DNA from: Tabrizicola thermarum
GTDB lineage: Bacteria; Pseudomonadota; Alphaproteobacteria; Rhodobacterales; Rhodobacteraceae
Reading direction: 5' to 3'
DNA: 64,000 nucleotides
NCBI RefSeq assembly: GCF_003574395.1
Contig: NZ_KZ984536.1
Span: forward strand, 105,322 to 169,321
Every line of letters starts with the position of its first letter. The first letter of the stretch is position 1. The position numbers and the translations under genes are program-made. The notes beneath the pieces were generated by a model that saw nothing but the letters and a program-made list of their open reading frames with translations, was not told the origin of the DNA and made no database searches. Shown here one piece after another: positions 1-64,000 of this stretch.

Positions 1-1009
1 CAGCCCCCCCCGCATCGCACGACAGGGTCTGGCCCGCATCTTCGGCCACCTCGACATAGACATCTGCGACATCAGCAAGCAGGGCCGCCAGATCGACCGG
101 AGCGAATTTCTCGCGCCGTGCCCCGGCCTCGATCTGGGCGATGCGCAGCAGCGCAGAAAAGGTCTGGTCGATGGCTTCGCTTTGCGCGATGGCGGCGGCA
201 AGGTCGTCCTCGACCGGGGCGGAGACGGCGGCATTGCGTGCTGCCTGCTCAATGTGAATGCGCAGTCTGTTTAACGGGGTGCGCAATTCATGGGCGATGT
301 CGGCGCTGACCTGACGCATCGCCTCGACCAGCGCGCCAAGGCGGCCCACGGTATGGTTGATCTCACCAGAAATCAGGTCGAGATCATCACCACGGCCCGA
401 CAAGGTCAATCGTGTGGACAAATCCCCGCCGGCAACGCGGTGCAGCCCGGCGGTGACCTCGGTCAGTCGCCGCTGCAGTCGCGCTGCGACCCAGGCTCCG
501 GCAGCGATGGCGGCAATCAGGATTGCCACGGCTGACCAGATGAACCCGGTCAGAATGATTTCGGCCAGATCGTCCAGATCGGCGTTACTCAAGCCCACGA
601 CCAGATAATCGCCATGAAGCTCCCCGGCATAGACGCGGTAGGGATAGTCGGTCTGCACCCCAAGAACCTCGGCCTCGACCGTGGACCAGCCTGACCCGAT
701 CGGGACATCGTTGATGTTGCCGACCAAAACCTTGCCCGTCGCATCCCGAAGCAGAAAAACCGAAGCGTGGGTCGGACTGGCGGTGATGCGGGCCGCAATC
801 GCCTCGATCAGATCCTGCTGATCGGCCGCATCGGATTGCTGCAAGGTGGTGAAAATTTCCAGCAGCCGCGCATCCTGCCTGTCGGCCAACTGCCGATGCA
901 GGACGGTGTAACCGATGGCGCCCACAAGGATCAGCGCAGCAAGAACCGCCAGTGTGACGCCGAGCGCCAGCCGGAACGAGCTGTGCCGCCAGAGATCAGC
1001 GGGGCGCAT
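1..1009 (-). CDS. Two-component sensor histidine kinase, C-terminus beyond window
   Basis: Reading from the ATG at 1009 the frame stays open to base 1 (336 codons), so the ATPase domain is outside the window. Visible parts are a first membrane segment at about residues 12-32, a periplasmic sensor stretch, a second membrane segment at about 150-170, a HAMP-like linker, and the dimerisation/phosphoacceptor helix with motif DIAHELRTPLNRL, whose histidine is about residue 240. The start overlaps the end of the response regulator gene by 14 bp, so the two are co-translated. It should autophosphorylate at the inner membrane and phosphorylate that regulator. The signal is unknown. The downstream half of the kinase cannot be checked here. 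Confidence 0.9.
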   Translation of the reverse strand, partial: MRPADLWRHSSFRLALGVTLAVLAALILVGAIGYTVLHRQLADRQDARLLEIFTTLQQSDAADQQDLIEAIAARITASPTHASVFLLRDATGKVLVGNINDVPIGSGWSTVEAEVLGVQTDYPYRVYAGELHGDYLVVGLSNADLDDLAEIILTGFIWSAVAILIAAIAAGAWVAARLQRRLTEVTAGLHRVAGGDLSTRLTLSGRGDDLDLISGEINHTVGRLGALVEAMRQVSADIAHELRTPLNRLRIHIEQAARNAAVSAPVEDDLAAAIAQSEAIDQTFSALLRIAQIEAGARREKFAPVDLAALLADVADVYVEVAEDAGQTLSCDAGGA

Positions 1010-1673
1010 GAAGTGAATAGCCCATGTTTTTCAGAGTGTGCAGCAAGGCCACCTCGAACGGCTTGTCGATTTTGGCGCGCAACCGGCTGATGTGGGTTTC
1101 CACCACTGACGTGTTCGGATCGAAATGGAAGTCCCAAACCCGTTCCAACAGCATTGTGCGGGTCACCACCCGGCCTTCGTTGCGCATCAAGACCTCAAGC
1201 AGCGTGAATTCCTTTGGCAGAAGCTCAATCGCCTGCCCCCCGCGTGAGGCCTGCCTGCGCATCAGATCCAGTTCCAGATCGGCGACCCTGAGCACTGTTT
1301 TCACCTCTTGCACCGGAGGGCGGCGGGCCAAAGCGTTGACGCGCGCCAACAGTTCCGCAAAGGCGAAGGGCTTGGTCAGATAGTCATCACCACCGGCCTC
1401 CAGCCCCTCGACCCGGTCGTCAATGCCGCCAAGCGCCGTCAGAAACAGCACCGGCGTCTTGCGCCCGGCAGCCCGCAACGCACGCACCAGCGACAGACCG
1501 TCGAGGCCCGGTATCATCCGATCCACGACGACGACGTCATAGCTTTCCCGCGTAGCGGCAAACAGCCCATCCGTGCCATCGGCCAGGACATCGCAAACAT
1601 GGCCGTTCTCGGACAGTCCGCGAGCGACATAGTCGGCGGCTGAGGGATCGTCCTCGATCAGCAGGATGCGCAT
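996..1673 (-). CDS. OmpR/PhoB-family response regulator
   Basis: A 225-residue protein of normal OmpR-family length. The receiver domain (1-115) shows the acidic pocket E7-D8-D9, phosphoacceptor D51 (VVVVDRMIPG), conserved T79 and K101. The C-terminal half is a winged-helix DNA-binding domain (LLPKEFTLLEVLMRNEGRVVTR... SVVETHISRLRAKI region). It is first in a two-gene operon with the sensor kinase. It is divergent from the small exported protein and COG4705 genes, which are the obvious candidate targets through the 173-bp intergenic region. The family resembles QseB/CusR-type regulators, but the sequence does not identify the signal. Confidence 0.93.
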   Translation of the reverse strand: MRILLIEDDPSAADYVARGLSENGHVCDVLADGTDGLFAATRESYDVVVVDRMIPGLDGLSLVRALRAAGRKTPVLFLTALGGIDDRVEGLEAGGDDYLTKPFAFAELLARVNALARRPPVQEVKTVLRVADLELDLMRRQASRGGQAIELLPKEFTLLEVLMRNEGRVVTRTMLLERVWDFHFDPNTSVVETHISRLRAKIDKPFEVALLHTLKNMGYSLHAPR

Positions 1674-1716
1674 TGGCGGTCATTCAAGCTCGGATATCTG
1701 GATAGGAGTGACCAGA

Positions 1717-1740
1717 CTATGTGGGCGGCTTAACACATAG
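1717..1740. promoter_or_regulatory. Inverted repeat in divergent promoter region
   Basis: CTATGTG and CACATAG form a perfect 7-bp inverted repeat around a 10-bp spacer. It lies 44 bp upstream of the response regulator start and 106 bp upstream of the exported-protein start. It is a candidate operator for one or both directions. OmpR-type regulators more often bind direct repeats, so its owner is uncertain. Confidence 0.35.
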
Positions 1741-1846
1741 GTCTCGGCCACAATACAAATCTGTAAGCTGGGCGAAAGTTGGCTGCAGGATTGCCGGTTC
1801 AGAAGCGCCAAGGCCGGGTCACTTCCGGTTCCAACCGGAGCAAACC

Positions 1847-2248
1847 ATGAGACAACTTCTTCTCGCCACGGCGCTGATCGCGCTGCCCGTGGCCGCCTTT
1901 ACTGGCTACAACGTCTACGCGGCCAAGGCGGCGGTCACCGCCAACGCGCCATCTGCCAGTCTTGGCGACCTGTCCAGCTTCAGAACCATCATCACCGATG
2001 TCCAGGCCATCGCAGCAACGGGCGACCTTGCGGCGGCCAAGACCCGTATCAAGGACTTTGAAATCGCCTGGGACGACAATGAAACCGGCCTCAAGCCGAT
2101 GGACCCCGCCCATTGGGGCATGATCGACGATGCCGCTGATGGTGCATTCACGGCCTTGCGCAGCGGTAAACCGGATCCTGCTCTTGTCACCGAAACGCTC
2201 GTTGCGTTGCAGGCGTCACTGCAAGATGCGGCGCAGGTGACGCAATGA
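1847..2248 (+). CDS. Small exported protein linked to COG4705 membrane protein
   Basis: 133 residues from the ATG at 1847, preceded by a GGAG at 1836-1839; an in-frame upstream extension to 1721 is not supported by a ribosome site. The N-terminus (MRQLLLATALIALPVAAFTG) is a signal peptide or single anchor. The remainder is a helical, acidic soluble domain with an ALQASLQDA-type tail. I do not recognise a catalytic motif. It overlaps the next gene by 4 bp (ATGA), so it is translationally coupled to the COG4705 membrane protein and probably acts with it in the envelope. Expression is likely under the divergent two-component system. Confidence 0.75.
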   Translation: MRQLLLATALIALPVAAFTGYNVYAAKAAVTANAPSASLGDLSSFRTIITDVQAIAATGDLAAAKTRIKDFEIAWDDNETGLKPMDPAHWGMIDDAADGAFTALRSGKPDPALVTETLVALQASLQDAAQVTQ

Positions 2249-3051
2249 CCGCCATTTCTTCATCCGATCACAAGGTTCCTTCCATGCAGACTTCTGCCGT
2301 CGTCTACAATCGCGTGCCCGCCGTCACCGCAGATTTCTGGCTGATCAAACTGATGGCTGTGACCATGGGGGAAACTGCGGCGGACTACCTCGCCGTCAAC
2401 CTCGGGTTCGGACTGACGACGACTTCTCTGATCATGTCGGCCGTTCTGATCGGTGCGCTTGTGCTTCAATTCGCGCAGAAGCGCTATGTGCCATGGTCCT
2501 ATTGGCTTGCGGTTGTGCTGATCAGCATCGTCGGCACTTTGGTGACCGACAACCTGGTGGACAACTTCGGCGTTTCGCTGATGACCACAACGATCCTGTT
2601 CACCGGGGCACTTGCTGCCACGTTCGCAGTCTGGTTCGCCTCTGAGAAGACGTTGTCGATCCACGCGATCTTCACCACGAAGCGCGAGGCTTTCTACTGG
2701 CTCGCGATCCTGTTCACCTTTGCCTTGGGAACGGCGGCTGGCGATCTGGTGGCAGAAGCCTTCGGCCTGGGATACCTGGCCACCGGCGTTCTGTTTGGAA
2801 TGATCATAGCGTCGCTGATGTTCGGGTATTTCTTCCTTGGCCTCGATCCGATCCTTGGCTTCTGGCTGGCCTACATCTTCACACGGCCCTTGGGCGCCTC
2901 CTTCGGCGATCTCCTGTCGCAACCGATCCAATACGGCGGCTTTGGCCTTGGCACCATTGTGACCAGTGCGCTGTTCCTCGGGACCATCATAGCCATCGTT
3001 GCATGGATGAGCTTTGGTCGCCGAGGAGAAGAACCTGTGGCAATGAATTGA
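2245..3051 (+). CDS. COG4705-family multispan membrane protein
   Basis: 268 residues, strongly hydrophobic, with about eight membrane segments and repeated motifs of the type WLIKLMAVTMGETAADY, SYWLAVVLISIVGTLVTDN, FYWLAILFTFALGTAAGDL and FWLAYIFTRPLGASFGDLL. The repeated W-Lxxx...GxxxxD pattern suggests four internally duplicated two-helix units. This matches the family annotated as uncharacterised membrane-anchored protein COG4705; no transport substrate is established to my knowledge. It is the second gene of a two-gene operon divergent from a response regulator/kinase pair. A start at the later ATG 2284 (MQTSAVVYN) is also possible. Confidence 0.82.
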   Translation: MTAISSSDHKVPSMQTSAVVYNRVPAVTADFWLIKLMAVTMGETAADYLAVNLGFGLTTTSLIMSAVLIGALVLQFAQKRYVPWSYWLAVVLISIVGTLVTDNLVDNFGVSLMTTTILFTGALAATFAVWFASEKTLSIHAIFTTKREAFYWLAILFTFALGTAAGDLVAEAFGLGYLATGVLFGMIIASLMFGYFFLGLDPILGFWLAYIFTRPLGASFGDLLSQPIQYGGFGLGTIVTSALFLGTIIAIVAWMSFGRRGEEPVAMN

Positions 3052-3066
3052 ACTGAGACCAAGCAT

Positions 3067-3103
3067 CTGACGCTGGCCGTGAACTCTCCTTTGCCAGCGT
3101 CAG
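3067..3103 (+). terminator. Hairpin downstream of COG4705 gene
   Basis: A perfect 11-bp inverted repeat CTGACGCTGGC / GCCAGCGTCAG with a 15-nt loop begins 16 bp after the COG4705 stop. No clean T-run follows, so termination may be weak or Rho-assisted. Confidence 0.5.
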
Positions 3104-3198
3104 CCATACTTTGGGCTAGTTTCGGTTGCGAGGGCCAGAGAAGGTTCGACCGCAGTCGCGTCCGCTCCGCCACTTGCCCTCGCGAAAGCGTTCTCCCC

Positions 3199-3220
3199 AT
3201 CCGGCTGCAGCCGGATTTTT
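3199..3220 (+). terminator. Intrinsic terminator
   Basis: ATCCGGC-TGCA-GCCGGAT followed directly by a T-run (TTTTT) is a textbook rho-independent terminator on the plus strand. It is a second stop for the COG4705 operon and lies near the border of the foreign segment that follows. Confidence 0.7.
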
Positions 3221-3236
3221 CCGTTGTTTTCGGGGG

Positions 3237-3620
3237 TTATGCGGGTGGGGCTGATAACCGGCCTACGCGCCAAGAGGCCCTAAAGCGGTCTCTCCGGGTT
3301 GATATTCTCCGGACCTCTCGACCTGCATGAGTCAGTGCAGAGTCCTTAAGTCCTTCGAAAAAATGAAGAAATCCGAGGCCGGACCTGAACACTTCGACGC
3401 CAGTCGCACGGTCGAGATGGAACTGGCATCGAAAATGGCATCGCTGTGCTGAACGAACCCGAAGCATCGTTAGCACGATGGCTTCGAACAGGCTCGTCTT
3501 GCCATAGCCATTGGGCGCACCGATCAAGATGATGTTTCTATCTTTGCCTGGGGCGGGGAAGTCGAAATTGGCCGTGGTATAGGCCTTCCAGTCGCGGAGA
3601 GTGATCTGGGAAATATACAT
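3237..3620 (-). pseudogene. Truncated dndD (N-terminal ATPase fragment) fused to unrelated sequence
   Basis: The first 50 or so residues match the start of DndD, the SMC/RecN-like ATPase of DNA phosphorothioation islands: MYISQITLRDWKAY..., then a Walker A segment IGAPNGYGKTSLFEAIVLTM. DndD is normally about 650 residues; here similarity stops near codon 52 (about base 3465). The frame then runs for 75 residues of low-complexity, arginine-rich sequence with no family character to a stop at 3237. The downstream DNA is lower in G+C than the flanks. The Walker B, coiled coil and C-terminal half are absent, so no functional DndD is made. It starts 5 bp after the small Dnd-associated gene, as in intact clusters. 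Confidence 0.7.
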
Positions 3621-3625
3621 ACGCC

Positions 3626-3826
3626 TTATTCGTCCACCTGAATCCGGTCGAGAATGTCATCAAAGGAGTCCCACAAGCCGGCGCGGCGCTGCTTGCCCGT
3701 CTGTTCGACCTCCGCCTGTACCAACTCTTCGAACTCAGCGAAGAGCAGCCCGTTCTTCTTGCAGGCCTGTTTGATCATTGCCCGGCCATCGGCGTTATCA
3801 AGGAGCACGACGACATTGCGCGGCAT
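3626..3826 (-). CDS. Dnd-system-associated small protein
   Basis: 66 residues, charged, no membrane segment (MPRNVVVLLDNADGRAM..., ...LWDSFDDILDRIQVDE). Its start codon directly abuts the dndC stop and it lies immediately before the dndD remnant. That is the slot occupied in many phosphorothioation clusters by a small protein annotated only as DNA modification system-associated. The assignment is mainly positional. It appears intact. Confidence 0.6.
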   Translation of the reverse strand: MPRNVVVLLDNADGRAMIKQACKKNGLLFAEFEELVQAEVEQTGKQRRAGLWDSFDDILDRIQVDE

Positions 3827-4987
3827 CTACTTGTCCTTCCTGATCCCACGGACGCTCATCGGTCGTGTGTTCGTGTAGGTTGCGAGCTCTTCCGCCCAAA
3901 TCTCGTGGATCAGACCAATTTCCTCCTCGCTGATCAAGGCTTGTCCCGTCTCTGTCTCCAGCGCACGCAACCGCTCGAAGATTTCCGAGCGTGTCTGGAG
4001 CGTGAAGGGGCCGGGCACGAACACCCCGCCATCGGTGATTGTGATCCGTCCGTCGCGCCGCCGCGCCTGCCTGCGTGCCTTGTCGTTGCGGATCGAGGCC
4101 AGCCAGTCACGGAAGTCGAGCAGTGGGCTGAACTCGGCATAGCCGGACTCAACGAAGCCTTCCAAGCTCCGGTCCTTCTCCACCACGGTGCAAGTCCAGC
4201 ACCCAAAGCGCGAGGACGTGGTGCCGCAAGACGGTGCATCCTCTTTCGACGTGACGACCGGGCACTCACCACCGCTCGCCTCTCGGTAGAGGCCGATCAG
4301 TTTGAGATGCGAGCCGCCCCAGGGCGGTTCGTTCAACGCCAGGAACTCCCATACGTCATCAGTGTCGAGCTCAACAATCGGGCGGAATACCATGCAGCCT
4401 TGGAGATCATTGTGTTTGTTGAGCCGCTCGCCATTGTCATAGCGCCCGACCGATGCGGCGCGCGTTGCACTCTCCGTCCGGCGCACGCCCAGCAGCAAGA
4501 TCACTTGCCCAGCAGTATCAGCCTGAGACCTAATGTAGCGGCTGGTCGGCAGGATTTTCATACGATCCGTACACCAGCGGAACGAACGGTTCGGCGACGG
4601 ATAACCCCGGCCGATGAGGTTGACCCAGAACGACTGATCGGGTGCAGGCCGCGTGATCTTGGTGACGACCGGCAGACCGAACGCAAGAGCCGCATTCTCG
4701 ATCTCGGTGATGCTGTCTATGATGTGCTGGACGACGAGCGGGCTCTCGACGAGCGTGTCGTTGGCGACGATGTGCACCTGACGCCTCCGCTCGCTTGGGG
4801 GCAATGCCATGAGCATCTCGAAGACCAGATGGGCAACTAGTGTGCTATCCTTGCCGCCCGAATAGTCAATGGTCCAAGGATAGGGGTGAGGCTGCCGGTA
4901 CTCATCAAGCAGCTCGGCGCGTATGTGCTGGAAGGCCTGGGCGTGGTCGTCATCTGCCCGGATGACCTCAGCACTATCCAACCCCAT
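3827..4987 (-). CDS. dndC: DNA phosphorothioation sulfurtransferase DndC (PAPS-reductase fold)
   Basis: 386 residues from ATG 4987, which has AGGAG upstream. The N-terminal ATP-pyrophosphatase/PAPS-reductase domain carries the PP-loop SGGKDST at 43-49, then NDTLVESP, SFWVNLIGRGYP and FRWCTDRMKI. Later cysteines in GGECPVV, APSCGTT and RFGCWTCTVVEKDRS fit the Fe-S-binding cysteines of DndC. These motifs separate DndC from ordinary CysH. In intact systems it uses cysteine-derived sulfur to replace a non-bridging phosphate oxygen in DNA. Here dndB and dndA are not upstream and dndD is truncated, so modification is unlikely unless partners lie elsewhere. No frameshift is seen in this gene. Confidence 0.85.
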   Translation of the reverse strand: MGLDSAEVIRADDDHAQAFQHIRAELLDEYRQPHPYPWTIDYSGGKDSTLVAHLVFEMLMALPPSERRRQVHIVANDTLVESPLVVQHIIDSITEIENAALAFGLPVVTKITRPAPDQSFWVNLIGRGYPSPNRSFRWCTDRMKILPTSRYIRSQADTAGQVILLLGVRRTESATRAASVGRYDNGERLNKHNDLQGCMVFRPIVELDTDDVWEFLALNEPPWGGSHLKLIGLYREASGGECPVVTSKEDAPSCGTTSSRFGCWTCTVVEKDRSLEGFVESGYAEFSPLLDFRDWLASIRNDKARRQARRRDGRITITDGGVFVPGPFTLQTRSEIFERLRALETETGQALISEEEIGLIHEIWAEELATYTNTRPMSVRGIRKDK

Positions 4988-5042
4988 AGCCTGCTCCTGT
5001 TTCCCATTTTTCTTGTTTATTTGGTGTAGCAGCCGAACGGCC

Positions 5043-5516
5043 CTACTGTAAATCGCGGATGTGCCCTGCGGACCCTTTGACACCCTGTGCGTGGTCGCTT
5101 GCGGTGGCAGTGTCGTCGGAGAATTCGCCGCCCGACAGCGATCGCCTCCGCTGTTCTTCCCAATCCAGAGGGAAGGGGGCCATCAGGTTCGCGAGCGTGA
5201 TGCAAGCGGGCTGACGGCCGTCCATGATGGCCTCCACGAGTTCAGGAGACAACAGGGGCAACCGCATCAGCCGCGCCATGTAAGTGAAGCTGATGTTCTC
5301 TCGCTCGGCCATCTCAGAAATCGAAGCATATTCGCCCGAGTCCAGCATCCGTTTCCACCGGAAGGCACGCGCCAAGGCCTTGACGAGGGTACCGTCCGTG
5401 TGTCGACGCTGCGCCGCTTCCTCCGGCAGCTGCATCTCCTTCCGCCCGCCGCGCTTCACGATGCGGAACGGCACGTGGAGCGTCACCGTCTCCGGGACTG
5501 GAGACCCGCGGGTCAT
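5043..5516 (-). CDS. Serine-recombinase-associated protein
   Basis: 157 residues from ATG 5516, overlapping the recombinase remnant stop by ATGA. Motifs include LVKALARAFRWKRMLDSGEY, SISEMAERENISFTYMARL and LSPELVEAIMDGRQP, giving a ParB/HTH-like character: a helix-turn-helix around residues 70-100, then a helical region. Genes of this type commonly follow large serine recombinases in alphaproteobacterial mobile elements; their role (directionality factor or DNA-binding accessory) is my inference. The reading frame appears intact although its recombinase is not. Confidence 0.65.
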   Translation of the reverse strand: MTRGSPVPETVTLHVPFRIVKRGGRKEMQLPEEAAQRRHTDGTLVKALARAFRWKRMLDSGEYASISEMAERENISFTYMARLMRLPLLSPELVEAIMDGRQPACITLANLMAPFPLDWEEQRRRSLSGGEFSDDTATASDHAQGVKGSAGHIRDLQ

Positions 5517-5992
5517 GCAGCTTCTCCGATCCCGCCGGACAGCATCTCGCTCGCGAGCCCTCCGAGGCCGTCCATCCGGAGCCGGAAGTTGAGACCGTTT
5601 GCGCCGATATCGACGCGCTCGACCAGCAGCACCACGATGCGTGCCTGTTCGGCGGGGAAAAGTTCGTCCCACAGCGGGTCGAGCTGCTGAAGCGCTGTCC
5701 GTGCGTCGGCCTCGGTGATCTCCTCGTCCTGCGCCCGAGCCACTCTCAACGTGCTAGCCACGATCTCGGGTTGGCGAAACACGGCGCGAAGCTGGTCGAT
5801 CACCGCCGCCTCGATATCGCCCGCAGGCACGCGGCCGACCGGGCACGACCCAGCGCCATGCTTCAGCACCGTCTGGCTGACATAATAACGGTAGAGCCTG
5901 TCGCCCTTGCGGGTGTGCGTCGGCGAGAAGGCGGCGCCGTCCGGCCCGAACAGCAGCCCCTTCAGCAGCGCTGGTGTCTCGGCGCGGGTGGG
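5513..5992 (-). pseudogene. C-terminal remnant of a large serine recombinase
   Basis: The frame reads ETPALLKGLLFGPDGAAFSP, then a KGDRLYRYYVSQTVLKHG segment, IEAAVIDQLRAVFRQPE and a C-terminal tail ending GEAA. These are characteristic of the region after the catalytic and recombinase domains of large serine integrases. Going upstream, homology fades near 5992 and an in-frame stop lies at 6014-6016, so the N-terminal resolvase domain with the catalytic serine is missing. What remains cannot catalyse recombination. The break abuts a phage tail fragment on the other strand. Confidence 0.75.
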
Positions 5993-5997
5993 GAGCG

Positions 5998-6130
5998 GTT
6001 GAGGGCTACGCCATCACGGCGCTCGAAAGCCCGCGCGCGTCCATCACGACGCTATCGCGACACTTCGGCTTCGACGCGGTGGAGACCGAGGGCGTGATCC
6101 GCTTCGTCATGCGCGGCCATCCTTCGCCGA
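5998..6130 (+). pseudogene. Fragment of phage/GTA tail-tip (host specificity, 'megatron') protein
   Basis: Roughly 44 codons read VEGYAITALESPRASITTL, then SRHFGFDAVETEGVIRFVMR. This resembles the central region of the large tail-tip/host-specificity proteins of rhodobacteral phages and gene transfer agents, which are normally over 1,000 residues. Similarity ends after about base 6130 and no start or remaining domains are present. It is inferred to be the residue of a gene disrupted by, or juxtaposed with, the recombinase element. The identification is from remembered family sequence and needs a database check. Confidence 0.5.
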
Positions 6131-6422
6131 TGTCTGGTGGGCATCGCGCTCGGGGCGCTCGCCTCCTCGAGACCGTCGCCCTTGATCAGGCGCAGCAAAA
6201 CAAGGTGTCTGAACTGCCGGATAGAAGACACTTTGTTCTTCGACCTTGACACCGTGTTCTTCAACTGCCCTCCGATCTCGAGTGGATCTGTCGCGTCTTC
6301 GTGCCCACCGGTGCCCGTTCGGGCCACCGGGCGTTCGAATGCCAAGGGGCTTTTGCCTGCCCGTGCTGAATGTCGACGGGGCGCGCGAGGTGGCGCCCGC
6401 ATGGAATTTGCGCAACAACGCC
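6131..6422. other. Non-coding stretch between mobile scar and ugpC
   Basis: About 290 bp with no frame of convincing composition. Short open frames on both strands lack ribosome sites and family motifs. It may contain further decayed mobile-element DNA, but I recognise nothing specific. Confidence 0.5.
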
Positions 6423-7529
6423 CTACTGCGCGGGAACGGCACGCAGCGCCCCGAGGGTGGTTTCCATCCGCTTGCCGGTCGCCCCGTCGAAGAGATGGGC
6501 ATGTCGCAGGTCGAGGACGAGGCCGGTTGTGGCGCCGACGGGCGGATGAGCCCTCGCCTCGGTGATGAGGCTGAAGGGAATGTCCTCGATCCTCAGGTTC
6601 CACAACCGGCTCGCGCCGAGGTCCTCCACGATCTCCAGCCGGGCGTCGATCATGCCATGACCGGGCGCTCGCAGGGCAACATGCTCGGGACGGATGCCAA
6701 GCTGGACGAATTGCCCGTCAGAGGCCCCGGGATCGCCGGGCAATCCGATGACCGCCCCGCCTTCCAGCACCACGGCGCGGCGGGCGGCGCTGTACTGGCC
6801 GGGCAGGAAGTTCATCGCCGGGCTGCCGATGAAGCCCGCGACATATAGCGAAGCGGGACGGTCATAGATCTCGGCCGGGGTGCCGACCTGTTCGATCGTG
6901 CCCTTGTTCATCACCACCAGCCGGTCGGCCAGCGTCATGCCTTCATGCTGGTCGTGGGTGACAAAGACCGATGTCGCCTTGATCTGGTTGTGGATGCGCC
7001 GGATCTCGTGGCGCATCTGCACCCTCAGCTTGGCATCGAGGTTCGACAGGGGTTCGTCAAACAGGAACACTTTCGGCTCGCGGATGATGGCCCGCGCCAT
7101 GGCGACACGCTGGCGCTGGCCGCCGGACAATTGCCCCGGCTTGCGGTCCAGAAAATCGGCAAGGCCCACGGATTTCGCCGTCTCGGCCACGCGGGCCATG
7201 CGTTCGGCCTTGGGCACACCCGCGACCTTCAGCGCGTAGCCCACGTTCTCGGCCACCGTCATGTGCGGATAAAGCGCATAGTTCTGGAACACCATGGCAC
7301 AGCCCCTCTCCCGAGGCTCAAGATCGTTGACCACCTGCCCGGCGATCGCGATCTCGCCTGCCGTGATCTCTTCCAGCCCCGCGATCAGGCGCAGAAGGGT
7401 GGACTTGCCGCAGCCCGAGGGGCCAAGGATCACCACGAACTCGCCGTTGTGGATGGTCAGGTTTACCCCCTGCATGATCGTGGTCTTGCCATAGGTCTTG
7501 GTGACGTTGCGGATGGCGATCTCGGCCAT
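6423..7529 (-). CDS. ugpC: sn-Glycerol-3-phosphate ABC transporter ATPase UgpC
   Basis: 368 residues from ATG 7529; a GTG at 7541 is in frame but GAGG lies correctly before the ATG. Walker [10 protein letters not shown] is at 36-44, followed by the Q-loop in [12 protein letters not shown], signature [15 protein letters not shown], Walker [16 protein letters not shown] and the switch His in [11 protein letters not shown]. The C-terminal 130 residues form the MalK/UgpC-type TOBE/OB regulatory domain (IRPEHVALR...). It powers import of sn-glycerol-3-phosphate or glycerophosphodiesters across the inner membrane. Last gene of the ugpBAEC operon, 8 bp after ugpE. Confidence 0.93.
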
Positions 7530-7537
7530 GGGGTGCC

Positions 7538-8467
7538 TCACTTGTCGGTGTTGATCAGGCCGCGCACGAACCAGCGCTGCATGAAGATGACGATCAGAAT
7601 GGGCGGCAGCATCACGACCATCGTCGCCGCCATCGCAAGGTGCCAGGTCGGCGTGCCGCCCCCGGTGGTCAGCTGGTCAGGCACAAGGTCGGACAGCTGC
7701 ACGACGACCACGCCGTAATTCGCCCGGTCGGTGACGACCAGAAGCGGCCAGAGATACTGGTTCCAGGCGTAGACGAACATGATCGTCGCCAAGGCCGCGA
7801 TGTTGGTCTTGGACAGCGGTATCAGGATGTCCCACAGGAACCGCAAGGGCCCTGCCCCGTCCATCCGCGCGGCCTCGACCAGCTCATCCGGGATGGTCAG
7901 GAAGAACTGGCGGTAGAGGAAGGTGCCAGTGGCCGTGGCGACCAGCGGCAGGATCAGGCCGGTGTAGGAATTGAGCAGGTTCCACTCGAGGCTGACCTCG
8001 ATGCCCGCAAGGCTGTTCAGCAGCCACGAGATGCCGGTCCAGTCCATGATCGTCTGGAACGGCGACAGCGCGTTGGCGGCAACCGCATAGGTGGGGACGA
8101 TGCGGACCTCCAGCGGCAGCATCAGCGTGATGAAGATCGCCCAGAAGATCACCATGCGCCCCCGGAACTGGAAGAACACCAGCGCAAAGGCGGTGAGGCA
8201 GGCCAGCGTGATCTTGCCCACGACGACGCCGATGGCGACGATGAAGCTGTTCACGAACTTCTGCCCGAAGTCGGACAGCGCCCAGGCCTCCTTCAGGTTC
8301 GGCCAAAGCTGGTCGCCGGGCCAGAACTCGACCGGGGCCGAGTTGACGGCTTGCAGGTCGTGGGTGGCCGCGACGAAGGCCAGCCAGATCGGCACCAGGA
8401 TCAGGACCAGACCGACGGCCAGGATCAGATGCGTGGCGAGGTTCAGGATGGGGGTGCGTTCGATCAT
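7538..8467 (-). CDS. ugpE: Glycerol-3-phosphate ABC permease UgpE
   Basis: 309 residues with six predicted membrane segments, the first at about residues 11-33. The EAA loop [20 protein letters not shown] is the contact site for the UgpC ATPase. The charged C-terminus ends [12 protein letters not shown], as in MalG/UgpE permeases. It follows ugpA by 9 bp and precedes ugpC. Together with UgpA it forms the transmembrane channel. Confidence 0.92.
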
Positions 8468-8476
8468 GGCCGGCCC

Positions 8477-9358
8477 TCAGGTGTAATGCACGCGCCGCTC
8501 GACATAGCGGAACTGGATGAAGGTCAGCGCCATCACAAGGCACATCAGGATGATCGACTGCGCGGCGGCACCCGAGTAGTCAAAGCCGCGGAACCCGTCG
8601 GAATAGATCTTGTAGACCATCAAGTCGGTGGCCCGGAACGGCCCGCCTCCGGTCAGGGTATCGACGATGCCGAAACTGTCGGTGAAGCTGTCGGTGATGT
8701 TGATGACCAGAAGGAAGAAGAACGTGGGCGTCAGCAGCGGCAGTTGCAGGTCGATCATCCGGCGAAGGGGCCGGGCTCCGTCCATCGCGGCGGCCTCGGT
8801 CAGGCTGCGCGGGATGGATTGCAGGGCGGCGAGGAAGAAGATGAAGCTGTAGGCCACCTGCTTCCAGGCGCCCGCGATCACGATGGCAGTCACCGCCTGC
8901 CAAGGGTATTTCGACAGGTCCCACCAGCCCGGCGACAGCGTGTTGATGACGCTGAAGATGCCGGCACCCGGGTTGAAGACGAAGTTGAACGCAAGTCCCA
9001 CGGCAGGGGCCGCCACCGCATAGGGCCAGATGATCCCGACGCGCCAGGCGCGGTAGCCCGCAAGCTGGCGATCCACGAACAGCGCCAGCGTCAGCGCCAT
9101 GCCCATGGCCAGAACCGTGGTCGCCAGCGCGTAGATCACCGAGACCCGCACAGAGCCCCAGTAGTAGGGGTCCGACAGCACCTTGCGGAAGTTCTGGAGG
9201 CCGACCCAGGTATTGCCGCCACCCCAGGGCTGTTCCAGCGTGAAGGCCCAGTATAGCGCCTGTGCAGACGGCCAGTAGAAGAAGGTGAAGATCACCAGTA
9301 GCTGGGGGGCCAGAAGCAAGGGCACGATCCAGCTGAACTTGAAATGGGCGCGGCGCAT
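8477..9358 (-). CDS. ugpA: Glycerol-3-phosphate ABC permease UgpA
   Basis: 293 residues, MalF/UgpA type, with six membrane helices and the EAA loop TEAAAMDGARPLRRMIDLQLP. The characteristic UgpA segments TFFYWPSAQALYWAF and LTGGGPFRATDLMVYKIY are present. It lies 57 bp downstream of ugpB and 9 bp upstream of ugpE. Heterodimer partner of UgpE. Confidence 0.92.
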   Translation of the reverse strand: MRRAHFKFSWIVPLLLAPQLLVIFTFFYWPSAQALYWAFTLEQPWGGGNTWVGLQNFRKVLSDPYYWGSVRVSVIYALATTVLAMGMALTLALFVDRQLAGYRAWRVGIIWPYAVAAPAVGLAFNFVFNPGAGIFSVINTLSPGWWDLSKYPWQAVTAIVIAGAWKQVAYSFIFFLAALQSIPRSLTEAAAMDGARPLRRMIDLQLPLLTPTFFFLLVINITDSFTDSFGIVDTLTGGGPFRATDLMVYKIYSDGFRGFDYSGAAAQSIILMCLVMALTFIQFRYVERRVHYT

Positions 9359-9415
9359 CGGTCCCCTTGGGAAAGGATTGGGGCGCGACCCCTGCGGCCG
9401 CGCCCCGGGTTCTGG

Positions 9416-10747
9416 TCAGGGGAAGGACTTGCCCGCGTAGGTCTGGGCAAAGCGCGCCAGGATTTCGTTGCCACGGGCGGCAGCGGTGTCCAGCGCCTCC
9501 TTCATCGGCTTCTGCCCGGCGAGCGCCGCTTCCACCTCGGCGGTCCATTCGGCGCGGATCTGGATCATGCCGCCCAGTCGGATGCCGCGGGTCAGCGGGC
9601 CCGGCTCGGTATAGGTCAGCGACTTCATCGCGATGTCGCGGTTGATGTAGGGTTCCTTGGCATAGAACCCTTCAGCCAGCAGCGCCTCGTAGGTGGATTT
9701 GGTCACCGGGATGTAGCCCGAGTTCTCCAGCAGGAACTGCTGCTCCGGCTTCGTCGCCAGGAACGCAAGATAGGCCGCTGCCGCCTTGTATTCGTCCTCG
9801 GTCTTGCCCGACAGGACCCACAGCGAGGCCCCGCCGACGACGGTGTTGTGCCGCTCCACGCCCTCGTAGGTCGGGATCATCTGCACGTCCCAGGCGAAGG
9901 CGGGCGTCAGCTTGTGGATCGTGTTGTGGTCGGCGATGGACGAGAAGAACACCGCGCATTCGCCTTCGACAAAGCTGTCGCGCGAGCTTTTGCCTGCGGC
10001 CGGGGTGCGCAGCGTGGCGGTGCCTTCGTTGATCCAGCGCTGCATGTTTTCCATGTGCTGGACGTGCAGGGTGGTGTTGAACAAGAGCTCGGTATCCAGC
10101 CCGTCATAGCCGTTGTTGTTCGAGGCGACGGGGATGTTGTGCACCATCGAGAACTGCTCGAGGTCGATCCACGAGGACGGCGCATAGGCCAGACCGCAGG
10201 CCGCGCCCGACTCCTTGACCTTCACGAGAGCGGCTTCCAGCCCTTCCCAGGTCAGCGGGGCCTCGGTGATCCCGGCCTTGGCGAAAAGGTCCTTGTTCCA
10301 GTAGTAGACCGGAGTCGAAGAGTTCCAGGGCATCGAGAAGAACTCGCCCTTGGACGACGAATAGTAGTTGGCGATGCCGGGGAAATAGTCGGCCCAGTCG
10401 ATGGTGACGCCGGTGTCGGCCATCAGCTTGGTGACCGGATAGAACTCTCCCGACAGCATCAGGTCGGCGGTGCCGGCGTCGAAGGCTTGCAGCAGCGTCG
10501 GGTGTTTGCCCGCACGGAAAGCGGCGATGGTGTTCTGCACGGCCTTCTCATAGCCGTCCTGACCGACACAGACGGCCTCGTACTGGTCCTGGGCGGCGTT
10601 GAAGCGGTTGCAGGTCTCGGCCACCACGGCACCAAGATCACCGGTCAGGCCGTACCAGTATTCGAATTTCGCACGCTCGGCCGAAGCGGTGCCGGCAGTG
10701 GCGGCCAGCGCCAGAATCGCTGCGGTCGCAAGTTTTTGGGTCATCAT
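9416..10747 (-). CDS. ugpB: Glycerol-3-phosphate periplasmic binding protein UgpB
   Basis: 443 residues from ATG 10747; GGAGA sits 6-9 nt upstream of two tandem ATGs (10747, 10744), while an ATG at 10759 overlaps that site and is less likely. A Sec signal peptide (MTQKLATAAILALAATAGTASA) is followed by a cluster-1 solute-binding fold with UgpB hallmarks: EYWYGLTGDLGAVV, NSSTPVYYWNKDLFAKAG and a VVGGASLWVLSG segment. It captures sn-glycerol-3-phosphate or phosphodiesters in the periplasm. First gene of ugpBAEC, behind a Pho box, so expression should rise under phosphate limitation through PhoB. Confidence 0.93.
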   Translation of the reverse strand: MMTQKLATAAILALAATAGTASAERAKFEYWYGLTGDLGAVVAETCNRFNAAQDQYEAVCVGQDGYEKAVQNTIAAFRAGKHPTLLQAFDAGTADLMLSGEFYPVTKLMADTGVTIDWADYFPGIANYYSSSKGEFFSMPWNSSTPVYYWNKDLFAKAGITEAPLTWEGLEAALVKVKESGAACGLAYAPSSWIDLEQFSMVHNIPVASNNNGYDGLDTELLFNTTLHVQHMENMQRWINEGTATLRTPAAGKSSRDSFVEGECAVFFSSIADHNTIHKLTPAFAWDVQMIPTYEGVERHNTVVGGASLWVLSGKTEDEYKAAAAYLAFLATKPEQQFLLENSGYIPVTKSTYEALLAEGFYAKEPYINRDIAMKSLTYTEPGPLTRGIRLGGMIQIRAEWTAEVEAALAGQKPMKEALDTAAARGNEILARFAQTYAGKSFP

Positions 10748-10799
10748 CCCGGTCTCCATGCTGGATGGTTGGATCGCGGGGTCCTTATGCGGGGATTCG

Positions 10800-10817
10800 A
10801 TGACGGATTGACGACAG
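10800..10817 (-). promoter_or_regulatory. Pho box upstream of ugpB
   Basis: On the minus strand CTGTCGT-CAAT-CCGTCAT is two 7-bp direct repeats of the CTGTCAT type 11 bp apart, the exact geometry of a PhoB half-site pair. It lies 53 bp before the ugpB start. A possible -10 (CATAAG) begins about 10 bp downstream, as expected where PhoB replaces a -35 element. Confidence 0.75.
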
Positions 10818-10866
10818 ATCGGTACAAATAAATATACATATCAATATCTTGATGCAATTAGACATG

Positions 10867-10889
10867 GCGCGCCGGACTGACCGGCGCGC
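10867..10889 (-). terminator. Hairpin between phosphodiesterase gene and ugpB
   Basis: A perfect 9-bp GC stem GCGCGCCGG / CCGGCGCGC with a 5-nt loop, 33 bp after the phosphodiesterase stop, followed on the minus strand by A/T-rich DNA without a strict T-run. It probably separates the upstream two-gene unit from the Pho-controlled ugp operon. Confidence 0.5.
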
Positions 10890-10921
10890 TTCGGGTCGCA
10901 GCTTTGGTGGCACCGGGGCCC

Positions 10922-11725
10922 CTAGTGGAACAGGCCCGGCGCCAGTGTCAGGTGGCGTTCGCCGTGATCCTGGAAATGCACGGTGACGCCTTCGGGATGC
11001 AGCAGAACGACAGCCATCTGCGCCGGGCCTTCCAGCTGACGCTGCTGGCCGGGCACGCCCGGCACATGCGGCGTGACGGAATAGTGCGACCCGGCCAGCG
11101 TTGTCATCGGCAGGCCCTTCCAGACCGCCGAGGTCGGCAGATGGACATGGCCCGCGATGACCTGACGCACATCGGGGTGGCGGTTCAGCACGTCGACGAA
11201 CTCGGCCGCGTTTTCCAGGATGATCTCGTCCACCGGCAGGAACAGCGGGTTGGCATGGTGGTGCTGCACCACGATGACCGGGCGGTCCTCGGCTTCGTTC
11301 AGGCGCGCGGCCAGCCAGTCCAGCCGCCCCTGGCACAGCCGCCCGCCGACAAGGCCGGGCTCGGTCGTGTCCAGAAGGATGATCCGGTGCCCGCCCGCGT
11401 CAAAGGCGGTCGAGACCCGGCCAGCCGCATCGTCGCGATCCGCCCCGAAGACCGACAGGAAGGCATCCCGGTCGTCGTGATTGCCAAGGGTCAGGTAGAC
11501 CGGCATCGGCAGGTCGGCGATAATGTCGTGCAGGTGGCGGTAGGCCGCGACTTCGCCTCGGTCGGCCAGATCCCCGGCCAGCAGGACGAAGGCCGCGTCG
11601 GCATGGTCACGCAGGATCGCGTCCAGCGCCTCGCGCGTGCGGGTGCCGGTGTCCAGACCGTTGACCGGCACGCCGGGCGCGGACAGATGCAGATCGGACA
11701 GGACGATGAACTTTAGCGGGCTCAT
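10922..11725 (-). CDS. Calcineurin-like phosphodiesterase (CpdA/GpdQ class)
   Basis: 267 residues with the full set of class III metallophosphoesterase motifs: DLH at 11-13, GDLADRG, GNHDDR, a QHHHA segment and GHVHLP. These residues bind a di-metal centre. Cyclic-nucleotide phosphodiesterase CpdA and glycerophosphodiesterase GpdQ share this fold. Its position just upstream of ugpBAEC favours hydrolysis of glycerophosphodiesters that the Ugp system imports, but substrate cannot be read from sequence. No signal peptide, so cytoplasmic. It overlaps the preceding TIM-barrel gene by ATGA. Confidence 0.85.
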   Translation of the reverse strand: MSPLKFIVLSDLHLSAPGVPVNGLDTGTRTREALDAILRDHADAAFVLLAGDLADRGEVAAYRHLHDIIADLPMPVYLTLGNHDDRDAFLSVFGADRDDAAGRVSTAFDAGGHRIILLDTTEPGLVGGRLCQGRLDWLAARLNEAEDRPVIVVQHHHANPLFLPVDEIILENAAEFVDVLNRHPDVRQVIAGHVHLPTSAVWKGLPMTTLAGSHYSVTPHVPGVPGQQRQLEGPAQMAVVLLHPEGVTVHFQDHGERHLTLAPGLFH

Positions 11726-12537
11726 TCCGCAAGCCCCAGCGATTTCAGATGCCGCGCCGAGGGGATCACCCCCGCCTTGTCGCGCAACTCCAGGATCAAC
11801 CGCGGGTTCGCCCCGGTCTTGCCGATCGCATCGAAGACCGAAGGCCAGAGGATCGTGCCATGCCCGATCTGCCAGTGCCGATCCGCAAATCCGTCGGCGT
11901 CCTGAAGGTGGATGTGGCCCAGCCGGGTCCCGGCGGCGCGGATGTAGTAGTCCACCGGCGGCGCCCCGGTCGAGACATGGGCGTAATGCGCGTGTCCGGT
12001 GTCCACCGACAGCTCCAGCGCCTGCCAGCCAAGCTCGGCACAGAGCATGGCGCGGTCGGCGGGCTCCACGTCCTCGATGTTCTCCAGCACGAAGGTCACG
12101 CCCATGTCTTCGGCCCGCTTCAGCGCGGCCCCCAGCGTGTCGCGGGCAGCGGTCAGCATCCGGTCGGTGTCGGTCGGATATAGGCCGCGGTGGTTGTAGC
12201 CCCAGGTGGTGAAGGGCGAGTGGATCACGACATGCGTGCCCTTGACGGCCGCGCAGACGTCCAGCGCCTGCTCCATCCGGCGGGCAACGATCCGGCGCAC
12301 CTCGGGGTCGTAGGAGGCGATGGTAAAGCCCCAGAACGGGCCGTGGATACCCCGCCGTCCCTCGTGGCCCTCAAGAAGCCCGTTCACCTCGTCGGCCAGC
12401 CCCGACCAGTCGCCGTCCAGGACTTCGGCATCGACGAAATGCTGCAACTCCAGATCGCGCGGCGCTTCGCGCAACCAGTCGACGTGGGTGGCAAGGCTGG
12501 CGCGGCAGAGCGCGGCACCAAGGATCGGAAGGGTCAT
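11722..12537 (-). CDS. Sugar-phosphate isomerase/epimerase-like TIM-barrel protein
   Basis: 271 residues, AP-endonuclease-2/xylose-isomerase-like TIM barrel with metal-binding residues in THVVIHSPF, FVLENIEDVEPAD, ELSVDTGHAHY, LGHIHLQDADG and LILELRDK. Cytoplasmic. The reaction is unknown; family members include isomerases, epimerases and endonuclease IV-like phosphodiesterases. It is translationally coupled to the calcineurin-like phosphodiesterase, suggesting that it handles an alcohol or sugar released from imported phosphodiesters. Confidence 0.78.
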   Translation of the reverse strand: MTLPILGAALCRASLATHVDWLREAPRDLELQHFVDAEVLDGDWSGLADEVNGLLEGHEGRRGIHGPFWGFTIASYDPEVRRIVARRMEQALDVCAAVKGTHVVIHSPFTTWGYNHRGLYPTDTDRMLTAARDTLGAALKRAEDMGVTFVLENIEDVEPADRAMLCAELGWQALELSVDTGHAHYAHVSTGAPPVDYYIRAAGTRLGHIHLQDADGFADRHWQIGHGTILWPSVFDAIGKTGANPRLILELRDKAGVIPSARHLKSLGLAE

Positions 12538-12542
12538 AGGTC

Positions 12543-12572
12543 AGCATCCCGTGTTGCATTCCCCGGGATGCT
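12543..12572 (-). promoter_or_regulatory. Inverted repeat covering the ribosome-binding region of the TIM-barrel gene
   Basis: AGCATCCCG and CGGGATGCT are perfect 9-bp complements around a 12-nt loop, ending 5 nt before the start codon at 12537. No separate Shine-Dalgarno is visible. As RNA the hairpin would bury the ribosome-binding region; as DNA it could be an operator. Confidence 0.35.
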
Positions 12573-12711
12573 GCAAGCGTTGCACGACAGAACTGTTTGG
12601 GTTCGGTAAAAGATTCACGACTGGCCGCTGATCGACCGCGCCGTACGATCCCGACGACCCGACGGGTCAGACGGCCGGGTCGGTCGCTGCCTTGCGCCGC
12701 CGTCGAGCCGG

Positions 12712-12981
12712 TCAGGGCGGAGCCTCGGCGACCGGTTCGGCGGCATCGACCGGAGGGGCAGCCTGCGGAACAGGGCCCGCTTCGGCCACGGCTTCAGCAT
12801 CGCCCTCCGGGCTGTGCCTTGCGACCCACTCACGCATGAACCGGCGGATTTCACGCGCGGCACTGGTGTCCATCCGGTCGCAGAGTTTGACGAATGCATC
12901 GCGCTCACCTGCCTCGATCCGGATCACCAGCTGGCTGGATTTCTTGTTCTTCTTCTTGCCGTCAGACTTGGATTTGCCCAT
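12712..12981 (-). CDS. Small ribbon-helix-helix-type DNA-binding protein
   Basis: 89 residues from ATG 12981 with GGGGAT upstream; longer frames extending to 13572 overlap the GT2 gene and are not real. A lysine-rich N-terminus (MGKSKSDGKKKNKKS) is followed by a short beta-strand QLVIRIEAGERDAFVKLC and two helices, as in CopG/Arc-type repressors. The tail from about residue 58 is Ala/Pro/Glu rich. Three 11-bp repeats upstream look like its own operator. It is divergent from the lipid-modification cluster at 13165 and could control it. Exact family uncertain. Confidence 0.72.
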   Translation of the reverse strand: MGKSKSDGKKKNKKSSQLVIRIEAGERDAFVKLCDRMDTSAAREIRRFMREWVARHSPEGDAEAVAEAGPVPQAAPPVDAAEPVAEAPP

Positions 12982-12999
12982 CAGTATCCCCGCTTTTGC

Positions 13000-13032
13000 A
13001 TATGCAATGTATATGCAATGTATATGCATATT
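13000..13032. promoter_or_regulatory. Three tandem 11-bp iterons (ATATGCAATGT)
   Basis: ATATGCAATGT occurs twice exactly and a third time as ATATGCATATT, head to tail with an 11-bp period, one helical turn, so all copies face the same side of the DNA. The surrounding TGCATATGCA palindromes and A/T richness stand out in the GC-rich region. The array begins 19 bp upstream of the ribbon-helix-helix start and lies in the only promoter space shared with the divergent GT2 gene. Likely an operator. Confidence 0.7.
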
Positions 13033-13164
13033 TGCACAGGATCGTACGGCGGGCAAGCGCCCTGCTGCACTGTCACCGCCTGATGGAGCCTTGAAACAGG
13101 ACCGTCGCAATACTATCACGTTGCAGTCGTAAATTCTTATGGCATCCTCGACTGGTACCCCGTA

Positions 13165-13998
13165 ATGCATTCCAGCCCGACCCCGCTTCCGGCGTCCCGC
13201 CTTCCGCCGCGGCTTTCCGTCGTCGTGCCCCTGCACAACGAGGAAGGCGCGATCGAGGATCTGGTCGCCGACATCACCGAAGCGCTGGCAAGCTGGCCCT
13301 ACGAACTGATCCTGGTGGATGACGGATCGACCGACAGCACCCGGTCGAAGTGCCTCACCCTTGCGGCGCGGGATGGGCGCATCGTGGTCCTTGGCCATCC
13401 CCGCTCCGGCGGCCAGTCGGCAGCGCTGCATTCCGGGGTCCTTGCCGCCCGCGCGGCCATTGTGGCGACACTTGACGGAGACGGACAGAACCCGCCCGAA
13501 AACCTGCCGCGTCTGGTCGCTCCGCTGATCGGCCCCGACGTCGATCCGGCCTGCGGCCTGGTTGCCGGGCAACGCATCGGGCGCAAGGACAGCCTGTCAA
13601 AGCGGCTTGCCTCGCGCTTTGCCAATTCCATCCGCTCGGCGGTGCTGCGGGACGGGACGCGCGACACCGGATGCGGGCTCAAGGCCTTCCGGCGCGAGGC
13701 CTTCCTGGCCCTGCCCTACTTCGACCACATGCACCGCTACCTTCCCGCGCTTTTTGCCCGCGACGGGTGGAAGGTGCAGCTGGTCGATGTCACGCATGCT
13801 CCGCGCCGCAGCGGCCGATCTAAATACGGCAACCTCGACCGCGCGCTGGCCGGGATCCTCGACCTTGCGGGGGTGGCCTGGCTTATCCACCGCAGAAAAC
13901 GCGCGCAGGCCGAACGTCTGACCCCCGAACCGCTGCACGGCACTGTCGAGACCGCCGCGCAGCCGATACCCGCGACGAAAGGCAGGATCGATGCATGA
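13165..13998 (+). CDS. GT2 polyprenyl-phosphate glycosyltransferase (DPM/ArnC-like)
   Basis: 277 residues with a GT-A fold: LSVVVPLHNEEGAIEDLV, nucleotide-binding ELILVDDGSTDSTR, DxD-type LDGDGQNPP, and the C-terminal KYGNLDRALAGILD segment typical of dolichyl-phosphate-mannose synthase, GtrB and ArnC enzymes. No long membrane domain, so peripheral on the cytoplasmic face. It should load a sugar from a nucleotide donor onto undecaprenyl phosphate for the ArnT-like transferases downstream. First of six overlapping genes; it overlaps the next by 8 bp. The sugar (mannose, aminoarabinose or galacturonate) cannot be told. Confidence 0.87.
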   Translation: MHSSPTPLPASRLPPRLSVVVPLHNEEGAIEDLVADITEALASWPYELILVDDGSTDSTRSKCLTLAARDGRIVVLGHPRSGGQSAALHSGVLAARAAIVATLDGDGQNPPENLPRLVAPLIGPDVDPACGLVAGQRIGRKDSLSKRLASRFANSIRSAVLRDGTRDTGCGLKAFRREAFLALPYFDHMHRYLPALFARDGWKVQLVDVTHAPRRSGRSKYGNLDRALAGILDLAGVAWLIHRRKRAQAERLTPEPLHGTVETAAQPIPATKGRIDA

Positions 13999-14314
13999 AA
14001 CCCTCTGGGCCTGGCTGCATGTGGACAGCTGGACCGAATTCACCTGGGTCCTGATCGGCCTGTCCGGTCAGCTACTGTTCACCGCGCGCTTCCTGGTGCA
14101 ATGGATCGCGTCCGAGCGCGAAAAGAGGTCGGTGATTCCGCTGGCCTTCTGGTATTTCTCGCTGGCGGGGGGAATCGTGCTGTTCAGCTATGCGCTCTGG
14201 CGGCGCGACCCGGTGTTCATCCTGGGCCAGTCGATGGGTCTGGTGATCTACGCCCGCAATCTCTGGCTGATCCATGCCGAGCACCAGCATCGCACCGCCA
14301 GCGCCGAAAACTGA
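13991..14314 (+). CDS. LAB_N-domain (lipid-A-disaccharide synthase N-terminal) membrane protein
   Basis: 107 residues with three membrane segments and LAB_N hallmarks: LIGLSGQLLFTARFLVQWI, EREKRSVIPLAFWYFSLAGG, RDPVFILGQSMGLVIYARNLW. Such proteins sit beside GT2 polyprenyl-phosphate sugar synthases and ArnT-like transferases in lipid A modification loci. A role in flipping or presenting the lipid-linked sugar is possible but unproven. Overlaps both neighbours. Confidence 0.85.
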   Translation: MHETLWAWLHVDSWTEFTWVLIGLSGQLLFTARFLVQWIASEREKRSVIPLAFWYFSLAGGIVLFSYALWRRDPVFILGQSMGLVIYARNLWLIHAEHQHRTASAEN

Positions 14315-15755
14315 CCGGACCCGGGGTCTGGCGGACACTGCCCTGTGGGTGGTGTTCGGCCTGGCCGTCTGGCGGCTGGCCCTTGGCCTGCTGGACCGGA
14401 CCGAGCTTTCGACGGACGAGGCGCAGTACTGGTTCTGGGGCCAGACCTTCGACTTCGGGGCCTATTCGAAACCACCGCTGATCGGCTGGATCACCCGGGT
14501 CTCCACCGATCTCTTCGGCCAATCGGTGGCCGCCGTGCGCCTGCCCTCCGTCGCCTTCCACACGGCCACGGCGATCCTGATCCTTGCCAGCGCGCGGCGC
14601 CTGACCCCGCCCGCTGTCGCGGGATTGGCGGCGCTGCTTTACTTCGTCTCGCCTGCGGTCGCGCTCGGATCGTCGCTAATGACGACCGACACCCCCCTGC
14701 TTCTGGCCGCAGCCCTGGCCCTGCTTGCGCAGCTGCGTCTGGGCGAGGCGAACGCCGCCGGACAGCGCGCCCCCGGCACGGCGGTCCTTCTGGGACTGGC
14801 GCTCGGCCTCGGCTTGCTGGCCAAGCACGCGATGCTGTTCTGGCTTCCGGGGGCCGGGATTGCGGCCCTGCTCTCCCCCCGCTTCCGCCCGGCCCGGTCC
14901 GACCTGATGCTTGCCTGTGCCGTGATGCTGGCGGTCATTGCACCGCACCTTCTGTGGCTTGCCCAGCACGGCTTCATCACCTTCCGGCACATCGAGACGA
15001 TCACCGAGCCGACCGGCCTTTCCCTCCTGCGCCCCTTGCGCTTTCTGGCCGAGCAGTTCCTAGTCGCGGGGCCGATCACCTTCGCGGCGCTTCTGGTGGC
15101 GCTGCGCGATAAAAGGCAGGCGGGCCTTGCCGCATTGGCGCTGGCACCGCTGCTGTTCGTTCTTGCCCAAGGCGTGCGAGGGCCGGTGCTGGCGAACTGG
15201 GCGGTGCTGTATCTGGTGCCGGGCTCCATCCTTGCCGCCCAGGTGCTGCTGCCGCATCGCCTGCTGGTCGGGCTGGCACTGGCGCTGGGGCTGGCCGTCT
15301 CGGTCGCTCTGCCGCTGGCGAAGGTCGTCGGAACCGAGGCGCAAAGGCCGGATGGGCGCCCGCTCCTGTCGCGCTACCTTGGTCATTCCGCCGTCGCACT
15401 CTGGGCCATCGACGCCGCAGCGTCGAACGGGGCGGATGTGCTGATCGCCCGCGACCGGGACCTGCTGGCCGACCTGTCCTGGTTCGCCGCCGGGTCCGGG
15501 ATTGCCATCCGCGCCGTCCCTCCCGATGGCCCGCCCGCGCATCATTGGGAAATGACCGCGGCCTTCCAGCCGCAGGACGGCGCGCATCCCCTTATCCTGT
15601 TGCGCGCCGGTGGGGCGCTGCCTTGCGACGACGCTGAGCCCATCGCCGAAACGGTCGCGCCGCCCGGCTTTGCCGGAGGCGAGACAATCCTTCTCTACCG
15701 GCTGCCCGATCCAGGCTGCCTTGGTGCAACAGCATCGGAAGGTGAACCGAAATGA
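14274..15755 (+). CDS. ArnT/PMT-family glycosyltransferase (GT39/GT83 type)
   Basis: 493 residues, multispan. The first luminal loop has the acidic motif ELSTDEAQYWFWGQ followed by SKPPLIGWITR, diagnostic of ArnT-like enzymes that take sugar from undecaprenyl-phosphate. A soluble periplasmic C-terminal domain starts at about residue 380. It should transfer the sugar made by the GT2 enzyme to lipid A, core or another envelope acceptor. The chosen ATG overlaps the LAB_N gene by 41 bp; no strong ribosome site is visible, so the start may be slightly downstream. Confidence 0.85.
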   Translation: MPSTSIAPPAPKTDRTRGLADTALWVVFGLAVWRLALGLLDRTELSTDEAQYWFWGQTFDFGAYSKPPLIGWITRVSTDLFGQSVAAVRLPSVAFHTATAILILASARRLTPPAVAGLAALLYFVSPAVALGSSLMTTDTPLLLAAALALLAQLRLGEANAAGQRAPGTAVLLGLALGLGLLAKHAMLFWLPGAGIAALLSPRFRPARSDLMLACAVMLAVIAPHLLWLAQHGFITFRHIETITEPTGLSLLRPLRFLAEQFLVAGPITFAALLVALRDKRQAGLAALALAPLLFVLAQGVRGPVLANWAVLYLVPGSILAAQVLLPHRLLVGLALALGLAVSVALPLAKVVGTEAQRPDGRPLLSRYLGHSAVALWAIDAAASNGADVLIARDRDLLADLSWFAAGSGIAIRAVPPDGPPAHHWEMTAAFQPQDGAHPLILLRAGGALPCDDAEPIAETVAPPGFAGGETILLYRLPDPGCLGATASEGEPK

Positions 15756-16498
15756 CCCTGCAACGCCTGCTGATCGCCTATCTGATCGTCGTGGTCACGG
15801 TGCAAGCCCTGTTCGCGGCCTTCCCCGGCATCGACCTTGCCATCTCGAGGCTGTTCGCCGACGACAGCGGGGCCTTCGTCTGGGCCAGCGGAACGGCCCC
15901 GACGGTCAACCTCGTGGTCCGCCGCATTGGCGAGGCGGTCACCTTCCTGCTTCTGGCCGGATGGATCTTCGGCGCGATGACCGCGGACACGCGCGGCGAT
16001 GCCCTGCGGCTTCTGGCCTACCCGCTGCTCTGCGTCGCCCTCGCCAGCGGCGTCATTGTCAATCTCCTGCTCAAGTCCCACATCGGACGCGCCCGGCCCG
16101 ACACGCTTGTCGAGTTCGGCGGCACGGCGCAGTTCACCCCGCCCTGGCAGGTCGTCCAGGAATGTGCGCGCAACTGCTCGTTCACCTCGGGCGAGGTCGC
16201 GTTGGCTGCGGGCCTGGCCATTCCCGCCGTGGTGATCCTCTGGCCGCATCTCAACCGGCCCGGCGCCCGCCTGCTGGCGATCCTCGTCGCAGTGGCCTAT
16301 GTCGGCTTTACTGCGGTGTTGCGGATCGGACTTGGTCGTCACTTCCTCAGCGATGCGGTCTTTTCCATCCTCTTCGCGGCAGGCGTGGCGCTTGCGGTCT
16401 ATCCGCTTTTGCGCATCGATCGGGCGCGCCAGCATGTCCCGCTTCTCGCCCCGCGCAATCCGGCTGTCGCGCCGCGCGAACAAAGGGGCGTCTTTTGA
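15752..16498 (+). CDS. PAP2-superfamily membrane phosphatase with SGE variant
   Basis: 248 residues, five to six membrane helices. PAP2 motif 1 is KSHIGRARPDT, motif 2 is CSFTSGEVALAAG and motif 3 is LRIGLGRHFLSDA. Motif 2 has Glu where the canonical PSGH has the general-acid His; I recall similar SGE variants in alphaproteobacterial family members. Likely acts on a lipid phosphate (lipid A or undecaprenyl pyrophosphate) at the periplasmic face. Overlaps both flanking genes by 4 bp. Confidence 0.83.
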   Translation: MTLQRLLIAYLIVVVTVQALFAAFPGIDLAISRLFADDSGAFVWASGTAPTVNLVVRRIGEAVTFLLLAGWIFGAMTADTRGDALRLLAYPLLCVALASGVIVNLLLKSHIGRARPDTLVEFGGTAQFTPPWQVVQECARNCSFTSGEVALAAGLAIPAVVILWPHLNRPGARLLAILVAVAYVGFTAVLRIGLGRHFLSDAVFSILFAAGVALAVYPLLRIDRARQHVPLLAPRNPAVAPREQRGVF

Positions 16499-18144
16499 CC
16501 CCAGGTTTTCAGGCCCGAACGACGCAGCCTGGCGTGACCGGCGGCTGGATGGCCCTGGCCCTGTTCGCGTTTCTTGCCTTTCTGCCCGCGCTGGCGTCGC
16601 TGCCGGTGACCGACCGGGACGAGGCGCGCTTCGTCCAGGCCAGCCGGCAGATGGTGGAAAGCGGCGACTTCGTGGACATCCGGTTCCAGAACGAACCGCG
16701 CTACAAGAAACCGGTCGGCATCTACTGGCTGCAAAGCGCCGCCGTCCTGGTCTCGGGCGCCGGACCAGAGGCGCCGCTCTGGGTCTATCGCCTGCCCTCG
16801 CTGGCGGGCGCGGTCCTGTCGGTGCTGCTGGTCGCGGTCACAGGGACACCGCTTTTCGGCAGACAGGCCGCGCTTCTGGCCGCAGCCGTCTTTGCCGGCG
16901 GGCTGGTGATCGGCGGCGAGGCCCGGATCGCCAAGACAGACGCGGTCCTTCTGGCAACGATCCTGGCCGCTCAGGCCGTCCTGGCGCGGTTGTACCTGCA
17001 CCGGATCGCCGGGCGCGGCGCGGCCTTCGCCTTCTGGCTTGCCATCGCCGCAGGCGTCCTGGTCAAGGGGCCCATCGGCCCGATGGTTCCGGCGCTCACC
17101 ATCCTGACCCTTGTCGCCATCGAGCGCCGGGCAGACTGGCTGCGCCCGCTCTGGTCGCCCTGGCCGATCCTGCTGGCGCTTGCCGTGACCCTGCCCTGGT
17201 TCGTCGCGATCACCCTGCGCAGCGAGGGCGCCTTCTGGCTGGGCTCGGTGGGGGCGGACCTGCTGCCCAAGATCGCCTCGGGACAAGAGGGCAAGGGCGC
17301 GCCGCCGGGCAGCTATCTTCTGCTGCTGTGGCTGACCTTCTGGCCTGCGACCCCGCTCCTGATCCTCGCGCTGCCCGCGATCTGGCGGTCACGACGGGAC
17401 CCCGCAACGCGGTTCTGCCTCGCCTGGGCCATCCCGGTCTGGCTGGTCTACGAGGCGATCCCGACGAAACTTGTCCACTACACCCTGCCGGCTTTCCCGG
17501 CGCTGGCCCTGCTGGCCGTAGCCCATCTGCCCAAGGGTCTTGCCACCGCGTCGCGGCTGGTCCGCGGGCTGGCCACCCTCGCCATCCTGCCGGGACTGGC
17601 GCTTGGCGGCGCGGTCGTGGCCTTTGCCGCAACCCGGGACGCCTGGCCCGCTGCCGGGCTGGCGCTTGGCGGACTGGCAGGCGCGATGCTGGCCGCAGGC
17701 TTCGCGATACGCTCTGCGCTTGGAGCAAGGCCCTGGGCCCTGGCCGCGCAGGCCGCGCTTGCGGGGGCGGTGCTTCACGCCGGGCTGATCTCGGCCGCCG
17801 CGCGCATCCCGGCCCTCTGGCCCACAGACGCGGCGATCTCCGTCGCAAACGAGCTCGCCGCCGCGCAGGGCTGTGACCGGCCGCTTGTCACCGGCTGGGG
17901 CTACAGCGAGCCGTCGCTCGTCTGGCACGGCGGTCGGGACACCGACCTTCACCCCGCGTCCGCCCCCGCGTCCGAGGCCGTCCGGCCAGGCCCCTGCCGG
18001 GTCGTCATCCATGCCCGCGATGCCGGCTCGGCGGCGCTGCCCCTGATCCGGGGCTGTCACCAGGCGCGCAGCGTCACCGGCTTTGCGCTCGGCGCAGGCC
18101 GCTGGGTCACGCTCGACGTGCTCGACTGTCGGGGCGCACCATGA
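16495..18144 (+). CDS. Second ArnT-like lipid-linked-sugar glycosyltransferase
   Basis: 549 residues if the TTG at 16495 is used; AAAGGGGCG lies 6 nt upstream and the start overlaps the PAP2 stop as TTGA. GTG 16534 and ATG 16549 are alternatives. The catalytic loop reads LPVTDRDEARFVQASRQM and FQNEPRYKKPVGIYWLQSA, the classic ArnT acidic-plus-KPP/KPV pattern. About twelve membrane segments and a periplasmic C-terminal domain with several cysteines follow. Different acceptor or linkage from the first copy is likely, as its loops diverge strongly. Confidence 0.85.
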   Translation: MTPGFQARTTQPGVTGGWMALALFAFLAFLPALASLPVTDRDEARFVQASRQMVESGDFVDIRFQNEPRYKKPVGIYWLQSAAVLVSGAGPEAPLWVYRLPSLAGAVLSVLLVAVTGTPLFGRQAALLAAAVFAGGLVIGGEARIAKTDAVLLATILAAQAVLARLYLHRIAGRGAAFAFWLAIAAGVLVKGPIGPMVPALTILTLVAIERRADWLRPLWSPWPILLALAVTLPWFVAITLRSEGAFWLGSVGADLLPKIASGQEGKGAPPGSYLLLLWLTFWPATPLLILALPAIWRSRRDPATRFCLAWAIPVWLVYEAIPTKLVHYTLPAFPALALLAVAHLPKGLATASRLVRGLATLAILPGLALGGAVVAFAATRDAWPAAGLALGGLAGAMLAAGFAIRSALGARPWALAAQAALAGAVLHAGLISAAARIPALWPTDAAISVANELAAAQGCDRPLVTGWGYSEPSLVWHGGRDTDLHPASAPASEAVRPGPCRVVIHARDAGSAALPLIRGCHQARSVTGFALGAGRWVTLDVLDCRGAP

Positions 18145-19019
18145 AGCACGAGGACTTCCGCGAGACAGCCTTCGCGCCCCGAGACCCTGAAGCCACCGGG
18201 ACCTCCCCCCTTGGCTGGTTCGCGACAGCAGCCCGTCGCCAGGGGCGGCTGTCCTGGCTGGTCACCTTCGCCTGCGCGCTGCTGCTGGTTGCCGTGGTGG
18301 CGGATGGACCTGTGCGGCAACTGGCGCGGTCGCTCGACCCTTCGGTCGTCGCGGTCCTGCGCGCTGTCACCCAGTTCGGAAACTCGGCCTGGCCGGTTGG
18401 CCTGTCGCTGCTGTTTCTGGCCGCCGCGACGATCGTCTCGCGCCGTCCGAACCCCTTCGCGCCCGAGGCGCTGGGAAATCTGCGCTCGGCCCTGATCCTG
18501 GTCATCGGATCGGTGATGATCAGCGGCACGATCGCAAGCCTGACAAAGAACATGATCGGCCGCGCCCGGCCACCGATGGGCCCCGACACCCAGGTGTTCG
18601 AGTTCGCGATGATGTCGTTTCGCGCCAGCTGGGCCTCCTTCCCGTCCGGCCATGCGACCACGGCCACGGCCTGCGCGATTGCCCTGGCGGTGATCTTTCC
18701 GCGGCAAGCCTTTGCCTGGCTGGCCATCGGCCTGACCGCCGCGCTGTCCCGCGCCTTCCTCGGTGTCCACTGGCTGACGGACTGCCTTGCGGGCATCGCG
18801 CTTGGGGCGCTGGTCAGTCTGACCCTGCGACGCTGGATGGAGGCGCGACAGCACAAGTTCCAAGTCGAGCCGGCTTTCGTTCTGCGCGTATCGGTCTTGG
18901 GCTGCATCCTTGCCCTTGGCGCTGGCTACAGGCTGACAAAAGAGGCAGTCAGACGCGCGGGGAGGTTTCTCAGGCGGGCGGCCACGCGCTTCGGGAACGG
19001 ACCTGCCCCAAGGCCGTGA
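18141..19019 (+). CDS. PAP2-superfamily membrane phosphatase, canonical motifs
   Basis: 292 residues with complete PAP2 signatures: KNMIGRARPPMG, SFPSGHATT and SRAFLGVHWLTD. Unlike its paralogue at 15752 it keeps the catalytic His in PSGH. Five or six membrane helices follow a 45-residue cytoplasmic N-terminus; a basic C-terminal tail follows the last helix. Last gene of the six-gene operon, overlapping the ArnT-like gene by 4 bp. Probable lipid A 1- or 4'-phosphatase or undecaprenyl-PP phosphatase. Confidence 0.86.
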   Translation: MKHEDFRETAFAPRDPEATGTSPLGWFATAARRQGRLSWLVTFACALLLVAVVADGPVRQLARSLDPSVVAVLRAVTQFGNSAWPVGLSLLFLAAATIVSRRPNPFAPEALGNLRSALILVIGSVMISGTIASLTKNMIGRARPPMGPDTQVFEFAMMSFRASWASFPSGHATTATACAIALAVIFPRQAFAWLAIGLTAALSRAFLGVHWLTDCLAGIALGALVSLTLRRWMEARQHKFQVEPAFVLRVSVLGCILALGAGYRLTKEAVRRAGRFLRRAATRFGNGPAPRP

Positions 19020-19561
19020 CCGAGACCCCGGGTGCAATACACCGTGGCCGTGGTCGCCAAGAACTCCATCGTGCCGCTTCCGAATGACAGGCTGATCCGC
19101 CCACTCTGCCGCGAGGGAGCTTTTCGGCACCTTCCGCCGCCCGGACACCGTTCCCGCCCACGACCACATGGCCTTGGCCGTGATGGCCGTCCTGACTTCT
19201 CAACTGGGCCCGCGCGTCCCGGAAGATGTCTCGGCCTTGGGCTTCGACCCTACCGGGACGGATCGCCATGACGAAAGCCGCCCTTCAGCGCCTTGCCTGC
19301 GCCGAGGGGGGCCGGGGACCGGCATTGTCCGCGATGGTCCGGCAGATGCCCGGGCAAGGTCTCCGCTTTCCCTTGCCGCGGACGGATGTCCGTCTGTTTG
19401 TGAAACCCCGTGCGCGGCGATGGCGGAGTCAGGCTCCGGCACGGCTGACGAGGTGTCAGGCCGTTGACCAGGTGACTGCGGTCCGGCACCCCCGGATGCC
19501 CGAAGATTGACCATTCGGCCAGGGGACCCAGGCCTTTGCGGAAGAAAATCGACAAGAGGCC
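19020..19561. other. 540-bp intergenic stretch without a convincing gene
   Basis: Open frames here lack ribosome sites, family motifs and sensible composition. A short GC hairpin CGGAC-GGAT-GTCCG lies near 19379-19392. The right part may hold the promoter of the amide operon; otherwise nothing specific is seen. Confidence 0.5.
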
Positions 19562-19589
19562 TTGACCCGCGTCGGGCCACGCATATCGT
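19562..19589 (+). promoter_or_regulatory. Candidate sigma-70 promoter of the amide operon
   Basis: TTGACC, a 16-bp spacer and TATCGT. Transcription would start near 19596 and give a leader of about 90 nt containing the hairpin at 19625-19665. The -10 match is only moderate. Confidence 0.35.
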
Positions 19590-19624
19590 CGGGAGACAAA
19601 TCGACGATCAGTGATGTGGCACTC

Positions 19625-19668
19625 GGGCCTTGCACGCAGACGAATGGACGTCTGCGACAAGGCCCTTT
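19625..19668 (+). terminator. Leader hairpin/attenuator with ANTAR-type hexaloop
   Basis: An 8-bp outer stem GGGCCTTG (19625-19632) / CAAGGCCC (19658-19665), a small internal loop, then a perfect 8-bp inner stem CGCAGACG / CGTCTGCG closing a 6-nt loop AAUGGA, followed by TTT. A hexaloop with A at position 1 and G at position 4 is the recognition element of ANTAR RNA-binding regulators, and an ANTAR protein is encoded two genes downstream. Only one such loop is clear. An upstream 8-bp stem at 19585-19608 (ATCGTCG/CGACGAT) has a longer, non-matching loop and would lie mostly upstream of the proposed start site. Confidence 0.65.
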
Positions 19669-19686
19669 GACGTTTGGGGAACGGGA

Positions 19687-20757
19687 TTGAAACGGCAGAT
19701 CAAGCTGGGGCTCCTTCTGTCGCGCTCGGGCAGCTATTCGCTGATCTCCGAGGCCTGCCGCTCGGGCGCGCTGGCGGCGATTGCGCGGGTCAACGGCGAC
19801 CCGGACCTGGACCTGAGCTTTGTCCCCGTCGAGCGCGATCCCGGCGGCAACATCGACGCCTATGCGCCGCTTTGCGAGGAAATCCTGCGCGATGCCGGGG
19901 CCCGGCACATGGTGGGTTGCGTCACCTCGTGGAGCCGGAAGGAGGTCATCCCGACGGTCGAGAAATACGGTGGCACGCTGTGGTATGCCGTGCCCTATGA
20001 GGGCTTCGAGGCGTCGGACCATGTGGTCTACACCCATGCCTGTCCGAACCAGCACCTTCTGCCGCTGCTTGACTGGGTGATGCCCGCGCACGGGCGCCGG
20101 GCCTATCTGACCGGCTCGAACTATATCTGGGGCTGGGAGATGAACCGTCTGGCCCGCGAGAGGATCACGGCGGCGGGCGGCGAGGTTCTGGGTGAACGCT
20201 ACCTGCCCATCGGATCGCGCGACGTGGGCCGGATGATCGAAGAGGTCCGTTTTGCCCGGCCGGACTTCATCCTGAATTCGCTCATCGGGCCGTCGTCCTA
20301 TGAATTCATGGCTGCCTATCGCGCCCTGGGACTGGAGGATGCCGCCTTCCGGCCTGACCGCTGCCCGGTCCTGTCCTGCAACGTCACCGAATGCGAGCTG
20401 CCTGCGCTCGGTCAGGCCGCCGAGGGGCTGGTGGCGGCGGGACCGTATTTTCGCGGCGCGCCCGGGGCGGGCAATTTCGGGTCGTCGCACGAAGCGGCGG
20501 CGTTTTCGGCGGTGATGGAACTGGCGCGGCTTCTGGCGGGGCGCGAGGGTTCCGAGACCTGGCCGTTGTCGCAGCTTCTGGCCGGTCGGGGCGGGATCGT
20601 GGACCCGGAGACACATCACACCGTCCTTCCGGTGGTCATCGCCCGGGTTGAAGGCGGGGCCTTCAGGACGCTGAAGCGGTGGGAGGCGGTGGCGGGCGAC
20701 CCCTACCTTACCCGCAGCCGGTCGATCCCGACCCCAAGCCTGCGGGTGGTGTCATGA
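19687..20757 (+). CDS. amiC: AmiC-like amide-binding sensor / negative regulator
   Basis: 356 residues from TTG 19687 with GGGGAA upstream; an in-frame TTG at 19630 would start inside the leader hairpin and is less likely. A type I periplasmic-binding fold without signal peptide, as in AmiC, which stays cytoplasmic. Family markers are LGLLLSRSGSYS, VGCVTSWSRKEV, GSNYIWGWEMNRLARE and FILNSLIGPSSYEFMAAYR. In Pseudomonas, AmiC sequesters the antiterminator AmiR until a short-chain amide binds. The overlap with the ANTAR gene (4 bp) and the formamidase downstream support this role. Confidence 0.85.
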   Translation: MKRQIKLGLLLSRSGSYSLISEACRSGALAAIARVNGDPDLDLSFVPVERDPGGNIDAYAPLCEEILRDAGARHMVGCVTSWSRKEVIPTVEKYGGTLWYAVPYEGFEASDHVVYTHACPNQHLLPLLDWVMPAHGRRAYLTGSNYIWGWEMNRLARERITAAGGEVLGERYLPIGSRDVGRMIEEVRFARPDFILNSLIGPSSYEFMAAYRALGLEDAAFRPDRCPVLSCNVTECELPALGQAAEGLVAAGPYFRGAPGAGNFGSSHEAAAFSAVMELARLLAGREGSETWPLSQLLAGRGGIVDPETHHTVLPVVIARVEGGAFRTLKRWEAVAGDPYLTRSRSIPTPSLRVVS

Positions 20758-21356
20758 AGCGCCGCGCGATCCGCATTCCGAACCTCGGCGGGGCGCAGGC
20801 GATCATCCTGCATCGACCGCATCCGACCGTGCAGGCGCTCAGCCGCCAGCTGACGGCCATCGGCCTGCAAGTGGTGCAGACCTGGCCCGAACTGGGGCCC
20901 GAGGCGCTGGCCGCCGACTACATCTTCTTCGACGCCGACATGGGCCATGACGGGATGTTCCCGTGGGAGCCGGGCCAGCCACCGATCCCGATGATCGCGC
21001 TGATCGGCTCCGAGGCTCCGGGCCGGATCGAATGGTCGCTGAAGGTCGGATCTCATGCCCAGCTTCTGAAGCCCGTGGGCGACAGCGGGGCCTATTCGGC
21101 ACTGCTGATCGCGCGGGACGCCTTTGACGCGCAAAAGGCGCTGTCGGCCGAAATCGCCGACCTGCGGCGGCGGCTGGAGGAGCGACAGACCGTGGTCCGC
21201 GCCGTGACACTCCTGGCCGCGCGGGGCAAGTCCGACGCCGAGGCTTATGCGCAACTGCGCCAGATGGCGATGGCCTGGCGGATCAGCTTCGAGGATGCGG
21301 CGGCGCGGATCGTCGCGGCGCAGGGGGGCGCGGATGACCGATCCGAGCGTCGTTGA
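20754..21356 (+). CDS. amiR: AmiR-like ANTAR antitermination regulator
   Basis: 200 residues. The N-terminal 120 form a pseudo-receiver domain without a clear phosphoacceptor (FFDADMGHDG), as in AmiR. A coiled coil (SAEIADLRRRLEERQTVV) leads to a C-terminal ANTAR RNA-binding three-helix bundle: AVTLLAARGKSDAEAYAQLR, then QMAMAWRISFEDAAARIV. It should bind hexaloop hairpins in nascent mRNA and prevent termination, with the site at 19625-19668 the obvious target. Overlaps amiC by 4 bp and the permease gene by 23 bp. Confidence 0.87.
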   Translation: MKRRAIRIPNLGGAQAIILHRPHPTVQALSRQLTAIGLQVVQTWPELGPEALAADYIFFDADMGHDGMFPWEPGQPPIPMIALIGSEAPGRIEWSLKVGSHAQLLKPVGDSGAYSALLIARDAFDAQKALSAEIADLRRRLEERQTVVRAVTLLAARGKSDAEAYAQLRQMAMAWRISFEDAAARIVAAQGGADDRSERR

Positions 21357-22215
21357 CGTCCCTCCACAGGGCGCGCTGGCCCGGCTTCTGCGGCGGAAGC
21401 TGGCGCTGTTCGGGCTGGCGATCATTGTCCTGGTGGTGGCCGGCGCGGTCTTTGCCCCCTGGATCGCACCTTTCGACCCGAACGACCAGATGTTCGACGG
21501 GCTGACCCTGGAAGGCGCGCCGATGCCGCCGGACGGGAAATTCCTGATGGGGACCGACCTTCTGGGCCGCGACCTTCTCAGCCGGCTCCTCTATGGCGCG
21601 CAGACCTCGCTGGTCATCGGGGTCGTGGCGAATGGCCTTGCGCTGGTGATCGGCACGCTGGTCGGCATCACCGCCGGCTTCTTCCGGGGCTGGATCGGAG
21701 GTGTGCTGATGCGCTTCACCGATCTGATGATGGCCTTCCCTGCCCTTCTCCTCGCCATCTGCCTCGCCGCGATCTTCCAGCCCTCGCTCTGGATCGTCGC
21801 CATGGTCATCGCGCTGGTGAACTGGGTGCAGACGGCGCGGGTGATCTATACCGAGACCTCGTCTCTGGCCACGCGCGACTTCATCGCGGCGGAACGCACG
21901 CTGGGCGCAAGCACCCCCCGCATCCTTTTCCGCCACATCCTGCCGCACCTTCTGCCCACGATCATCGTCTGGGGCACGCTGGGGATTTCCACGACGGTCC
22001 TTCTGGAGGCGACGCTCAGCTTCCTCGGCATCGGGGTCCAGCCGCCCACGCCAAGCTGGGGCAACATCATCTTCGAGAACCAGACCTACTTCCAGACCGC
22101 GCCCTGGCTGGTCTTCATCCCCGGCGCTGCGATCATCCTTCTGGCACTGGCCTTCAACCTGGTCGGCGACGCGTTGCGCGACGTGCTGGACCCGACACAA
22201 AGGGGGCGCGACTGA
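21334..22215 (+). CDS. Dipeptide/oligopeptide-type ABC permease (DppC-like)
   Basis: 293 residues from ATG 21334. A DppC/OppC permease with the N-terminal signature APFDPNDQ and GTDLLGRDLLSRLLYGAQTS, six membrane helices and the EAA loop AAERTLGASTPRILFRHILP. The C-terminus WLVFIPGAAIILLALAFNLVGDALRDVLDP is standard. Its start lies within the amiR 3' end. With the DppB-like partner it forms the channel for an amide or peptide-like substrate. Confidence 0.9.
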   Translation: MTDPSVVDVPPQGALARLLRRKLALFGLAIIVLVVAGAVFAPWIAPFDPNDQMFDGLTLEGAPMPPDGKFLMGTDLLGRDLLSRLLYGAQTSLVIGVVANGLALVIGTLVGITAGFFRGWIGGVLMRFTDLMMAFPALLLAICLAAIFQPSLWIVAMVIALVNWVQTARVIYTETSSLATRDFIAAERTLGASTPRILFRHILPHLLPTIIVWGTLGISTTVLLEATLSFLGIGVQPPTPSWGNIIFENQTYFQTAPWLVFIPGAAIILLALAFNLVGDALRDVLDPTQRGRD

Positions 22216-23135
22216 TGGCCGCCTATCTGATCCGCCGACTGATCCAGTCCGCGCTGATCCTCCTTGGCGTCAGCTTCATCACCTTCTTCCTTCTGTTCGT
22301 CCTGCCCGCCGACCCGGTGCGCCAGATCGCCGGACGCTCCGCCACCGCCGAGACGGTGGAGAACATCCGCCAGCAGCTTGGCCTCGATAAGCCGTTCATC
22401 GTGCAATACGGCCGCTACCTGGGCGCGCTGCTGCAAGGCGACATGGGGCGCAGCTACCTCCAGAAGACCGAGGTCGCAGACCTGATCCTGTCGCGCCTGC
22501 CGGCCACGCTGCTGCTGATGCTGGGGGCTATCGCCTGCGAACTGGTCCTGGGCCTGACGATGGGGATCATCGCCGCACTGTGGCGCGGAAGGGCGCTGGA
22601 CCAGACGCTGATGGTGACTTCCTTCGTCACCGTCTCGGCCCCGCAATTCGTGGTCAGCCTGCTTCTCCTTTACGTCTTCGCGGTGAAGCTGGGCTGGTTC
22701 CCGATCGGCGGCTACGGGACCTTTGCCCATCTCGTCCTCCCGGCCGTCACCTTGGGCATTCTCGGCTCCGGCTGGTATTCCCGCATGATGCGGTCCTCGA
22801 TGATCGACGTCTTGCGCGCCGACTATATCCGCACCGCCCGCGCCAAGGGCCTGACCCGCGCGCGGATCGTGCTGCGCCATGCCCTGCCCAACGCCATCCT
22901 GCCCGTCATCGCGATGATCGGCATCGACATCGGCATCTTCATGGGCGGGATCGTCGTGGTGGAATCCGTCTTCGGCTGGCCCGGCATCGGGCAACTGGCC
23001 TGGCAGGCCATCCAGCGCGTGGACATCCCGATCATCATGGGCGTCACGCTGGTCTCGGCCTTTGCCATCGTGCTGGGCAACCTGCTGGCCGACCTCATCG
23101 CCCCCCTCATCGACCCCCGGATCCGTCTTCGCTAA
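22215..23135 (+). CDS. Dipeptide/oligopeptide-type ABC permease (DppB-like)
   Basis: 306 residues, overlapping the DppC-like gene by one base (TGATG). Six membrane segments, VLPADPVRQIAG and QQLGLDKPFIVQYGRYL near the N-terminus, and the EAA loop RTARAKGLTRARIVLRHALP. The C-terminus ends LLADLIAPLIDPRIRLR. The order DppC before DppB is unusual but seen in other operons. Followed after 18 bp, with AGGAGAG, by the binding-protein gene. Confidence 0.9.
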   Translation: MAAYLIRRLIQSALILLGVSFITFFLLFVLPADPVRQIAGRSATAETVENIRQQLGLDKPFIVQYGRYLGALLQGDMGRSYLQKTEVADLILSRLPATLLLMLGAIACELVLGLTMGIIAALWRGRALDQTLMVTSFVTVSAPQFVVSLLLLYVFAVKLGWFPIGGYGTFAHLVLPAVTLGILGSGWYSRMMRSSMIDVLRADYIRTARAKGLTRARIVLRHALPNAILPVIAMIGIDIGIFMGGIVVVESVFGWPGIGQLAWQAIQRVDIPIIMGVTLVSAFAIVLGNLLADLIAPLIDPRIRLR

Positions 23136-23153
23136 CCCAACAGGAGAGAAAGA

Positions 23154-24767
23154 ATGAAAAGACTGCTCGCCTCTACCGCCGTCATGCTGGCCCTGGCCCT
23201 GCCTGCCCTGGCACAGGACTACACACCCGACCCCGCCGCGAAACCCGGCGGGTCGATCACCGTCACCTACAAGGATGACGTGGCGACGCTGGACCCGGCC
23301 ATCGGCTACGACTGGCAGAACTGGTCGATGATCAAATCGCTGTTCGACGGGCTGATGGATTATGTCCCGGGCACCACGACGCTGCGCCCGGGCCTTGCGG
23401 AAAGCTACGAGATTTCCGAGGACGGGCTGACCTACACCTTCAAGCTGCGCGCAGGGGTCAAGTTCCACAACGGGCGCGAGATGACGGCCGAGGACGTGAA
23501 ATACTCGCTGGACCGGGTGACCAACCCCGAGACGCAGTCGCCGGGCGCGGGCTTCTTCAGCGCCATCGCCGGGTTCGAAAACGCCGGGCCGGGGGGCCTT
23601 TCGGGGGTCGAGGTCGTGGACCCGCTGACGGTGAAGATCACCCTGTCCCGCCCCGATGCGACCTTCCTGCATGTCATGGCGCTGAACTTCGCCTCTGTCG
23701 TCCCGAAAGAGGCTGTGGACGAGGCCGGGGCCGATTTCGGCAAGAAGCCGGTGGGAACCGGGGCCTTCAAGCTGGCGGAATGGACGCTGGGCCAGCGGCT
23801 GGTGTTCGAGAAGAACGCCGACTACTGGCGTCCGGGCGTGCCGTTCCTCGATTCGGTCGTGTTCGAGGTCGGGCAAGAGCCGGTCGTCGCCCTTCTGCGC
23901 CTGCAAAACGGCGAGGTGGACGTCCCCGGCGACGGCATCCCGCCCGCCAAGTTCACCGAGGTGATGGGCGACCCGGCCCAGGCCGCGCGGGTGGTCGTCG
24001 GCGGGCAGCTGCACACCGGCTACATCACGCTGAACGTCACGATCCCGCCCTTCGACAAGCTCGAGGTCCGCAAGGCGGTGAACATGGCGATCAACAAGGA
24101 CCGGATCGTCCAGATCATCAACGGCCGCGCGGTTCCGGCAACCCAGCCGCTGCCGCCCTCGATGCCGGGCTATACCGAAGGCTATGCGGGCTATCCCTAC
24201 GACCCCGAGGGGGCAAAGGCGCTCTTGGCCGAGGCGGGGCTGGCCGACGGTTTCGAGACCGAGCTTTACGTGATGAACACCGACCCGAACCCGCGCATCG
24301 CGCAAGCGATCCAGCAGGACCTCGCGGCCATCGGGATCAAGGCGAACATCCAGAACCTCGCCCAGGCCAACGTGATCGAGGCCGGGGGTGCTGGCACCGC
24401 GCCGATGATCTGGTCGGGCGGCATGGCATGGATCGCCGACTTCCCCGATCCGTCGAACTTCTACGGCCCGATCCTCGGCTGCGCCGGCGCGGTCGACGGC
24501 GGCTGGAACTGGTCCAAGTTCTGCGACCCGGTGCTGGATGCCAAGGCCGCCGAGGCCGACAGCATGGCTGACCCGGCCAAGGCCGAGGAGCGGCTGAAGC
24601 TCTGGTCCGACGTCTACATGGGCGTGATGGAACAGGCCCCCTGGGTCCCGGTCTTCAACGAGGAGCGCTACACGATGAAGTCGGAACGCATGGGCGGCGA
24701 GGATGCGCTTTACGTCGATCCGGTCTCGATCCCGGTCAACTACGATTACGTCTGGGTCAAAGAGTAA
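23154..24767 (+). CDS. Periplasmic substrate-binding protein, family 5 (DppA/OppA-like)
   Basis: 537 residues. A signal peptide (MKRLLASTAVMLALALPALAQ) is followed by an SBP_bac_5 fold: DPAIGYDWQNWSMIKSLFDG, AGVKFHNGREMTAEDVKYSLDR and a PVGTGAFKL segment. It captures the transported substrate. Given AmiC/AmiR upstream and formamidase downstream, the ligand is more likely an amide-bearing compound or small peptide amide than an ordinary dipeptide; this is inference. Good ribosome site AGGAGAGAAAGA. Confidence 0.88.
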   Translation: MKRLLASTAVMLALALPALAQDYTPDPAAKPGGSITVTYKDDVATLDPAIGYDWQNWSMIKSLFDGLMDYVPGTTTLRPGLAESYEISEDGLTYTFKLRAGVKFHNGREMTAEDVKYSLDRVTNPETQSPGAGFFSAIAGFENAGPGGLSGVEVVDPLTVKITLSRPDATFLHVMALNFASVVPKEAVDEAGADFGKKPVGTGAFKLAEWTLGQRLVFEKNADYWRPGVPFLDSVVFEVGQEPVVALLRLQNGEVDVPGDGIPPAKFTEVMGDPAQAARVVVGGQLHTGYITLNVTIPPFDKLEVRKAVNMAINKDRIVQIINGRAVPATQPLPPSMPGYTEGYAGYPYDPEGAKALLAEAGLADGFETELYVMNTDPNPRIAQAIQQDLAAIGIKANIQNLAQANVIEAGGAGTAPMIWSGGMAWIADFPDPSNFYGPILGCAGAVDGGWNWSKFCDPVLDAKAAEADSMADPAKAEERLKLWSDVYMGVMEQAPWVPVFNEERYTMKSERMGGEDALYVDPVSIPVNYDYVWVKE

Positions 24768-25727
24768 ATGTGCAAGGCCTGCGACTACACGATCCACGGC
24801 GCGCAGCATCATTTCGGCTGGGACAACTCGCTCCCGCCCGCGCTGCGCGTCGCACCGGGCTCGACCATCGAGTTCCACTGTCATGATTCCTCGGCGGGCC
24901 AGCTTGGCCCGTCGTCCACCCTGCAAAGCGTCATCGACCTCGACTTCGGCAAGATCAACCCGGTGTCGGGGCCGATCTGGGTGGACGGGGCGAAACCCGG
25001 CGACGTGCTGAAGGTGACGCTGGAGGGTTTCGCCCCGAAGGTGTTCGACGGCAAGGGCTTCGGCTGGACGGCGAACATTCCGGGCTTCGGCCTTCTGGCC
25101 GACCAGTTCACCGACCCTGCGCTGTGCCTGTGGTCCTACGACCCGGTCAGCATGGAACCGGCGATGTGGGGCAAGTCCGCCCGCGTGCCCTTGAAGCCCT
25201 TCTCCGGCACCATCGGCAATGCTCTCGCTGAACCCGGCCTCCACTCCGTCGTCCCGCCCCGGCGCGTCGGCGGCAACCTCGACATCCGCGACCTGACGGC
25301 GGGCGTCACGCTGTATCTGCCGGTCGAGGTGGAGGGCGCGCTCTTCAGCGTCGGCGACACCCATGCCGCCCAAGGCGACGGCGAGGTCTGCGGGACGGCG
25401 ATCGAAAGTCCGATGAACGTGGTCCTCACGCTGGACCTGGTGAAGGACCAGCCGCTGAAAACCCCGCGCTTCACCACTCCCGGGCCGGTGACGCGGCACC
25501 TGGACGCCAAGGGCTATGAGGCGACGACGGGCATCGGGCCGGACCTGATGACAGCGGCCCGGGACGCGGTGTCGGGGATGATCGACCTTCTCACGAGGCA
25601 GCAGGGCATCTCGGCGGTGGACGCCTACATGCTCTGCTCGGTCTGCGGCGACCTGAGGATTTCGGAAATCGTGGACATGCCGAACTGGGTCGTCAGCTTC
25701 TACTTCCCCCGGGTCGTCTTCGAATGA
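24768..25727 (+). CDS. Acetamidase/formamidase family hydrolase
   Basis: 319 residues, starting directly after the SBP stop. Acetamidase/formamidase (FmdA) family features: APGSTIEFHCHDSSAGQLG, GPIWVDGAKPGDVL, SVGDTHAAQGDGEVCGTAIE and CSVCGDLRISEIVDMPNW. The conserved acidic and His residues at the metal-binding active site are present. It hydrolyses short amides to ammonia and acid in the cytoplasm. Embedded between the binding protein and ATPase of an ABC transporter, it presumably acts on what the transporter brings in and provides nitrogen. Confidence 0.88.
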   Translation: MCKACDYTIHGAQHHFGWDNSLPPALRVAPGSTIEFHCHDSSAGQLGPSSTLQSVIDLDFGKINPVSGPIWVDGAKPGDVLKVTLEGFAPKVFDGKGFGWTANIPGFGLLADQFTDPALCLWSYDPVSMEPAMWGKSARVPLKPFSGTIGNALAEPGLHSVVPPRRVGGNLDIRDLTAGVTLYLPVEVEGALFSVGDTHAAQGDGEVCGTAIESPMNVVLTLDLVKDQPLKTPRFTTPGPVTRHLDAKGYEATTGIGPDLMTAARDAVSGMIDLLTRQQGISAVDAYMLCSVCGDLRISEIVDMPNWVVSFYFPRVVFE

Positions 25728-27505
25728 CCCTTGCGGAAGCCTTGCCAGCGTCCGGGGCGGCCCCCGCCCCGGAGACCGTCCTGCGGGTCGAGGGGCTGTG
25801 CGTCTCGGCCCGGACGGAACAGGGGCTGAAACCCCTGGTTCAGGATCTGTCTTTCGATTTGCGCAAGGGCGAGACCCTGGCCATCGCCGGGGAAAGCGGC
25901 TCGGGCAAGTCGATCACGTCGCTTGCCATCATGGGCCTGCTGCCGCAACCCGCCGTCCGCGTGACCGGGGGCAGCATCCGGTTCGGTCAGCAGGACCTGA
26001 CCGCGCTCTCCGAATCCGCCCTGCGGCAGGTCCGGGGCGACCGGATCGCGATGATCTTCCAGGAGCCGATGACCTCTCTCAACCCGGTCATGACCGTTGG
26101 CGCGCAACTCTCGGAAGCAATCCGCGCGCACGCGCCCGTCGGCCGGACCGAAGCCCGCCGTCGCGCCATCGAAGCCCTTCGCGCCGTCCGCCTGTCGGAA
26201 CCCGAACGGCGGATGGGCCAGTATCCGCACGAACTGTCCGGCGGCATGCGCCAGCGGGTGATGATCGCCATGGCCCTTGCCTTGCGACCCGAAGTTCTGA
26301 TCGCCGACGAACCCACCACGGCACTGGATGTGACCGTGCAGCGCGAGGTGCTGGACCTTCTGCGGGATTTGCAGGCGCGGCTCGGCACCGCGATCATCCT
26401 CATCACGCATGACATGGGCGTGGTCGCCGAAATGGCCAACCGAGTCATCGTCATGCAGCAGGGCCGCCAGGTGGAAACCGCGTCGACCGAAGACATCTTC
26501 GGTCGCCCGCAGGCGGCCTATACCCAGGCCCTGCTCGCGGCTGTCCCGCGTCTGGGTCAGGGCTCTGCGCGCGCGCCTGTCACCGGCGAGCCGATTGCCC
26601 GGCTGTCCGACGTCGTGGTCCGCTATCCGCTGCGCGGCGGTCTGCTTGGCAGGATCACCCACAACGTCCACGCTGTCGATCATGTCAGCTTCGACATCCG
26701 CAAGGGCGAGACCTTCGCGCTGGTGGGCGAATCCGGCTGCGGCAAGTCCACCATCGCCAAGGCCCTCGTCGGCCTGGCCCCGCACCAGGGCCGGATCGAG
26801 ATCGGCGGGCAGGCGATGCAAGGGCTGGACCCCGCGGGCATGAAGGCGATGCGCCGCCGCGTGCAGATGGTGTTCCAGGACCCGATGGCGGCCTTGAACC
26901 CGCGGATGAAGGTGGGCGAGCTGATTGCCGAGCCGCTGGTGATCCACGACATCGGCGATGCCGCCAGCCAGCGCGCCCGCGCCGCCGACCTGATGGCCCG
27001 CGTGGGGTTGGAAGCCAGCCATCTTGACCGCTATCCTCATGAATTTTCCGGCGGCCAGCGCCAGCGCATCTGCATCGCGCGCGCGTTGGCCCTGCAACCC
27101 GACCTCATCATCGCCGACGAAAGCGTCTCGGCGCTGGATGTCTCGGTCCAGGCGCGGGTGCTTGACCTGCTTCGGGCGCTCCAGTCCGAATTCGGCATGT
27201 CTTATCTGTTCATCAGCCATGACATGGCGGTCGTCGACAACATCTCGGACCGGGTCGCGGTGATGTTTCTGGGACAGATCGTCGAGATGGGAACCCGCGC
27301 GCAGATCTTCGGCAATCCCCAGCACCCCTATACCCGCCGCCTGATCGAAGCGGTTCCGATACCCGACCCAAGGCTGAAACGCCTGTCCCGTCCGCGCGAC
27401 GCTTCCGAAGTCCCCAGCCCCGTGCATCGCCCCGGCCATGAGCCGGCGCGGGTCATCCTGCGGGACATCGGTGACGGCCACCTGGTAGGCACATCGGTCG
27501 GATAG
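25724..27505 (+). CDS. Fused dual ABC ATPase (DppD-DppF type)
   Basis: 593 residues with two complete nucleotide-binding domains. Domain 1 (about 18-270) has Walker A GESGSGKS, signature LSGGMRQRVMIAMAL and Walker B EVLIADEPTTALDVTV. Domain 2 (about 290-580) has GESGCGKS, FSGGQRQRICIARAL and DLIIADESVSALDVSV, where Ser replaces the usual Pro after the Walker B Glu. It ends with oligopeptide-transporter C-terminal motifs such as GNPQHPYTRRLIEAVP. Energises the DppBC-like permease. Last gene of the amide operon, overlapping the amidase by 4 bp. Confidence 0.9.
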   Translation: MTLAEALPASGAAPAPETVLRVEGLCVSARTEQGLKPLVQDLSFDLRKGETLAIAGESGSGKSITSLAIMGLLPQPAVRVTGGSIRFGQQDLTALSESALRQVRGDRIAMIFQEPMTSLNPVMTVGAQLSEAIRAHAPVGRTEARRRAIEALRAVRLSEPERRMGQYPHELSGGMRQRVMIAMALALRPEVLIADEPTTALDVTVQREVLDLLRDLQARLGTAIILITHDMGVVAEMANRVIVMQQGRQVETASTEDIFGRPQAAYTQALLAAVPRLGQGSARAPVTGEPIARLSDVVVRYPLRGGLLGRITHNVHAVDHVSFDIRKGETFALVGESGCGKSTIAKALVGLAPHQGRIEIGGQAMQGLDPAGMKAMRRRVQMVFQDPMAALNPRMKVGELIAEPLVIHDIGDAASQRARAADLMARVGLEASHLDRYPHEFSGGQRQRICIARALALQPDLIIADESVSALDVSVQARVLDLLRALQSEFGMSYLFISHDMAVVDNISDRVAVMFLGQIVEMGTRAQIFGNPQHPYTRRLIEAVPIPDPRLKRLSRPRDASEVPSPVHRPGHEPARVILRDIGDGHLVGTSVG

Positions 27506-27703
27506 GACCGGCAGGCGCGGAAACTCCCGGCGTTGTCGGGATCGCGGCGTCGATTGACACAAGTCATTCGAAACCGGCTATGCTTCGCTATCCTTCACCA
27601 AACCGCACAAGACGCAAAAGGCCATGCCGCAGGACCAGCATCGGACAGTGCCCGGACCGACCAACGCCGAATCGCATCATCGGGATGCGGGCCGGGCGTC
27701 GTG

Positions 27704-29419
27704 ATGCCGGGTCTCGCCCCTTTTGCCGAAGTGGCCCTGCTTCTGGTCATGGCCGCAGGGATCGGGCTGATCGGCACACTGGCGCGCCAGCCGCTGATCG
27801 TCAGCTTCATCGCCGTGGGCCTGATCGCTGGGCCGTCGGCCCTGGATGTCGTGCGGTCGGACGCGCAGATCGAGCTTCTGTCCGAGCTTGGCATAGCGGT
27901 GCTGCTGTTCCTTGTCGGCATCAAGCTGGACGTCAAGCTGATCCGGTCGCTGGGTGTCGTCTCGGTGCTCACCGGGCTTGGGCAGGTCCTCTTCACCGCC
28001 TTCTTCGGTTATCTGATCGGCCTCGCCCTTGGGCTGGGTCACATCACCAGCCTCTATGTCGCGGTCGCGCTGACGTTTTCCTCGACCATCATCATCGTCA
28101 AGTTACTGTCCGACAAGCGCGAGATCGACGCGCTGCATGGCCAGATCGCGCTGGGGTTCCTGATCGTCCAGGACCTCGTGGTGGTGCTGGCGATGATCGT
28201 GCTGTCGGCCATCGGCATCGGCGCGGCCGAGGATGGGCATGGCGGGGGGTCGGTGGCCACCGTTCTGGCCTCGGGGCTGGCGCTGGTCGCCGCGGTGGTC
28301 GTGTTCGTGCGCTATGTCGCCAATCCGCTGACCGAACGGCTGGCCCGTACGCCCGAGCTTCTGGTGATCTTCGCCATCGCGCTGGCCGCCATGTTCGCCG
28401 CCTTTGGCGACCACGTCGGCCTTGGCAAGGAAGTCGGCGGTCTGATGGCAGGCGTCGCGCTCGCCTCGACGCCCTACCGCGAGACCATCGCCGCCCGGCT
28501 CGCGCCCTTGCGGGACTTCCTGCTCCTGTTCTTCTTCATCGCCCTCGGGGCCACGCTGGACCTGTCGCTTCTGGGCATGCATGTCGCCGGGGCGATCCTG
28601 TTCTCGCTTTTCGTGCTGATCGGCAACCCTTTGATCGTGCTCGCGATCATGGGCGCCATGGGCTACCGCAAGCGCACCGGATTCCTCGCCGGGCTGACGG
28701 TGGCGCAGATCAGCGAATTCTCCCTGATCTTCGTCGCGATGGGCGTCTCGCTGGGCCATGTGACCGAGGACGCGCTTGGCCTTGTCACCATGGTCGGCCT
28801 CGTGACCATCGCCGCATCGACCTACATGATTACCTATTCGCACCAGCTTTATGCGCTGTTCGAGCCCGTGCTTGGCATCTTCGAACGCAAATCCACCCCG
28901 CGCGAGCCGTCCGAGGCCGGGGCCCATGCGGCCGAACGTTATAAGGTCATCCTCTTCGGTCTGGGCCGGTTCGGCACCGCCATCGGGCTCAGGCTGCACA
29001 AGCGCGGCATCCGGGTGCTGGGCGTCGACTTCAACCCGCAGGCGGTGCGGCGCTGGCGGTCCCTCGGGCTCGACGCCGATTTCGGTGACGCCAGCGATCC
29101 CGAATTCGTCGCCGAACTGCCGTTTCAGGGGGCCGAGTGGATGGTCTCGACCGTACCGATCCACCTCACCGGCCTCAGCCACGAAGACACCCGCCGGACC
29201 CTGATCCAGCTCGCGCGCTCGGCCGGGTTCTCGGGCCGGATCGCGGCAGCCTCGCACAACACCAGCGACAGCGCGGCCCTGTCCGATATCGGCGTCGATC
29301 TGGTGCTGGAGCCGTTCCAGGACGCTGCCGACCGGGCCGTGGAACTGCTCTGCGGCGCCGCAACCGAGGACCGGACGGACTTCCCCGAAATCGCCTCCGA
29401 GGGCCGGGAGACGGTGTGA
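27704..29419 (+). CDS. Cation:proton antiporter of the Kef/YbaL (CPA2) family
   Basis: 571 residues from ATG 27704 (GTG 27701 also possible). The N-terminal 400 residues form a CPA2 exchanger with about 12 membrane segments, GIAVLLFLVGIKLD and LTFSSTIIIVKLLSDK; a GLGKEVGGLMAGVAL segment is conserved. The C-terminal 150 residues are a Rossmann-like domain (VILFGLGRFGTAIGLRLHKR), resembling RCK/KTN domains that bind NAD(H). It probably exchanges K+ or Na+ for H+ at the inner membrane. Single gene, convergent with the aminotransferase. Confidence 0.87.
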   Translation: MPGLAPFAEVALLLVMAAGIGLIGTLARQPLIVSFIAVGLIAGPSALDVVRSDAQIELLSELGIAVLLFLVGIKLDVKLIRSLGVVSVLTGLGQVLFTAFFGYLIGLALGLGHITSLYVAVALTFSSTIIIVKLLSDKREIDALHGQIALGFLIVQDLVVVLAMIVLSAIGIGAAEDGHGGGSVATVLASGLALVAAVVVFVRYVANPLTERLARTPELLVIFAIALAAMFAAFGDHVGLGKEVGGLMAGVALASTPYRETIAARLAPLRDFLLLFFFIALGATLDLSLLGMHVAGAILFSLFVLIGNPLIVLAIMGAMGYRKRTGFLAGLTVAQISEFSLIFVAMGVSLGHVTEDALGLVTMVGLVTIAASTYMITYSHQLYALFEPVLGIFERKSTPREPSEAGAHAAERYKVILFGLGRFGTAIGLRLHKRGIRVLGVDFNPQAVRRWRSLGLDADFGDASDPEFVAELPFQGAEWMVSTVPIHLTGLSHEDTRRTLIQLARSAGFSGRIAAASHNTSDSAALSDIGVDLVLEPFQDAADRAVELLCGAATEDRTDFPEIASEGRETV

Positions 29420-29515
29420 CGGCAGGACGGTCCGGCCACCTGCCCGAGATGCGACGCCCTCCCGGTCCGCGGCACCACCGAACGTCGGTCCGCCAGTCGA
29501 CGGCGGGTGCCCGCC

Positions 29516-30910
29516 TCAGGCCTCTACCCAGAGCCCTTCGTCCTTCACGATCCTGTAAGCCTCGTCCAGCGACTTCCGCGCGCGTTCGATCAGCACGTCG
29601 ATCTCCTCTGGCTTGATCACCAGCGGAGGGGCAATGATCATCCGGTCGCCGACGTGCCGCATGATGAGGTTGTTGGCAAAGCACCGCTCGCGGGTCTTGA
29701 ACCCGACGGTCCCGGCCTCGCTGGCGAATTTCGCCCGCTTGGCCTTGTTCGGGGTCAGCGCGATGGACCCCATCAACCCGACCAGCTTCGCCTCGCCGAC
29801 CATCGGGTGATCGGTCAACGCTTCCCAGCGTTCCTTCAGATAGGGATGCGCCACGTCGCGGACATGCTCGACGATCCGCTCGTCCTGCATGATCCGCAGG
29901 TTCTCCAACGCCACCGCCGCCGCCACCGGATGGCCCGAATAGGTGTAGCCGTGGAAGAACTCGCCGCCGCCGCCGACCACCTCGGCCACTTCGTCGCAGA
30001 CGATGCTGCCCCCGATCGGCTGATACCCCGACGACAGCCCCTTGGCGATGGTCATGATATGCGGCTTGATCCCGAAGGTCTCGGACCCGAACCAGTTCCC
30101 GGTGCGGCCAAAGCCGGTGATGACCTCGTCGGCGATCAGCAGGATCCCGTACTTGTCGCAGATGCGCTGAATTTCCGGCCAGTAGGTTTTCGGCGGAATG
30201 ATGACCCCGCCCGCGCCCTGGACGGGCTCGCCGATGAAGGCGGCCACGTTGTCCGGCCCCAGTTGCAGGATCTTCTCCTCCAGCTGCCGTGCGCGGGCAA
30301 GGCCGAACTCGTCCTCGGACATGTCCCCGCCCTCACCCCACCAGTAGGGCTGGTCGATATGCTCGATCCCGTCGATCTTGCCGCCATGGGCATGGATCGG
30401 CTTCATGCCCCCCAACGAGCCGCCACCCATCGTGGAGCCGTGATAGCCGTTCCACCGCGCGATGATCGTCTTGCGCCAGGGCATCCCCTTCACGTCCCAG
30501 TACCGGCGCACCAGACGGATATTGGTATCATTCGCCTCCGAGCCCGAGCCGGCAAAGAACACGTGGTTCAGATCACCGGGGGCCAGCTTCGCGATCTCCG
30601 CCGCCAGGGCGATCGCCGGCACATGCGTCGTCTGGAAGAAGGTGTTGTAGTAGGCCAACTCCTCCATCTGCCGCGCCGCGACCTGAGCCAGCTCCTTGCG
30701 GCCGTAGCCGATGTTGACGCACCACAGCCCCGCCATCCCGTCGATGATCCGGTTGCCTTCGCTGTCGGTCAGCCAGACGCCCTCGCCCCGGGTGATGACC
30801 CGCGCGCCCTTGGCCGCCAGCCCCGCCTTGTCGGTGAAGGGATGGAAATGGTGCGCGGCGTCCAGACGCTGCAACTCGGCCGTGGGCATGTGATTGGTGA
30901 TCATGTTCAT
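29516..30910 (-). CDS. Class III PLP aminotransferase (omega-amino acid/putrescine-pyruvate type)
   Basis: 464 residues from ATG 30910 with GAGGA 8 nt upstream. PLP-lysine is K290 (MTIAKGLSSGYQPIG); D261 lies in LIADEVITGFGRTG; the phosphate loop is GSGSEANDTN at 121-130. The pattern AHHFHPFTD near residues 19-27 matches putrescine- or beta-alanine-pyruvate aminotransferases. Catabolic role for diamines or omega-amino acids, substrate unproven. Regulated, by inference, by the GntR protein encoded upstream: TGATCA palindromes lie 54-95 bp before its start. Confidence 0.88.
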   Translation of the reverse strand: MNMITNHMPTAELQRLDAAHHFHPFTDKAGLAAKGARVITRGEGVWLTDSEGNRIIDGMAGLWCVNIGYGRKELAQVAARQMEELAYYNTFFQTTHVPAIALAAEIAKLAPGDLNHVFFAGSGSEANDTNIRLVRRYWDVKGMPWRKTIIARWNGYHGSTMGGGSLGGMKPIHAHGGKIDGIEHIDQPYWWGEGGDMSEDEFGLARARQLEEKILQLGPDNVAAFIGEPVQGAGGVIIPPKTYWPEIQRICDKYGILLIADEVITGFGRTGNWFGSETFGIKPHIMTIAKGLSSGYQPIGGSIVCDEVAEVVGGGGEFFHGYTYSGHPVAAAVALENLRIMQDERIVEHVRDVAHPYLKERWEALTDHPMVGEAKLVGLMGSIALTPNKAKRAKFASEAGTVGFKTRERCFANNLIMRHVGDRMIIAPPLVIKPEEIDVLIERARKSLDEAYRIVKDEGLWVEA

Positions 30911-30963
30911 CGGGGAATCCTCGCGGAAGCGGCAGGACCGGATGCCCCGCCTTTGCCGCAGGA

Positions 30964-31004
30964 TATGATCAAACAAGGCGGCGTTCAAGAAATTTGATCA
31001 AATT
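30964..31004. promoter_or_regulatory. GntR-type operator pair upstream of the aminotransferase
   Basis: A perfect 14-bp palindrome AATTTGATCAAATT (30991-31004) and a weaker TATGATCAAA (30964-30973), centres 29 bp apart. TTGATCAA recurs upstream of the GntR gene itself (31852-31859). FCD-type GntR regulators commonly bind short palindromes of this kind. Confidence 0.65.
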
Positions 31005-31034
31005 ATTCGCCTTCCCTGGTCCTTGCCCATTTCC

Positions 31035-31068
31035 CAAATACTCCGGGGGTTTGGGGGCAGCGCCCCCA
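31035..31068 (-). repeat. Intergenic hairpin plus CCGGAGTATTT repeat, copy 1
   Basis: On the minus strand a 7-bp stem TGGGGGC / GCCCCCA is followed by AAACCCCCGGAGTATTTGGG. It lies after the GntR stop and may terminate that transcript. The same architecture recurs at 49982-50018, with shorter relatives at 44558-44574 and 45782-45795. Confidence 0.55.
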
Positions 31069-31139
31069 TCGCCCGAGGAGGAGGCGAAGCCCGACGACGA
31101 GACAAGAGCCTCGCGCGCCAGCGCTCAATCTGGAAACCG

Positions 31140-31796
31140 TCAGTGACTCTCGGCCAGCGCCTGACGGATATGGTCCACGCCCTGCTGGATGTCACGCTCG
31201 ATGGCAGATCCCAGGGCCTTCGCATCCCCTGCCCGCATGGCCGCCAGGGCCACGCGATGCAGGTCCGGCGCGACCTCGCGGCCGTATCGGCCGATCACGG
31301 CCCGAAGGCCCGGCCCCGCCCGCAGCCAGAGCGACCGCGCAAGGTCCAGCAGCACCGGCGCCTCTGCCGCCTCATACAGGGCAAAGTGGAAGGCATGGTT
31401 CGCCGCCAGATAGTCCGGCAGCTTTCCGGCCTCGATGGCCCGGTTGACCGCCCCGTCGATGGCCTCCAGCCGGTCGATCTGTGCCCCCGTCAGCTTGGGC
31501 GCCGCCAGTTCCGCCAGCCTCGGCTCGATCGCCAGCCGCGCGAAGGCCACCTGCTCCAGCAGGTCCACCGACAGTTCCGGCACCGCCACCCGCCGGTTGC
31601 CCTGCGGCAGAAGCGCCCCTTCCGCCGTCAGCCGCCGGATCGCCTCGCGCACCGGGGTCATGCCCGCGCCCAGATCGCCGATAAGCCCCTGGATCGTCAC
31701 GGGGGCTCCCGGCGCCAGATGCCCGAACAGGATCATGTCACGCAGCCGCGCATAGGTGACCTCGTGGCTGGGGATCTTGCGGGCGTCGCTGTCCAT
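31140..31796 (-). CDS. GntR-family transcriptional regulator, FCD subfamily
   Basis: 218 residues. The N-terminal winged HTH (about 12-75) contains LRDMILFGHLAPGAPVTIQG and the recognition helix region MTPVREAIRRLTAEGALL. The C-terminal FCD helical domain has the metal-binding pattern ANHAFHFALYEAA and later His residues. Sits between the GH43 gene and the aminotransferase, all on the minus strand. A TTGATCAA palindrome lies 56 bp before its start, matching one before the aminotransferase, so it probably controls both itself and that enzyme rather than the sugar locus. Confidence 0.88.
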   Translation of the reverse strand: MDSDARKIPSHEVTYARLRDMILFGHLAPGAPVTIQGLIGDLGAGMTPVREAIRRLTAEGALLPQGNRRVAVPELSVDLLEQVAFARLAIEPRLAELAAPKLTGAQIDRLEAIDGAVNRAIEAGKLPDYLAANHAFHFALYEAAEAPVLLDLARSLWLRAGPGLRAVIGRYGREVAPDLHRVALAAMRAGDAKALGSAIERDIQQGVDHIRQALAESH

Positions 31797-31851
31797 CGGG
31801 GCTCCCTTCGGCTAAGGCCCTTTATGACGCCATCTCACCGGCAATCAAGAG

Positions 31852-31861
31852 TTGATCAAAT
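31852..31861. promoter_or_regulatory. GntR-type operator upstream of the GntR gene
   Basis: TTGATCAAAT, with an 8-bp perfect palindrome TTGATCAA, in the 81-bp gap before the GntR gene. Same core as the sites upstream of the aminotransferase. Confidence 0.55.
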
Positions 31862-31877
31862 CCCGCGCGCGCATTCC

Positions 31878-33455
31878 TCAATCCGCTTTGGGCGCATAGC
31901 GGAACCGGGTCACATCCGCCGTCCAGCCCTGCCCCGTCAGGTCATGCGCGACGACCCCGACAAAGGCCCCGGTAAAGCTCGCATGCTCCCCGCGCCCGCC
32001 CTCGTCCGACACCACCGAGGCATCCAGCTCCGGCCCCACCGCCGCCCCGTTCACGCTGAACCTCTGCACCGCCCGGTTGACCGTCACGCCCAGCGTGACC
32101 TTGCCCTCCGCCACAGGGAAGTGCCCGTGGAAGGTCAGCGCCTCGCCCGGCCAGTCGCCCAGGCACGAGACCAGCGTCACCACCCGTTTGCCACCCTCGC
32201 GCGTCACCAGCGCCGCATGGAACTTGTGCCGGTTGTAGTAGGTGATCAGCCCCGCCACCCGCTGCCAGTTGGGCGGGTCGGCCAAAAGGTCGCACTCGAC
32301 CTCATAGGCCGGCTCGTCCTGCCGCCGCGCCACGAGGCTCTGCTCGAACCATGACCCCAGGCTTTCCCGCCCGATCAGGCGCAGCGCCGTGCCGGTCATG
32401 CGGAAGATCCGCTCTGGCTGTGGCGTCCGCAGCCACTGGAAATCCATCGGCAGGTCCGGTCCCCGGAAGTCATACTCCACCGCCGCCGGATCGATGCGCT
32501 CCACCGGCAGGTCGATCGTCGTGGGCGGCAGCATCCCCCCGTCCTTCAGCCACAGCCAGCCGTCACGCCAGACGACCTCGGCCAGCCCCGTCTCGCGCCC
32601 TGTCGCGCAGAACCGCCCCCGAGGCCCCTGCTGCGGTCGCCCGCACAGGAAGGAATGCCAGAACCGGCCGTCATGGCCTTCGACATACTGCCCATGCCCC
32701 ATCCGCTGGATCGGGTTTTCCGGGTTGAAGCGGGCGGTGATCAGATGCTTCTGCGGATGCGTCTCATAGGGCCCCCGGATGTCCCGCGACCGCGCCAGCG
32801 TCACCGCGTGGTCATAGCCCGTGCCCCCCTCCGCCGTGGTCAGGTAGTAATACCCGTCATGCCAGAACAGATGCGGCGCTTCGGTCAGGCCAAGGTCGGT
32901 GCCGGTGAAGATCGTCGTCACCTCGCCAAGAAGACCCCTCTCGGGATGCCATTCCTGCAACTCGATCCCGTCGAAGGCGTCATGCGCCGGGTTCAGCCCC
33001 GTCCCCTTGCCGCGATGGTTCCAGCGCATGTTGACGAACCACTTGCGCCCGTCCCGGTCGTGGAACAAGGACGGGTCGAACCCCGAGGAATTGACGTAGG
33101 TCGGGTCCGACCAGTCCCCCTCCACCGTCTCGCAGGTGACGATGTAGTTGTGCGCGTCCTTGAACGCCCCATCCAGCCGCTTCACGTCCGTATAGACCAG
33201 CCAGAACTTCCCGTCCGCGTGGGACAGGCACGGCGCCCAGATGCCGCAGCTGTCGGGGTTCCCCCGCATGTCCAGCTGGCTCGCCCGCCGCAGCGGCCGC
33301 GCCACCAGCTGCCAGTTCACCAGATCGCGCGAGTGATGAATCTGCACCCCCGGATACCATTCGAAGGTCGAGGTGGCGATATAGTAATCCTCGCCCACAC
33401 GGCAGAAGGACGGGTCGGCGTTGAAGCCGCGGATCACGGGGTTTTCCAGCATCAT
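31878..33455 (-). CDS. Glycoside hydrolase family 43 (beta-xylosidase-like)
   Basis: 525 residues from ATG 33455 with AAGAGG upstream. An N-terminal five-bladed propeller begins PVIRGFNADPSFCRVGEDYY, where the Asp of ADPS is the general base. SGFDPSLFHDRDG gives the pKa-modulating Asp and GLTEAPHLFWHDGYYYLTTAEGG the general acid Glu. A C-terminal beta-sandwich (about 320-525) is as in XynB-type enzymes. No signal peptide, so it acts on oligosaccharides imported by the ABC system. Last sugar gene of the minus-strand operon; substrate (xylo-, arabino- or mixed oligosaccharide) unproven. Confidence 0.87.
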   Translation of the reverse strand: MMLENPVIRGFNADPSFCRVGEDYYIATSTFEWYPGVQIHHSRDLVNWQLVARPLRRASQLDMRGNPDSCGIWAPCLSHADGKFWLVYTDVKRLDGAFKDAHNYIVTCETVEGDWSDPTYVNSSGFDPSLFHDRDGRKWFVNMRWNHRGKGTGLNPAHDAFDGIELQEWHPERGLLGEVTTIFTGTDLGLTEAPHLFWHDGYYYLTTAEGGTGYDHAVTLARSRDIRGPYETHPQKHLITARFNPENPIQRMGHGQYVEGHDGRFWHSFLCGRPQQGPRGRFCATGRETGLAEVVWRDGWLWLKDGGMLPPTTIDLPVERIDPAAVEYDFRGPDLPMDFQWLRTPQPERIFRMTGTALRLIGRESLGSWFEQSLVARRQDEPAYEVECDLLADPPNWQRVAGLITYYNRHKFHAALVTREGGKRVVTLVSCLGDWPGEALTFHGHFPVAEGKVTLGVTVNRAVQRFSVNGAAVGPELDASVVSDEGGRGEHASFTGAFVGVVAHDLTGQGWTADVTRFRYAPKAD

Positions 33456-33549
33456 CAACCTCTTGTCATGGATACGGGCGGAGGGAGCCCTCACTCCCCC
33501 CGCCCGCCCGCGACCGACCTGACAGGGAGGTGTCAGGCCAGGCCAACCC

Positions 33550-34683
33550 TCAGCGCATCAGCGCCCGCGCCTCGTCGGGAGACAGCGCCGCGGGCCGGGT
33601 GCAGGTGGTCGTCAGCGTGACGAACTCGCCCCTCTCGCCCGATGTCAGGCAGGCGGTCATCACGTCCACCCCGTGCAGCGTGCGTTCCAGAGAACAGCGC
33701 GCATCGCGCCCGGCCTGAAGCGCCGCCACCATGTCGGCCAGCCCCGCGGTGCGATAGTTGGCCAGCATCCCCAGCTTGGGATGTTCCTGGTTCGGCACTC
33801 CGAACGGATGATCCCAGGGCGCGACCGTGGTCAGATTGCCCGCCTTGTCCGCCACCTCGACCGTCCCGCCGAAGAAGTTCGGGTCCGGCACATACAGGGT
33901 CCCTTCCGTGCCGTAGAACTCGAAATGGTTGCGCTTGTGGTGCCAGACGTCCCAGCTCGTGGTCAGGTTCACCACCGCGCCGTTGTGGAACTCCAGCAGA
34001 GCATGAATGTTCGTCGGCGTCTTGACCGGGATCGCCTGCCCCGCCCGCGCGCCGGACCCGATGGTCCGCGTCGGCGTCTGCGACGAGGTCATCGCCCCCA
34101 CCCGTTTCACCGGGCCCAGGAGGTTGATGAGGTTCGCCACATAATAGGGCCCCAGGTCCAGCATCGGCCCCGCGCCGGGCAGGAAGAAGAACTCCGGGTT
34201 CGGATGCCAGCCCTCGGGCCCGTGGTTCTGCACGCAGGCGACCGCCGTGGTGATCCGGCCCACGCCGCCCTCATCGACCAGAGCGCGCGCCTGCTGATGC
34301 GCCCCACCCAGGAAGGTGTCGGGCGCACAGCCCACCGCCAGCCCCTTCGACGCCGCCAGATCGCGCAGCGTCTTGCCTTCCTCCAGCGTCAGGACCAGCG
34401 GCTTTTCCGAATAGGCGTGCTTCCCTGCCTCCAGAATCCGCTTCGTCACCGCGTAGTGCGCGTCCGGGATGGTCAGGTTGATGACCACATCCACGTCCTT
34501 GTTCGCCAGAAGGTCATCCACCGACTGCGCCTTGACGCTGAACTCCTCGGCCCGCGCCTTCGCGGCCTCCATGTTCACGTCGGCGACGGCGCGCACCTCC
34601 AGCCCCTTGAACAGAGGCGCCAGCCGCAGATAGGCGCTGGAGATGTTGCCGCACCCGATGATCCCGATCCCAAGATTTGCCAT
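33550..34683 (-). CDS. Gfo/Idh/MocA-family oxidoreductase
   Basis: 377 residues from ATG 34683; GAGGA sits 9 nt upstream, whereas an ATG at 34692 would leave no spacing. Rossmann motif GIGIIGCGNISSAYLRLAP, the EKP motif in HAYSEKPLVLTLEEG, and a C-terminal alpha/beta domain with the GPMLDLGPYYVANLINLLGP signature, whose D-x-x-x-H-type residues place the substrate. NAD(P)-dependent oxidation of a sugar or inositol derivative in the cytoplasm. A second, divergent member is encoded at 44606 on the other arm of the locus. Confidence 0.87.
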   Translation of the reverse strand: MANLGIGIIGCGNISSAYLRLAPLFKGLEVRAVADVNMEAAKARAEEFSVKAQSVDDLLANKDVDVVINLTIPDAHYAVTKRILEAGKHAYSEKPLVLTLEEGKTLRDLAASKGLAVGCAPDTFLGGAHQQARALVDEGGVGRITTAVACVQNHGPEGWHPNPEFFFLPGAGPMLDLGPYYVANLINLLGPVKRVGAMTSSQTPTRTIGSGARAGQAIPVKTPTNIHALLEFHNGAVVNLTTSWDVWHHKRNHFEFYGTEGTLYVPDPNFFGGTVEVADKAGNLTTVAPWDHPFGVPNQEHPKLGMLANYRTAGLADMVAALQAGRDARCSLERTLHGVDVMTACLTSGERGEFVTLTTTCTRPAALSPDEARALMR

Positions 34684-34695
34684 TTTTCCCATTCC

Positions 34696-35445
34696 TCAGA
34701 AAGCCTTGGCCGAAGCGATCGACCGCGAGGCGAACCGCGCGTCATCCTTCGGGTTGTCGTGTTCCATGACGAAGTGCCTGACCCCGATCTTCCGCAGCGC
34801 GGCCATGATCGTCTTCCAGTCCACGGTGCCGTGACCGACATCCGCCCAGCCGTCCTCGTCCCTGTTCTCGCCCGCCGGCGCGATGTCCTTCACATGCGCC
34901 GCGGTGATCCGGTCCTTGTATCTCTCGATCCAGGCCAGAGGGTCCGCGCCGCCCCGGATCACCCAGGCCACGTCCATCTCCCATTCCAGGTCCGGCCCGC
35001 CTTCGAAGATGCGGTCCTGCGGCATGGACCCGTCGGGCAGAGCCTTGAACTCGAAGTCGTGGTTGTGCCAGCCGAAGCCGTATCCGGCGGCCTTGTAGGG
35101 CGCCCCGGCCTTTTCCAGCCGCTGCCCGAAGGCCACCCAGCCCGCCGCGTCGGTCGGGCGGTCCTCGGGCATGATGTAGGGGCAGTAAAGCCGCTCCATC
35201 TTCAGCGCGCGGGCGATGCCCAGCACCTTTTCCACCTCGGTTTCCAGCTGTTGCAGCCCGAAATGCCCCGTCGGCATGGTCAGCCCGGTGGCGGCCAGTC
35301 CCTCCGCCGTCGCCGCCACCGCCGCATCGTCGGCATAAAGCGCGCCATAGCCTTCCACGGCCGTGTAGCCCGCCTTCGACACCATCTCGAAGGTCCGCGA
35401 CATGGGCGGGAAGTTGCGCGAGGAATAGAGTTGATAGCTGAACAT
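34696..35445 (-). CDS. Sugar-phosphate isomerase/epimerase TIM-barrel protein
   Basis: 249 residues with AAAGGA upstream. An AP_endonuc_2/xylose-isomerase-like barrel: MFSYQLYSSRNFPPMSRTFE, GYGFGWHNHDFEFKALPDG, WEMDVAWVIRGGADPL, RITAAHVKDIAPAG and VDWKTIMAAL. Metal ligands (Glu/Asp/His) are spread over these segments. Cytoplasmic, reaction unknown. The gene is 3 bp before the Gfo/Idh gene, and such pairs often act successively on keto-sugars or inositols. Confidence 0.84.
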   Translation of the reverse strand: MFSYQLYSSRNFPPMSRTFEMVSKAGYTAVEGYGALYADDAAVAATAEGLAATGLTMPTGHFGLQQLETEVEKVLGIARALKMERLYCPYIMPEDRPTDAAGWVAFGQRLEKAGAPYKAAGYGFGWHNHDFEFKALPDGSMPQDRIFEGGPDLEWEMDVAWVIRGGADPLAWIERYKDRITAAHVKDIAPAGENRDEDGWADVGHGTVDWKTIMAALRKIGVRHFVMEHDNPKDDARFASRSIASAKAF

Positions 35446-35459
35446 GAAGGGTCCTTTCG

Positions 35460-37832
35460 TCAGCCGCCACAGGTGGCGGAATGGAGATCTCTGAAGGTGA
35501 AGGCGGGCACCGCCGAGGGATCCTCGGGGGTGAAGGTGATCGTGGCCGGATGGCCGGGGAACAGCGTCACGGCATTGGTGGAAAAGCGTCCCGGAACTTC
35601 AGATTCCACCGCAACAAACGGCGCGAGTGCCTTGACCTGCAAAGTCAATTTCCAAACGTCGTTATCGCGCCGGATATCCGCTTTCAGTCCCGAGGGCTTG
35701 AGGTCATAGCCCTTCCACGGCTTCGGCGCATGGACGTCCCCGCCCTGTGCATCGCCGCTCCAGGTGAAAGCAAGAACCTCATCCGGGCGCAAAGCCTCAG
35801 GGGGCAGAACCATAAATTCGACCGCCATATCGGGAGAGACCGTGACCGTCGCCTCCCGCAGCTTGCGCGTTGAACCATCCATCGCTGCGGCATTGGCCGT
35901 GACCGTGATGGTCACTGCCTCGGGCCGGTCATTCACTGCGCGCAAGACGATCCCGCCGTCCTGCGGCACCGCTGTGACCAGCACCGGCGCATAGAACCGC
36001 GCCGCCATGTGGTGCAGAAGCTTCCAGTTTCCGCCGTGATCGAGGCTCGACCACGAACACACCGGCCAGGTGTCATTGAGCTGCCAGTAAAGCGTGCCCA
36101 TGCAATGCGGCTTGAGGCTCCGCCAATGCGTCACCGCCGTCTTGATCGCCAGCGCCTGTTGAACCTGAGAGACATAGACGAAGTTCGGAAAATCCACCGG
36201 AAAGCGGAAATAGCGGAACATGGTTTCAGCGATCCGCGCATTCCCGCCGGGGTTCTTCTGGTGGCTCTCCATCACGGGGCTCGCGATGTTCCAGTCCTGC
36301 GGGTCGGCGAACTGCCGGATCACCGACAACGAGGGGTAGGACTGGAAGCCGAATTCCGAACAGAACCGGGGGCTTACGTCGCGATAGTGATCGAAGTCGC
36401 GCCCCTCGTGCCAGACAGACCAGAAATGCATGTCGCCCGATGAGTCGTCGTGCCAGGCGTCGCCGAAGGCCAGGGGCCCCGGCGAAGGCGACGAAGGCCA
36501 CCAGTTCGCCCCCGGCAGAACCGAGTGCAGCGCGGCCTCGACCGTCCGGTTCAGCCGGTCATAGTTCACCAGATAGCGGTCGCGGTCCTTGCGGCTTTCC
36601 GGGAACCAGGTCAGCGCCCCGATCAGCTCGTTGTCGCCGCACCAAAGTGCAAGGCAGGCGTGGTGGCTGATCCGGCCCACCACATCGCGGACCTCGGCAT
36701 CGACCTCGGCCAGGAACTCGGGCGTCGATGGGTAAAGGTGGCAGGCGAACATGAAATCCTGCCAGACCATCAGCCCCAACTCGTCGCAGAGGTCGTAGAA
36801 CCAGTCGGGTTCATATCGCCCGCCGCCCCAGACGCGGATCATGTTCATGTTCGCGTCCACCGCCGATTGCAGCAGCCCCCGCACCGCCGCACGCGTGATC
36901 CGTCCGAACAGCGCATCCGCTGGAATCCAGTTCGCGCCCCTGGCAAAGACTGCGCGGCCGTTGACCTGCACCCCGAAGGACCGTCCGGCCGCGTCCGGCT
37001 CGGACACAAGCCGCATGTCCCGCAGGCCGATCCACTTGACCGAAGTCGCCCCGCCTCCCGTCAGCACAAGCTCGTGCAGTACCTGCGCCCCTTGCCCGGC
37101 AGGCCACCACAGCACCGGATCGCGGATGACCAGCGACAGCTTCGCCACCCCGCCCACTACAGGCGCGGTTTGTGTGACGCCACAAAGACTTGCCGTCACA
37201 TCCTCAGATGTCGCATCAACCGTCAGCCGCACCTCGACCTGGCCGCGGGAATGCACCTGTTCCACCAGCACATCGCCGATCCGGGGGCCGACAGGCTCCA
37301 GCCGGATGCAGCCCGAGACCCCGAAAATCCCCAGCGCGATGTTCCAGTCCCAGCCGAAATCGCATTGCTGCTTGCGCAGCATGTTGGCATGCGGGATGGG
37401 ACCGTTCACCTGCTGATAGGGGATCGGAAACGGCATCCGTGCCGCCCGCGCCGCAGCCTCGAGCGCCGGAGAGCGGAAGAGGATCTCCACTGCGTTCTCC
37501 CCCGGTTTCAGCGCCGCCGAGACATCCACCCGCCAGCGCCGATGCACATTGGCGGCCGACAGGACCGTGACCCCGTTCAGCCGCACCTCGGCCACGCAGT
37601 CCAGCCCCTCGACCACCAGCACGCCCGGGCTGCCGTCATGGGCGAAGCTGCGCCGCGCCAGCCAGTCGCACTCGGATACCCAGCGGCAGTCGTATTCGTT
37701 GCGGCCGAGGTAGGGTTCGGGGATCACGCCGGCGCGGACGAGGGCCGAAACCCCGTCCCCCGGCAGGTCGAACGCCACGACATGGGCGCCGCTTTCGTCC
37801 GAAAGCGTCCAGACGCCCGCAAGGTCGAGCAT
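35460..37832 (-). CDS. Glycoside hydrolase family 2, beta-mannosidase
   Basis: 790 residues. N-terminal jelly-roll, Ig-like domain, then the TIM barrel with RVWGGGRYEPDWFYDLCDEL and VWQDFMFACHLYP, both typical of beta-mannosidases. The acid/base Glu is in ALWCGDNELIGAL and the nucleophile Glu in RFCSEFGFQSYPS. MGTLYWQLNDTWPVCSWSS is also conserved in the mannosidase branch. No signal peptide. It should release mannose from the non-reducing end of imported beta-mannosides. Positioned 4 bp upstream of the ABC ATPase stop in transcription order and coupled to it. Confidence 0.9.
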   Translation of the reverse strand: MLDLAGVWTLSDESGAHVVAFDLPGDGVSALVRAGVIPEPYLGRNEYDCRWVSECDWLARRSFAHDGSPGVLVVEGLDCVAEVRLNGVTVLSAANVHRRWRVDVSAALKPGENAVEILFRSPALEAAARAARMPFPIPYQQVNGPIPHANMLRKQQCDFGWDWNIALGIFGVSGCIRLEPVGPRIGDVLVEQVHSRGQVEVRLTVDATSEDVTASLCGVTQTAPVVGGVAKLSLVIRDPVLWWPAGQGAQVLHELVLTGGGATSVKWIGLRDMRLVSEPDAAGRSFGVQVNGRAVFARGANWIPADALFGRITRAAVRGLLQSAVDANMNMIRVWGGGRYEPDWFYDLCDELGLMVWQDFMFACHLYPSTPEFLAEVDAEVRDVVGRISHHACLALWCGDNELIGALTWFPESRKDRDRYLVNYDRLNRTVEAALHSVLPGANWWPSSPSPGPLAFGDAWHDDSSGDMHFWSVWHEGRDFDHYRDVSPRFCSEFGFQSYPSLSVIRQFADPQDWNIASPVMESHQKNPGGNARIAETMFRYFRFPVDFPNFVYVSQVQQALAIKTAVTHWRSLKPHCMGTLYWQLNDTWPVCSWSSLDHGGNWKLLHHMAARFYAPVLVTAVPQDGGIVLRAVNDRPEAVTITVTANAAAMDGSTRKLREATVTVSPDMAVEFMVLPPEALRPDEVLAFTWSGDAQGGDVHAPKPWKGYDLKPSGLKADIRRDNDVWKLTLQVKALAPFVAVESEVPGRFSTNAVTLFPGHPATITFTPEDPSAVPAFTFRDLHSATCGG

Positions 37833-37836
37833 GATC

Positions 37837-38916
37837 TCAGATCCTCTGTTCCGTCTTCGCGTCGAAAAGCGAAGCCTTGGGAATATCCAGCCCCAGATGC
37901 ACTTTCGTCCCCGCCGGAAGCCGCCCCTCGACCGGGACCCGCACGCTGAGGTTCGCGCCCTCGGCCTTCAGCCACAGCAGGCTGTCGGCGCCGAGATGTT
38001 CGTCGATCTCGACCTCGGCAGGGATCGAGGGGCCGGCGATGGGCGTCGTCGAAACCGTGATGTGCTCGGGCCGCACGCCCAGGATGGCATCGTCCCGCTC
38101 CAGCACCGCGCCGCCTTCATAGCCGGCAAGGTCGATCTTCGTGGAGCCGAACTGGAACGCCCGTCCCCCGTCCACCGTGCGCCCCTTCAGGAAGTTCATC
38201 GACGGGCTGCCCAGGAAGCCCGCGACGAACAGGTTTGCGGGGCGGTTGTAGATCTCCAGGGGTGCCGCCAGCTGCTGGATCACGCCCCCCTTCATCACCG
38301 CGATGCGATCGGCCAGCGTCAGCGCCTCGATCTGGTCGTGCGTGACATAGACCATCGTGTTGCCCAGCTGGTTGTGCAGCCGCTTGATCTCGACCCGCAA
38401 TTCGCTGCGCAATTTGGCGTCGAGGTTCGACAAGGGCTCATCGAACAGGAACACGTCCACGTCGCGCACCAGCGCCCGGCCGATGGCCACCCGCTGCCGC
38501 TGCCCGCCCGAAAGCGCCGCCGGTTTCCGGTCCAGAAGCGGCTGGATCTGCAGGATCTCTGCCGCGCGCGCGATCCGCTTGTCGATCTCGGCCTGCGGCA
38601 CGCGCGCGTTCTTCAGCCCGAAGGACAGGTTCCCCCGCACCGTCATCTGCGGATAGAGCGCATAGGACTGGAACACCATCCCGATGCCCCGGTCGCTGGG
38701 TTCGGCCCAGGTGACGTTCTTCCCCTTGATCCAGATCTGCCCGTCGGTGATGTCCAACAAGCCCGCAAGGCAGTTCAGAAGGGTCGATTTCCCGCAACCC
38801 GACGGGCCCAAGAGCACAACGAACTCCCCCTCGGCCACGTCGAGGTTCATGTTCTTCAGAACCGAAACCGAACCGAAGTTCAGCGTCAGGTCCTTGACTT
38901 CAATCGAATTTCCCAT
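37837..38916 (-). CDS. Oligosaccharide ABC transporter ATPase (MsiK/UgpC-like)
   Basis: 359 residues. Walker [13 protein letters not shown]-loop MVFQSYALYPQMTV, signature [15 protein letters not shown], Walker [16 protein letters not shown] and switch VTHDQIEALT. The C-terminal TOBE domain (VRPEHITVS...) is of the CUT1 sugar transporter type. Shares family with UgpC at 6423 but lies in the sugar operon, between the permease and beta-mannosidase genes. Energises oligosaccharide uptake. Confidence 0.92.
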   Translation of the reverse strand: MGNSIEVKDLTLNFGSVSVLKNMNLDVAEGEFVVLLGPSGCGKSTLLNCLAGLLDITDGQIWIKGKNVTWAEPSDRGIGMVFQSYALYPQMTVRGNLSFGLKNARVPQAEIDKRIARAAEILQIQPLLDRKPAALSGGQRQRVAIGRALVRDVDVFLFDEPLSNLDAKLRSELRVEIKRLHNQLGNTMVYVTHDQIEALTLADRIAVMKGGVIQQLAAPLEIYNRPANLFVAGFLGSPSMNFLKGRTVDGGRAFQFGSTKIDLAGYEGGAVLERDDAILGVRPEHITVSTTPIAGPSIPAEVEIDEHLGADSLLWLKAEGANLSVRVPVEGRLPAGTKVHLGLDIPKASLFDAKTEQRI

Positions 38917-38919
38917 GTG

Positions 38920-39828
38920 TCAGCCTTTCACGGCACCAGCGGCGATACCGCGCACGAAAAGTTTGCCCGAGACGAAGTAGACCACCAGCGGCACAAGGCC
39001 GGTCAGCAGCGTCGCGGCCATGTTGACGTTGTATTCCTTCACCCCCTGGACCGAGTTGACGATGTTGTTCAGCTGCACCGTCATCGGGTAATAGGCGGGC
39101 TTGGTGTAGACCACCCCGAACAGGAAGTCGTTCCAGATCCCCGTCACCTGAAGGATGAGGGCCACCACGAAGATCGGCAGGCTCATCGGCAGCATGATGC
39201 GGAAATAGATGCCCCAGAACCCCGCCCCATCGACGCGCGCGGCCTTGAACAGCTCTTCCGGGATGGAACTGAAGTAGTTGCGGAACAGAAGCGTCAGGAT
39301 CGGCATCCCGAACACCGAATGCACCAGAACCAGACCCCAGAGCGAGCCGTAAAGCCCCATTTCCCGCAACAGGATCACGATGGGATACAGCATGATCTGA
39401 TAGGGGATGAAGGACCCGAAGATCAGGATGGTGAAGAAGATGTCCGATCCCTTGAACTTCCAGTTGATCAGCGCGTAGCCGTTCACCGATGCGATGGCGA
39501 TCGACAGGATCACCGAAGGCACGGTGATGATGACGCTGTTCCAGAAGCCGCGGGAAAGGCCGTCGCAGTTCAGGCCCGTGCAGGCCTCGGACCAGGCCTT
39601 GACCCAGGGCTGGAAGGTGATCTCGACCGGCGGGGCGAAGATGTTGCCAAGGCGCACCTCGGGCATGCCCTTCAGGCTGGTCATCACCATCACATACAGG
39701 GGCAGCAGGTAATACAGGCATACCACGATCAGGATGCCGTAAAGCATGATGTTGCGGGGGCTCAGCGCGCGCTTCGGCCTGGCCCCGCGCGGGCCGGTCA
39801 TGGCGGAACTCATCGACAGGTCAGCCAT
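38920..39828 (-). CDS. CUT1 sugar ABC permease (MalG-like)
   Basis: 302 residues with six membrane segments; EAA loop ELFKAARVDGAGFWGIYFRI; C-terminus GKLFVRGIAAGAVKG. An inserted periplasmic loop (KAWSEACTGLNCDGLSRGF) holds two cysteines that could form a disulfide. Overlaps the preceding permease gene by 8 bp. Confidence 0.9.
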   Translation of the reverse strand: MADLSMSSAMTGPRGARPKRALSPRNIMLYGILIVVCLYYLLPLYVMVMTSLKGMPEVRLGNIFAPPVEITFQPWVKAWSEACTGLNCDGLSRGFWNSVIITVPSVILSIAIASVNGYALINWKFKGSDIFFTILIFGSFIPYQIMLYPIVILLREMGLYGSLWGLVLVHSVFGMPILTLLFRNYFSSIPEELFKAARVDGAGFWGIYFRIMLPMSLPIFVVALILQVTGIWNDFLFGVVYTKPAYYPMTVQLNNIVNSVQGVKEYNVNMAATLLTGLVPLVVYFVSGKLFVRGIAAGAVKG

Positions 39829-40753
39829 GCTTCTTGCCTCCGAATTCCAGATAGGCCCAGGGGATCAGGACGATCAGCACGGACAGCAGCATCATGGTCG
39901 AGGCCGCAAAGCCCTGGCCCAGATTCTGCGCCTGGAACATGTAGTCGTAGACATACATCGCCGGCACCTGACTGGCATTGCCGCCGGGCCCGCCGCTCGT
40001 CATGGCGACGACCAGGTCGTAAAGCCGGATGATGCCGCTGGCCACGATGACCAGCGTGGTGATGAACACGGGCCGCATCATCGGGATGATGACCATGACA
40101 TAGGTCTTCCAGGTCGGGATGCCGTCAACGCGCGCGGCCTTCCAGATGTCCTCGTCGATGCCGCGCAGGCCCGCCAGCATCAGGCACATCACGAACCCCG
40201 TGCCCTGCCAGAGCCCGGCGATCAAAAGGCCGTACAGCACCGTCTGCGGATTGTTCAGCGGATCGAAGCTGAAACTCGTCCAGCCCATGTCGCGCACGAC
40301 GCCCTGGATGCCGAACTGCGGGTTCAGGATCCACTGCCAGACCAGCCCCGTCACGATGAAGGACAGGGCAAAGGGATACAGCATGATGGTGCGGAACGTG
40401 TCCTCGAAACGGATCTTCTGGTCCATCAGCACCGCCAGGATGAAGCCCATCGTCACGGTGAAGACCAGCGACATCACGCCGTAGAACATCAGGTTCTCGA
40501 TCGAGATCAGCCAGCGGTTCTGCGACCACAGCCTTTCGTACTGATCGAAGCCGACCCAGCGCAGCCGCGGCAACAGCTTGGAATCGGTGAAGGAATAGAC
40601 GACGGTCCAGATCGTCCCGCCGACGAAGACCACCAGCGCCGTTGCGATCATCGGGATCGCCGCGATCTTTGCGCTGATGTTGCGGGTCCAGCGCGCTCTC
40701 GGACGCGCCTCCGCCCCCTGGCGGCCAGTCGCCGCCTCGGTGGTAGATGCCAT
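39821..40753 (-). CDS. CUT1 sugar ABC permease (MalF-like)
   Basis: 310 residues with six membrane helices after a cytoplasmic N-terminus rich in Arg. Contains TIWTVVYSFTDSKLLPRLRW, GLWQGTGFVMCLMLAGLRGI and the EAA loop DIWKAARVDGIPTWKTYVMV. Partner of the following permease; lies 73 bp after the binding-protein stop. Confidence 0.9.
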   Translation of the reverse strand: MASTTEAATGRQGAEARPRARWTRNISAKIAAIPMIATALVVFVGGTIWTVVYSFTDSKLLPRLRWVGFDQYERLWSQNRWLISIENLMFYGVMSLVFTVTMGFILAVLMDQKIRFEDTFRTIMLYPFALSFIVTGLVWQWILNPQFGIQGVVRDMGWTSFSFDPLNNPQTVLYGLLIAGLWQGTGFVMCLMLAGLRGIDEDIWKAARVDGIPTWKTYVMVIIPMMRPVFITTLVIVASGIIRLYDLVVAMTSGGPGGNASQVPAMYVYDYMFQAQNLGQGFAASTMMLLSVLIVLIPWAYLEFGGKKHG

Positions 40754-40826
40754 CGGTTCCCTCCCAACCGTCGGTGAGAATGGGGGCCGCCCGCTCGACG
40801 GACGGCCCCCGGTCGTCAGGACGGGA

Positions 40827-42050
40827 TCAGAGACCCGACTTCAGGATTTCCACCCACTTCTGGTGGGCGACTTCCGGGGCCATGTCCGACTTCCAGAACT
40901 CGACCATCAGGTCCTCGGCCTGCTTCTGCACGTCCGGCGACCAGTTCATGTCGCCCGAGGGAACGATGTTGCCACCGGCCAGGATCTTCAGACCCTTCTT
41001 CATGCAGTCGTTGGCGGCGCTGAGGTCGATGTCGCCGCGGATCGGCAGCGAGCCCTTCTTGAGGTTGAAGGCAACCTGGACCTCCGGGCTGACAAGCAGC
41101 GCGGCAAGGCGCTTCTGCGCGGCTTCCTTCTCGGGATCATTCAGCTTCGGGAAGTAGAAGGCGTCGCCGCCGGTCGAGATGTACTCGTTCAGGCCCAGGC
41201 CCGGCAGACAGGTGTAATCCGTCCCGGCAACCTTGCCCGCCACCTGGAATTCGCCCTGCGCCCAGTCGCCCATGATCTGGCCGGCCGCTTCGCCCGTGAT
41301 CACCAGGTTCGTCGCCTGGTTCCAGTCCTGAACCGTCGACTTCGCCGCCAGTTTCCGGGCGTCCGCTGCGGCCTGGAAGACCTTGGCATATTCCGGGCCT
41401 GCCGCCACGTCCATGTTCTTGTCGATGTTCACGGCCTTCCAGGCATCAAGCCCGGCCACCGCGATCTGCATCGCACCGAAGGCAAGGTTCGACTGCCAGG
41501 GCTGGTTTCCCAGCGCCAGCGGGATCTTGCCCGCCGCTTCCACCTGCGGCGCGGTGGCCACGAACTCGTTCCAGTTGGTCGGAACCGGCAGGCCGAGGTC
41601 GGTATAGACCTTGTTGTTCAGCCACAGCCATTCGGGCGAGTGAATGTTCACCGGCGCGCAATAGATCTTGCCGTCCACGGTGCAGGCATCCAGAAGGCTT
41701 GGCGGATAGATGATTTCCTTCCAGTTGTTGGCCTCGGCCACATCGGTCAGGTCCAGCATGAGGCCCGCCTCGACCAGCTCCAGCGCCTGCTGGCCGTGGT
41801 TGAACTGGGTGGCCCCCATCGGGTCGCCGCCGGTGATGCGCGAGATCATGATCGGCCGCGCCACGCCGCCGCCGCCGGCGATCGCGCCGTCGACCCACTT
41901 GTCTCCGCTCGCGTCGAAGGCCTTGGCCAGCTCGGCGACCGCAGCCGCTTCCCCTCCGCTGGTCCACCAATGGGTGACCTCAAGCTCCGTCGCCATGGCG
42001 GGCATCGCCACCGACATCGCAAGAAGCGCCGTCATCTTCGAAAGTTTCAT
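40827..42050 (-). CDS. CUT1 sugar-binding periplasmic protein
   Basis: 407 residues from ATG 42050 with GGGAGGAA upstream. Signal peptide MKLSKMTALLAMSVAMPAMA, then a cluster-1 solute-binding fold with ELEVTHWWTSGGEAAAVAEL, SPEWLWLNNKVYTDLGLPVP and the aromatic-rich substrate cleft typical of oligosaccharide binders. First gene of the minus-strand operon and directly behind the tandem LacI-type operators, so it is probably the most tightly induced gene of the locus. Confidence 0.92.
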   Translation of the reverse strand: MKLSKMTALLAMSVAMPAMATELEVTHWWTSGGEAAAVAELAKAFDASGDKWVDGAIAGGGGVARPIMISRITGGDPMGATQFNHGQQALELVEAGLMLDLTDVAEANNWKEIIYPPSLLDACTVDGKIYCAPVNIHSPEWLWLNNKVYTDLGLPVPTNWNEFVATAPQVEAAGKIPLALGNQPWQSNLAFGAMQIAVAGLDAWKAVNIDKNMDVAAGPEYAKVFQAAADARKLAAKSTVQDWNQATNLVITGEAAGQIMGDWAQGEFQVAGKVAGTDYTCLPGLGLNEYISTGGDAFYFPKLNDPEKEAAQKRLAALLVSPEVQVAFNLKKGSLPIRGDIDLSAANDCMKKGLKILAGGNIVPSGDMNWSPDVQKQAEDLMVEFWKSDMAPEVAHQKWVEILKSGL

Positions 42051-42064
42051 ACCGTTCCTCCCGG

Positions 42065-42102
42065 TTTCTAAAACGTTATAGAAACAGCCTATAACGTTAT
42101 AG
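42065..42102. promoter_or_regulatory. Tandem LacI-family operators
   Basis: Operator 1 (42065-42084) TTTCTAAAACGTTATAGAAA is a 20-bp palindrome with one mismatched position; operator 2 (42089-42102) CTATAACGTTATAG is a perfect 14-bp palindrome. Both have the central CG typical of LacI-family sites and their centres are 21 bp apart, two helical turns. They sit 15-52 bp before the binding-protein start; the rest of the 322-bp divergent gap to the LacI gene at 42373 shows no gene. Confidence 0.8.
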
Positions 42103-42372
42103 TTTTGCCGGGCAACTGATCTTTTCGCTTGTTTGCGCCCGCGCGCCAAGTTTTCATGTCAGGATGATCCGCGCCCTTCGCGGCCGGAAACCAGGGGATG
42201 ACCCGCTCGATGCTGCACCGCGACAATCGCCTCGAACCCCTTGCCGGACGGGAGCTTCCCGCCTCTGGCCGGTCGCCGCGTGCTGCGGGTGCAAATGCGT
42301 CGCCAAGGGCCGAATCAGCCAGGGGGATTCGCCACGGCCTGTCCGGCCGTGCACCCTCGCCCAGGGGGAGCC

Positions 42373-43410
42373 ATGGTCACGCTGCCTGATCTCCCCCCCC
42401 CTGATTCGGACACCCAGCGTCCGACGCTGAAGACCATCGCTGCCGTCACCGGCCTTGCCATCGCCACCGTCTCGCGCGCGCTCAAGGACGCCCCCGACAT
42501 CGGCGAAGACACCAAGCGCCGCGTCCGCGAGGCCGCCGCCCGGCTCGGCTACCGTCCGAACCGCGCGGGTGTCCGCCTGCGCACCGGCAAGACCAATGTG
42601 ATCGCCCTTGTCCTGTCGACCGAGACGGACATCATGAACCATACCTCGCGCCTGATCTATTCCATCGCCAACGCCCTGCGCGGCACGGCCTACCACCTTG
42701 TCGTGATGCCCTTCTTCCCCGACCAGGATCCGCTCGACCCGATCCGCTACATCGTCGAAACCGAAAGCGCCGACGGCATCATCCTGAACCAGACCAAGGA
42801 AGACGACCCCCGCATCCGCTACATGCACGACCACGGCTTCCCCTTCGCAGCGCATGGCCGCACCGCGATGGGCATCGACCACCCCTATTTCGACTTCGAC
42901 AACGAAGCCTTCGGCCGCATCGGCGCGCGCGCTCTGGCAGACAGGGGGCGCAAGCGGCTCTACCTCCTCGCCCCGCCTCGCGCGCACATGTATGCGCGGC
43001 ACATGATCGTCGGTTTTTCCGACGCGGCCGCTCTTCTGGGCCTGCCCTTCGAGGTTGCCGCCGATGTCACCTCCGACAGCGGCGGCGATGCAGTCGAGGC
43101 CGCCGTCGCCGCCCGCTTCGCGCTGCCGAACCCGCCCGACGGCCTTCTCGTCGGCTCGACGACCGCCGCGATGGCCGCCATCGCCGGGGCGGAACAGTCG
43201 GGTCGCGTGCTGGGCCGCGATTTCGACGTGGTTGCGAAAGAAGCCATCGCAGTCCTGCGCCGGTTCCGGCAGGATGTCCTCATCGTGCGCGAGGATGTCG
43301 GACGCGCGGGCGAATTCCTGGCCCGGGCGCTGGTGGCCGAGATCGACAAACGCGACTGGACCGAACGGCAGGGCCTCGAGGTTCCGGTCAGGGTGGAATG
43401 CGGCCGCTAG
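42373..43410 (+). CDS. LacI-family transcriptional regulator of the oligosaccharide locus
   Basis: 345 residues from ATG 42373 with GGGGGAG upstream. N-terminal HTH: TLKTIAAVTGLAIATVSRAL, hinge helix region in VREAAARLGYRPNRAG. The effector domain is of the periplasmic-binding type (VIALVLSTETDIMNHTSRLI..., SADGIILNQT). Divergent from the ABC operon, with tandem palindromes between them. Expected to repress both directions until an oligosaccharide or its product binds. Followed by a TIM-barrel gene 22 bp downstream. Confidence 0.92.
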   Translation: MVTLPDLPPPDSDTQRPTLKTIAAVTGLAIATVSRALKDAPDIGEDTKRRVREAAARLGYRPNRAGVRLRTGKTNVIALVLSTETDIMNHTSRLIYSIANALRGTAYHLVVMPFFPDQDPLDPIRYIVETESADGIILNQTKEDDPRIRYMHDHGFPFAAHGRTAMGIDHPYFDFDNEAFGRIGARALADRGRKRLYLLAPPRAHMYARHMIVGFSDAAALLGLPFEVAADVTSDSGGDAVEAAVAARFALPNPPDGLLVGSTTAAMAAIAGAEQSGRVLGRDFDVVAKEAIAVLRRFRQDVLIVREDVGRAGEFLARALVAEIDKRDWTERQGLEVPVRVECGR

Positions 43411-43432
43411 GCCCGAAGTGGGAGGAACGCTG

Positions 43433-44491
43433 ATGAAGACGATCAAGGGCCCGGCCCTTTTCCTGGCGCAGTTTGCGGGGGACGCGGCGCCGTTCAATTC
43501 CTGGAGGTCAATCACGAAGTGGGCGGCCGACTGCGGCTATGTCGGGGTGCAGGTGCCCAGCTGGGACGCGCGGCTCTTCGATCTGGAGAAGGCGGCGGCC
43601 TCGAAGGATTACTGCGACGAAGTGAAGGGGGTGGCGGCCGAGGCGGGGCTTCAGGTGACGGAACTTTCCACCCACCTGCAAGGCCAGCTGGTCGCAGTGC
43701 ATCCGGCCTATGACACCCAGTTCGACGGCTTTGCCGCCCCGTCCGTCCGTGGCAATCCGAAGGCACGGGCTACTTGGGCGGTGGATCAGGTGAAGAAGGC
43801 GCTGACCGCCAGCCGGAACCTCGGGCTGACCGCCCACGCCACCTTTTCCGGCGCGCTCGCCTGGCCCTACCTCTACCCCTGGCCGCAGCGCCCGGCGGGG
43901 CTGGTGGAGGAAGCCTTCGACGAGCTTGCCCGCCGCTGGCTGCCCATCCTGAACCATGCCGAGGACTGCGGCGTCGATGTCGCCTACGAGATCCACCCCG
44001 GCGAGGACCTGCACGACGGCGTCACCTTCGAGATGTTCCTCGACCGCGTGAAGGGGCATGCCCGCGCGAACATGCTCTACGACCCCTCGCACTATGTCCT
44101 GCAACACCTTGATTACCTTGCCAATATCGACATCTACCACGAGCGGATCAAGATGTTCCACGTCAAGGACGCGGAACTGAACCCCACGGGCCGCCAGGGC
44201 GTCTATGGCGGCTTCCAGTCCTGGGTGAACCGCGCGGGCCGCTTCCGCAGCCCTGGCGACGGGCAGGTCGATTTCGGCGGCATCTTCTCGAAGCTCACCC
44301 AGTACGGCTATGACGGCTGGGCGGTGGTCGAATGGGAATGCTGCCTGAAACATCCCGAAGACGGCGCCCGCGAAGGCGCGGCCTTTGTCGATGCCCATAT
44401 CATCCGCGTGACCGAGAAGGCCTTCGACGATTTCGCCGATGCCGGCACCGACCGCGCCGCCAACCGGCGGATGCTGGGGCTTGGTGACTGA
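43433..44491 (+). CDS. Sugar-phosphate isomerase/epimerase TIM-barrel protein
   Basis: 352 residues from ATG 43433 with GGAGGAA upstream. TIM barrel with metal ligands in DVAYEIHPGEDLHDG, MLYDPSHYVLQHLDYL, IKMFHVKDAELNPTG and WAVVEWECCLKHPED. Larger than the paralogue at 34696 and of the subfamily often paired with Gfo/Idh oxidoreductases, as here. Probably in one transcript with the LacI gene. Reaction unknown. Confidence 0.85.
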   Translation: MKTIKGPALFLAQFAGDAAPFNSWRSITKWAADCGYVGVQVPSWDARLFDLEKAAASKDYCDEVKGVAAEAGLQVTELSTHLQGQLVAVHPAYDTQFDGFAAPSVRGNPKARATWAVDQVKKALTASRNLGLTAHATFSGALAWPYLYPWPQRPAGLVEEAFDELARRWLPILNHAEDCGVDVAYEIHPGEDLHDGVTFEMFLDRVKGHARANMLYDPSHYVLQHLDYLANIDIYHERIKMFHVKDAELNPTGRQGVYGGFQSWVNRAGRFRSPGDGQVDFGGIFSKLTQYGYDGWAVVEWECCLKHPEDGAREGAAFVDAHIIRVTEKAFDDFADAGTDRAANRRMLGLGD

Positions 44492-44522
44492 GCGCGGAAG
44501 CGGGGGTTTCACACCCCGTCGC

Positions 44523-44553
44523 CAGTGGTGCTTGAACCAGTGGCGCACCACTG
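44523..44553. repeat. Hairpin between TIM-barrel and Gfo/Idh genes
   Basis: CAGTGGTGC and GCACCACTG are perfect 9-bp complements with a 13-nt loop, followed at 44558-44574 by CCCCCGTGGGATATTTG, a relative of the CCGGAGTATTT repeat. It may attenuate or process the transcript between the two genes. Confidence 0.5.
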
Positions 44554-44605
44554 ACGACCCCCGTGGGATATTTGAGGACAGATGAAAGACGAGACGAGGT
44601 AAGCC

Positions 44606-45766
44606 ATGCCCATCGACGCCGCCCATACCGCCCGCCCCGAACGCCTGCGCCTTGGCATGGTCGGGGGCGGGCGCGACGCCTTCATCGGCGCGGTCCACCG
44701 CATCGCCGCACGGATCGACGACCAGTACGAACTTGTTGCGGGGGCCTTCTCCTCCAACCCGGAAAAGGCGCTGGCCTCTGCCCAAGACCTCGGCGTGCCC
44801 CGCGCCTATACCTCCTTCGCCGAGATGGCCGCAAAGGAAGCCCGCCGCAAGGACGGCATCGACGTGGTGGCCATCGTCACGCCCAACCACATGCACGCCC
44901 CCGTGGCGATGCAGTTCCTGAGACGCGGCATCCATGTCATCTGCGACAAGCCGCTGACCGCGACGCTTGCCGAGGCGAAGAAACTCGCCAAAGCCGCCGA
45001 GGCCTCGGGCGTGGTCTTCGCCCTGACCCACAATTACACCGGCTATCCGATGATCCGGCAGGCCAAGGCCATGATCGCCAATGGCGACCTCGGCGACCTG
45101 CGTCTGGTGAACGTCGAATATGTCCAGGACTGGCTGACCGAACCGGTGGACAACAAGCAGGCCGACTGGCGCACCGATCCGGCGCGGTCCGGCGCAGGCG
45201 GCTCGACCGGCGACATCGGCACCCATGCCTTCAACCTGGCGAACTTCGTCACCGGCCTCACGCTCGACACGCTCGCCGCCGACCTCACCGCCTTCGTCCC
45301 GGGCCGCCGGGTCGATGACAACGGCCATGTGCTCTTGCGCTACAAGGGCGGGGCGAAGGGCATGCTCTGGTGCAGCCAGGTCGCGCCGGGCAACGAAAAC
45401 GGGCTGCGGCTCCGCGTCTATGGCACGAAGGGCGGGCTCGAATGGTCGCAGGAGGACCCGAACTACCTCTGGTTCACCCCCTTCGGCCAGCCCAAGCGCC
45501 TCATCACCCGCGGCGGCGCCGGTGCAGGCCCCGAGGCTGCCCGCGTGACCCGCGTGCCCCCCGGCCATCCCGAGGGCTATCTGGAAGGCTTCGCCAACAT
45601 CTACCTCGAGGCCGCCCGCGCCATCCGCGCCGCCAAGACGGGCACCCCCCTGCCCGAAGGCACCACCTTCCCGGGCCTGAAGGAGGGTCTCGAAGGCGTC
45701 GCCTTCGTCGATGCCTGCGTCAGGTCGTCAGCACGGAATGGCGCCTGGGTCGGGCTGAACCTGTAA
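44606..45766 (+). CDS. Gfo/Idh/MocA-family oxidoreductase
   Basis: 386 residues, ATG 44606 with GAGGTAAG upstream. Rossmann motif [21 protein letters not shown] (an unusual GGGRDAFIG loop), EKP-equivalent [15 protein letters not shown], and the substrate signature [19 protein letters not shown]. The DKP variant and D-x-x-x-H catalytic pair fit dehydrogenases of sugar or inositol derivatives. Last gene of the plus-strand arm of the oligosaccharide locus. Confidence 0.87.
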
Positions 45767-45799
45767 GGCTTGCCCTTTCGGAAATACTCCACGGGAGGT

Positions 45800-45822
45800 C
45801 CGGAGGGTGTGAAACCCTCCGG
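45800..45822. terminator. Bidirectional terminator-like hairpin
   Basis: CCGGAGGGT / ACCCTCCGG, perfect 9-bp stem with a 5-nt loop, in the gap between the convergent Gfo/Idh and NUDIX genes. No T-run on either side. Confidence 0.5.
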
Positions 45823-45863
45823 GGTCGGGCACAGAGAGCAGCCCTCCACCCAGTAGCGCAGGC

Positions 45864-45894
45864 GTAGGGTGGGCGATCCGCCCACCGCCCCTAC
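45864..45894. repeat. REP-like hairpin overlapping the NUDIX gene end
   Basis: GTAG-GGTGGGCG-ATC-CGCCCACC...CTAC forms an 8-bp stem extended by GTAG/CTAC. It covers the stop codon of the NUDIX gene. From memory, GGTGGGCG(A/G)ATC hairpins are common between genes in this family. Confidence 0.5.
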
Positions 45895-46760
45895 CTGCGC
45901 AAGCGCGCCCGTTCACGCTGCAACCACAGGGCGGTCAGCAAAAGCGGCGCATTGCCGATCTCGCCCGAGGCCAGCACCTCGACCAGCCGGTCGAAGCTCA
46001 ACAGATGGCCCTTGATGTCCTCGCCCTCATCCGCGGCGCCGAAGACCCCCGCCACCCCGTCCGGCAGGTCGCACAGCGCAACATAGGAATACAGATACTC
46101 CGCCACCGCCCCCGGCGTCGGGTAATACTCCGCGACCTTCTCCAGCGCGCCCAGCACCAGCCCCGCCTCTTCCACCGCCTCGCGCCGGGCGGCGGCTTCC
46201 GGCGTCTCGCCGGGGTCGATCCGGCCCGCGATCGCCTCCAGCTGCCATGGCAAGGGGTCGCCGCGCCCAAAGGGGCCCACGCGGAACTGCTCGATCAGCA
46301 GCACCCTGTCGCGCACCGGATCATAGGGCAGCACCGTGACCGCATCGCCCACGACAAAGACCTCGCGCGTCAGGGGATCGCTGAACCGGCCGTCGAACCG
46401 CCGATGCCGCAGCCGGTGCAGGTCCACCGCGAAGAACCCGGCATGGAGCGGCTCGGGCGGACCGGCCTCCACCTCTCCCGTGCCCTGCCGCAGACCTGGC
46501 CTCCGCGCCCCTGCCGCCCGCATCCGGCTTGCCGCCTCGACCCGCAGCGACGACAGGCGCCGGGCAACCCGCTCGGCAGGAAGCCGGCCATAGGCCCGCA
46601 TGATCAGCGTGGCGAGGACCCGACCCTCCTCCCCCTCTGCCAGGGCAGCGCCCTGCAGCACGTCGCGAAAGAAGGCGAGCCGCCCCGCCGCCTCCGCAGG
46701 ATCCGGTCCAAGCACGACCGCCCGCACCTCGGGCGGCACGTCCCTTGCCTCTGTTGTCAT
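45891..46760 (-). CDS. trgB: NUDIX hydrolase (ADP-ribose pyrophosphatase-like), TrgB-type
   Basis: 289 residues. The Nudix box GX5EX7REUXEEXGU spans about residues 179-201 (GRIDPGETPEAAARRE, then AVEEAG). The N-terminal 100 residues are an extra domain with few motifs. Probably hydrolyses ADP-ribose or a related nucleotide. It lies 1 bp after trgA, and in Rhodobacter the tellurite-resistance locus pairs trgA with trgB, as I recall; the symbol rests on this context. Last gene of phr-cfa-trgA-trgB. Confidence 0.8.
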   Translation of the reverse strand: MTTEARDVPPEVRAVVLGPDPAEAAGRLAFFRDVLQGAALAEGEEGRVLATLIMRAYGRLPAERVARRLSSLRVEAASRMRAAGARRPGLRQGTGEVEAGPPEPLHAGFFAVDLHRLRHRRFDGRFSDPLTREVFVVGDAVTVLPYDPVRDRVLLIEQFRVGPFGRGDPLPWQLEAIAGRIDPGETPEAAARREAVEEAGLVLGALEKVAEYYPTPGAVAEYLYSYVALCDLPDGVAGVFGAADEGEDIKGHLLSFDRLVEVLASGEIGNAPLLLTALWLQRERARLRR

Positions 46761-46761
46761 G

Positions 46762-47214
46762 CTATTTCCAGCGGCGGCTGGCGTTTTCGGTCAACATCCC
46801 GGCGATGATGCCGCCCAGCAGGATCGTGCCGAAGACCCCCAGCGACAGCAGCGCCCGCGACCGTTGCGCCATGGTCTGGAACACATCCAGGATCGCATCA
46901 AGCGCGGTGTCATAGCGCATCTTGACCGAGTTATCGAGCATCTCGCGCAAGGCCAGCAGGAACAGCGCCGCCACCGCCAGGACCACCGCAGTCTTGATGC
47001 CAGATCCGGCCGCCTCGACATAGCCCTTGCCGACTGTCGGCCCCATCACCGTCCAGCCGATCAGTGCCCCCACCACCGCCGCACCCTCGCGGATCGGTCC
47101 CGCGGCCGAGGCATCGGGCATGTTCATCGCGTAGTAGTTCGCCATCACGAACCCGACGACCGCGAAACTGACGGCGGCCATCAGCTTGGCGCCGGTCGGC
47201 ATTTGCGAAGCCAT
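46762..47214 (-). CDS. trgA: TrgA-family membrane protein (tellurite-resistance associated)
   Basis: 150 residues with four membrane segments: MAAVSFAVVGFVMANYYAMN, AAVVGALIGWTVMGPTVGKG, TAVVLAVAALFLLALREML and LLSLGVFGTILLGGIIAGML. This matches TrgA proteins of Rhodobacteraceae. Biochemical role unknown; the link to tellurite resistance is from Rhodobacter sphaeroides genetics. Between cfa and the NUDIX gene. Confidence 0.82.
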   Translation of the reverse strand: MASQMPTGAKLMAAVSFAVVGFVMANYYAMNMPDASAAGPIREGAAVVGALIGWTVMGPTVGKGYVEAAGSGIKTAVVLAVAALFLLALREMLDNSVKMRYDTALDAILDVFQTMAQRSRALLSLGVFGTILLGGIIAGMLTENASRRWK

Positions 47215-47224
47215 TCCAAAGCCC

Positions 47225-48439
47225 TCAGTTGGGACGCGTTACCGTGATCTGCGTCACGTCGCAGTTTCCACCCTGAAACGCCCCGGCGCAAGAGGCCAGG
47301 TAGAAATCCCACATCCGCTTGAACCGATCATCGAAGCCCAGCTTCTTCACCTCGCCCCAACGCTCGGCAAAGGTCTCGTGCCAGCGCCGCAGGGTCAGGC
47401 TGTAGCTCTCGCCGAACTCGATCGACCCCTTGACCCGCAGCCCCGCCCTTTCGACCTCGGCGCGCAGGACCGAAGGCGCGGGCAGCATCCCGCCCGGGAA
47501 GATGTATTTCTGGATGAAATCGACCCCCTTGCGATACAGATGCCACCGCTGGTCGGCGATGGTGATGATCTGCAAGGTCGCATTGCGCCCGGGCTTCAGC
47601 CGGTTGCGCAGGGTGTCGAAATAGACCGGCCAATAGCGCTCGCCCACCGCCTCGAACATCTCGATGCTGGCGATCCCGTCATAGGAGCCGCGCTCGTCGC
47701 GATAGTCCTGCAACTTGATCTCCACCCGGTCCGACAGGCCCGCCCTCGCGATCCGTTCCACCGCATAGTCGTGCTGCGCCTTGCTGATCGTCAGCCCGGT
47801 GACGCGCAGGCCGCGCTCCTTCGCGGCATATTCGGCAAAGCCACCCCAGCCGCAGCCGATCTCCAGCACATGCTCGCCGGGCTGCGCGCCCATCTGGTCC
47901 ACCATGCTGGCATATTTGCGGATCTGGGCCGTTTCCAGGCTCTCCTGCGGATTGGCAAAGATGGCCGAGGAATAGGTCATCGTGTCATCCAGCCACAGCC
48001 GGTAGAACTCGTTGCCCAGGTCATAGTGGTACTGGATGTTCTTCTTCGCCTGCCGACGCGAGTTCGACTGCAACCAGAAGCGCATCCGCTCATAGGCGCG
48101 CAGCAGGCCCAGGCCGGGAAAGCCGTCGCCGACGATGTTGTTCGCCGGGCGCTGGATCAGGTCCAGGAATGCCTGCAAGTCCGGCGTCGTCCACCAGCCG
48201 TCCAGATAGGCGTCGCAGAACCCGAGATCGCCCTCGCGCACCAGCCGCGCAAACAGGTCCGGGTTCACCACCCGAACTTCCGCCGCAATCCCCGGCGCCT
48301 TTCCTTCGATGCGGAACCGACGCCCGTCCGGCAGCACGAAGTCCAGCCTGCCCTCGCCCAGCCGCCGGGCCACCTCGAAGGCCGCAGCGAAATAGCGCGG
48401 CAGGCCGGTTTGTCCCGCCACTGTCGTCAATACGTCCAT
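47225..48439 (-). CDS. cfa: Cyclopropane-fatty-acyl-phospholipid synthase family protein
   Basis: 404 residues from ATG 48439 with a GGGGTGGGG ribosome site. N-terminal lipid-binding domain; C-terminal SAM-dependent methyltransferase with HVLEIGCGWGGFAEYAAKE, then VTGLTISKAQHDYAVERI and YDGIASIEMFEAVGERYW. QKYIFPGGMLPAPS and the ...SYSLTLRRWHETF segment are family hallmarks. Methylates unsaturated acyl chains of membrane phospholipids. In Rhodobacter a homologue belongs to the RpoE singlet-oxygen regulon, consistent with its place after phr. Confidence 0.92.
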   Translation of the reverse strand: MDVLTTVAGQTGLPRYFAAAFEVARRLGEGRLDFVLPDGRRFRIEGKAPGIAAEVRVVNPDLFARLVREGDLGFCDAYLDGWWTTPDLQAFLDLIQRPANNIVGDGFPGLGLLRAYERMRFWLQSNSRRQAKKNIQYHYDLGNEFYRLWLDDTMTYSSAIFANPQESLETAQIRKYASMVDQMGAQPGEHVLEIGCGWGGFAEYAAKERGLRVTGLTISKAQHDYAVERIARAGLSDRVEIKLQDYRDERGSYDGIASIEMFEAVGERYWPVYFDTLRNRLKPGRNATLQIITIADQRWHLYRKGVDFIQKYIFPGGMLPAPSVLRAEVERAGLRVKGSIEFGESYSLTLRRWHETFAERWGEVKKLGFDDRFKRMWDFYLASCAGAFQGGNCDVTQITVTRPN

Positions 48440-48497
48440 GGCCCCACCCCCAGGGTCGATGTCGGTCCCGGCAGTTTCACCAAACCGGGCGCCTTGC

Positions 48498-49910
48498 TCA
48501 AGCATTTCGTGCTCCATATGCCGCAAGGGCAGTTGCGCGGCCCGTCGCCAGATCGACGACCGGCGCGGGATAGCTCTGGTCCGGCCGCAGGCCCCAGGAC
48601 CGCGGCACCGCGTCGAAATAGGCCAGCGCCTCCGGCCCGGGGTCTTTCGACAACTCCGCAACGAACCGCCGCCGATAGCGCGCCTCTGCATCGAACTTCT
48701 CGGCCTGCCCTGCGGGGTTGAAGATGCGGAAGAACGGCGCCGCATCCGGACCCGATCCCGCAACCCATTGCCAGCCCATCGCATTCGCCGCCGGGTCCCA
48801 GTCGGTCAGACAGTCGGCAAACCAGTCCAGCCCCAGCTTCCAGTGTGTCATCAGATGCTTGGTCAGATAGCTCGCCACGATCATCCGCGCGCGGTTGTGC
48901 ATCGTGCCCGTCACATACATCTCGCGCATCGCCGCATCGACGAAGGGCTCGCCCGTCATCCCCCGCCGCCAGCGCTCCGCTTCGGGACTGTCGCCCCGCC
49001 AGGGAAAGCCGTCCCACTCCGGTTTCCAGTTGCTGCGGGTGATCTGCGGCGTGTGGTGCATCAGGTGATAGCTGAACTCGCGCCAGCCCAGCTCCCGCAG
49101 GAAGCTCTCCGCCCCCGCGCTGCCCTCGTCCCTGACCCGCAGCCCCGCATGCCAGACCTCGCGGATGCCGATCTCGCCGCAGGTCAGGTTTTCGGACAAC
49201 CGCGACGTGCCCGCCTCGGCCGGGAAATCGCGCAGCCGCGCATAGTCCGCCACCGGCCCCGCCAGAAAGGCCTGCAGTTTCGCCCGCGCCGCCGCCTCGC
49301 CCACCGCCTGATACCGCGCGACGACCCCGGCCCCCCGGTTCATGGCCGCGCCCAGCCGCCAGTCCTCAAGCCGGTCCGAGCCCGGCCAGCGTTCAACCCC
49401 GCGCAGCGTCCTGGGCGCTGACTCCGGCGCCGCCACCTCCATCCCCCGCAGGGCTTTCCAGTACGGCGTGAACACCCGGTAGAATCCGCCCTGCCCGGTC
49501 TCCACCTCCCAAGGCTCGTGCAGAAGATGCCCGGCAAAGGACCGCGCCTCCACCCCCTCGGCCTTCAGCGCCCCCTTGACGCCGGTATCCCGCGCGACCG
49601 AAGCCGGGTCGTAGAGCCGCGACCAGAAGACCCCGCCCGCTCCGGTCTCGGCCACCAGCCCGCGCAGCACCTCCAGCGCCGGCCCCCGCCGCAGGATCAA
49701 CCGGACGCCCCGCCCCTCCAGCGCCGCCGCAAAGGCCTGGACCGCCAGCCCCAGCCGCCATTTCGGCGCCGCCCCCAGCGCCTCGGTCTCCGGGTCCAGG
49801 ATGAACAAAGGCACCACCGGCCGCCCGGTTGCCACCGCCGCCGACAGCATCGGATGGTCTCCCAACCGCAAGTCGCGGCGGAACCACAGGATCAACGGAC
49901 GGTCGGTCAT
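48498..49910 (-). CDS. phr: Deoxyribodipyrimidine photolyase
   Basis: 470 residues. N-terminal antenna-binding alpha/beta domain begins PLILWFRRDLRLGDHPMLSA. The FAD-binding helical domain has LGWREFSYHLMHHTP, MYVTGTMHNRARMIVASYL and DPAANAMGWQWVAGSGPDAA. The Trp residues for electron transfer and the class I/CPD-photolyase pattern are retained. Repairs UV-induced pyrimidine dimers with blue light. First gene of the operon, behind an RpoE-like promoter. Confidence 0.93.
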   Translation of the reverse strand: MTDRPLILWFRRDLRLGDHPMLSAAVATGRPVVPLFILDPETEALGAAPKWRLGLAVQAFAAALEGRGVRLILRRGPALEVLRGLVAETGAGGVFWSRLYDPASVARDTGVKGALKAEGVEARSFAGHLLHEPWEVETGQGGFYRVFTPYWKALRGMEVAAPESAPRTLRGVERWPGSDRLEDWRLGAAMNRGAGVVARYQAVGEAAARAKLQAFLAGPVADYARLRDFPAEAGTSRLSENLTCGEIGIREVWHAGLRVRDEGSAGAESFLRELGWREFSYHLMHHTPQITRSNWKPEWDGFPWRGDSPEAERWRRGMTGEPFVDAAMREMYVTGTMHNRARMIVASYLTKHLMTHWKLGLDWFADCLTDWDPAANAMGWQWVAGSGPDAAPFFRIFNPAGQAEKFDAEARYRRRFVAELSKDPGPEALAYFDAVPRSWGLRPDQSYPAPVVDLATGRATALAAYGARNA

Positions 49911-49932
49911 TCCCCAGCCTTTCCCACACCTG

Positions 49933-49961
49933 CTTTACGCTTCGACTCCGCGAACGGATCA
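49933..49961 (-). promoter_or_regulatory. Putative RpoE (ECF sigma) promoter of phr-cfa-trgAB
   Basis: On the minus strand TGATCC, 18 bp, TAAAG, ending 23 bp before the phr start. Rhodobacter sphaeroides RpoE promoters are recalled as TGATCC and TAAGA about 18 bp apart, with phr and cfa among the core targets. The -35 is exact; the -10 has one difference. Confidence 0.65.
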
Positions 49962-49981
49962 GATTGATTTGCTCTTTTTCC

Positions 49982-50018
49982 AAATACTCTCGGGGGTTTG
50001 GGGGTGGAAAACCCCCAA
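49982..50018 (-). repeat. Intergenic hairpin plus CGAGAGTATTT repeat, copy 2
   Basis: On the minus strand TTGGGGGT / ACCCCCAA (8-bp stem, 5-nt loop) is followed by CCCCCGAGAGTATTTGG. It lies after the class V aminotransferase stop and resembles copy 1 at 31035-31068. Confidence 0.55.
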
Positions 50019-50091
50019 TCTCCGTCCCTTGCGCAGATCGCGCAAGGGACAGATGCAAAGACGCGCGCGCCAGCGCTCCGCTCTGCTGACC

Positions 50092-51333
50092 TCACAGCAC
50101 CCGGTCCAGCGCCGCGATCAGCCGCTCTACGTCCTCGGCGCTGGTATAGTGCACCGCCGACATCCGCAGCACGCCCTTGTCGCGGGAAATCCCCAGCGCC
50201 TCCAGCGGCCGCACCGCATAGAAATCCCCGGCCCAACAGGCGATCCCGTTGCGCCCCAGCTCCTCGGACACCGGCTCCGCCGCCCGGTCCAGCTCCACCG
50301 CCACCGTCGGCGCCCGCCGCGCAGCGTCCTTGGGCCCCAGCAGCCGCACATCGTTCCGCCCCGCCAGATACTCCAGCAAGGGCTGGATCACCGCCACCTC
50401 CTGCGCGCGCATCAGGTCATGCACCCCCCGGTTCCGCGCCGCCGGATCGCCCGATACCCCATGCCGCTCCGCCAGCGCATCGATGTAATCCGCCATCCCC
50501 GCACAGGCCGCGATCTGCGCATGGTCCGGCCCGGCCGGAGTATGCCGCTTGTAAAGCACTCCGTGGTTGAAGAAATGCGCCTGCCCCGGCAGCTCCATCC
50601 CGAAATCCTCGCGCAGGATCATGATCCCCTGATGCGGGCCATAGGTCTTGTAGGCCGAGAACAGATACACATCGCACCCCAGCGCCGGAATATCCGGGAA
50701 CCCGTGCGGGGCGTAACTCACCCCGTCCACCACGGTCCGCGCCCCCGCAGCCTTGGCCAGCGCACAGATCGCCGCCACGTCGTTGATCTCGGCGATCACA
50801 TTGGAACACTGCGGAAAGCAGACAAGTTTCACCTTCCCATCCGCTAGAAGCGAGCCCAGCGTCGCGGGATCCAGCGATCCCGTCTCCCGGTCCAGCTTCC
50901 ACTCCCGAACCTCGATCCCCTCCTCGGCCAGACGCCGCCAGACGCCCGAATTGGCCTCGTGGTCCTGGTTCGTCACCACCACCGCACCACCCGTTCCGGC
51001 CAGCCACTTCCGCACCGCTTGCGCCAGCACATAGGTATTGGCGCTGGTCGACGGCCCGAAGGACACCTCTTCCCGCGCGACCCCCATCATCGCCGCCAGC
51101 CGGGTGCGCGCCTCGTCCATCTCCGCGCCGCCCGCCTGGGCCCCCGGATAGGGACCGTAGGGCTGCACCTTGCGGTCCCGGTAGAACCGCGTCAGCCGGT
51201 CCACGACCTGCACGCAGGGGTAACTCCCTCCGGCATTCTCGAAGAAGGCATGGGTCGACAGGACCGGCGAGGAAAACGCCGGAAACTGCGAACGGACGAA
51301 ATCAAGATCAAGCGCCACCTGCGGCTCCTCCAT
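50092..51333 (-). CDS. Class V PLP aminotransferase (cysteine desulfurase-like)
   Basis: 413 residues from ATG 51333; a GTG at 51318 has a better-spaced GGAGGA and would remove five residues. Fold-type I class V enzyme: FFENAGGSYPC, TNQDHEANSGVWRRL, VVDGVSYAPHGFPD, and the PLP lysine K229 in LFSAYKTYGPHQG. The C-terminal part lacks an evident desulfurase Cys loop, so it is more likely an aminotransferase or lyase than an Fe-S cluster enzyme. Divergent from an orphan PotD-like binding protein, which may share its substrate class. Confidence 0.83.
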   Translation of the reverse strand: MEEPQVALDLDFVRSQFPAFSSPVLSTHAFFENAGGSYPCVQVVDRLTRFYRDRKVQPYGPYPGAQAGGAEMDEARTRLAAMMGVAREEVSFGPSTSANTYVLAQAVRKWLAGTGGAVVVTNQDHEANSGVWRRLAEEGIEVREWKLDRETGSLDPATLGSLLADGKVKLVCFPQCSNVIAEINDVAAICALAKAAGARTVVDGVSYAPHGFPDIPALGCDVYLFSAYKTYGPHQGIMILREDFGMELPGQAHFFNHGVLYKRHTPAGPDHAQIAACAGMADYIDALAERHGVSGDPAARNRGVHDLMRAQEVAVIQPLLEYLAGRNDVRLLGPKDAARRAPTVAVELDRAAEPVSEELGRNGIACWAGDFYAVRPLEALGISRDKGVLRMSAVHYTSAEDVERLIAALDRVL

Positions 51334-51741
51334 CGGGCCGCGGCTCCCGGAATACCCCGCGCGAGGCGGGTAAGTCCCGGTCCGCGGCAGGTCTTCCAGC
51401 CAGACCCAAGGATGTCTCCCCAAGGGCCAGGGCCGGGTCTCGCCCGGCCTCGCCCACAGGATTAGCCTCCCGCCCTTTGCCCCGCAACCCCGCTTCGCCC
51501 GGCACATGCCCCGCGACGGGCGCGCCCTGCGCCCGGCAAGCGTGCATATGGACGCAAGGTCACCGGAATTTGTGCCGCATTTCGCGGCGATGGCCGCGAG
51601 AACCCGCAAATTCCCCTTGTCCTTTTCCGGCCAGCCGACCAATCTTTCGTCATGGGCGCGCCGAGGGGGCCGCGTCTGCCATCCAACCATGCGCACCGGA
51701 GGCCATCGGCCCCGTCCGCATGTCCCGCAGAAGGAGCACAC
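51334..51741. other. 408-bp divergent intergenic region
   Basis: Between the class V aminotransferase and the PotD-like gene. It contains a GC hairpin GGCCGGG / CCCGGCC at 51431-51449 and a GGGCGCGCCC palindrome near 51529. No convincing small ORF, regulator site or riboswitch is recognised; it presumably holds both promoters. Confidence 0.5.
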
Positions 51742-52788
51742 ATGTCCCGACATTCCCTGACCCTCTTCAGCGCCGCGTCTCTCCTCGCGCTGTCCGTCGC
51801 TGCCCATGCCGCCGACCCCGAGCTGACCGTGCTCGACTGGGCGGGCTGGGAAATCGACGGGATGCTGCAACCCTATGTCGAAAAGAACGGCCAGAAGCCG
51901 ACCTATGTCTTCTTCGCCGACGATGACGAGGCGTTCCAGAAGATGTCCTCGGGCTTCAAGGCCGATGTTGTCCACCCCTGCGCCGCCGCCGTGCCCCGCT
52001 ACATGGAAGCCGGTCTGATCGAGCCGTGGGATACCTCGAAGATCCCCGAATTCAAGAACATCCCCGAACGCATGGTGAAACCCTTCACCGATGACCAGGG
52101 TGTCTGGTTCATCCCCACGGACTATGCCTATACCGCCATCGCCTACAATGCCGATACGGTTCCGGCCGAGGATGTGGCCTCCGTCCAGGTCTTCGCCGAT
52201 CCGAAATACGCCGGCCGCATCTCGCTGCCCGACAACACCGATGACATCTGGTCGCTGGCCTTCATGGCCACCGGCGTGACCTCGTGGGACAACGTGACGG
52301 ATGAACAGTTCACCGCCGCCGCCGACTGGCTGCGCAAGGTCCACCCCAACGTCCGCGCCTACTGGTCCGACCCCTCGGAACTGTCGCAGCTCATGGCCTC
52401 GGGCGAGGTTCAGGTGGCCTGGTCATGGAACGACCCGGTCGCGATCCTGAAGGGCGAAAACTTCCCCGTCGGCTTCAACCGCGCCGCCGCCGAAGGCGCT
52501 GCCACCTGGTACTGCGGCTTCGTGAACATCAAGAACGGCCCCGGCGTCGAGGAAAAGGCCTACGACCACATCAACTCGCTTCTTTCGCATTCCTCGGCCA
52601 AGCCGCTGCTGGAGGCGATCGGCTATGCCCTGGCCAACGACGCCGCGATGGCCGAAATCACGCCGGACGAGCTGAAGGCGGCCTACGTCGACCCGGTGAC
52701 CACACCGCTCTTCGTGCAGTCGCCCCCCACCACCGCACTCCGCGACCGCATGATCGAGGAATTCGAGCTCATCAAGTCGGGCTTCTGA
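51742..52788 (+). CDS. PotD-like extracellular solute-binding protein
   Basis: 348 residues from ATG 51742 with AAGGAG upstream. Signal peptide MSRHSLTLFSAASLLALSVAAHA, then a PotD/PotF-type fold: LTVLDWAGWEIDGMLQPYVE, SGFKADVVHPCAAAVPRYME, WFIPTDYAYTAIAYNADTVP, VQVAWSWNDPVAILKGENFP. Ligands of this family are polyamines or other small cations, but the canonical polyamine residues cannot be confirmed by eye. No permease or ATPase gene is adjacent; a strong terminator follows directly. Confidence 0.87.
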   Translation: MSRHSLTLFSAASLLALSVAAHAADPELTVLDWAGWEIDGMLQPYVEKNGQKPTYVFFADDDEAFQKMSSGFKADVVHPCAAAVPRYMEAGLIEPWDTSKIPEFKNIPERMVKPFTDDQGVWFIPTDYAYTAIAYNADTVPAEDVASVQVFADPKYAGRISLPDNTDDIWSLAFMATGVTSWDNVTDEQFTAAADWLRKVHPNVRAYWSDPSELSQLMASGEVQVAWSWNDPVAILKGENFPVGFNRAAAEGAATWYCGFVNIKNGPGVEEKAYDHINSLLSHSSAKPLLEAIGYALANDAAMAEITPDELKAAYVDPVTTPLFVQSPPTTALRDRMIEEFELIKSGF

Positions 52789-52810
52789 TCCCGATGCCGT
52801 GACCAAGGAC

Positions 52811-52837
52811 ACGCCCGGGGGAAACCTCGGGCGTTTT
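52811..52837 (+). terminator. Intrinsic terminator after the PotD-like gene
   Basis: ACGCCCGGGG-GAAA-CCTCGGGCGT (10-bp stem with one G-U pair, GAAA tetraloop) followed by TTTTCC, 22 bp after the stop codon. A clear rho-independent terminator. Confidence 0.88.
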
Positions 52838-52867
52838 CCGTTCCGAAGCAGGCATGAGAGGCGCGCC

Positions 52868-52896
52868 TTGCACCCTCCGCGCCCACCCCCTATATT
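52868..52896 (+). promoter_or_regulatory. Sigma-70 promoter of ssrA
   Basis: TTGCAC, a 17-bp spacer and TATATT. Transcription would begin near 52903, at the 5' end of the tmRNA acceptor piece. Confidence 0.72.
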
Positions 52897-52902
52897 GATC
52901 GC

Positions 52903-53220
52903 TGTCGGGGGCGACCCCGACTATGGCGATAAACGCACCTGTAATAATCGGCTCGGACCCGGGGGCGGTACCCGGCGGCTCCACCAGACCTTCCCGTTCG
53001 TTGCGGGCGTGTGGGGCCGAAATAGGATCGACGAACGACCAAAGAGGCCAGCTTTCGCTCGGTGAGGTACCACCGTTATCGGTCCATGATCACAGTTGCC
53101 AACGACAACCGTGCTCCGGTGGCGCTGGCCGCGTAAGCGGCTCGCAATACCAAATCTAAGTCCTTGCGCTTAGCCGCGTAAGGCGGGGTCCGCAGGCACC
53201 TGGCAACAGAAGCCTGCACC
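52903..53220 (+). ncRNA. ssrA: Two-piece (permuted) transfer-messenger RNA
   Basis: Gene order is permuted as in alphaproteobacteria. The acceptor piece comes first: T-arm-like GGACCCGGGGGCGGTACCCG, then acceptor 3' half CGGCTCC with an encoded CCA ending at 52986. The coding piece begins GGGGCCGA at 53013 and pairs with CGGCTCC to rebuild the acceptor stem. The tag frame 53098-53136 encodes ANDNRAPVALAA then TAA, the rhodobacteral degradation tag. A hairpin GCAGGC/GCCTGC at 53192-53217 marks the 3' end. It rescues stalled ribosomes and tags products for ClpXP. Exact mature ends, after removal of 52987-53012, are estimates. Confidence 0.93.
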
Positions 53221-53335
53221 TTCCCCCACGGCTCCTCGTTCGACTTCGCCCCCGCGCCGCCCGTCACCCGGCATGGCGGTACGACATCAACGACGGGCGG
53301 CTTGCCAGCGACCCGCCCCGGCCCCATCCTGCCCC

Positions 53336-53986
53336 ATGCTCCGTGCGGCCCTCCTTGCCTGCCTCTCCACCGGCCCCGCGCTGTCCTGCGAGACGGCGCT
53401 CATGCTGTCGATCGACGTCTCGGGCTCGATCGACGCGGGCGAATACCAGTTGCAGACCGGCGGCCTCGCCGCGGCCCTTGCCGACCCGGAAATCGCCGAC
53501 GCCCTGGTCCGCGGACAGGTCGCGCTTGCCGTGGTCCAGTGGTCAGGCACCGAGGAACAGGCCCTCGTTCTGCCGTGGCAGCGGATGCTTGCCCCCGACG
53601 ACGTCACCCGCTTCGCCGCCCGCGCCGCCGTCGTTCCCCGCGCCTTCCGGGGCTCGGACACCGCCGTGGGCCAGGGCCTGCGCTTCGCCACCGCCCGGTT
53701 CGCCGCCGTCCCCGACTGCCGGCGCAAGGTCATCGACATCTCGGGCGACGGGCAGGAGAACGCGGGCTTCACCGATGCCGCCGCGCGCGGCGAAGCGATG
53801 GCCGCGGGGCTGACGATCAACGCCATCGCCATCGAGGAACCGGGCCAGGCCTTCCCCATCAGTGCCTACTACCGCAAACGGATCGTCACCCCCGACGGCT
53901 TCGTGGTCAGCGTCCGGGGCTTGCAGGACTATCCCGAGACCCTGCGCCGCAAGCTCCTCCGCGAACTCACGAAGACCCTTGGCTGA
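53336..53986 (+). CDS. DUF1194 von Willebrand A-like exported protein
   Basis: 216 residues from ATG 53336. Signal peptide MLRAALLACLSTGPALSCE, then a vWA domain with the MIDAS motif ALMLSIDVSGSIDAGEY and later GSDTAVGQGLRFA and KVIDISGDGQENAG. This is the DUF1194 family; function unknown, probably a metal-dependent binding protein in the periplasm. Two cysteines (signal-proximal SCE and PDCRRK) may pair. Confidence 0.86.
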   Translation: MLRAALLACLSTGPALSCETALMLSIDVSGSIDAGEYQLQTGGLAAALADPEIADALVRGQVALAVVQWSGTEEQALVLPWQRMLAPDDVTRFAARAAVVPRAFRGSDTAVGQGLRFATARFAAVPDCRRKVIDISGDGQENAGFTDAAARGEAMAAGLTINAIAIEEPGQAFPISAYYRKRIVTPDGFVVSVRGLQDYPETLRRKLLRELTKTLG

Positions 53987-54058
53987 TCTCTCCCGCGCCT
54001 GTCACGGCCGCAGCCTTTTCCCCTTCCGCTTTCCCGGTTGCCGGGACACTGTCAGCCC

Positions 54059-55315
54059 ATGATTCCGACCCTCTCCGAACTGACCCGCACTTTCGCCCGG
54101 ATCGGCTGCCTGTCCTTCGGCGGCCCGGCGGCGCAGATCGCCCTGATGCACCGGGTGATCCTGGACGAAAAGCGCTGGGTCGCGGAACCCGACTATCTGC
54201 GCGCCCTGTCCTTCTGCATGCTTCTCCCCGGCCCCGAGGCGATGCAGCTGGCCACCTGGATCGGCTGGCGGCTGCACGGCGTGCGGGGCGGCCTGATCGC
54301 CGGGGGCCTCTTCGTCCTGCCCGGCGCGGCTGTCGTCCTCATGCTCAGCCTGATCTACGCCGCTTTCGGCCAGGTCCCGGTGGTGGCGGCCCTCTTCACC
54401 GGGGTCCAGGCCGCCGTCATCGCCATCGTGATCGAGGCGCTGCTCCGCCTCTCCAGACGCGCGCTGAAATCGCGCGAGGCCTGGCTCATCGCCTGTGCCG
54501 CCTTCGCGGGCCTGTTCCTGTTCAGGCTGCCGTTCCCGGTCATCATCCTTGCCGCCGGACTCTGGGGCTTTTTCCGCACCGCAGGGACCCGACGGGACCC
54601 GACAGCCCCCGCCCCGCCCGCCGCTCTGGCCCGGTCGCTGCGGGCCGCCGCGCTCTGGCTGGGGGTGTGGCTCCTGCCGCTCGCCGCCCTGATCCTTGCC
54701 GCCCCCGCCAGACTGGCCGAGATCGGCATCTTCTTCTCGAAACTCGCCGTCCTGACCTTCGGCGGGGCCTATGCCGTGCTGGCCTGGATGGCGCAGGAAG
54801 TGGTCCAGGACAAGGGCTGGCTGACCCTGCCGCAGATGATGGACGGGCTGGGACTGGCCGAGACCACGCCCGGCCCGCTGATCCTGGTAAACGAATTCGT
54901 GGGCTTCATGGCGGCGCATCAGGCGGGCGGCTGGCCCCTGGGACTGGCGGGCGCAGCGGTTGCGCTCTGGATGACCTTCATTCCCTCCTTCCTGTTCATC
55001 TTCGCCGGCAGCCCCTTCATCGACCGGCTGGCCCACATGCCCCGCCTGTCCGGCGCGCTTGCGGCCATCACGGCGGCGGTGGTGGGCGTGATCGCGAATC
55101 TCTCGCTCTGGTTCGGGCTGCATGTCCTCTTCGCAGCCCTTCCGGCCTGGAGCTTCGGACCGACAAGCCTGATCCTGCCGGACCTTTCCAGCCTGCGCCC
55201 GCTGCCCGCCCTGATCGCGATTTTCGCCGCCTCCGCGCTGATCTGGCGGCACTGGCCGCTGCTCCTCGTGCTTTTGATCTCAGCTCTCGTCTCGGGCACG
55301 GCCGCGCTCGTCTAG
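54059..55315 (+). CDS. chrA: Chromate transporter, CHR family
   Basis: 418 residues from ATG 54059. Two homologous CHR domains, each starting with the family pattern: FARIGCLSFGGPAAQIALMH (residues 11-30) and FFSKLAVLTFGGAYAVLAWM (about 232-251), with LLPGPEAMQLATWIGW and AETTPGPLILVNEFVGFMAA. About 10-12 membrane segments. Expected to export chromate, giving resistance. Single gene downstream of DUF1194. Confidence 0.9.
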   Translation: MIPTLSELTRTFARIGCLSFGGPAAQIALMHRVILDEKRWVAEPDYLRALSFCMLLPGPEAMQLATWIGWRLHGVRGGLIAGGLFVLPGAAVVLMLSLIYAAFGQVPVVAALFTGVQAAVIAIVIEALLRLSRRALKSREAWLIACAAFAGLFLFRLPFPVIILAAGLWGFFRTAGTRRDPTAPAPPAALARSLRAAALWLGVWLLPLAALILAAPARLAEIGIFFSKLAVLTFGGAYAVLAWMAQEVVQDKGWLTLPQMMDGLGLAETTPGPLILVNEFVGFMAAHQAGGWPLGLAGAAVALWMTFIPSFLFIFAGSPFIDRLAHMPRLSGALAAITAAVVGVIANLSLWFGLHVLFAALPAWSFGPTSLILPDLSSLRPLPALIAIFAASALIWRHWPLLLVLLISALVSGTAALV

Positions 55316-55400
55316 GGTCCGCAGCAGAACCTGGCCTTCCGCCTCTTCCCTTGGCCCTCGAATTGCCTATGCTGCAACTCAACCGGGAAGGACGGCGCCC

Positions 55401-55856
55401 ATGGCACGCAGCATCGACTATGGCACTCTCATGCACCGCGCGATGCGGGGCCTGATCCGGTCGGTCCTGACCGAGGTGGCCGAACACGGGCTTCCGGGGG
55501 CGCATCATTTCTTCATCACCTTCGACACCACGCACCCCGATGTGCAGATGGCCGACTGGCTCAAGGAACGCTATCCGACAGAGATGACCGTCGTGCTGCA
55601 GCACTGGTTCGAGAACCTGTCCGTCACCGACGACGGGTTCAGCGTGACGCTGAACTTCGGCAACAATCCCGAGCCGATGGTGATTCCCTTCGACGCGCTG
55701 CGCACCTTCGTTGACCCCTCGGTCGAATTCGGCCTGCGGTTCGAGACGCAGGAGCAGGACGAGGACGAGGAAGAAGAAGAGGATATCGAGGTCGAGGAAG
55801 AGCCCGAGCGCCAGGCCGCCGAGGTCGTGTCCCTGGACCAGTTCCGAAAACACTGA
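55401..55856 (+). CDS. sspB: ClpXP adaptor SspB (alphaproteobacterial type)
   Basis: 151 residues. The N-terminal SspB fold (about 1-115) binds ssrA-tagged peptides: MHRAMRGLIRSVLTEVAEHG, HHFFITFDTTHPDVQMADWL, VTLNFGNNPEPMVIPFDAL. A very acidic linker (DEDEEEEEDIEVEEE) leads to a short C-terminal ClpX-binding tail, VVSLDQFRKH. It delivers proteins tagged by tmRNA to ClpXP. The gene lies 2.2 kb from ssrA. Overlaps the methyltransferase gene by one base. Confidence 0.9.
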   Translation: MARSIDYGTLMHRAMRGLIRSVLTEVAEHGLPGAHHFFITFDTTHPDVQMADWLKERYPTEMTVVLQHWFENLSVTDDGFSVTLNFGNNPEPMVIPFDALRTFVDPSVEFGLRFETQEQDEDEEEEEDIEVEEEPERQAAEVVSLDQFRKH

Positions 55857-56407
55857 TGAGCGACCTCGCCCTTTTCCGTCGCAGGCTGCTCAAGAACCCC
55901 CGTCAGGTCTCGGCCATCGCACCGTCCTCGCGCACGCTGGCGCGGGCGATGACCCTGGGGCTTGGCCCGAACAGCGGCCCGGTGGTGGAATTCGGCCCCG
56001 GCACCGGACGGTTCACCGAGGCGATCCTCGCGCGCGGCGTGCCCCCCGAAAACCTCACGCTCTTCGAGTTGGACGAGGAATTCGTTGACCACCTGCGCAA
56101 GAAGTTCCCCGGCGTGACCGTGCATCAGCGGCCCGCGCAAGAGGCCGCCCGGCTGGTCGAGCCCGGGGTCGGCACGGTGATCTCGGGCCTGCCGCTCCTG
56201 TCCATGCCGCCCGATGTGCGCGAAGGCATTGTCAGTGCCGCCTTCGCCATCCTCGCCCCGCGCGGCCACTATGTGCAGTTCACCTATGGCCCCCGCCCGC
56301 CCTTGCCGCCGGAAACCATCGAGGCCCTGCGCCTCAAGGTGAACAAGGGCCACAAGGTCTGGGCCAACCTGCCGCCCGCAACGGTCTACCGCTTCCGCCG
56401 GGCCTGA
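55856..56407 (+). CDS. Class I SAM methyltransferase (PmtA/rRNA dimethylase-like)
   Basis: 183 residues. SAM-binding motif I VVEFGPGTGRFTEAIL, acidic LFELDEEFVDHLR, and VISGLPLLSMPPDVR in place of the NPPY-type loop. The pattern matches short phospholipid N-methyltransferases and their uncharacterised relatives. N-terminus FRRRLLKNPRQVSAIAPSSR is typical of the PmtA family. Cytoplasmic, probably membrane-associated. Translationally coupled to sspB. Confidence 0.8.
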   Translation: MSDLALFRRRLLKNPRQVSAIAPSSRTLARAMTLGLGPNSGPVVEFGPGTGRFTEAILARGVPPENLTLFELDEEFVDHLRKKFPGVTVHQRPAQEAARLVEPGVGTVISGLPLLSMPPDVREGIVSAAFAILAPRGHYVQFTYGPRPPLPPETIEALRLKVNKGHKVWANLPPATVYRFRRA

Positions 56408-56491
56408 GATTTCGGTATACCATTGCATGCCGGATTGATTTTCCGCGCTCCCGGCGCTATGGGACGCGCGAGAGCCTGCGAGGAGCCCCCC

Positions 56492-57886
56492 ATGACCGCG
56501 ACCCGTACCGAAACCGACAGCTTCGGCCCCCTTGAGGTGCCCGCCGACAAGTACTGGGGCGCGCAGACCCAGCGGTCGATCATCAACTTCCCCATCGGCT
56601 GGGAACGCCAGCCCGTCCCGATCATCCGCGCGCTTGGCGTCATCAAGCGCGCCTGCGCCGTGGTGAACATGGCGCAAGGCGACCTTCCGGCCGAGCTTGG
56701 CAACGCCATCGTGGCCGCCGCGCAAGAGGTGATCGAAGGCAAGTTCGACGACAACTTCCCGCTGGTCGTCTGGCAGACCGGGTCCGGCACCCAGTCGAAC
56801 ATGAACGCGAACGAGGTGATCTCGAACCGCGCGATCGAGATGCTGGGCGGGGTGAAGGGGTCCAAGAAGCCCGTCCACCCGAACGACCATGTGAACATGG
56901 GGCAGTCCTCGAACGACACCTTCCCCACCGCGATGCATGTCGCCATCGGGATGCACAGCCGCGATGTGCTCTTGCCGGGGCTGGAGAAGCTGTCCAGGGC
57001 GCTCTGGGCGAAGTCCAACGAGTTCAAGGACATCATCAAGATCGGCCGCACTCATACCCAGGATGCGACGCCCCTGACGCTTGGCCAGGAATTCTCGGGC
57101 TATGCGACCCAGGTGGATCGCGGGATCGAGCGGGTGAAGATGTGCCTGCCGCACATCTACGAACTGGCCCAGGGCGGCACGGCGGTGGGCACCGGGCTGA
57201 ACACCCGCAAGGGCTTCGATGTGCGCGTGGCGGCCGAGATCGCGAAGATCACCGGCCTGCCCTTCGTCACCGCCCCGAACAAGTTCGAGGCGCTTGCCGC
57301 CCATGATGCGATGGTGATGTTCTCGGGCGCGCTGAAGACGGTGGCCGCCAGCCTGTTCAAGATCGCCAACGACCTGCGGCTTCTGGGCTCCGGCCCCCGC
57401 TCGGGTCTTGGGGAACTGATCCTGCCGGAAAACGAACCCGGCTCCTCCATCATGCCCGGCAAGGTCAACCCGACCCAGGCCGAGGCGCTGACCATGGTCT
57501 GCGCCCATGTGATGGGCAACGACGCCGCCGTGGGCTTTGCCGGGTCGCAGGGCCATTTCGAGCTGAACGTCTACAACCCGATGATGGCCTACAACGTGCT
57601 GCAATCGATCCAGCTTCTGGGCGATGCGGCCTCCAGCTTCACCGACAACATGGTGGTGGGGACGCAGGCCAACATTCCGCGGATCGAGAAACTGATGAAG
57701 GAATCGCTGATGCTGGTGACGGCACTTGCGCCGACCATCGGCTACGACAACGCGACCAAGGTCGCCAAGACCGCGCACAAGAACGGCACGACTCTGCGGG
57801 AAGAGGCGATCGCTTTGGGCTTTGTCGATGGCGAGACCTTCGACCGCATCGTGCGGCCCGAGGACATGGTCGGCCCGAAGGGCTGA
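56492..57886 (+). CDS. fumC: Fumarate hydratase class II
   Basis: 464 residues from ATG 56492 with GAGGAG upstream. Class II fumarase features: [80 protein letters not shown] and the SS-loop [16 protein letters not shown]. Converts fumarate to malate in the TCA cycle, iron-independent. Full length. The adjoining DUF4169 gene overlaps its stop codon. Confidence 0.95.
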
Positions 57887-58065
57887 TGAGCGAGATCGTC
57901 AACCTCCGCACCGTGAAAAAGCAGGCGGCCCGCAAGGCCGCCCGCGCGGCTGCCGATGTCAACGCTGCAAAGCATGGCCGCACGAGGGCCGAGCGCGATC
58001 TGGAAAAGACCCGCGCCGAAAAGGCCGCCCGCGACCTCGACGCCCACAAGCGCGAGACCGAGTAA
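57886..58065 (+). CDS. DUF4169 small basic protein
   Basis: 59 residues, starting in the fumC stop (TGATG). [20 protein letters not shown], then a helical, Arg/Lys/Ala-rich sequence ending RDLDAHKRETE. Matches DUF4169, which is regularly found after fumC in this order. Function unknown; composition suggests a nucleic-acid- or ribosome-associated helix. Confidence 0.85.
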   Translation: MSEIVNLRTVKKQAARKAARAAADVNAAKHGRTRAERDLEKTRAEKAARDLDAHKRETE

Positions 58066-58074
58066 CCCGGCGTT

Positions 58075-58094
58075 AACCCTGCTTTGGCAGGGTT
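58075..58094 (+). terminator. Terminator-like hairpin after DUF4169
   Basis: AACCCTGC-TTTG-GCAGGGTT, perfect 8-bp stem, followed by CTTG. Probably ends the fumC transcript. Confidence 0.6.
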
Positions 58095-58112
58095 CTTGCA
58101 GGAGGTGCGCCG

Positions 58113-58343
58113 ATGACCCTACTGCCTGACGTGATTTCCCCAGAGAAATGGATCGTCCACCTGTTCTCCGCCAAAAGCGTTGCAGAAGGCGGAACCGTCC
58201 GCCGCAAGGTGGCCGACGTGGAACGCCTGATCGGTCGCGACCGTTTCCTGCATGAAGTCCGCCGCCGCGGCTTCCGCGTGGTCGAAAACGCCGGACAATT
58301 CATTGTCTTCTGCAACCGAGAGCCGGTCTATGTCCTGAACTGA
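58113..58343 (+). CDS. Small conserved protein of unknown function
   Basis: 76 residues with an excellent ribosome site (GCAGGAGG). Sequence features: ISPEKWIVHLFSAKSVAEGG, VADVERLIGRDRFLHEVRRR, FIVFCNREPVYVLN. Alpha/beta composition, no membrane segment. I recall similar short rhodobacteral proteins labelled as phosphoribosylanthranilate isomerase by position near trp genes; at 76 residues it cannot be a TIM-barrel isomerase. Confidence 0.7.
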   Translation: MTLLPDVISPEKWIVHLFSAKSVAEGGTVRRKVADVERLIGRDRFLHEVRRRGFRVVENAGQFIVFCNREPVYVLN

Positions 58344-58358
58344 CAGCGCGTCCGGGTG

Positions 58359-58402
58359 CAAAACTTTTCGAAAAGTTTTGCAAAATCCTTCGAAGGATTT
58401 TG
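58359..58402. repeat. Double-palindrome intergenic element, copy 1
   Basis: Two abutting perfect 22-bp palindromes: CAAAACTTTT-CG-AAAAGTTTTG (58359-58380) and CAAAATCCTT-CG-AAGGATTTTG (58381-58402). The second is identical to part of copy 2 at 61518-61562. Each can fold as a hairpin; the last ends in a short U-run, so it may also terminate transcription. Confidence 0.8.
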
Positions 58403-58434
58403 TCCCCGCCCAGCCGTTCCGCTACGGTCGCCCC

Positions 58435-58653
58435 ATGACCAACCGCCCTGCCAAACACTCCCTCACCCTCCGCGGCCACCGCACCAGCGTCTCGCTTGAG
58501 CCCGAATTCTGGGACGCCTTCCGCGCCATCGCCGCCGAAAGGAGCACCCCCCTCAACGCCCTGGCCGCCGAAATCGACGCCGCCCGGCGCAACGACGAAG
58601 GCCTCGCCTCGGCAATCCGGGTCTTCTGCCTGAACCATTACAAGGGAAGCTGA
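58435..58653 (+). CDS. Ribbon-helix-helix domain protein
   Basis: 72 residues from ATG 58435. A RHH_4-like domain: HSLTLRGHRTSVSLEPEFWD, FRAIAAERSTPLNALAAEID and LASAIRVFCLNHYKG. Members bind DNA or act as small regulators. Its 3' end overlaps the convergent DUF1638 gene by 16 bp. Confidence 0.8.
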   Translation: MTNRPAKHSLTLRGHRTSVSLEPEFWDAFRAIAAERSTPLNALAAEIDAARRNDEGLASAIRVFCLNHYKGS

Positions 58654-59318
58654 TCCACGCCGCCGTCATCACCGATTTCGCGCTGACCGGCCACGCGCGC
58701 AAGGGTCGTCGCCAGATCGCCATAGCCGGTGAACCGCCGCTCATAGGCCAGCCCGAGCCGCGCGGCGCACTCCTCGGCCTTGGCATCCAGCGCGGGGTCA
58801 TCCGTCTGGGCCTGATAGACCAGCTTGCGGTAATTGCCGAAATACATGTCGCGCAGCTCGGGATGCCGGTCCAGGCCCATCGGCTTCCAGACAAAGGCAT
58901 CGAACTGCCGCACCAGGAAATCGGTCAGGTAGAAGGCGTCGAACTCGGTCTCGGCCCGTTCGGCAAAGGCCGCATTGCCCTCGAAGAAGGCATAGCAATG
59001 CGGCCCCTCCACCATCTCGACCCCCAGCCGGTCGCAGGCGGCCTTCAGCAGCCCCCCCGTCCCGCAATCGGCATAGACCACGAACACGGTCTCGTAATCG
59101 CCCCGCGCCGCCGCCACAGCCTCCTCGACGGCGGGGATGATCCGATCCGGCCAGAGATGCAGCTTGGCGGGCAGGCATTGCAGGTCCAGATGAGTCCAGC
59201 CGTTCGCCGCCTTCAGCGCCAGGATCTCATGCGCCAGCGCGCCGCAGGCGATCAGCAGGATGCGCCCGGACCGGGCTGGAGCCAGCCCGGCTTCGGACAG
59301 GGTGACGTCATCGATCAC
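58638..59318 (-). CDS. DUF1638 protein of the corrinoid/methionine synthase cluster
   Basis: 226 residues. DUF1638 features: RILLIACGALAHEILALKAA, FVVYADCGTGGLLKAACDRL, EGPHCYAFFEGN and VWKPMGLDRHPELRDMYFGN. Several conserved Cys and His residues suggest metal or corrinoid handling. Cytoplasmic. It lies in the minus-strand group with a small membrane protein and the B12-binding protein, and near the homocysteine methyltransferase. I recall genetic reports tying DUF1638 to methionine synthesis in rhodobacters, but cannot verify them here. Confidence 0.83.
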   Translation of the reverse strand: MIDDVTLSEAGLAPARSGRILLIACGALAHEILALKAANGWTHLDLQCLPAKLHLWPDRIIPAVEEAVAAARGDYETVFVVYADCGTGGLLKAACDRLGVEMVEGPHCYAFFEGNAAFAERAETEFDAFYLTDFLVRQFDAFVWKPMGLDRHPELRDMYFGNYRKLVYQAQTDDPALDAKAEECAARLGLAYERRFTGYGDLATTLARVAGQREIGDDGGVDQLPL

Positions 59319-59324
59319 GGAAGA

Positions 59325-59483
59325 TTACCGGCTGACCCGGGTCCAGGTCAGGATCGCGCTGGCCGACAGGGCGGCAAAGGCCAGAGCGGCGAAGGGAACC
59401 CCGGTCCAGAGCGCCAGCCAGATGGTCAGACCGGCCGCAACGATGACCAAGGCGATCAGTCCAAGGAAATGGGTCAAGGGCAT
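59325..59483 (-). CDS. Small membrane protein between DUF1638 and corrinoid protein genes
   Basis: 52 residues from ATG 59483 with CAGGGAG upstream. Two hydrophobic segments (LGLIALVIVAAGLTIWLALW and FAALAFAALSASAIL) and a basic end (WTRVSR). Six base pairs before the DUF1638 gene and 75 bp after the corrinoid gene, so co-transcribed. Function unknown. Confidence 0.7.
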   Translation of the reverse strand: MPLTHFLGLIALVIVAAGLTIWLALWTGVPFAALAFAALSASAILTWTRVSR

Positions 59484-59558
59484 TGTGTGTCTCCCTGACA
59501 GCAATCTGCGCCCGGGAAGGGCGCATGACAAGCCCCTCCCGAATCACGGTGGCGTGCG

Positions 59559-60254
59559 TCAGCCGTTCAGCTGGTTGTGCTTGCGCGCGACGAACTGCTT
59601 GGCGGTTTCCACCGCCACGGCAGCATCGCGGCAATAGGCATCCGCGCCGATCGCCTTGCCGAACTCCTCGTTCAGCGGGGCGCCGCCCACCAGCACGATG
59701 TAATCCTCGCGCAGACCCTTTTCCTTCATCGTGTCGATCACGACCTTCATGTAGGGCATCGTCGTCGTCAGCAGCGCCGACATCCCCAGGATATCGGGCT
59801 TCTCGGCTTCCAGCGCCTCGATGTATTTCTCGACCGAGTTGTTGATCCCCAGATCCTTCACCTCGAAGCCTGCGCCTTCCATCATCATCGCCACCAGGTT
59901 CTTGCCGATGTCATGGATGTCGCCCTTCACCGTGCCGATCACCATCTTGCCCATCCGCGGCGCGCCTGTTTCCACCAGCAAGGGCTTCAGGATCGCCATC
60001 CCCGCCTTCATCGCATTGGCGGCCAGCAGAACTTCGGGCACGAACAGGATGCCATCGCGGAAGTCCGCTCCCACGATCGTCATCCCCGCCACCAGCGCCT
60101 TGGTCAGAACGTCATAGGGCGTCCAGCCGCGCGCGATCAGGATGTTGACGCCCTCTTCGATCTCTTCCTTCAGACCGTCGTAAAGGTCGTCATGCATCTG
60201 CAGCACAAGCTCGTCATCCGAAAGTTCGGACAGGATGATCTCGTCGTCGTCGGC
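59559..60254 (-). CDS. Cobalamin (corrinoid)-binding protein of split methionine synthase
   Basis: 231 residues from ATG 60254. The N-terminal helical cap domain (about 15-95) is of the MetH/MtbC type with the VPEVLLAANAMKAGM motif. The Rossmann-like B12 domain has GDIHDIGKN with the cobalt-ligating H115, then DLGINNSVEKYIEALE, GMSALLTTTMPYMK and VGGAPLNEEFGKAIGADAY. Carries methyl-cobalamin between a methyl donor and homocysteine. The methyltransferase module is encoded at 61580, making a split equivalent of MetH. A hairpin GTCGC-TTT-GCGAC lies in its 5' region. Confidence 0.88.
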   Translation of the reverse strand, partial: ADDDEIILSELSDDELVLQMHDDLYDGLKEEIEEGVNILIARGWTPYDVLTKALVAGMTIVGADFRDGILFVPEVLLAANAMKAGMAILKPLLVETGAPRMGKMVIGTVKGDIHDIGKNLVAMMMEGAGFEVKDLGINNSVEKYIEALEAEKPDILGMSALLTTTMPYMKVVIDTMKEKGLREDYIVLVGGAPLNEEFGKAIGADAYCRDAAVAVETAKQFVARKHNQLNG

Positions 60255-60414
60255 CATGGGGCGCGCTCCAAGCGGAAGGGTTTTGCATGGTGATGGTCGC
60301 AAAGCGACGCACCCACTATTCGCCAAGCGACATACACCGGATGAAAGCCGACAGAAAGCCGTCGCAGACCGGAAAGCTGTGGCAAATGTTTTTGTTTCGT
60401 TCTAGACTTCGGCC

Positions 60415-61500
60415 ATGACCAGACGCGCAAGCCTGCTTCCCGGCCAGCGCCTGCGGGCGCGCGGGGCCGATACCAACCGCGCCGGCCGGTATGAGGCCAC
60501 AGACCGCGAGGCTTTCGACGACGGCTGGGACCTGCCCGAGGACGAACGCCTGGTCGCGACCGAAGTCCGCATCGAACGGCCCCGCTCGGCGCTCAGCTTC
60601 AACCGCTCGCCCGACCTGCCCTTCGACCGCTCGATCAACCCCTACCGCGGCTGCGAACACGGCTGCATCTACTGTTATGCCCGCCCGACACACGCCTACC
60701 TGAACCTCTCGCCCGGGCTTGATTTCGAAACCCGCCTCATCGCGCGCCCCGGGATCGCCGCCGTGCTCGACAAGGAACTGCGCCGCCCGGCCTACCGGGT
60801 CGCCCCCCTGGCCATCGGCACCAATACCGACCCCTACCAGCCGGTGGAGCGTGACCATGCCATCATGCGCGAGGTGCTCTCCGTCCTGGCTGCCTTCCGC
60901 CACCCGGTCTGGATCACCACGCGCGGCACCACGATCGAGCGCGACATCGACCTGATCGCGCCGATGGCGGCAGAGGGGCTGGCCTCGGTCTCGATCAGCG
61001 TCACCACTCTGGATGCCGATCTTGCGCGCAAGATGGAACCGCGCGCGCCGGCCCCGCGCCGCAGGCTGCAGATCATCGAACGCCTCGCGCGCGCGGGGAT
61101 CCCGGTGCGTATCCAGGTCTCGCCGCTGATCCCCGCCCTCACCGACCATGAACTGGAGGCCGTGATGCAGGCGGGCCGCGACGCCGGGGCCACGGCGGCG
61201 AACACCATTCCGTTGCGCCTGCCGCTTGAGGTGTCGACCCTCTTCCGCGACTGGCTGGAGGCCACCTTCCCCGACCGAGCCGCCCGGGTCATGGGCCGGG
61301 TGCGAGAGTTGCATGGCGGGCGCGACTACGACCCCGACTTCGGCACGCGGATGCGGGGCCAGGGGCTCTGGGCCGACCTGATCCACCGCCGCGCCGATCT
61401 TGCCCGCAGGCGGCTGGGACTCAGCGAAGGCCTGCCCGCCCTGCGCTGCGACCTCTTCCGGGTGACGCCGCGCCCGGGCGACCAGTTGACGCTGTTCTGA
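60415..61500 (+). CDS. PA0069-family radical SAM protein (SPL-like)
   Basis: 361 residues. The radical SAM cluster CxxxCxxC is C80, C84, C87 in RGCEHGCIYCYARPTHAY. GTNTDPYQPVERDHAIMREV and VSISVTTLDADLARKMEPRA match the family related to spore photoproduct lyase. Substrate unknown. Transcribed alone on the plus strand between the corrinoid and homocysteine methyltransferase genes, so probably not functionally linked. A double-palindrome repeat follows. Confidence 0.87.
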   Translation: MTRRASLLPGQRLRARGADTNRAGRYEATDREAFDDGWDLPEDERLVATEVRIERPRSALSFNRSPDLPFDRSINPYRGCEHGCIYCYARPTHAYLNLSPGLDFETRLIARPGIAAVLDKELRRPAYRVAPLAIGTNTDPYQPVERDHAIMREVLSVLAAFRHPVWITTRGTTIERDIDLIAPMAAEGLASVSISVTTLDADLARKMEPRAPAPRRRLQIIERLARAGIPVRIQVSPLIPALTDHELEAVMQAGRDAGATAANTIPLRLPLEVSTLFRDWLEATFPDRAARVMGRVRELHGGRDYDPDFGTRMRGQGLWADLIHRRADLARRRLGLSEGLPALRCDLFRVTPRPGDQLTLF

Positions 61501-61517
61501 CCGGCTTCGACCGGGGC

Positions 61518-61562
61518 CAAATCTTTTCGAAAAGATTTGCCAAAATCCTTCGAAGGATTTTG
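61518..61562. repeat. Double-palindrome intergenic element, copy 2
   Basis: CAAATCTTTT-CG-AAAAGATTTG (61518-61539), one C, then CAAAATCCTT-CG-AAGGATTTTG (61541-61562). The first palindrome differs from copy 1 by a compensatory pair of changes that keep perfect symmetry, which points to selection or mechanism for the hairpin. Lies between the convergent radical SAM and bmt genes. Confidence 0.8.
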
Positions 61563-61579
61563 CGCCCAGGCCCGCCCGT

Positions 61580-62590
61580 TCAGCCCCGCCGTCCCCGACG
61601 CTCCCGCTTCGCTCCGGCATCGTCCCCCGTCCCGTCCGAGGCCGAGGAGAACGCGCCCAGCTTGGCCTGGATCACCTCCAGCGAGGGGCGGTTGCCCTTG
61701 GGACGGCTCTCCAGCGCCACCCGCATCGCGCGCAGGTGTTCCGGCATCGTGCCGCAGCAGCCGCCGATGATCCTGACACCCGCGTCGCGCGCCATCACCG
61801 CATATTCCGCCATCAGTTCCGGCGTGCCGTCGTAATGGATGTGGCCGTCATGGTACTTCGGGATGCCCGCATTGCCCTTGGCGATGATCGGCCGTTCGGT
61901 GCCCGTCGCCGCAAAGCCCAGCACCGTGCGCATCAGGTCGGACGCGCCCACCCCGCAATTGGCGCCAAAGGCGATCGGCGGGTTGACCAGCCGTTCGACC
62001 ATCTCGGCCATCGCGGCCGAGGTCGTGCCCATCATCGTCCGCCCTGCCGTGTCAAAGCTCATCGTGCCGCACCAGGGCATGTCGGCCCGCAGCGCCGCAT
62101 CGGCTGCCGCCCGGTATTCCTCGGGCGCCGAGATCGTCTCGACCCACAGGACATCCGCGCCCCCCTCCTTCAGCGCCTCGGCCTGTTCGTGGAAGATTTC
62201 CACCGCCAGCGCATGGGTCAGCGTGCCCATCGGCTCGAAGATCTCGCCCGTCGGGCCCATCGAGCCTGCAACGACCACCGCTCGCCCGGCCTTGTCGGCG
62301 ATCTCGCGGGCCAGTTCGGCGCCGACGCGGTTCAGCTCGCGCACCCGGCCTTGCGCATTGTGCAGCTTCAGCCGCGCCGCGTTGCCGCCGAACGTATTGG
62401 TGAGGAACAGGTCCGACCCGGCCGCGACGGCATCGCCATACAATTTGCGGATGTTTTCCGGCTTTTCGACGTTCCAGAACTCCGGCGGCTCACCCGAGGA
62501 CAGGCCCATGTTGAACAGGTTGGTCCCGGTTGCGCCATCCGCCATGATCCAGTCACGGGCGGCAAGCATCCGGGTCAGCGCGTCGGTCAT
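61580..62590 (-). CDS. bmt: Homocysteine S-methyltransferase module (betaine/B12-type, split methionine synthase)
   Basis: 336 residues from ATG 62590 (AAGGA 8 nt upstream; ATG 62599 would abut it). S-methyl_trans domain: MADGATGTNLFNMGLSSGEP, FLTNTFGGNAARLKLHN and AGSMGPTGEIFEPMG. Zinc-binding cysteines lie in GANCGVG and GGCCGTMP. It methylates homocysteine, taking the methyl group from methyl-cobalamin on the separate corrinoid protein encoded at 59559. The C-terminal 40 residues are a charged tail. Starts 12 bp after the end of the MprF-like gene on the same strand. Confidence 0.88.
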   Translation of the reverse strand: MTDALTRMLAARDWIMADGATGTNLFNMGLSSGEPPEFWNVEKPENIRKLYGDAVAAGSDLFLTNTFGGNAARLKLHNAQGRVRELNRVGAELAREIADKAGRAVVVAGSMGPTGEIFEPMGTLTHALAVEIFHEQAEALKEGGADVLWVETISAPEEYRAAADAALRADMPWCGTMSFDTAGRTMMGTTSAAMAEMVERLVNPPIAFGANCGVGASDLMRTVLGFAATGTERPIIAKGNAGIPKYHDGHIHYDGTPELMAEYAVMARDAGVRIIGGCCGTMPEHLRAMRVALESRPKGNRPSLEVIQAKLGAFSSASDGTGDDAGAKRERRGRRG

Positions 62591-62602
62591 TTCGGGCATC
62601 CT

Positions 62603-64000
62603 TCAGGCCTGCATATCCCCCTCCCTCTGCCATGGGTTGCGGCGATAGGCAATTTCATATTCCTCATCATGACCGGTGGTCCGCCTCATGCTGGCAAGCT
62701 CTCGCGGATGGCAGACGCGGCGCCAGATCTCGGCCCCGACGATCGCAAGGGCGGGATAGGACGGTGCTGCGATGTAAAGACGCTGCCAGCGCGGCGCGAA
62801 GCCGGACTTGAACTGGTCCAGCCCGCGCATCGCTTCGCCCGCAAGGCGCCGCCCCAACCGCGCGATCGGGCCGGTCTCCCCGCCCCGCGCCCCGATCGGG
62901 ACGGCGGCCAGCGACAGATGCTGCACCCCCTTCTCCCGCGCCGCGACAAGGGCTGCCAGGATCATTGCCTGCGCCGTGCCTTCGGGGGCTGTGGGCCCGG
63001 GGCGCAACAGGTCCAGCGTCCAGACCTGATCCGGCCCGATTCGGGTCGCATGAAAGCTGACAAAGCCCACCACCTCGCCACCCGCGCGGGCCACGACGAC
63101 GACCTGGCCCGCCAGATAGTCCGGGTCGAAACGCCCCATGGCAAAGCCGCGCTCCTTCCCGCGCGCCCGGATCCAGGCTGCGTTGAGCCGGCCCAGCGCA
63201 GCCCAGTCCGGCCGAGGCTCCACCGCAGCGGTCACACCCGCCGCCTCGGCCCGCCGCAGCTTGCGCCTGAGGCCCGCGCGCGCCGGGACGTCCAGCCGGA
63301 ACGCCATCGGGCAAAGCCAGGCCTCGCGCGCCACGGGAAGCACCCGCAGCCCCGCCCGCCGCGCCGCAACCGCCTGTCGACCGGACAGCTTGTACAGGAC
63401 CGGCCAGCGCCCTTCCTCCCGCGCCGCGCGGCAAAAGCGCGCAAGGTCCGCCACTGCCGACAGCGCGACCAGCCCATGTGCCGTCCGCCCGCCGACAAAG
63501 CCTTGCGGATGCGCGAAAAGCTCGCCCTGCGCGACAAGTCCCGCCTCGGCGATCTGCGGCGGCGGCACCGGGGCGCGCCGGGGCGCCCCGCGCGGCCCCG
63601 TGGCCGCCAGCAGCGCCACCCCGGCCCCGATCAGCGCGGGCAGGGCATAGGCGATCGCCCGCCAGGCCACCACAGCCGCCAGCAGCCCCGCCTGCGGCTC
63701 CCCCGGCAACAGCGCCAGAAGGACAATCTCGAACGCGCCCAGACCGGCAGGCGAGCCCGAGACCAGCCCCGCGCCCAAGGCCAGCAGGAACGCCGGCAGA
63801 AACACCGTCAGCGCCGGATCGCCCGGGATCAGCAGCCACAAGGCCACCCCCGCGGCCAGACAGTCGACCGCCGCCAGGGACAGAAGCCGCCCGATGGTGA
63901 AAAGATTCGGCACCCAGACTCGCCCCAGCGCCAGGGCCGCGCCCAGACCAAGGACCACCGCCGCCAGCCCCACAGGTGCAAGCCCGGCGAAAGGCGCATC
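62603..64000 (-). CDS. MprF-like phosphatidylglycerol lysyltransferase (DUF2156), N-terminus beyond window
   Basis: At least 465 residues; the frame is open through base 64000, so the start lies to the right. The visible N-terminal part holds several membrane helices with the flippase-domain motif SGSPAGLGAFEIVLLALLPG. The cytoplasmic C-terminal domain (from about residue 150 of the visible part) is a GNAT-like DUF2156 fold: ARAGLRRKLRRAEAAGV, AAWIRARGKERGFAMGRFDP and MRGLDQFKSGFAPRWQRLYI. Family members transfer lysine or alanine from tRNA to phosphatidylglycerol. In alphaproteobacteria, LpiA homologues aid acid tolerance. Confidence 0.86.
   Translation of the reverse strand, partial: DAPFAGLAPVGLAAVVLGLGAALALGRVWVPNLFTIGRLLSLAAVDCLAAGVALWLLIPGDPALTVFLPAFLLALGAGLVSGSPAGLGAFEIVLLALLPGEPQAGLLAAVVAWRAIAYALPALIGAGVALLAATGPRGAPRRAPVPPPQIAEAGLVAQGELFAHPQGFVGGRTAHGLVALSAVADLARFCRAAREEGRWPVLYKLSGRQAVAARRAGLRVLPVAREAWLCPMAFRLDVPARAGLRRKLRRAEAAGVTAAVEPRPDWAALGRLNAAWIRARGKERGFAMGRFDPDYLAGQVVVVARAGGEVVGFVSFHATRIGPDQVWTLDLLRPGPTAPEGTAQAMILAALVAAREKGVQHLSLAAVPIGARGGETGPIARLGRRLAGEAMRGLDQFKSGFAPRWQRLYIAAPSYPALAIVGAEIWRRVCHPRELASMRRTTGHDEEYEIAYRRNPWQREGDMQA

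Follow-up and report, generated by a model that had tools for sequence, protein, structure and literature searches.

A candidate single-hexaloop ANTAR attenuator lacking G4 in the leader of a Dpp-type amide operon of Tabrizicola thermarum and its relatives

Which structure in the leader of the amiC operon of Tabrizicola thermarum could be recognized by AmiR, the ANTAR antiterminator encoded by the same operon, and does it follow the two-hexaloop pattern of known ANTAR systems? The operon lies in a window of 64,000 nucleotides (the whole stretch of DNA that was analyzed), for which an initial annotation proposed an ANTAR attenuator controlled by AmiC and AmiR ahead of a Dpp-type amide operon. 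This proposal is supported, at the level of sequence, by a conserved hairpin overlapping a terminator, which we call P2. The features of the locus are collected in Table 1.

Table 1. Features of the leader and operon, in window positions.
Feature	Position	Strand	Remarks
Predicted sigma-70-type promoter, TTGACC-16-TATCGT	19562..19589	+	1 found vs mean 0.0 in shuffles; start site expected near 19596
P2, candidate AmiR-binding antiterminator hairpin, GGC[ACUCGG]GCC	19618..19629	+	GGC-N6-GCC overlapping terminator in 101/101 leaders
Intrinsic terminator (predicted), two stacked 8-bp stems and short U tract	19625..19668	+	Fold -30.2 kcal/mol; mutually exclusive with P2; upper stem 19635-19642/19649-19656 (8 bp) closes AAUGGA; lower stem 19625-19632/19658-19665 (8 bp), then UUU
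AAUGGA loop, terminator apex	19643..19648	+	A1/G4 best taken as chance; loop not conserved
amiC, amide sensor	19687..20757	+	Start TTG inferred; Peripla_BP_5 246 bits; best solved relative 1pea AmiC, 138 bits
amiR, ANTAR antiterminator	20754..21356	+	ANTAR 39.9, AmiR_N 35.3 bits
dppC-type permease	21334..22215	+	Profile matches; start inferred from sequence
dppB-type permease	22215..23135	+	Profile matches
dppA-type binding protein (SBP_bac_5), 8upi ortholog	23154..24767	+	916 bits vs PDB 8upi
FmdA_AmdA family amidase	24768..25727	+	PF03069 193 bits; below formamidase equivalog cut-off
Fused DppD-DppF ATPase	25724..27505	+	Two ABC_tran stretches

The genes follow the order amiC-amiR-dppC-dppB-dppA-fmdA-dppDF over 19687-27505. 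As annotated, the first two are adjacent and encode an AmiC-type sensor and a protein with AmiR_N and ANTAR domains; the most likely start of AmiC is the TTG at 19687. The importer described as Dpp-type with an inserted amidase was also recovered (two permeases, an SBP_bac_5 protein, an FmdA/AmdA amidase, and ATPases), except that DppD and DppF are not separate but form a single protein of 593 aa. Among the best 80 of 104 relative loci, 73 carry all seven genes in the same order and the remaining 7 run out at a contig end. AmiR relatives were found at an E value of 1e-8 in 51 of the 295 genomes of the family, the operon is present in Mesorhizobium too, and AmiR is 99% identical to the copy of Rhodobacter calidifons (L032). 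One short locus (L030) has fmdA 3' of amiR, with no dpp match.

The solved ortholog of DppA is 8upi, to which the DppA proteins of the six closest Mesorhizobium loci are 98.3 to 98.8% identical; the sister-species copy in L032 reaches 76.6%. We take 8upi to be MeAmi_SBP, a binder of L-amino-acid amides; according to a 2024 study in Biochemistry, MeAmi_SBP reportedly binds such amides and is part of a large group of FmdA-linked importers. The T. thermarum operon joins an SBP_bac_5 importer and an FmdA_AmdA amidase to a binding protein orthologous to 8upi, which corresponds to what we presume to be the definition of an FmdA-associated L-amino-acid-amide importer, and it shares binding protein family and operon type with the MeAmi_SBP/8upi importer. 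The work on that importer reportedly concerns the binding protein. Neither protein reached the cut-off of the more specific models: the amidase scored 126 of 500 bits against NF045496 (FmdA formamidase equivalog) and DppA 226 of 1005 bits against NF043070 (DppA dipeptide-binding equivalog). From these sequences, the operon appears to handle both import and hydrolysis of amino-acid amides. The pairing of AmiC and AmiR with a Dpp-type transporter had been regarded as less familiar. It is not new, because DppA is orthologous to 8upi, presumably an amino-acid-amide binder and itself nearly identical to the DppA of a Mesorhizobium operon. We further equate "cluster 5" ABC transporters with the SBP_bac_5/Dpp type. 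An amiE-amiC-amiR operon accompanied by a "cluster 5" ABC transporter is described on a Klebsiella KOS9 plasmid in an excerpt of PMC13209695; this operon combines AmiC/AmiR, an amidase, and such an importer, as in T. thermarum, but with an AmiE-type amidase there and an FmdA-type amidase here. The gene pairing is therefore known in kind.

The leader holds a predicted promoter whose TTGACC is invariant across an alignment of 14 leaders, and in 108 of 112 leaders the promoter scored higher than the mean of the shuffles. The two stacked 8-bp stems ending in TTT were confirmed and are terminator-like, with a fold z score of -6.36 relative to 200 shuffles. The lower stem covaries, being 94.3% paired over 53 relatives, with 36 double-change cells compared with 13.8 in shuffles. 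A strict terminator scan listed none at 19625-19668, where the U tract is short, and each of the four Rfam matches over 17000-30000 scored far under its own gathering score. As read from sequence, the amiC leader is an attenuator.

P2 ends 13 nt before the AAUGGA loop. In all 101 distinct leaders (repeated leaders were counted once), GGC-N6-GCC is present and its 3' GCC forms part of the 5' arm of a stem that resembles a terminator and is followed by T's, so that a hexaloop on a short stem overlaps the terminator, as in the ANTAR motif. The first loop base, although left free in the search, is A in every one of them, whereas GGCAN5GCC was expected in 2.2 of 101 Markov-shuffled leaders (maximum of 8). 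Beyond the leaders, 20 A1 modules were found in 3.22 Mb of scanned strands, including the leader of L068 itself, which the exclusion had missed, and one before another gene of the AmiR locus L112. In an alignment of 53 leaders, the P2 columns G, G, C, A and G, C, C are invariant and the other loop bases vary; with the stem and A1 unchanged in 53 of 53, the P2 stem offers no covariation within the dpp group, and the stem variants AGC/GCU are confined to the distant leaders L124 and L141-L143. The main P2 pattern fixes GGC and GCC, and hence a C:G closing pair; in a scan with no fixed stem, restricted to loops starting with A or G, the top A-loop hairpin was GGC/GCC in 36 of 38 dpp-like rows, of which some share a genome. 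A stricter scan found no module in 35 of the 199 leaders, which stand outside the 112 dpp-type and 22 other leaders considered below, and 8 of these 35 are dpp-like. These are the 8 lacking the stricter module among 149 dpp-like loci with a leader; one leader is cut, and the rest are positive under other settings or are repeats. P2 looks like an ANTAR site because it combines the hexaloop, A1, the C:G closing pair, and the overlap with a terminator, as set out in the sections of PMC3369931 and PMC7496416 used here.

Base 6 of the P2 loop faces its partner in the terminator, with pairs U-A (33), G-C (19), A-U (18), and C-G (17) among 134 leaders, the remainder being C-U (24), G-U (19), and others (4); this is good evidence, from sequence comparison, that base 6 is common to the P2 loop and the terminator. 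All 112 leaders have a purine at position 5, and since it faces U in most terminators, we do not claim it as a replacement for G4.

Two elements of the canonical pattern are largely missing. Position 4 of the loop is G in 1 of the 112 dpp-type leaders, being C, A, or T in the other 111, compared with G in 11 of the 22 other AmiR leaders. An upstream A1/G4 hexaloop (stem of at least 3, within 90 nt 5' of P2) was found in only 4 of the 112, fewer than the 12.5 expected, a count that is independent of promoter predictions. The earlier remark that one clear loop is present instead of two holds to the extent that there is a single conserved hexaloop, but the hairpin is P2 and not AAUGGA. Nine related loci encode a second AmiC-like protein 3' of amiR; they are called urt-type here, with Urt genes checked for L118 only (a UrtA-type protein and Urt-type ATPases) and L117 being too short to show the rest. 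All nine leaders have this P2 in the same position, with A1/G4 in the P2 of four, and six of them have an upstream A1/G4 hexaloop under the same stem limit of 3, where 0.9 was expected. Because the urt-type leaders share this P2 and in part show A1/G4 and an upstream hexaloop, the dpp-type P2 is most simply taken as a relative of the canonical P2.

Of the RNA contacts of EutV that are named in a section of PMC8934654, AmiR keeps R142, Y164, R168, M172, and R175 and carries the substitutions K143->Q, K147->R, K149->V, E160->D, N173->A, and R177->S. V is found at position 149 in 112 of 115 dpp-like AmiRs and in 8 of 9 urt-type AmiRs. Loss of K149 was considered as the cause of the missing G4 and rejected, since V149 also occurs in urt-type AmiRs, four of which have G4 in the leader P2.

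In a rival reading, AmiR would still need two hairpins, P2 together with a short one just upstream, P1', with relaxed recognition of its loop. A hairpin of at least 4 bp does lie between the predicted start and P2 in 81 of 112 leaders, and upstream 30-mers fold better than the shuffle mean in 72 of 92, but the loops of these hairpins range from 3 to 8 nt and show no evident common sequence. The same rule leaves 31 of the 112 leaders without P1'. In 15 of them the predicted promoter ends 13 to 18 nt before P2, leaving about 6 to 12 nt of transcript before it and no room for a second hairpin; none of these 15 has an A1/G4 hexaloop in the 90 nt upstream of P2. The other 16, which include the T. 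thermarum leader, have room but no 4-bp hairpin. On an AmiR tree of 90 of the 112 rows (every fourth Mesorhizobium row was used, and three far-promoter leaders were set to a distance of 29), these three leader classes, which rest on predicted promoters and could shift, require 10 changes, and no room before P2 is left in two starred clades (6 and 7 rows). We therefore regard a requirement for P1' as unlikely. A DNA operator for an unknown regulator, with the terminator acting as a simple attenuator, is very improbable: the GGC-N6-GCC site forms a palindrome near the predicted start, but A occupies base 1 in all 101 leaders while its mirror base 6 is G in 33, C in 33, T in 34, and A in 12 of 112 (L068 was mis-picked in this count, and its loop was corrected by hand to ATCTGG), which is unlike a palindromic operator, and the constant overlap with the terminator and the canonical ANTAR hexaloops of homologous leaders also speak against it. 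That AmiR recognizes AAUGGA, as first proposed for this A1/G4 hexaloop on a perfect 8-bp stem, is hardly credible, since the sister species (L003) has AAUAGA, 12 further aligned relatives have other loops, A1/G4 hexaloops with a stem of at least 4 between the predicted start and amiC occur in 3 of 112 leaders compared with 4.3 expected from Markov shuffles, and binding at the apex would be expected to stabilize the terminator rather than block it. The initial annotation itself had named a lack of A1/G4 conservation in related species as one ground for refutation, and no such conservation was seen; AAUGGA does sit on top of the terminator, but it is not the ANTAR site, and its A1/G4 is best taken as a chance match.

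We consider it probable that AmiR, released by AmiC, holds the single hairpin P2, blocks the terminator, and turns on the amino-acid-amide operon. The operon would be off by default, with transcripts terminating about 70 nt after the start site. By analogy with the relatives of these proteins, amide-bound AmiC would release AmiR, which would grip P2 (GGC[A-N5]GCC) as it leaves the RNA polymerase. Since the 3' arm of P2 is also the 5' arm of the terminator, holding P2 would prevent the terminator from forming, and transcription would proceed through the entire operon, including amiC and amiR. P2, the terminator, their overlap and conservation, and the fact that no second canonical hexaloop is conserved are features of the leaders themselves, while release, binding, and antitermination are drawn from the related systems.

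In the genome, amiR was the single ANTAR gene matched, and a model of P2 plus terminator gave one clear site there, the amiC leader (E = 3.9e-7); the next match had an E value of 0.32 (its sequence was inspected) and four more ranged from 1.1 to 3.95. Across 149 genomes of the order, 13 had a match, 12 of them in an amiC leader, although the model misses at least two genomes with AmiR (G242 and G967). The match L226 was rejected as an AmiR target, being a terminator behind a gene that reads like adenosylhomocysteinase and thus a false positive. AmiR probably controls only its own operon, in a putative positive loop.

The sensor differs in ways that follow the transporter. At the positions that we take to line the AmiC pocket (83, 85, 104, 106, 107, 150, and 152), dpp-type AmiCs keep S85 (111 of 112), Y104 (111 of 112), and Y150 (112 of 112), Y83 is replaced by V, I, T, or L, T106 mostly by V or C, and Y152 by W in 112 of 112. 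Position 107 is P in 110 of 112, and the nine urt-type AmiCs have Y83 and H107. Because the dpp pattern also holds in three dpp operons whose AmiRs are distant (L113-L115), the pocket type, as judged from sequence, goes with the type of transporter. The altered pocket fits a sensor for larger amides. The pair thus resembles AmiC/AmiR of Pseudomonas aeruginosa in the adjacency of amide sensor and ANTAR protein and in the conserved S85, Y104, and Y150, and differs from it in the changed Y83, T106, and Y152 and in being linked to an importer of the Dpp type, with an FmdA-type amidase in place of AmiE.

With the dual-hexaloop antiterminators (eutP/EutV, nasF/NasR, and amiE/AmiR), as presented in portions of PMC3369931 and PMC8934654, the dpp-type leaders share an ANTAR regulator, an A1 hexaloop, a C:G closing pair, and a 3' arm common with an intrinsic terminator. 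They differ in having one conserved hexaloop instead of two, a base other than G at position 4 in 111 of 112, and, in 15 of 112, a hairpin no further than about 12 nt from the predicted start of the transcript. Reservations come from EutV, where G4 stacks on an ANTAR tyrosine (a passage of PMC8934654) and changing A1 or G4 in either loop, or deleting P1, cuts EutV-dependent induction (a passage of PMC3369931); as the EutV system needs G4 and P1, this is a point against our proposal for P2. In favor of the proposal, selection with NasR also prefers a C:G closing pair together with A1 and G4, and a lone P2 is bound by NasR at about 12 uM, according to parts of PMC7496416. Also in its favor, in the Paracoccus nasA leader, mutation of one of the two hairpins hurt activity strongly and that of the other little, as stated in an extract of PMC5424462. 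This leader, compared by its description, and the single hexaloops in the quoted part of PMC8934654 are similar to the dpp-type leaders in that a single hairpin may be enough for binding or account for most of the effect; unlike the dpp-type leaders, the latter hexaloops lie outside transcription attenuation or are additional to a dual motif. Among the matches listed in the open-licence PMC literature, no title concerned one-hexaloop ANTAR attenuators or dpp-linked AmiR leaders. As far as its sequence tells, this ANTAR attenuator, with one hexaloop and no G4, is a new variant.

The discussion in PMC8934654, in the portion considered here, raises the question why a dimer that holds only one hexaloop should require two, and it encourages studies of single hexaloops. 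The dpp-type leaders look like natural one-hexaloop attenuators, with more than 100 distinct sequences and two-hexaloop relatives in the same bacterial family; a comparison of leaders with different P1 states could therefore put the question to the test. A search requiring two A1/G4 loops would miss them. They also point to a putative amino-acid-amide sensor, an AmiC with an altered pocket. That a lineage of AmiR antiterminates through a single hexaloop lacking G4, which in some species lies no more than about 12 nt from the 5' end of the transcript, is a tentative claim, to which we give slightly less than an even chance; if true, neither the recruitment hairpin nor G4 would be a general requirement of ANTAR control.

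In the leader of the operon, the stem of the candidate AmiR-binding hairpin P2 can lengthen beneath GGC by UGU and GUG, giving nine pairs (window 19602-19640), as long as the 3' arm of the terminator has not yet been transcribed. No such nine-pair extension was seen in several relatives whose leaders were read by eye.

Further features of the window are listed below. The strand opposite the aminotransferase carries a 496-aa open frame, for which no Pfam match was found.

Features outside the operon (window positions)
Feature	Position	Strand	Remark
Na/H exchanger with TrkA_N domain	27533-29419		Between operon and class-III aminotransferase
Class-III aminotransferase	29516-30988	minus	Downstream of operon, past Na/H exchanger
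tmRNA gene	52894-53227		Tag ANDNRAPVALAA

Among the loci with AmiR relatives in other genomes, L030 is a rearranged or reduced version of the operon, in which amiC-amiR is followed by fmdA and no match to the dpp genes was found within the 3.5-kb locus. A further locus with an AmiR relative, L112, contains amiC-amiR-fmdA. Ahead of a different gene in this locus, a GGC[AATGGG]GCC hairpin (L112:2236-2247) presents A1/G4, the ANTAR recognition pattern, with an overlapping terminator, and is possibly a second target of the AmiR of L112.
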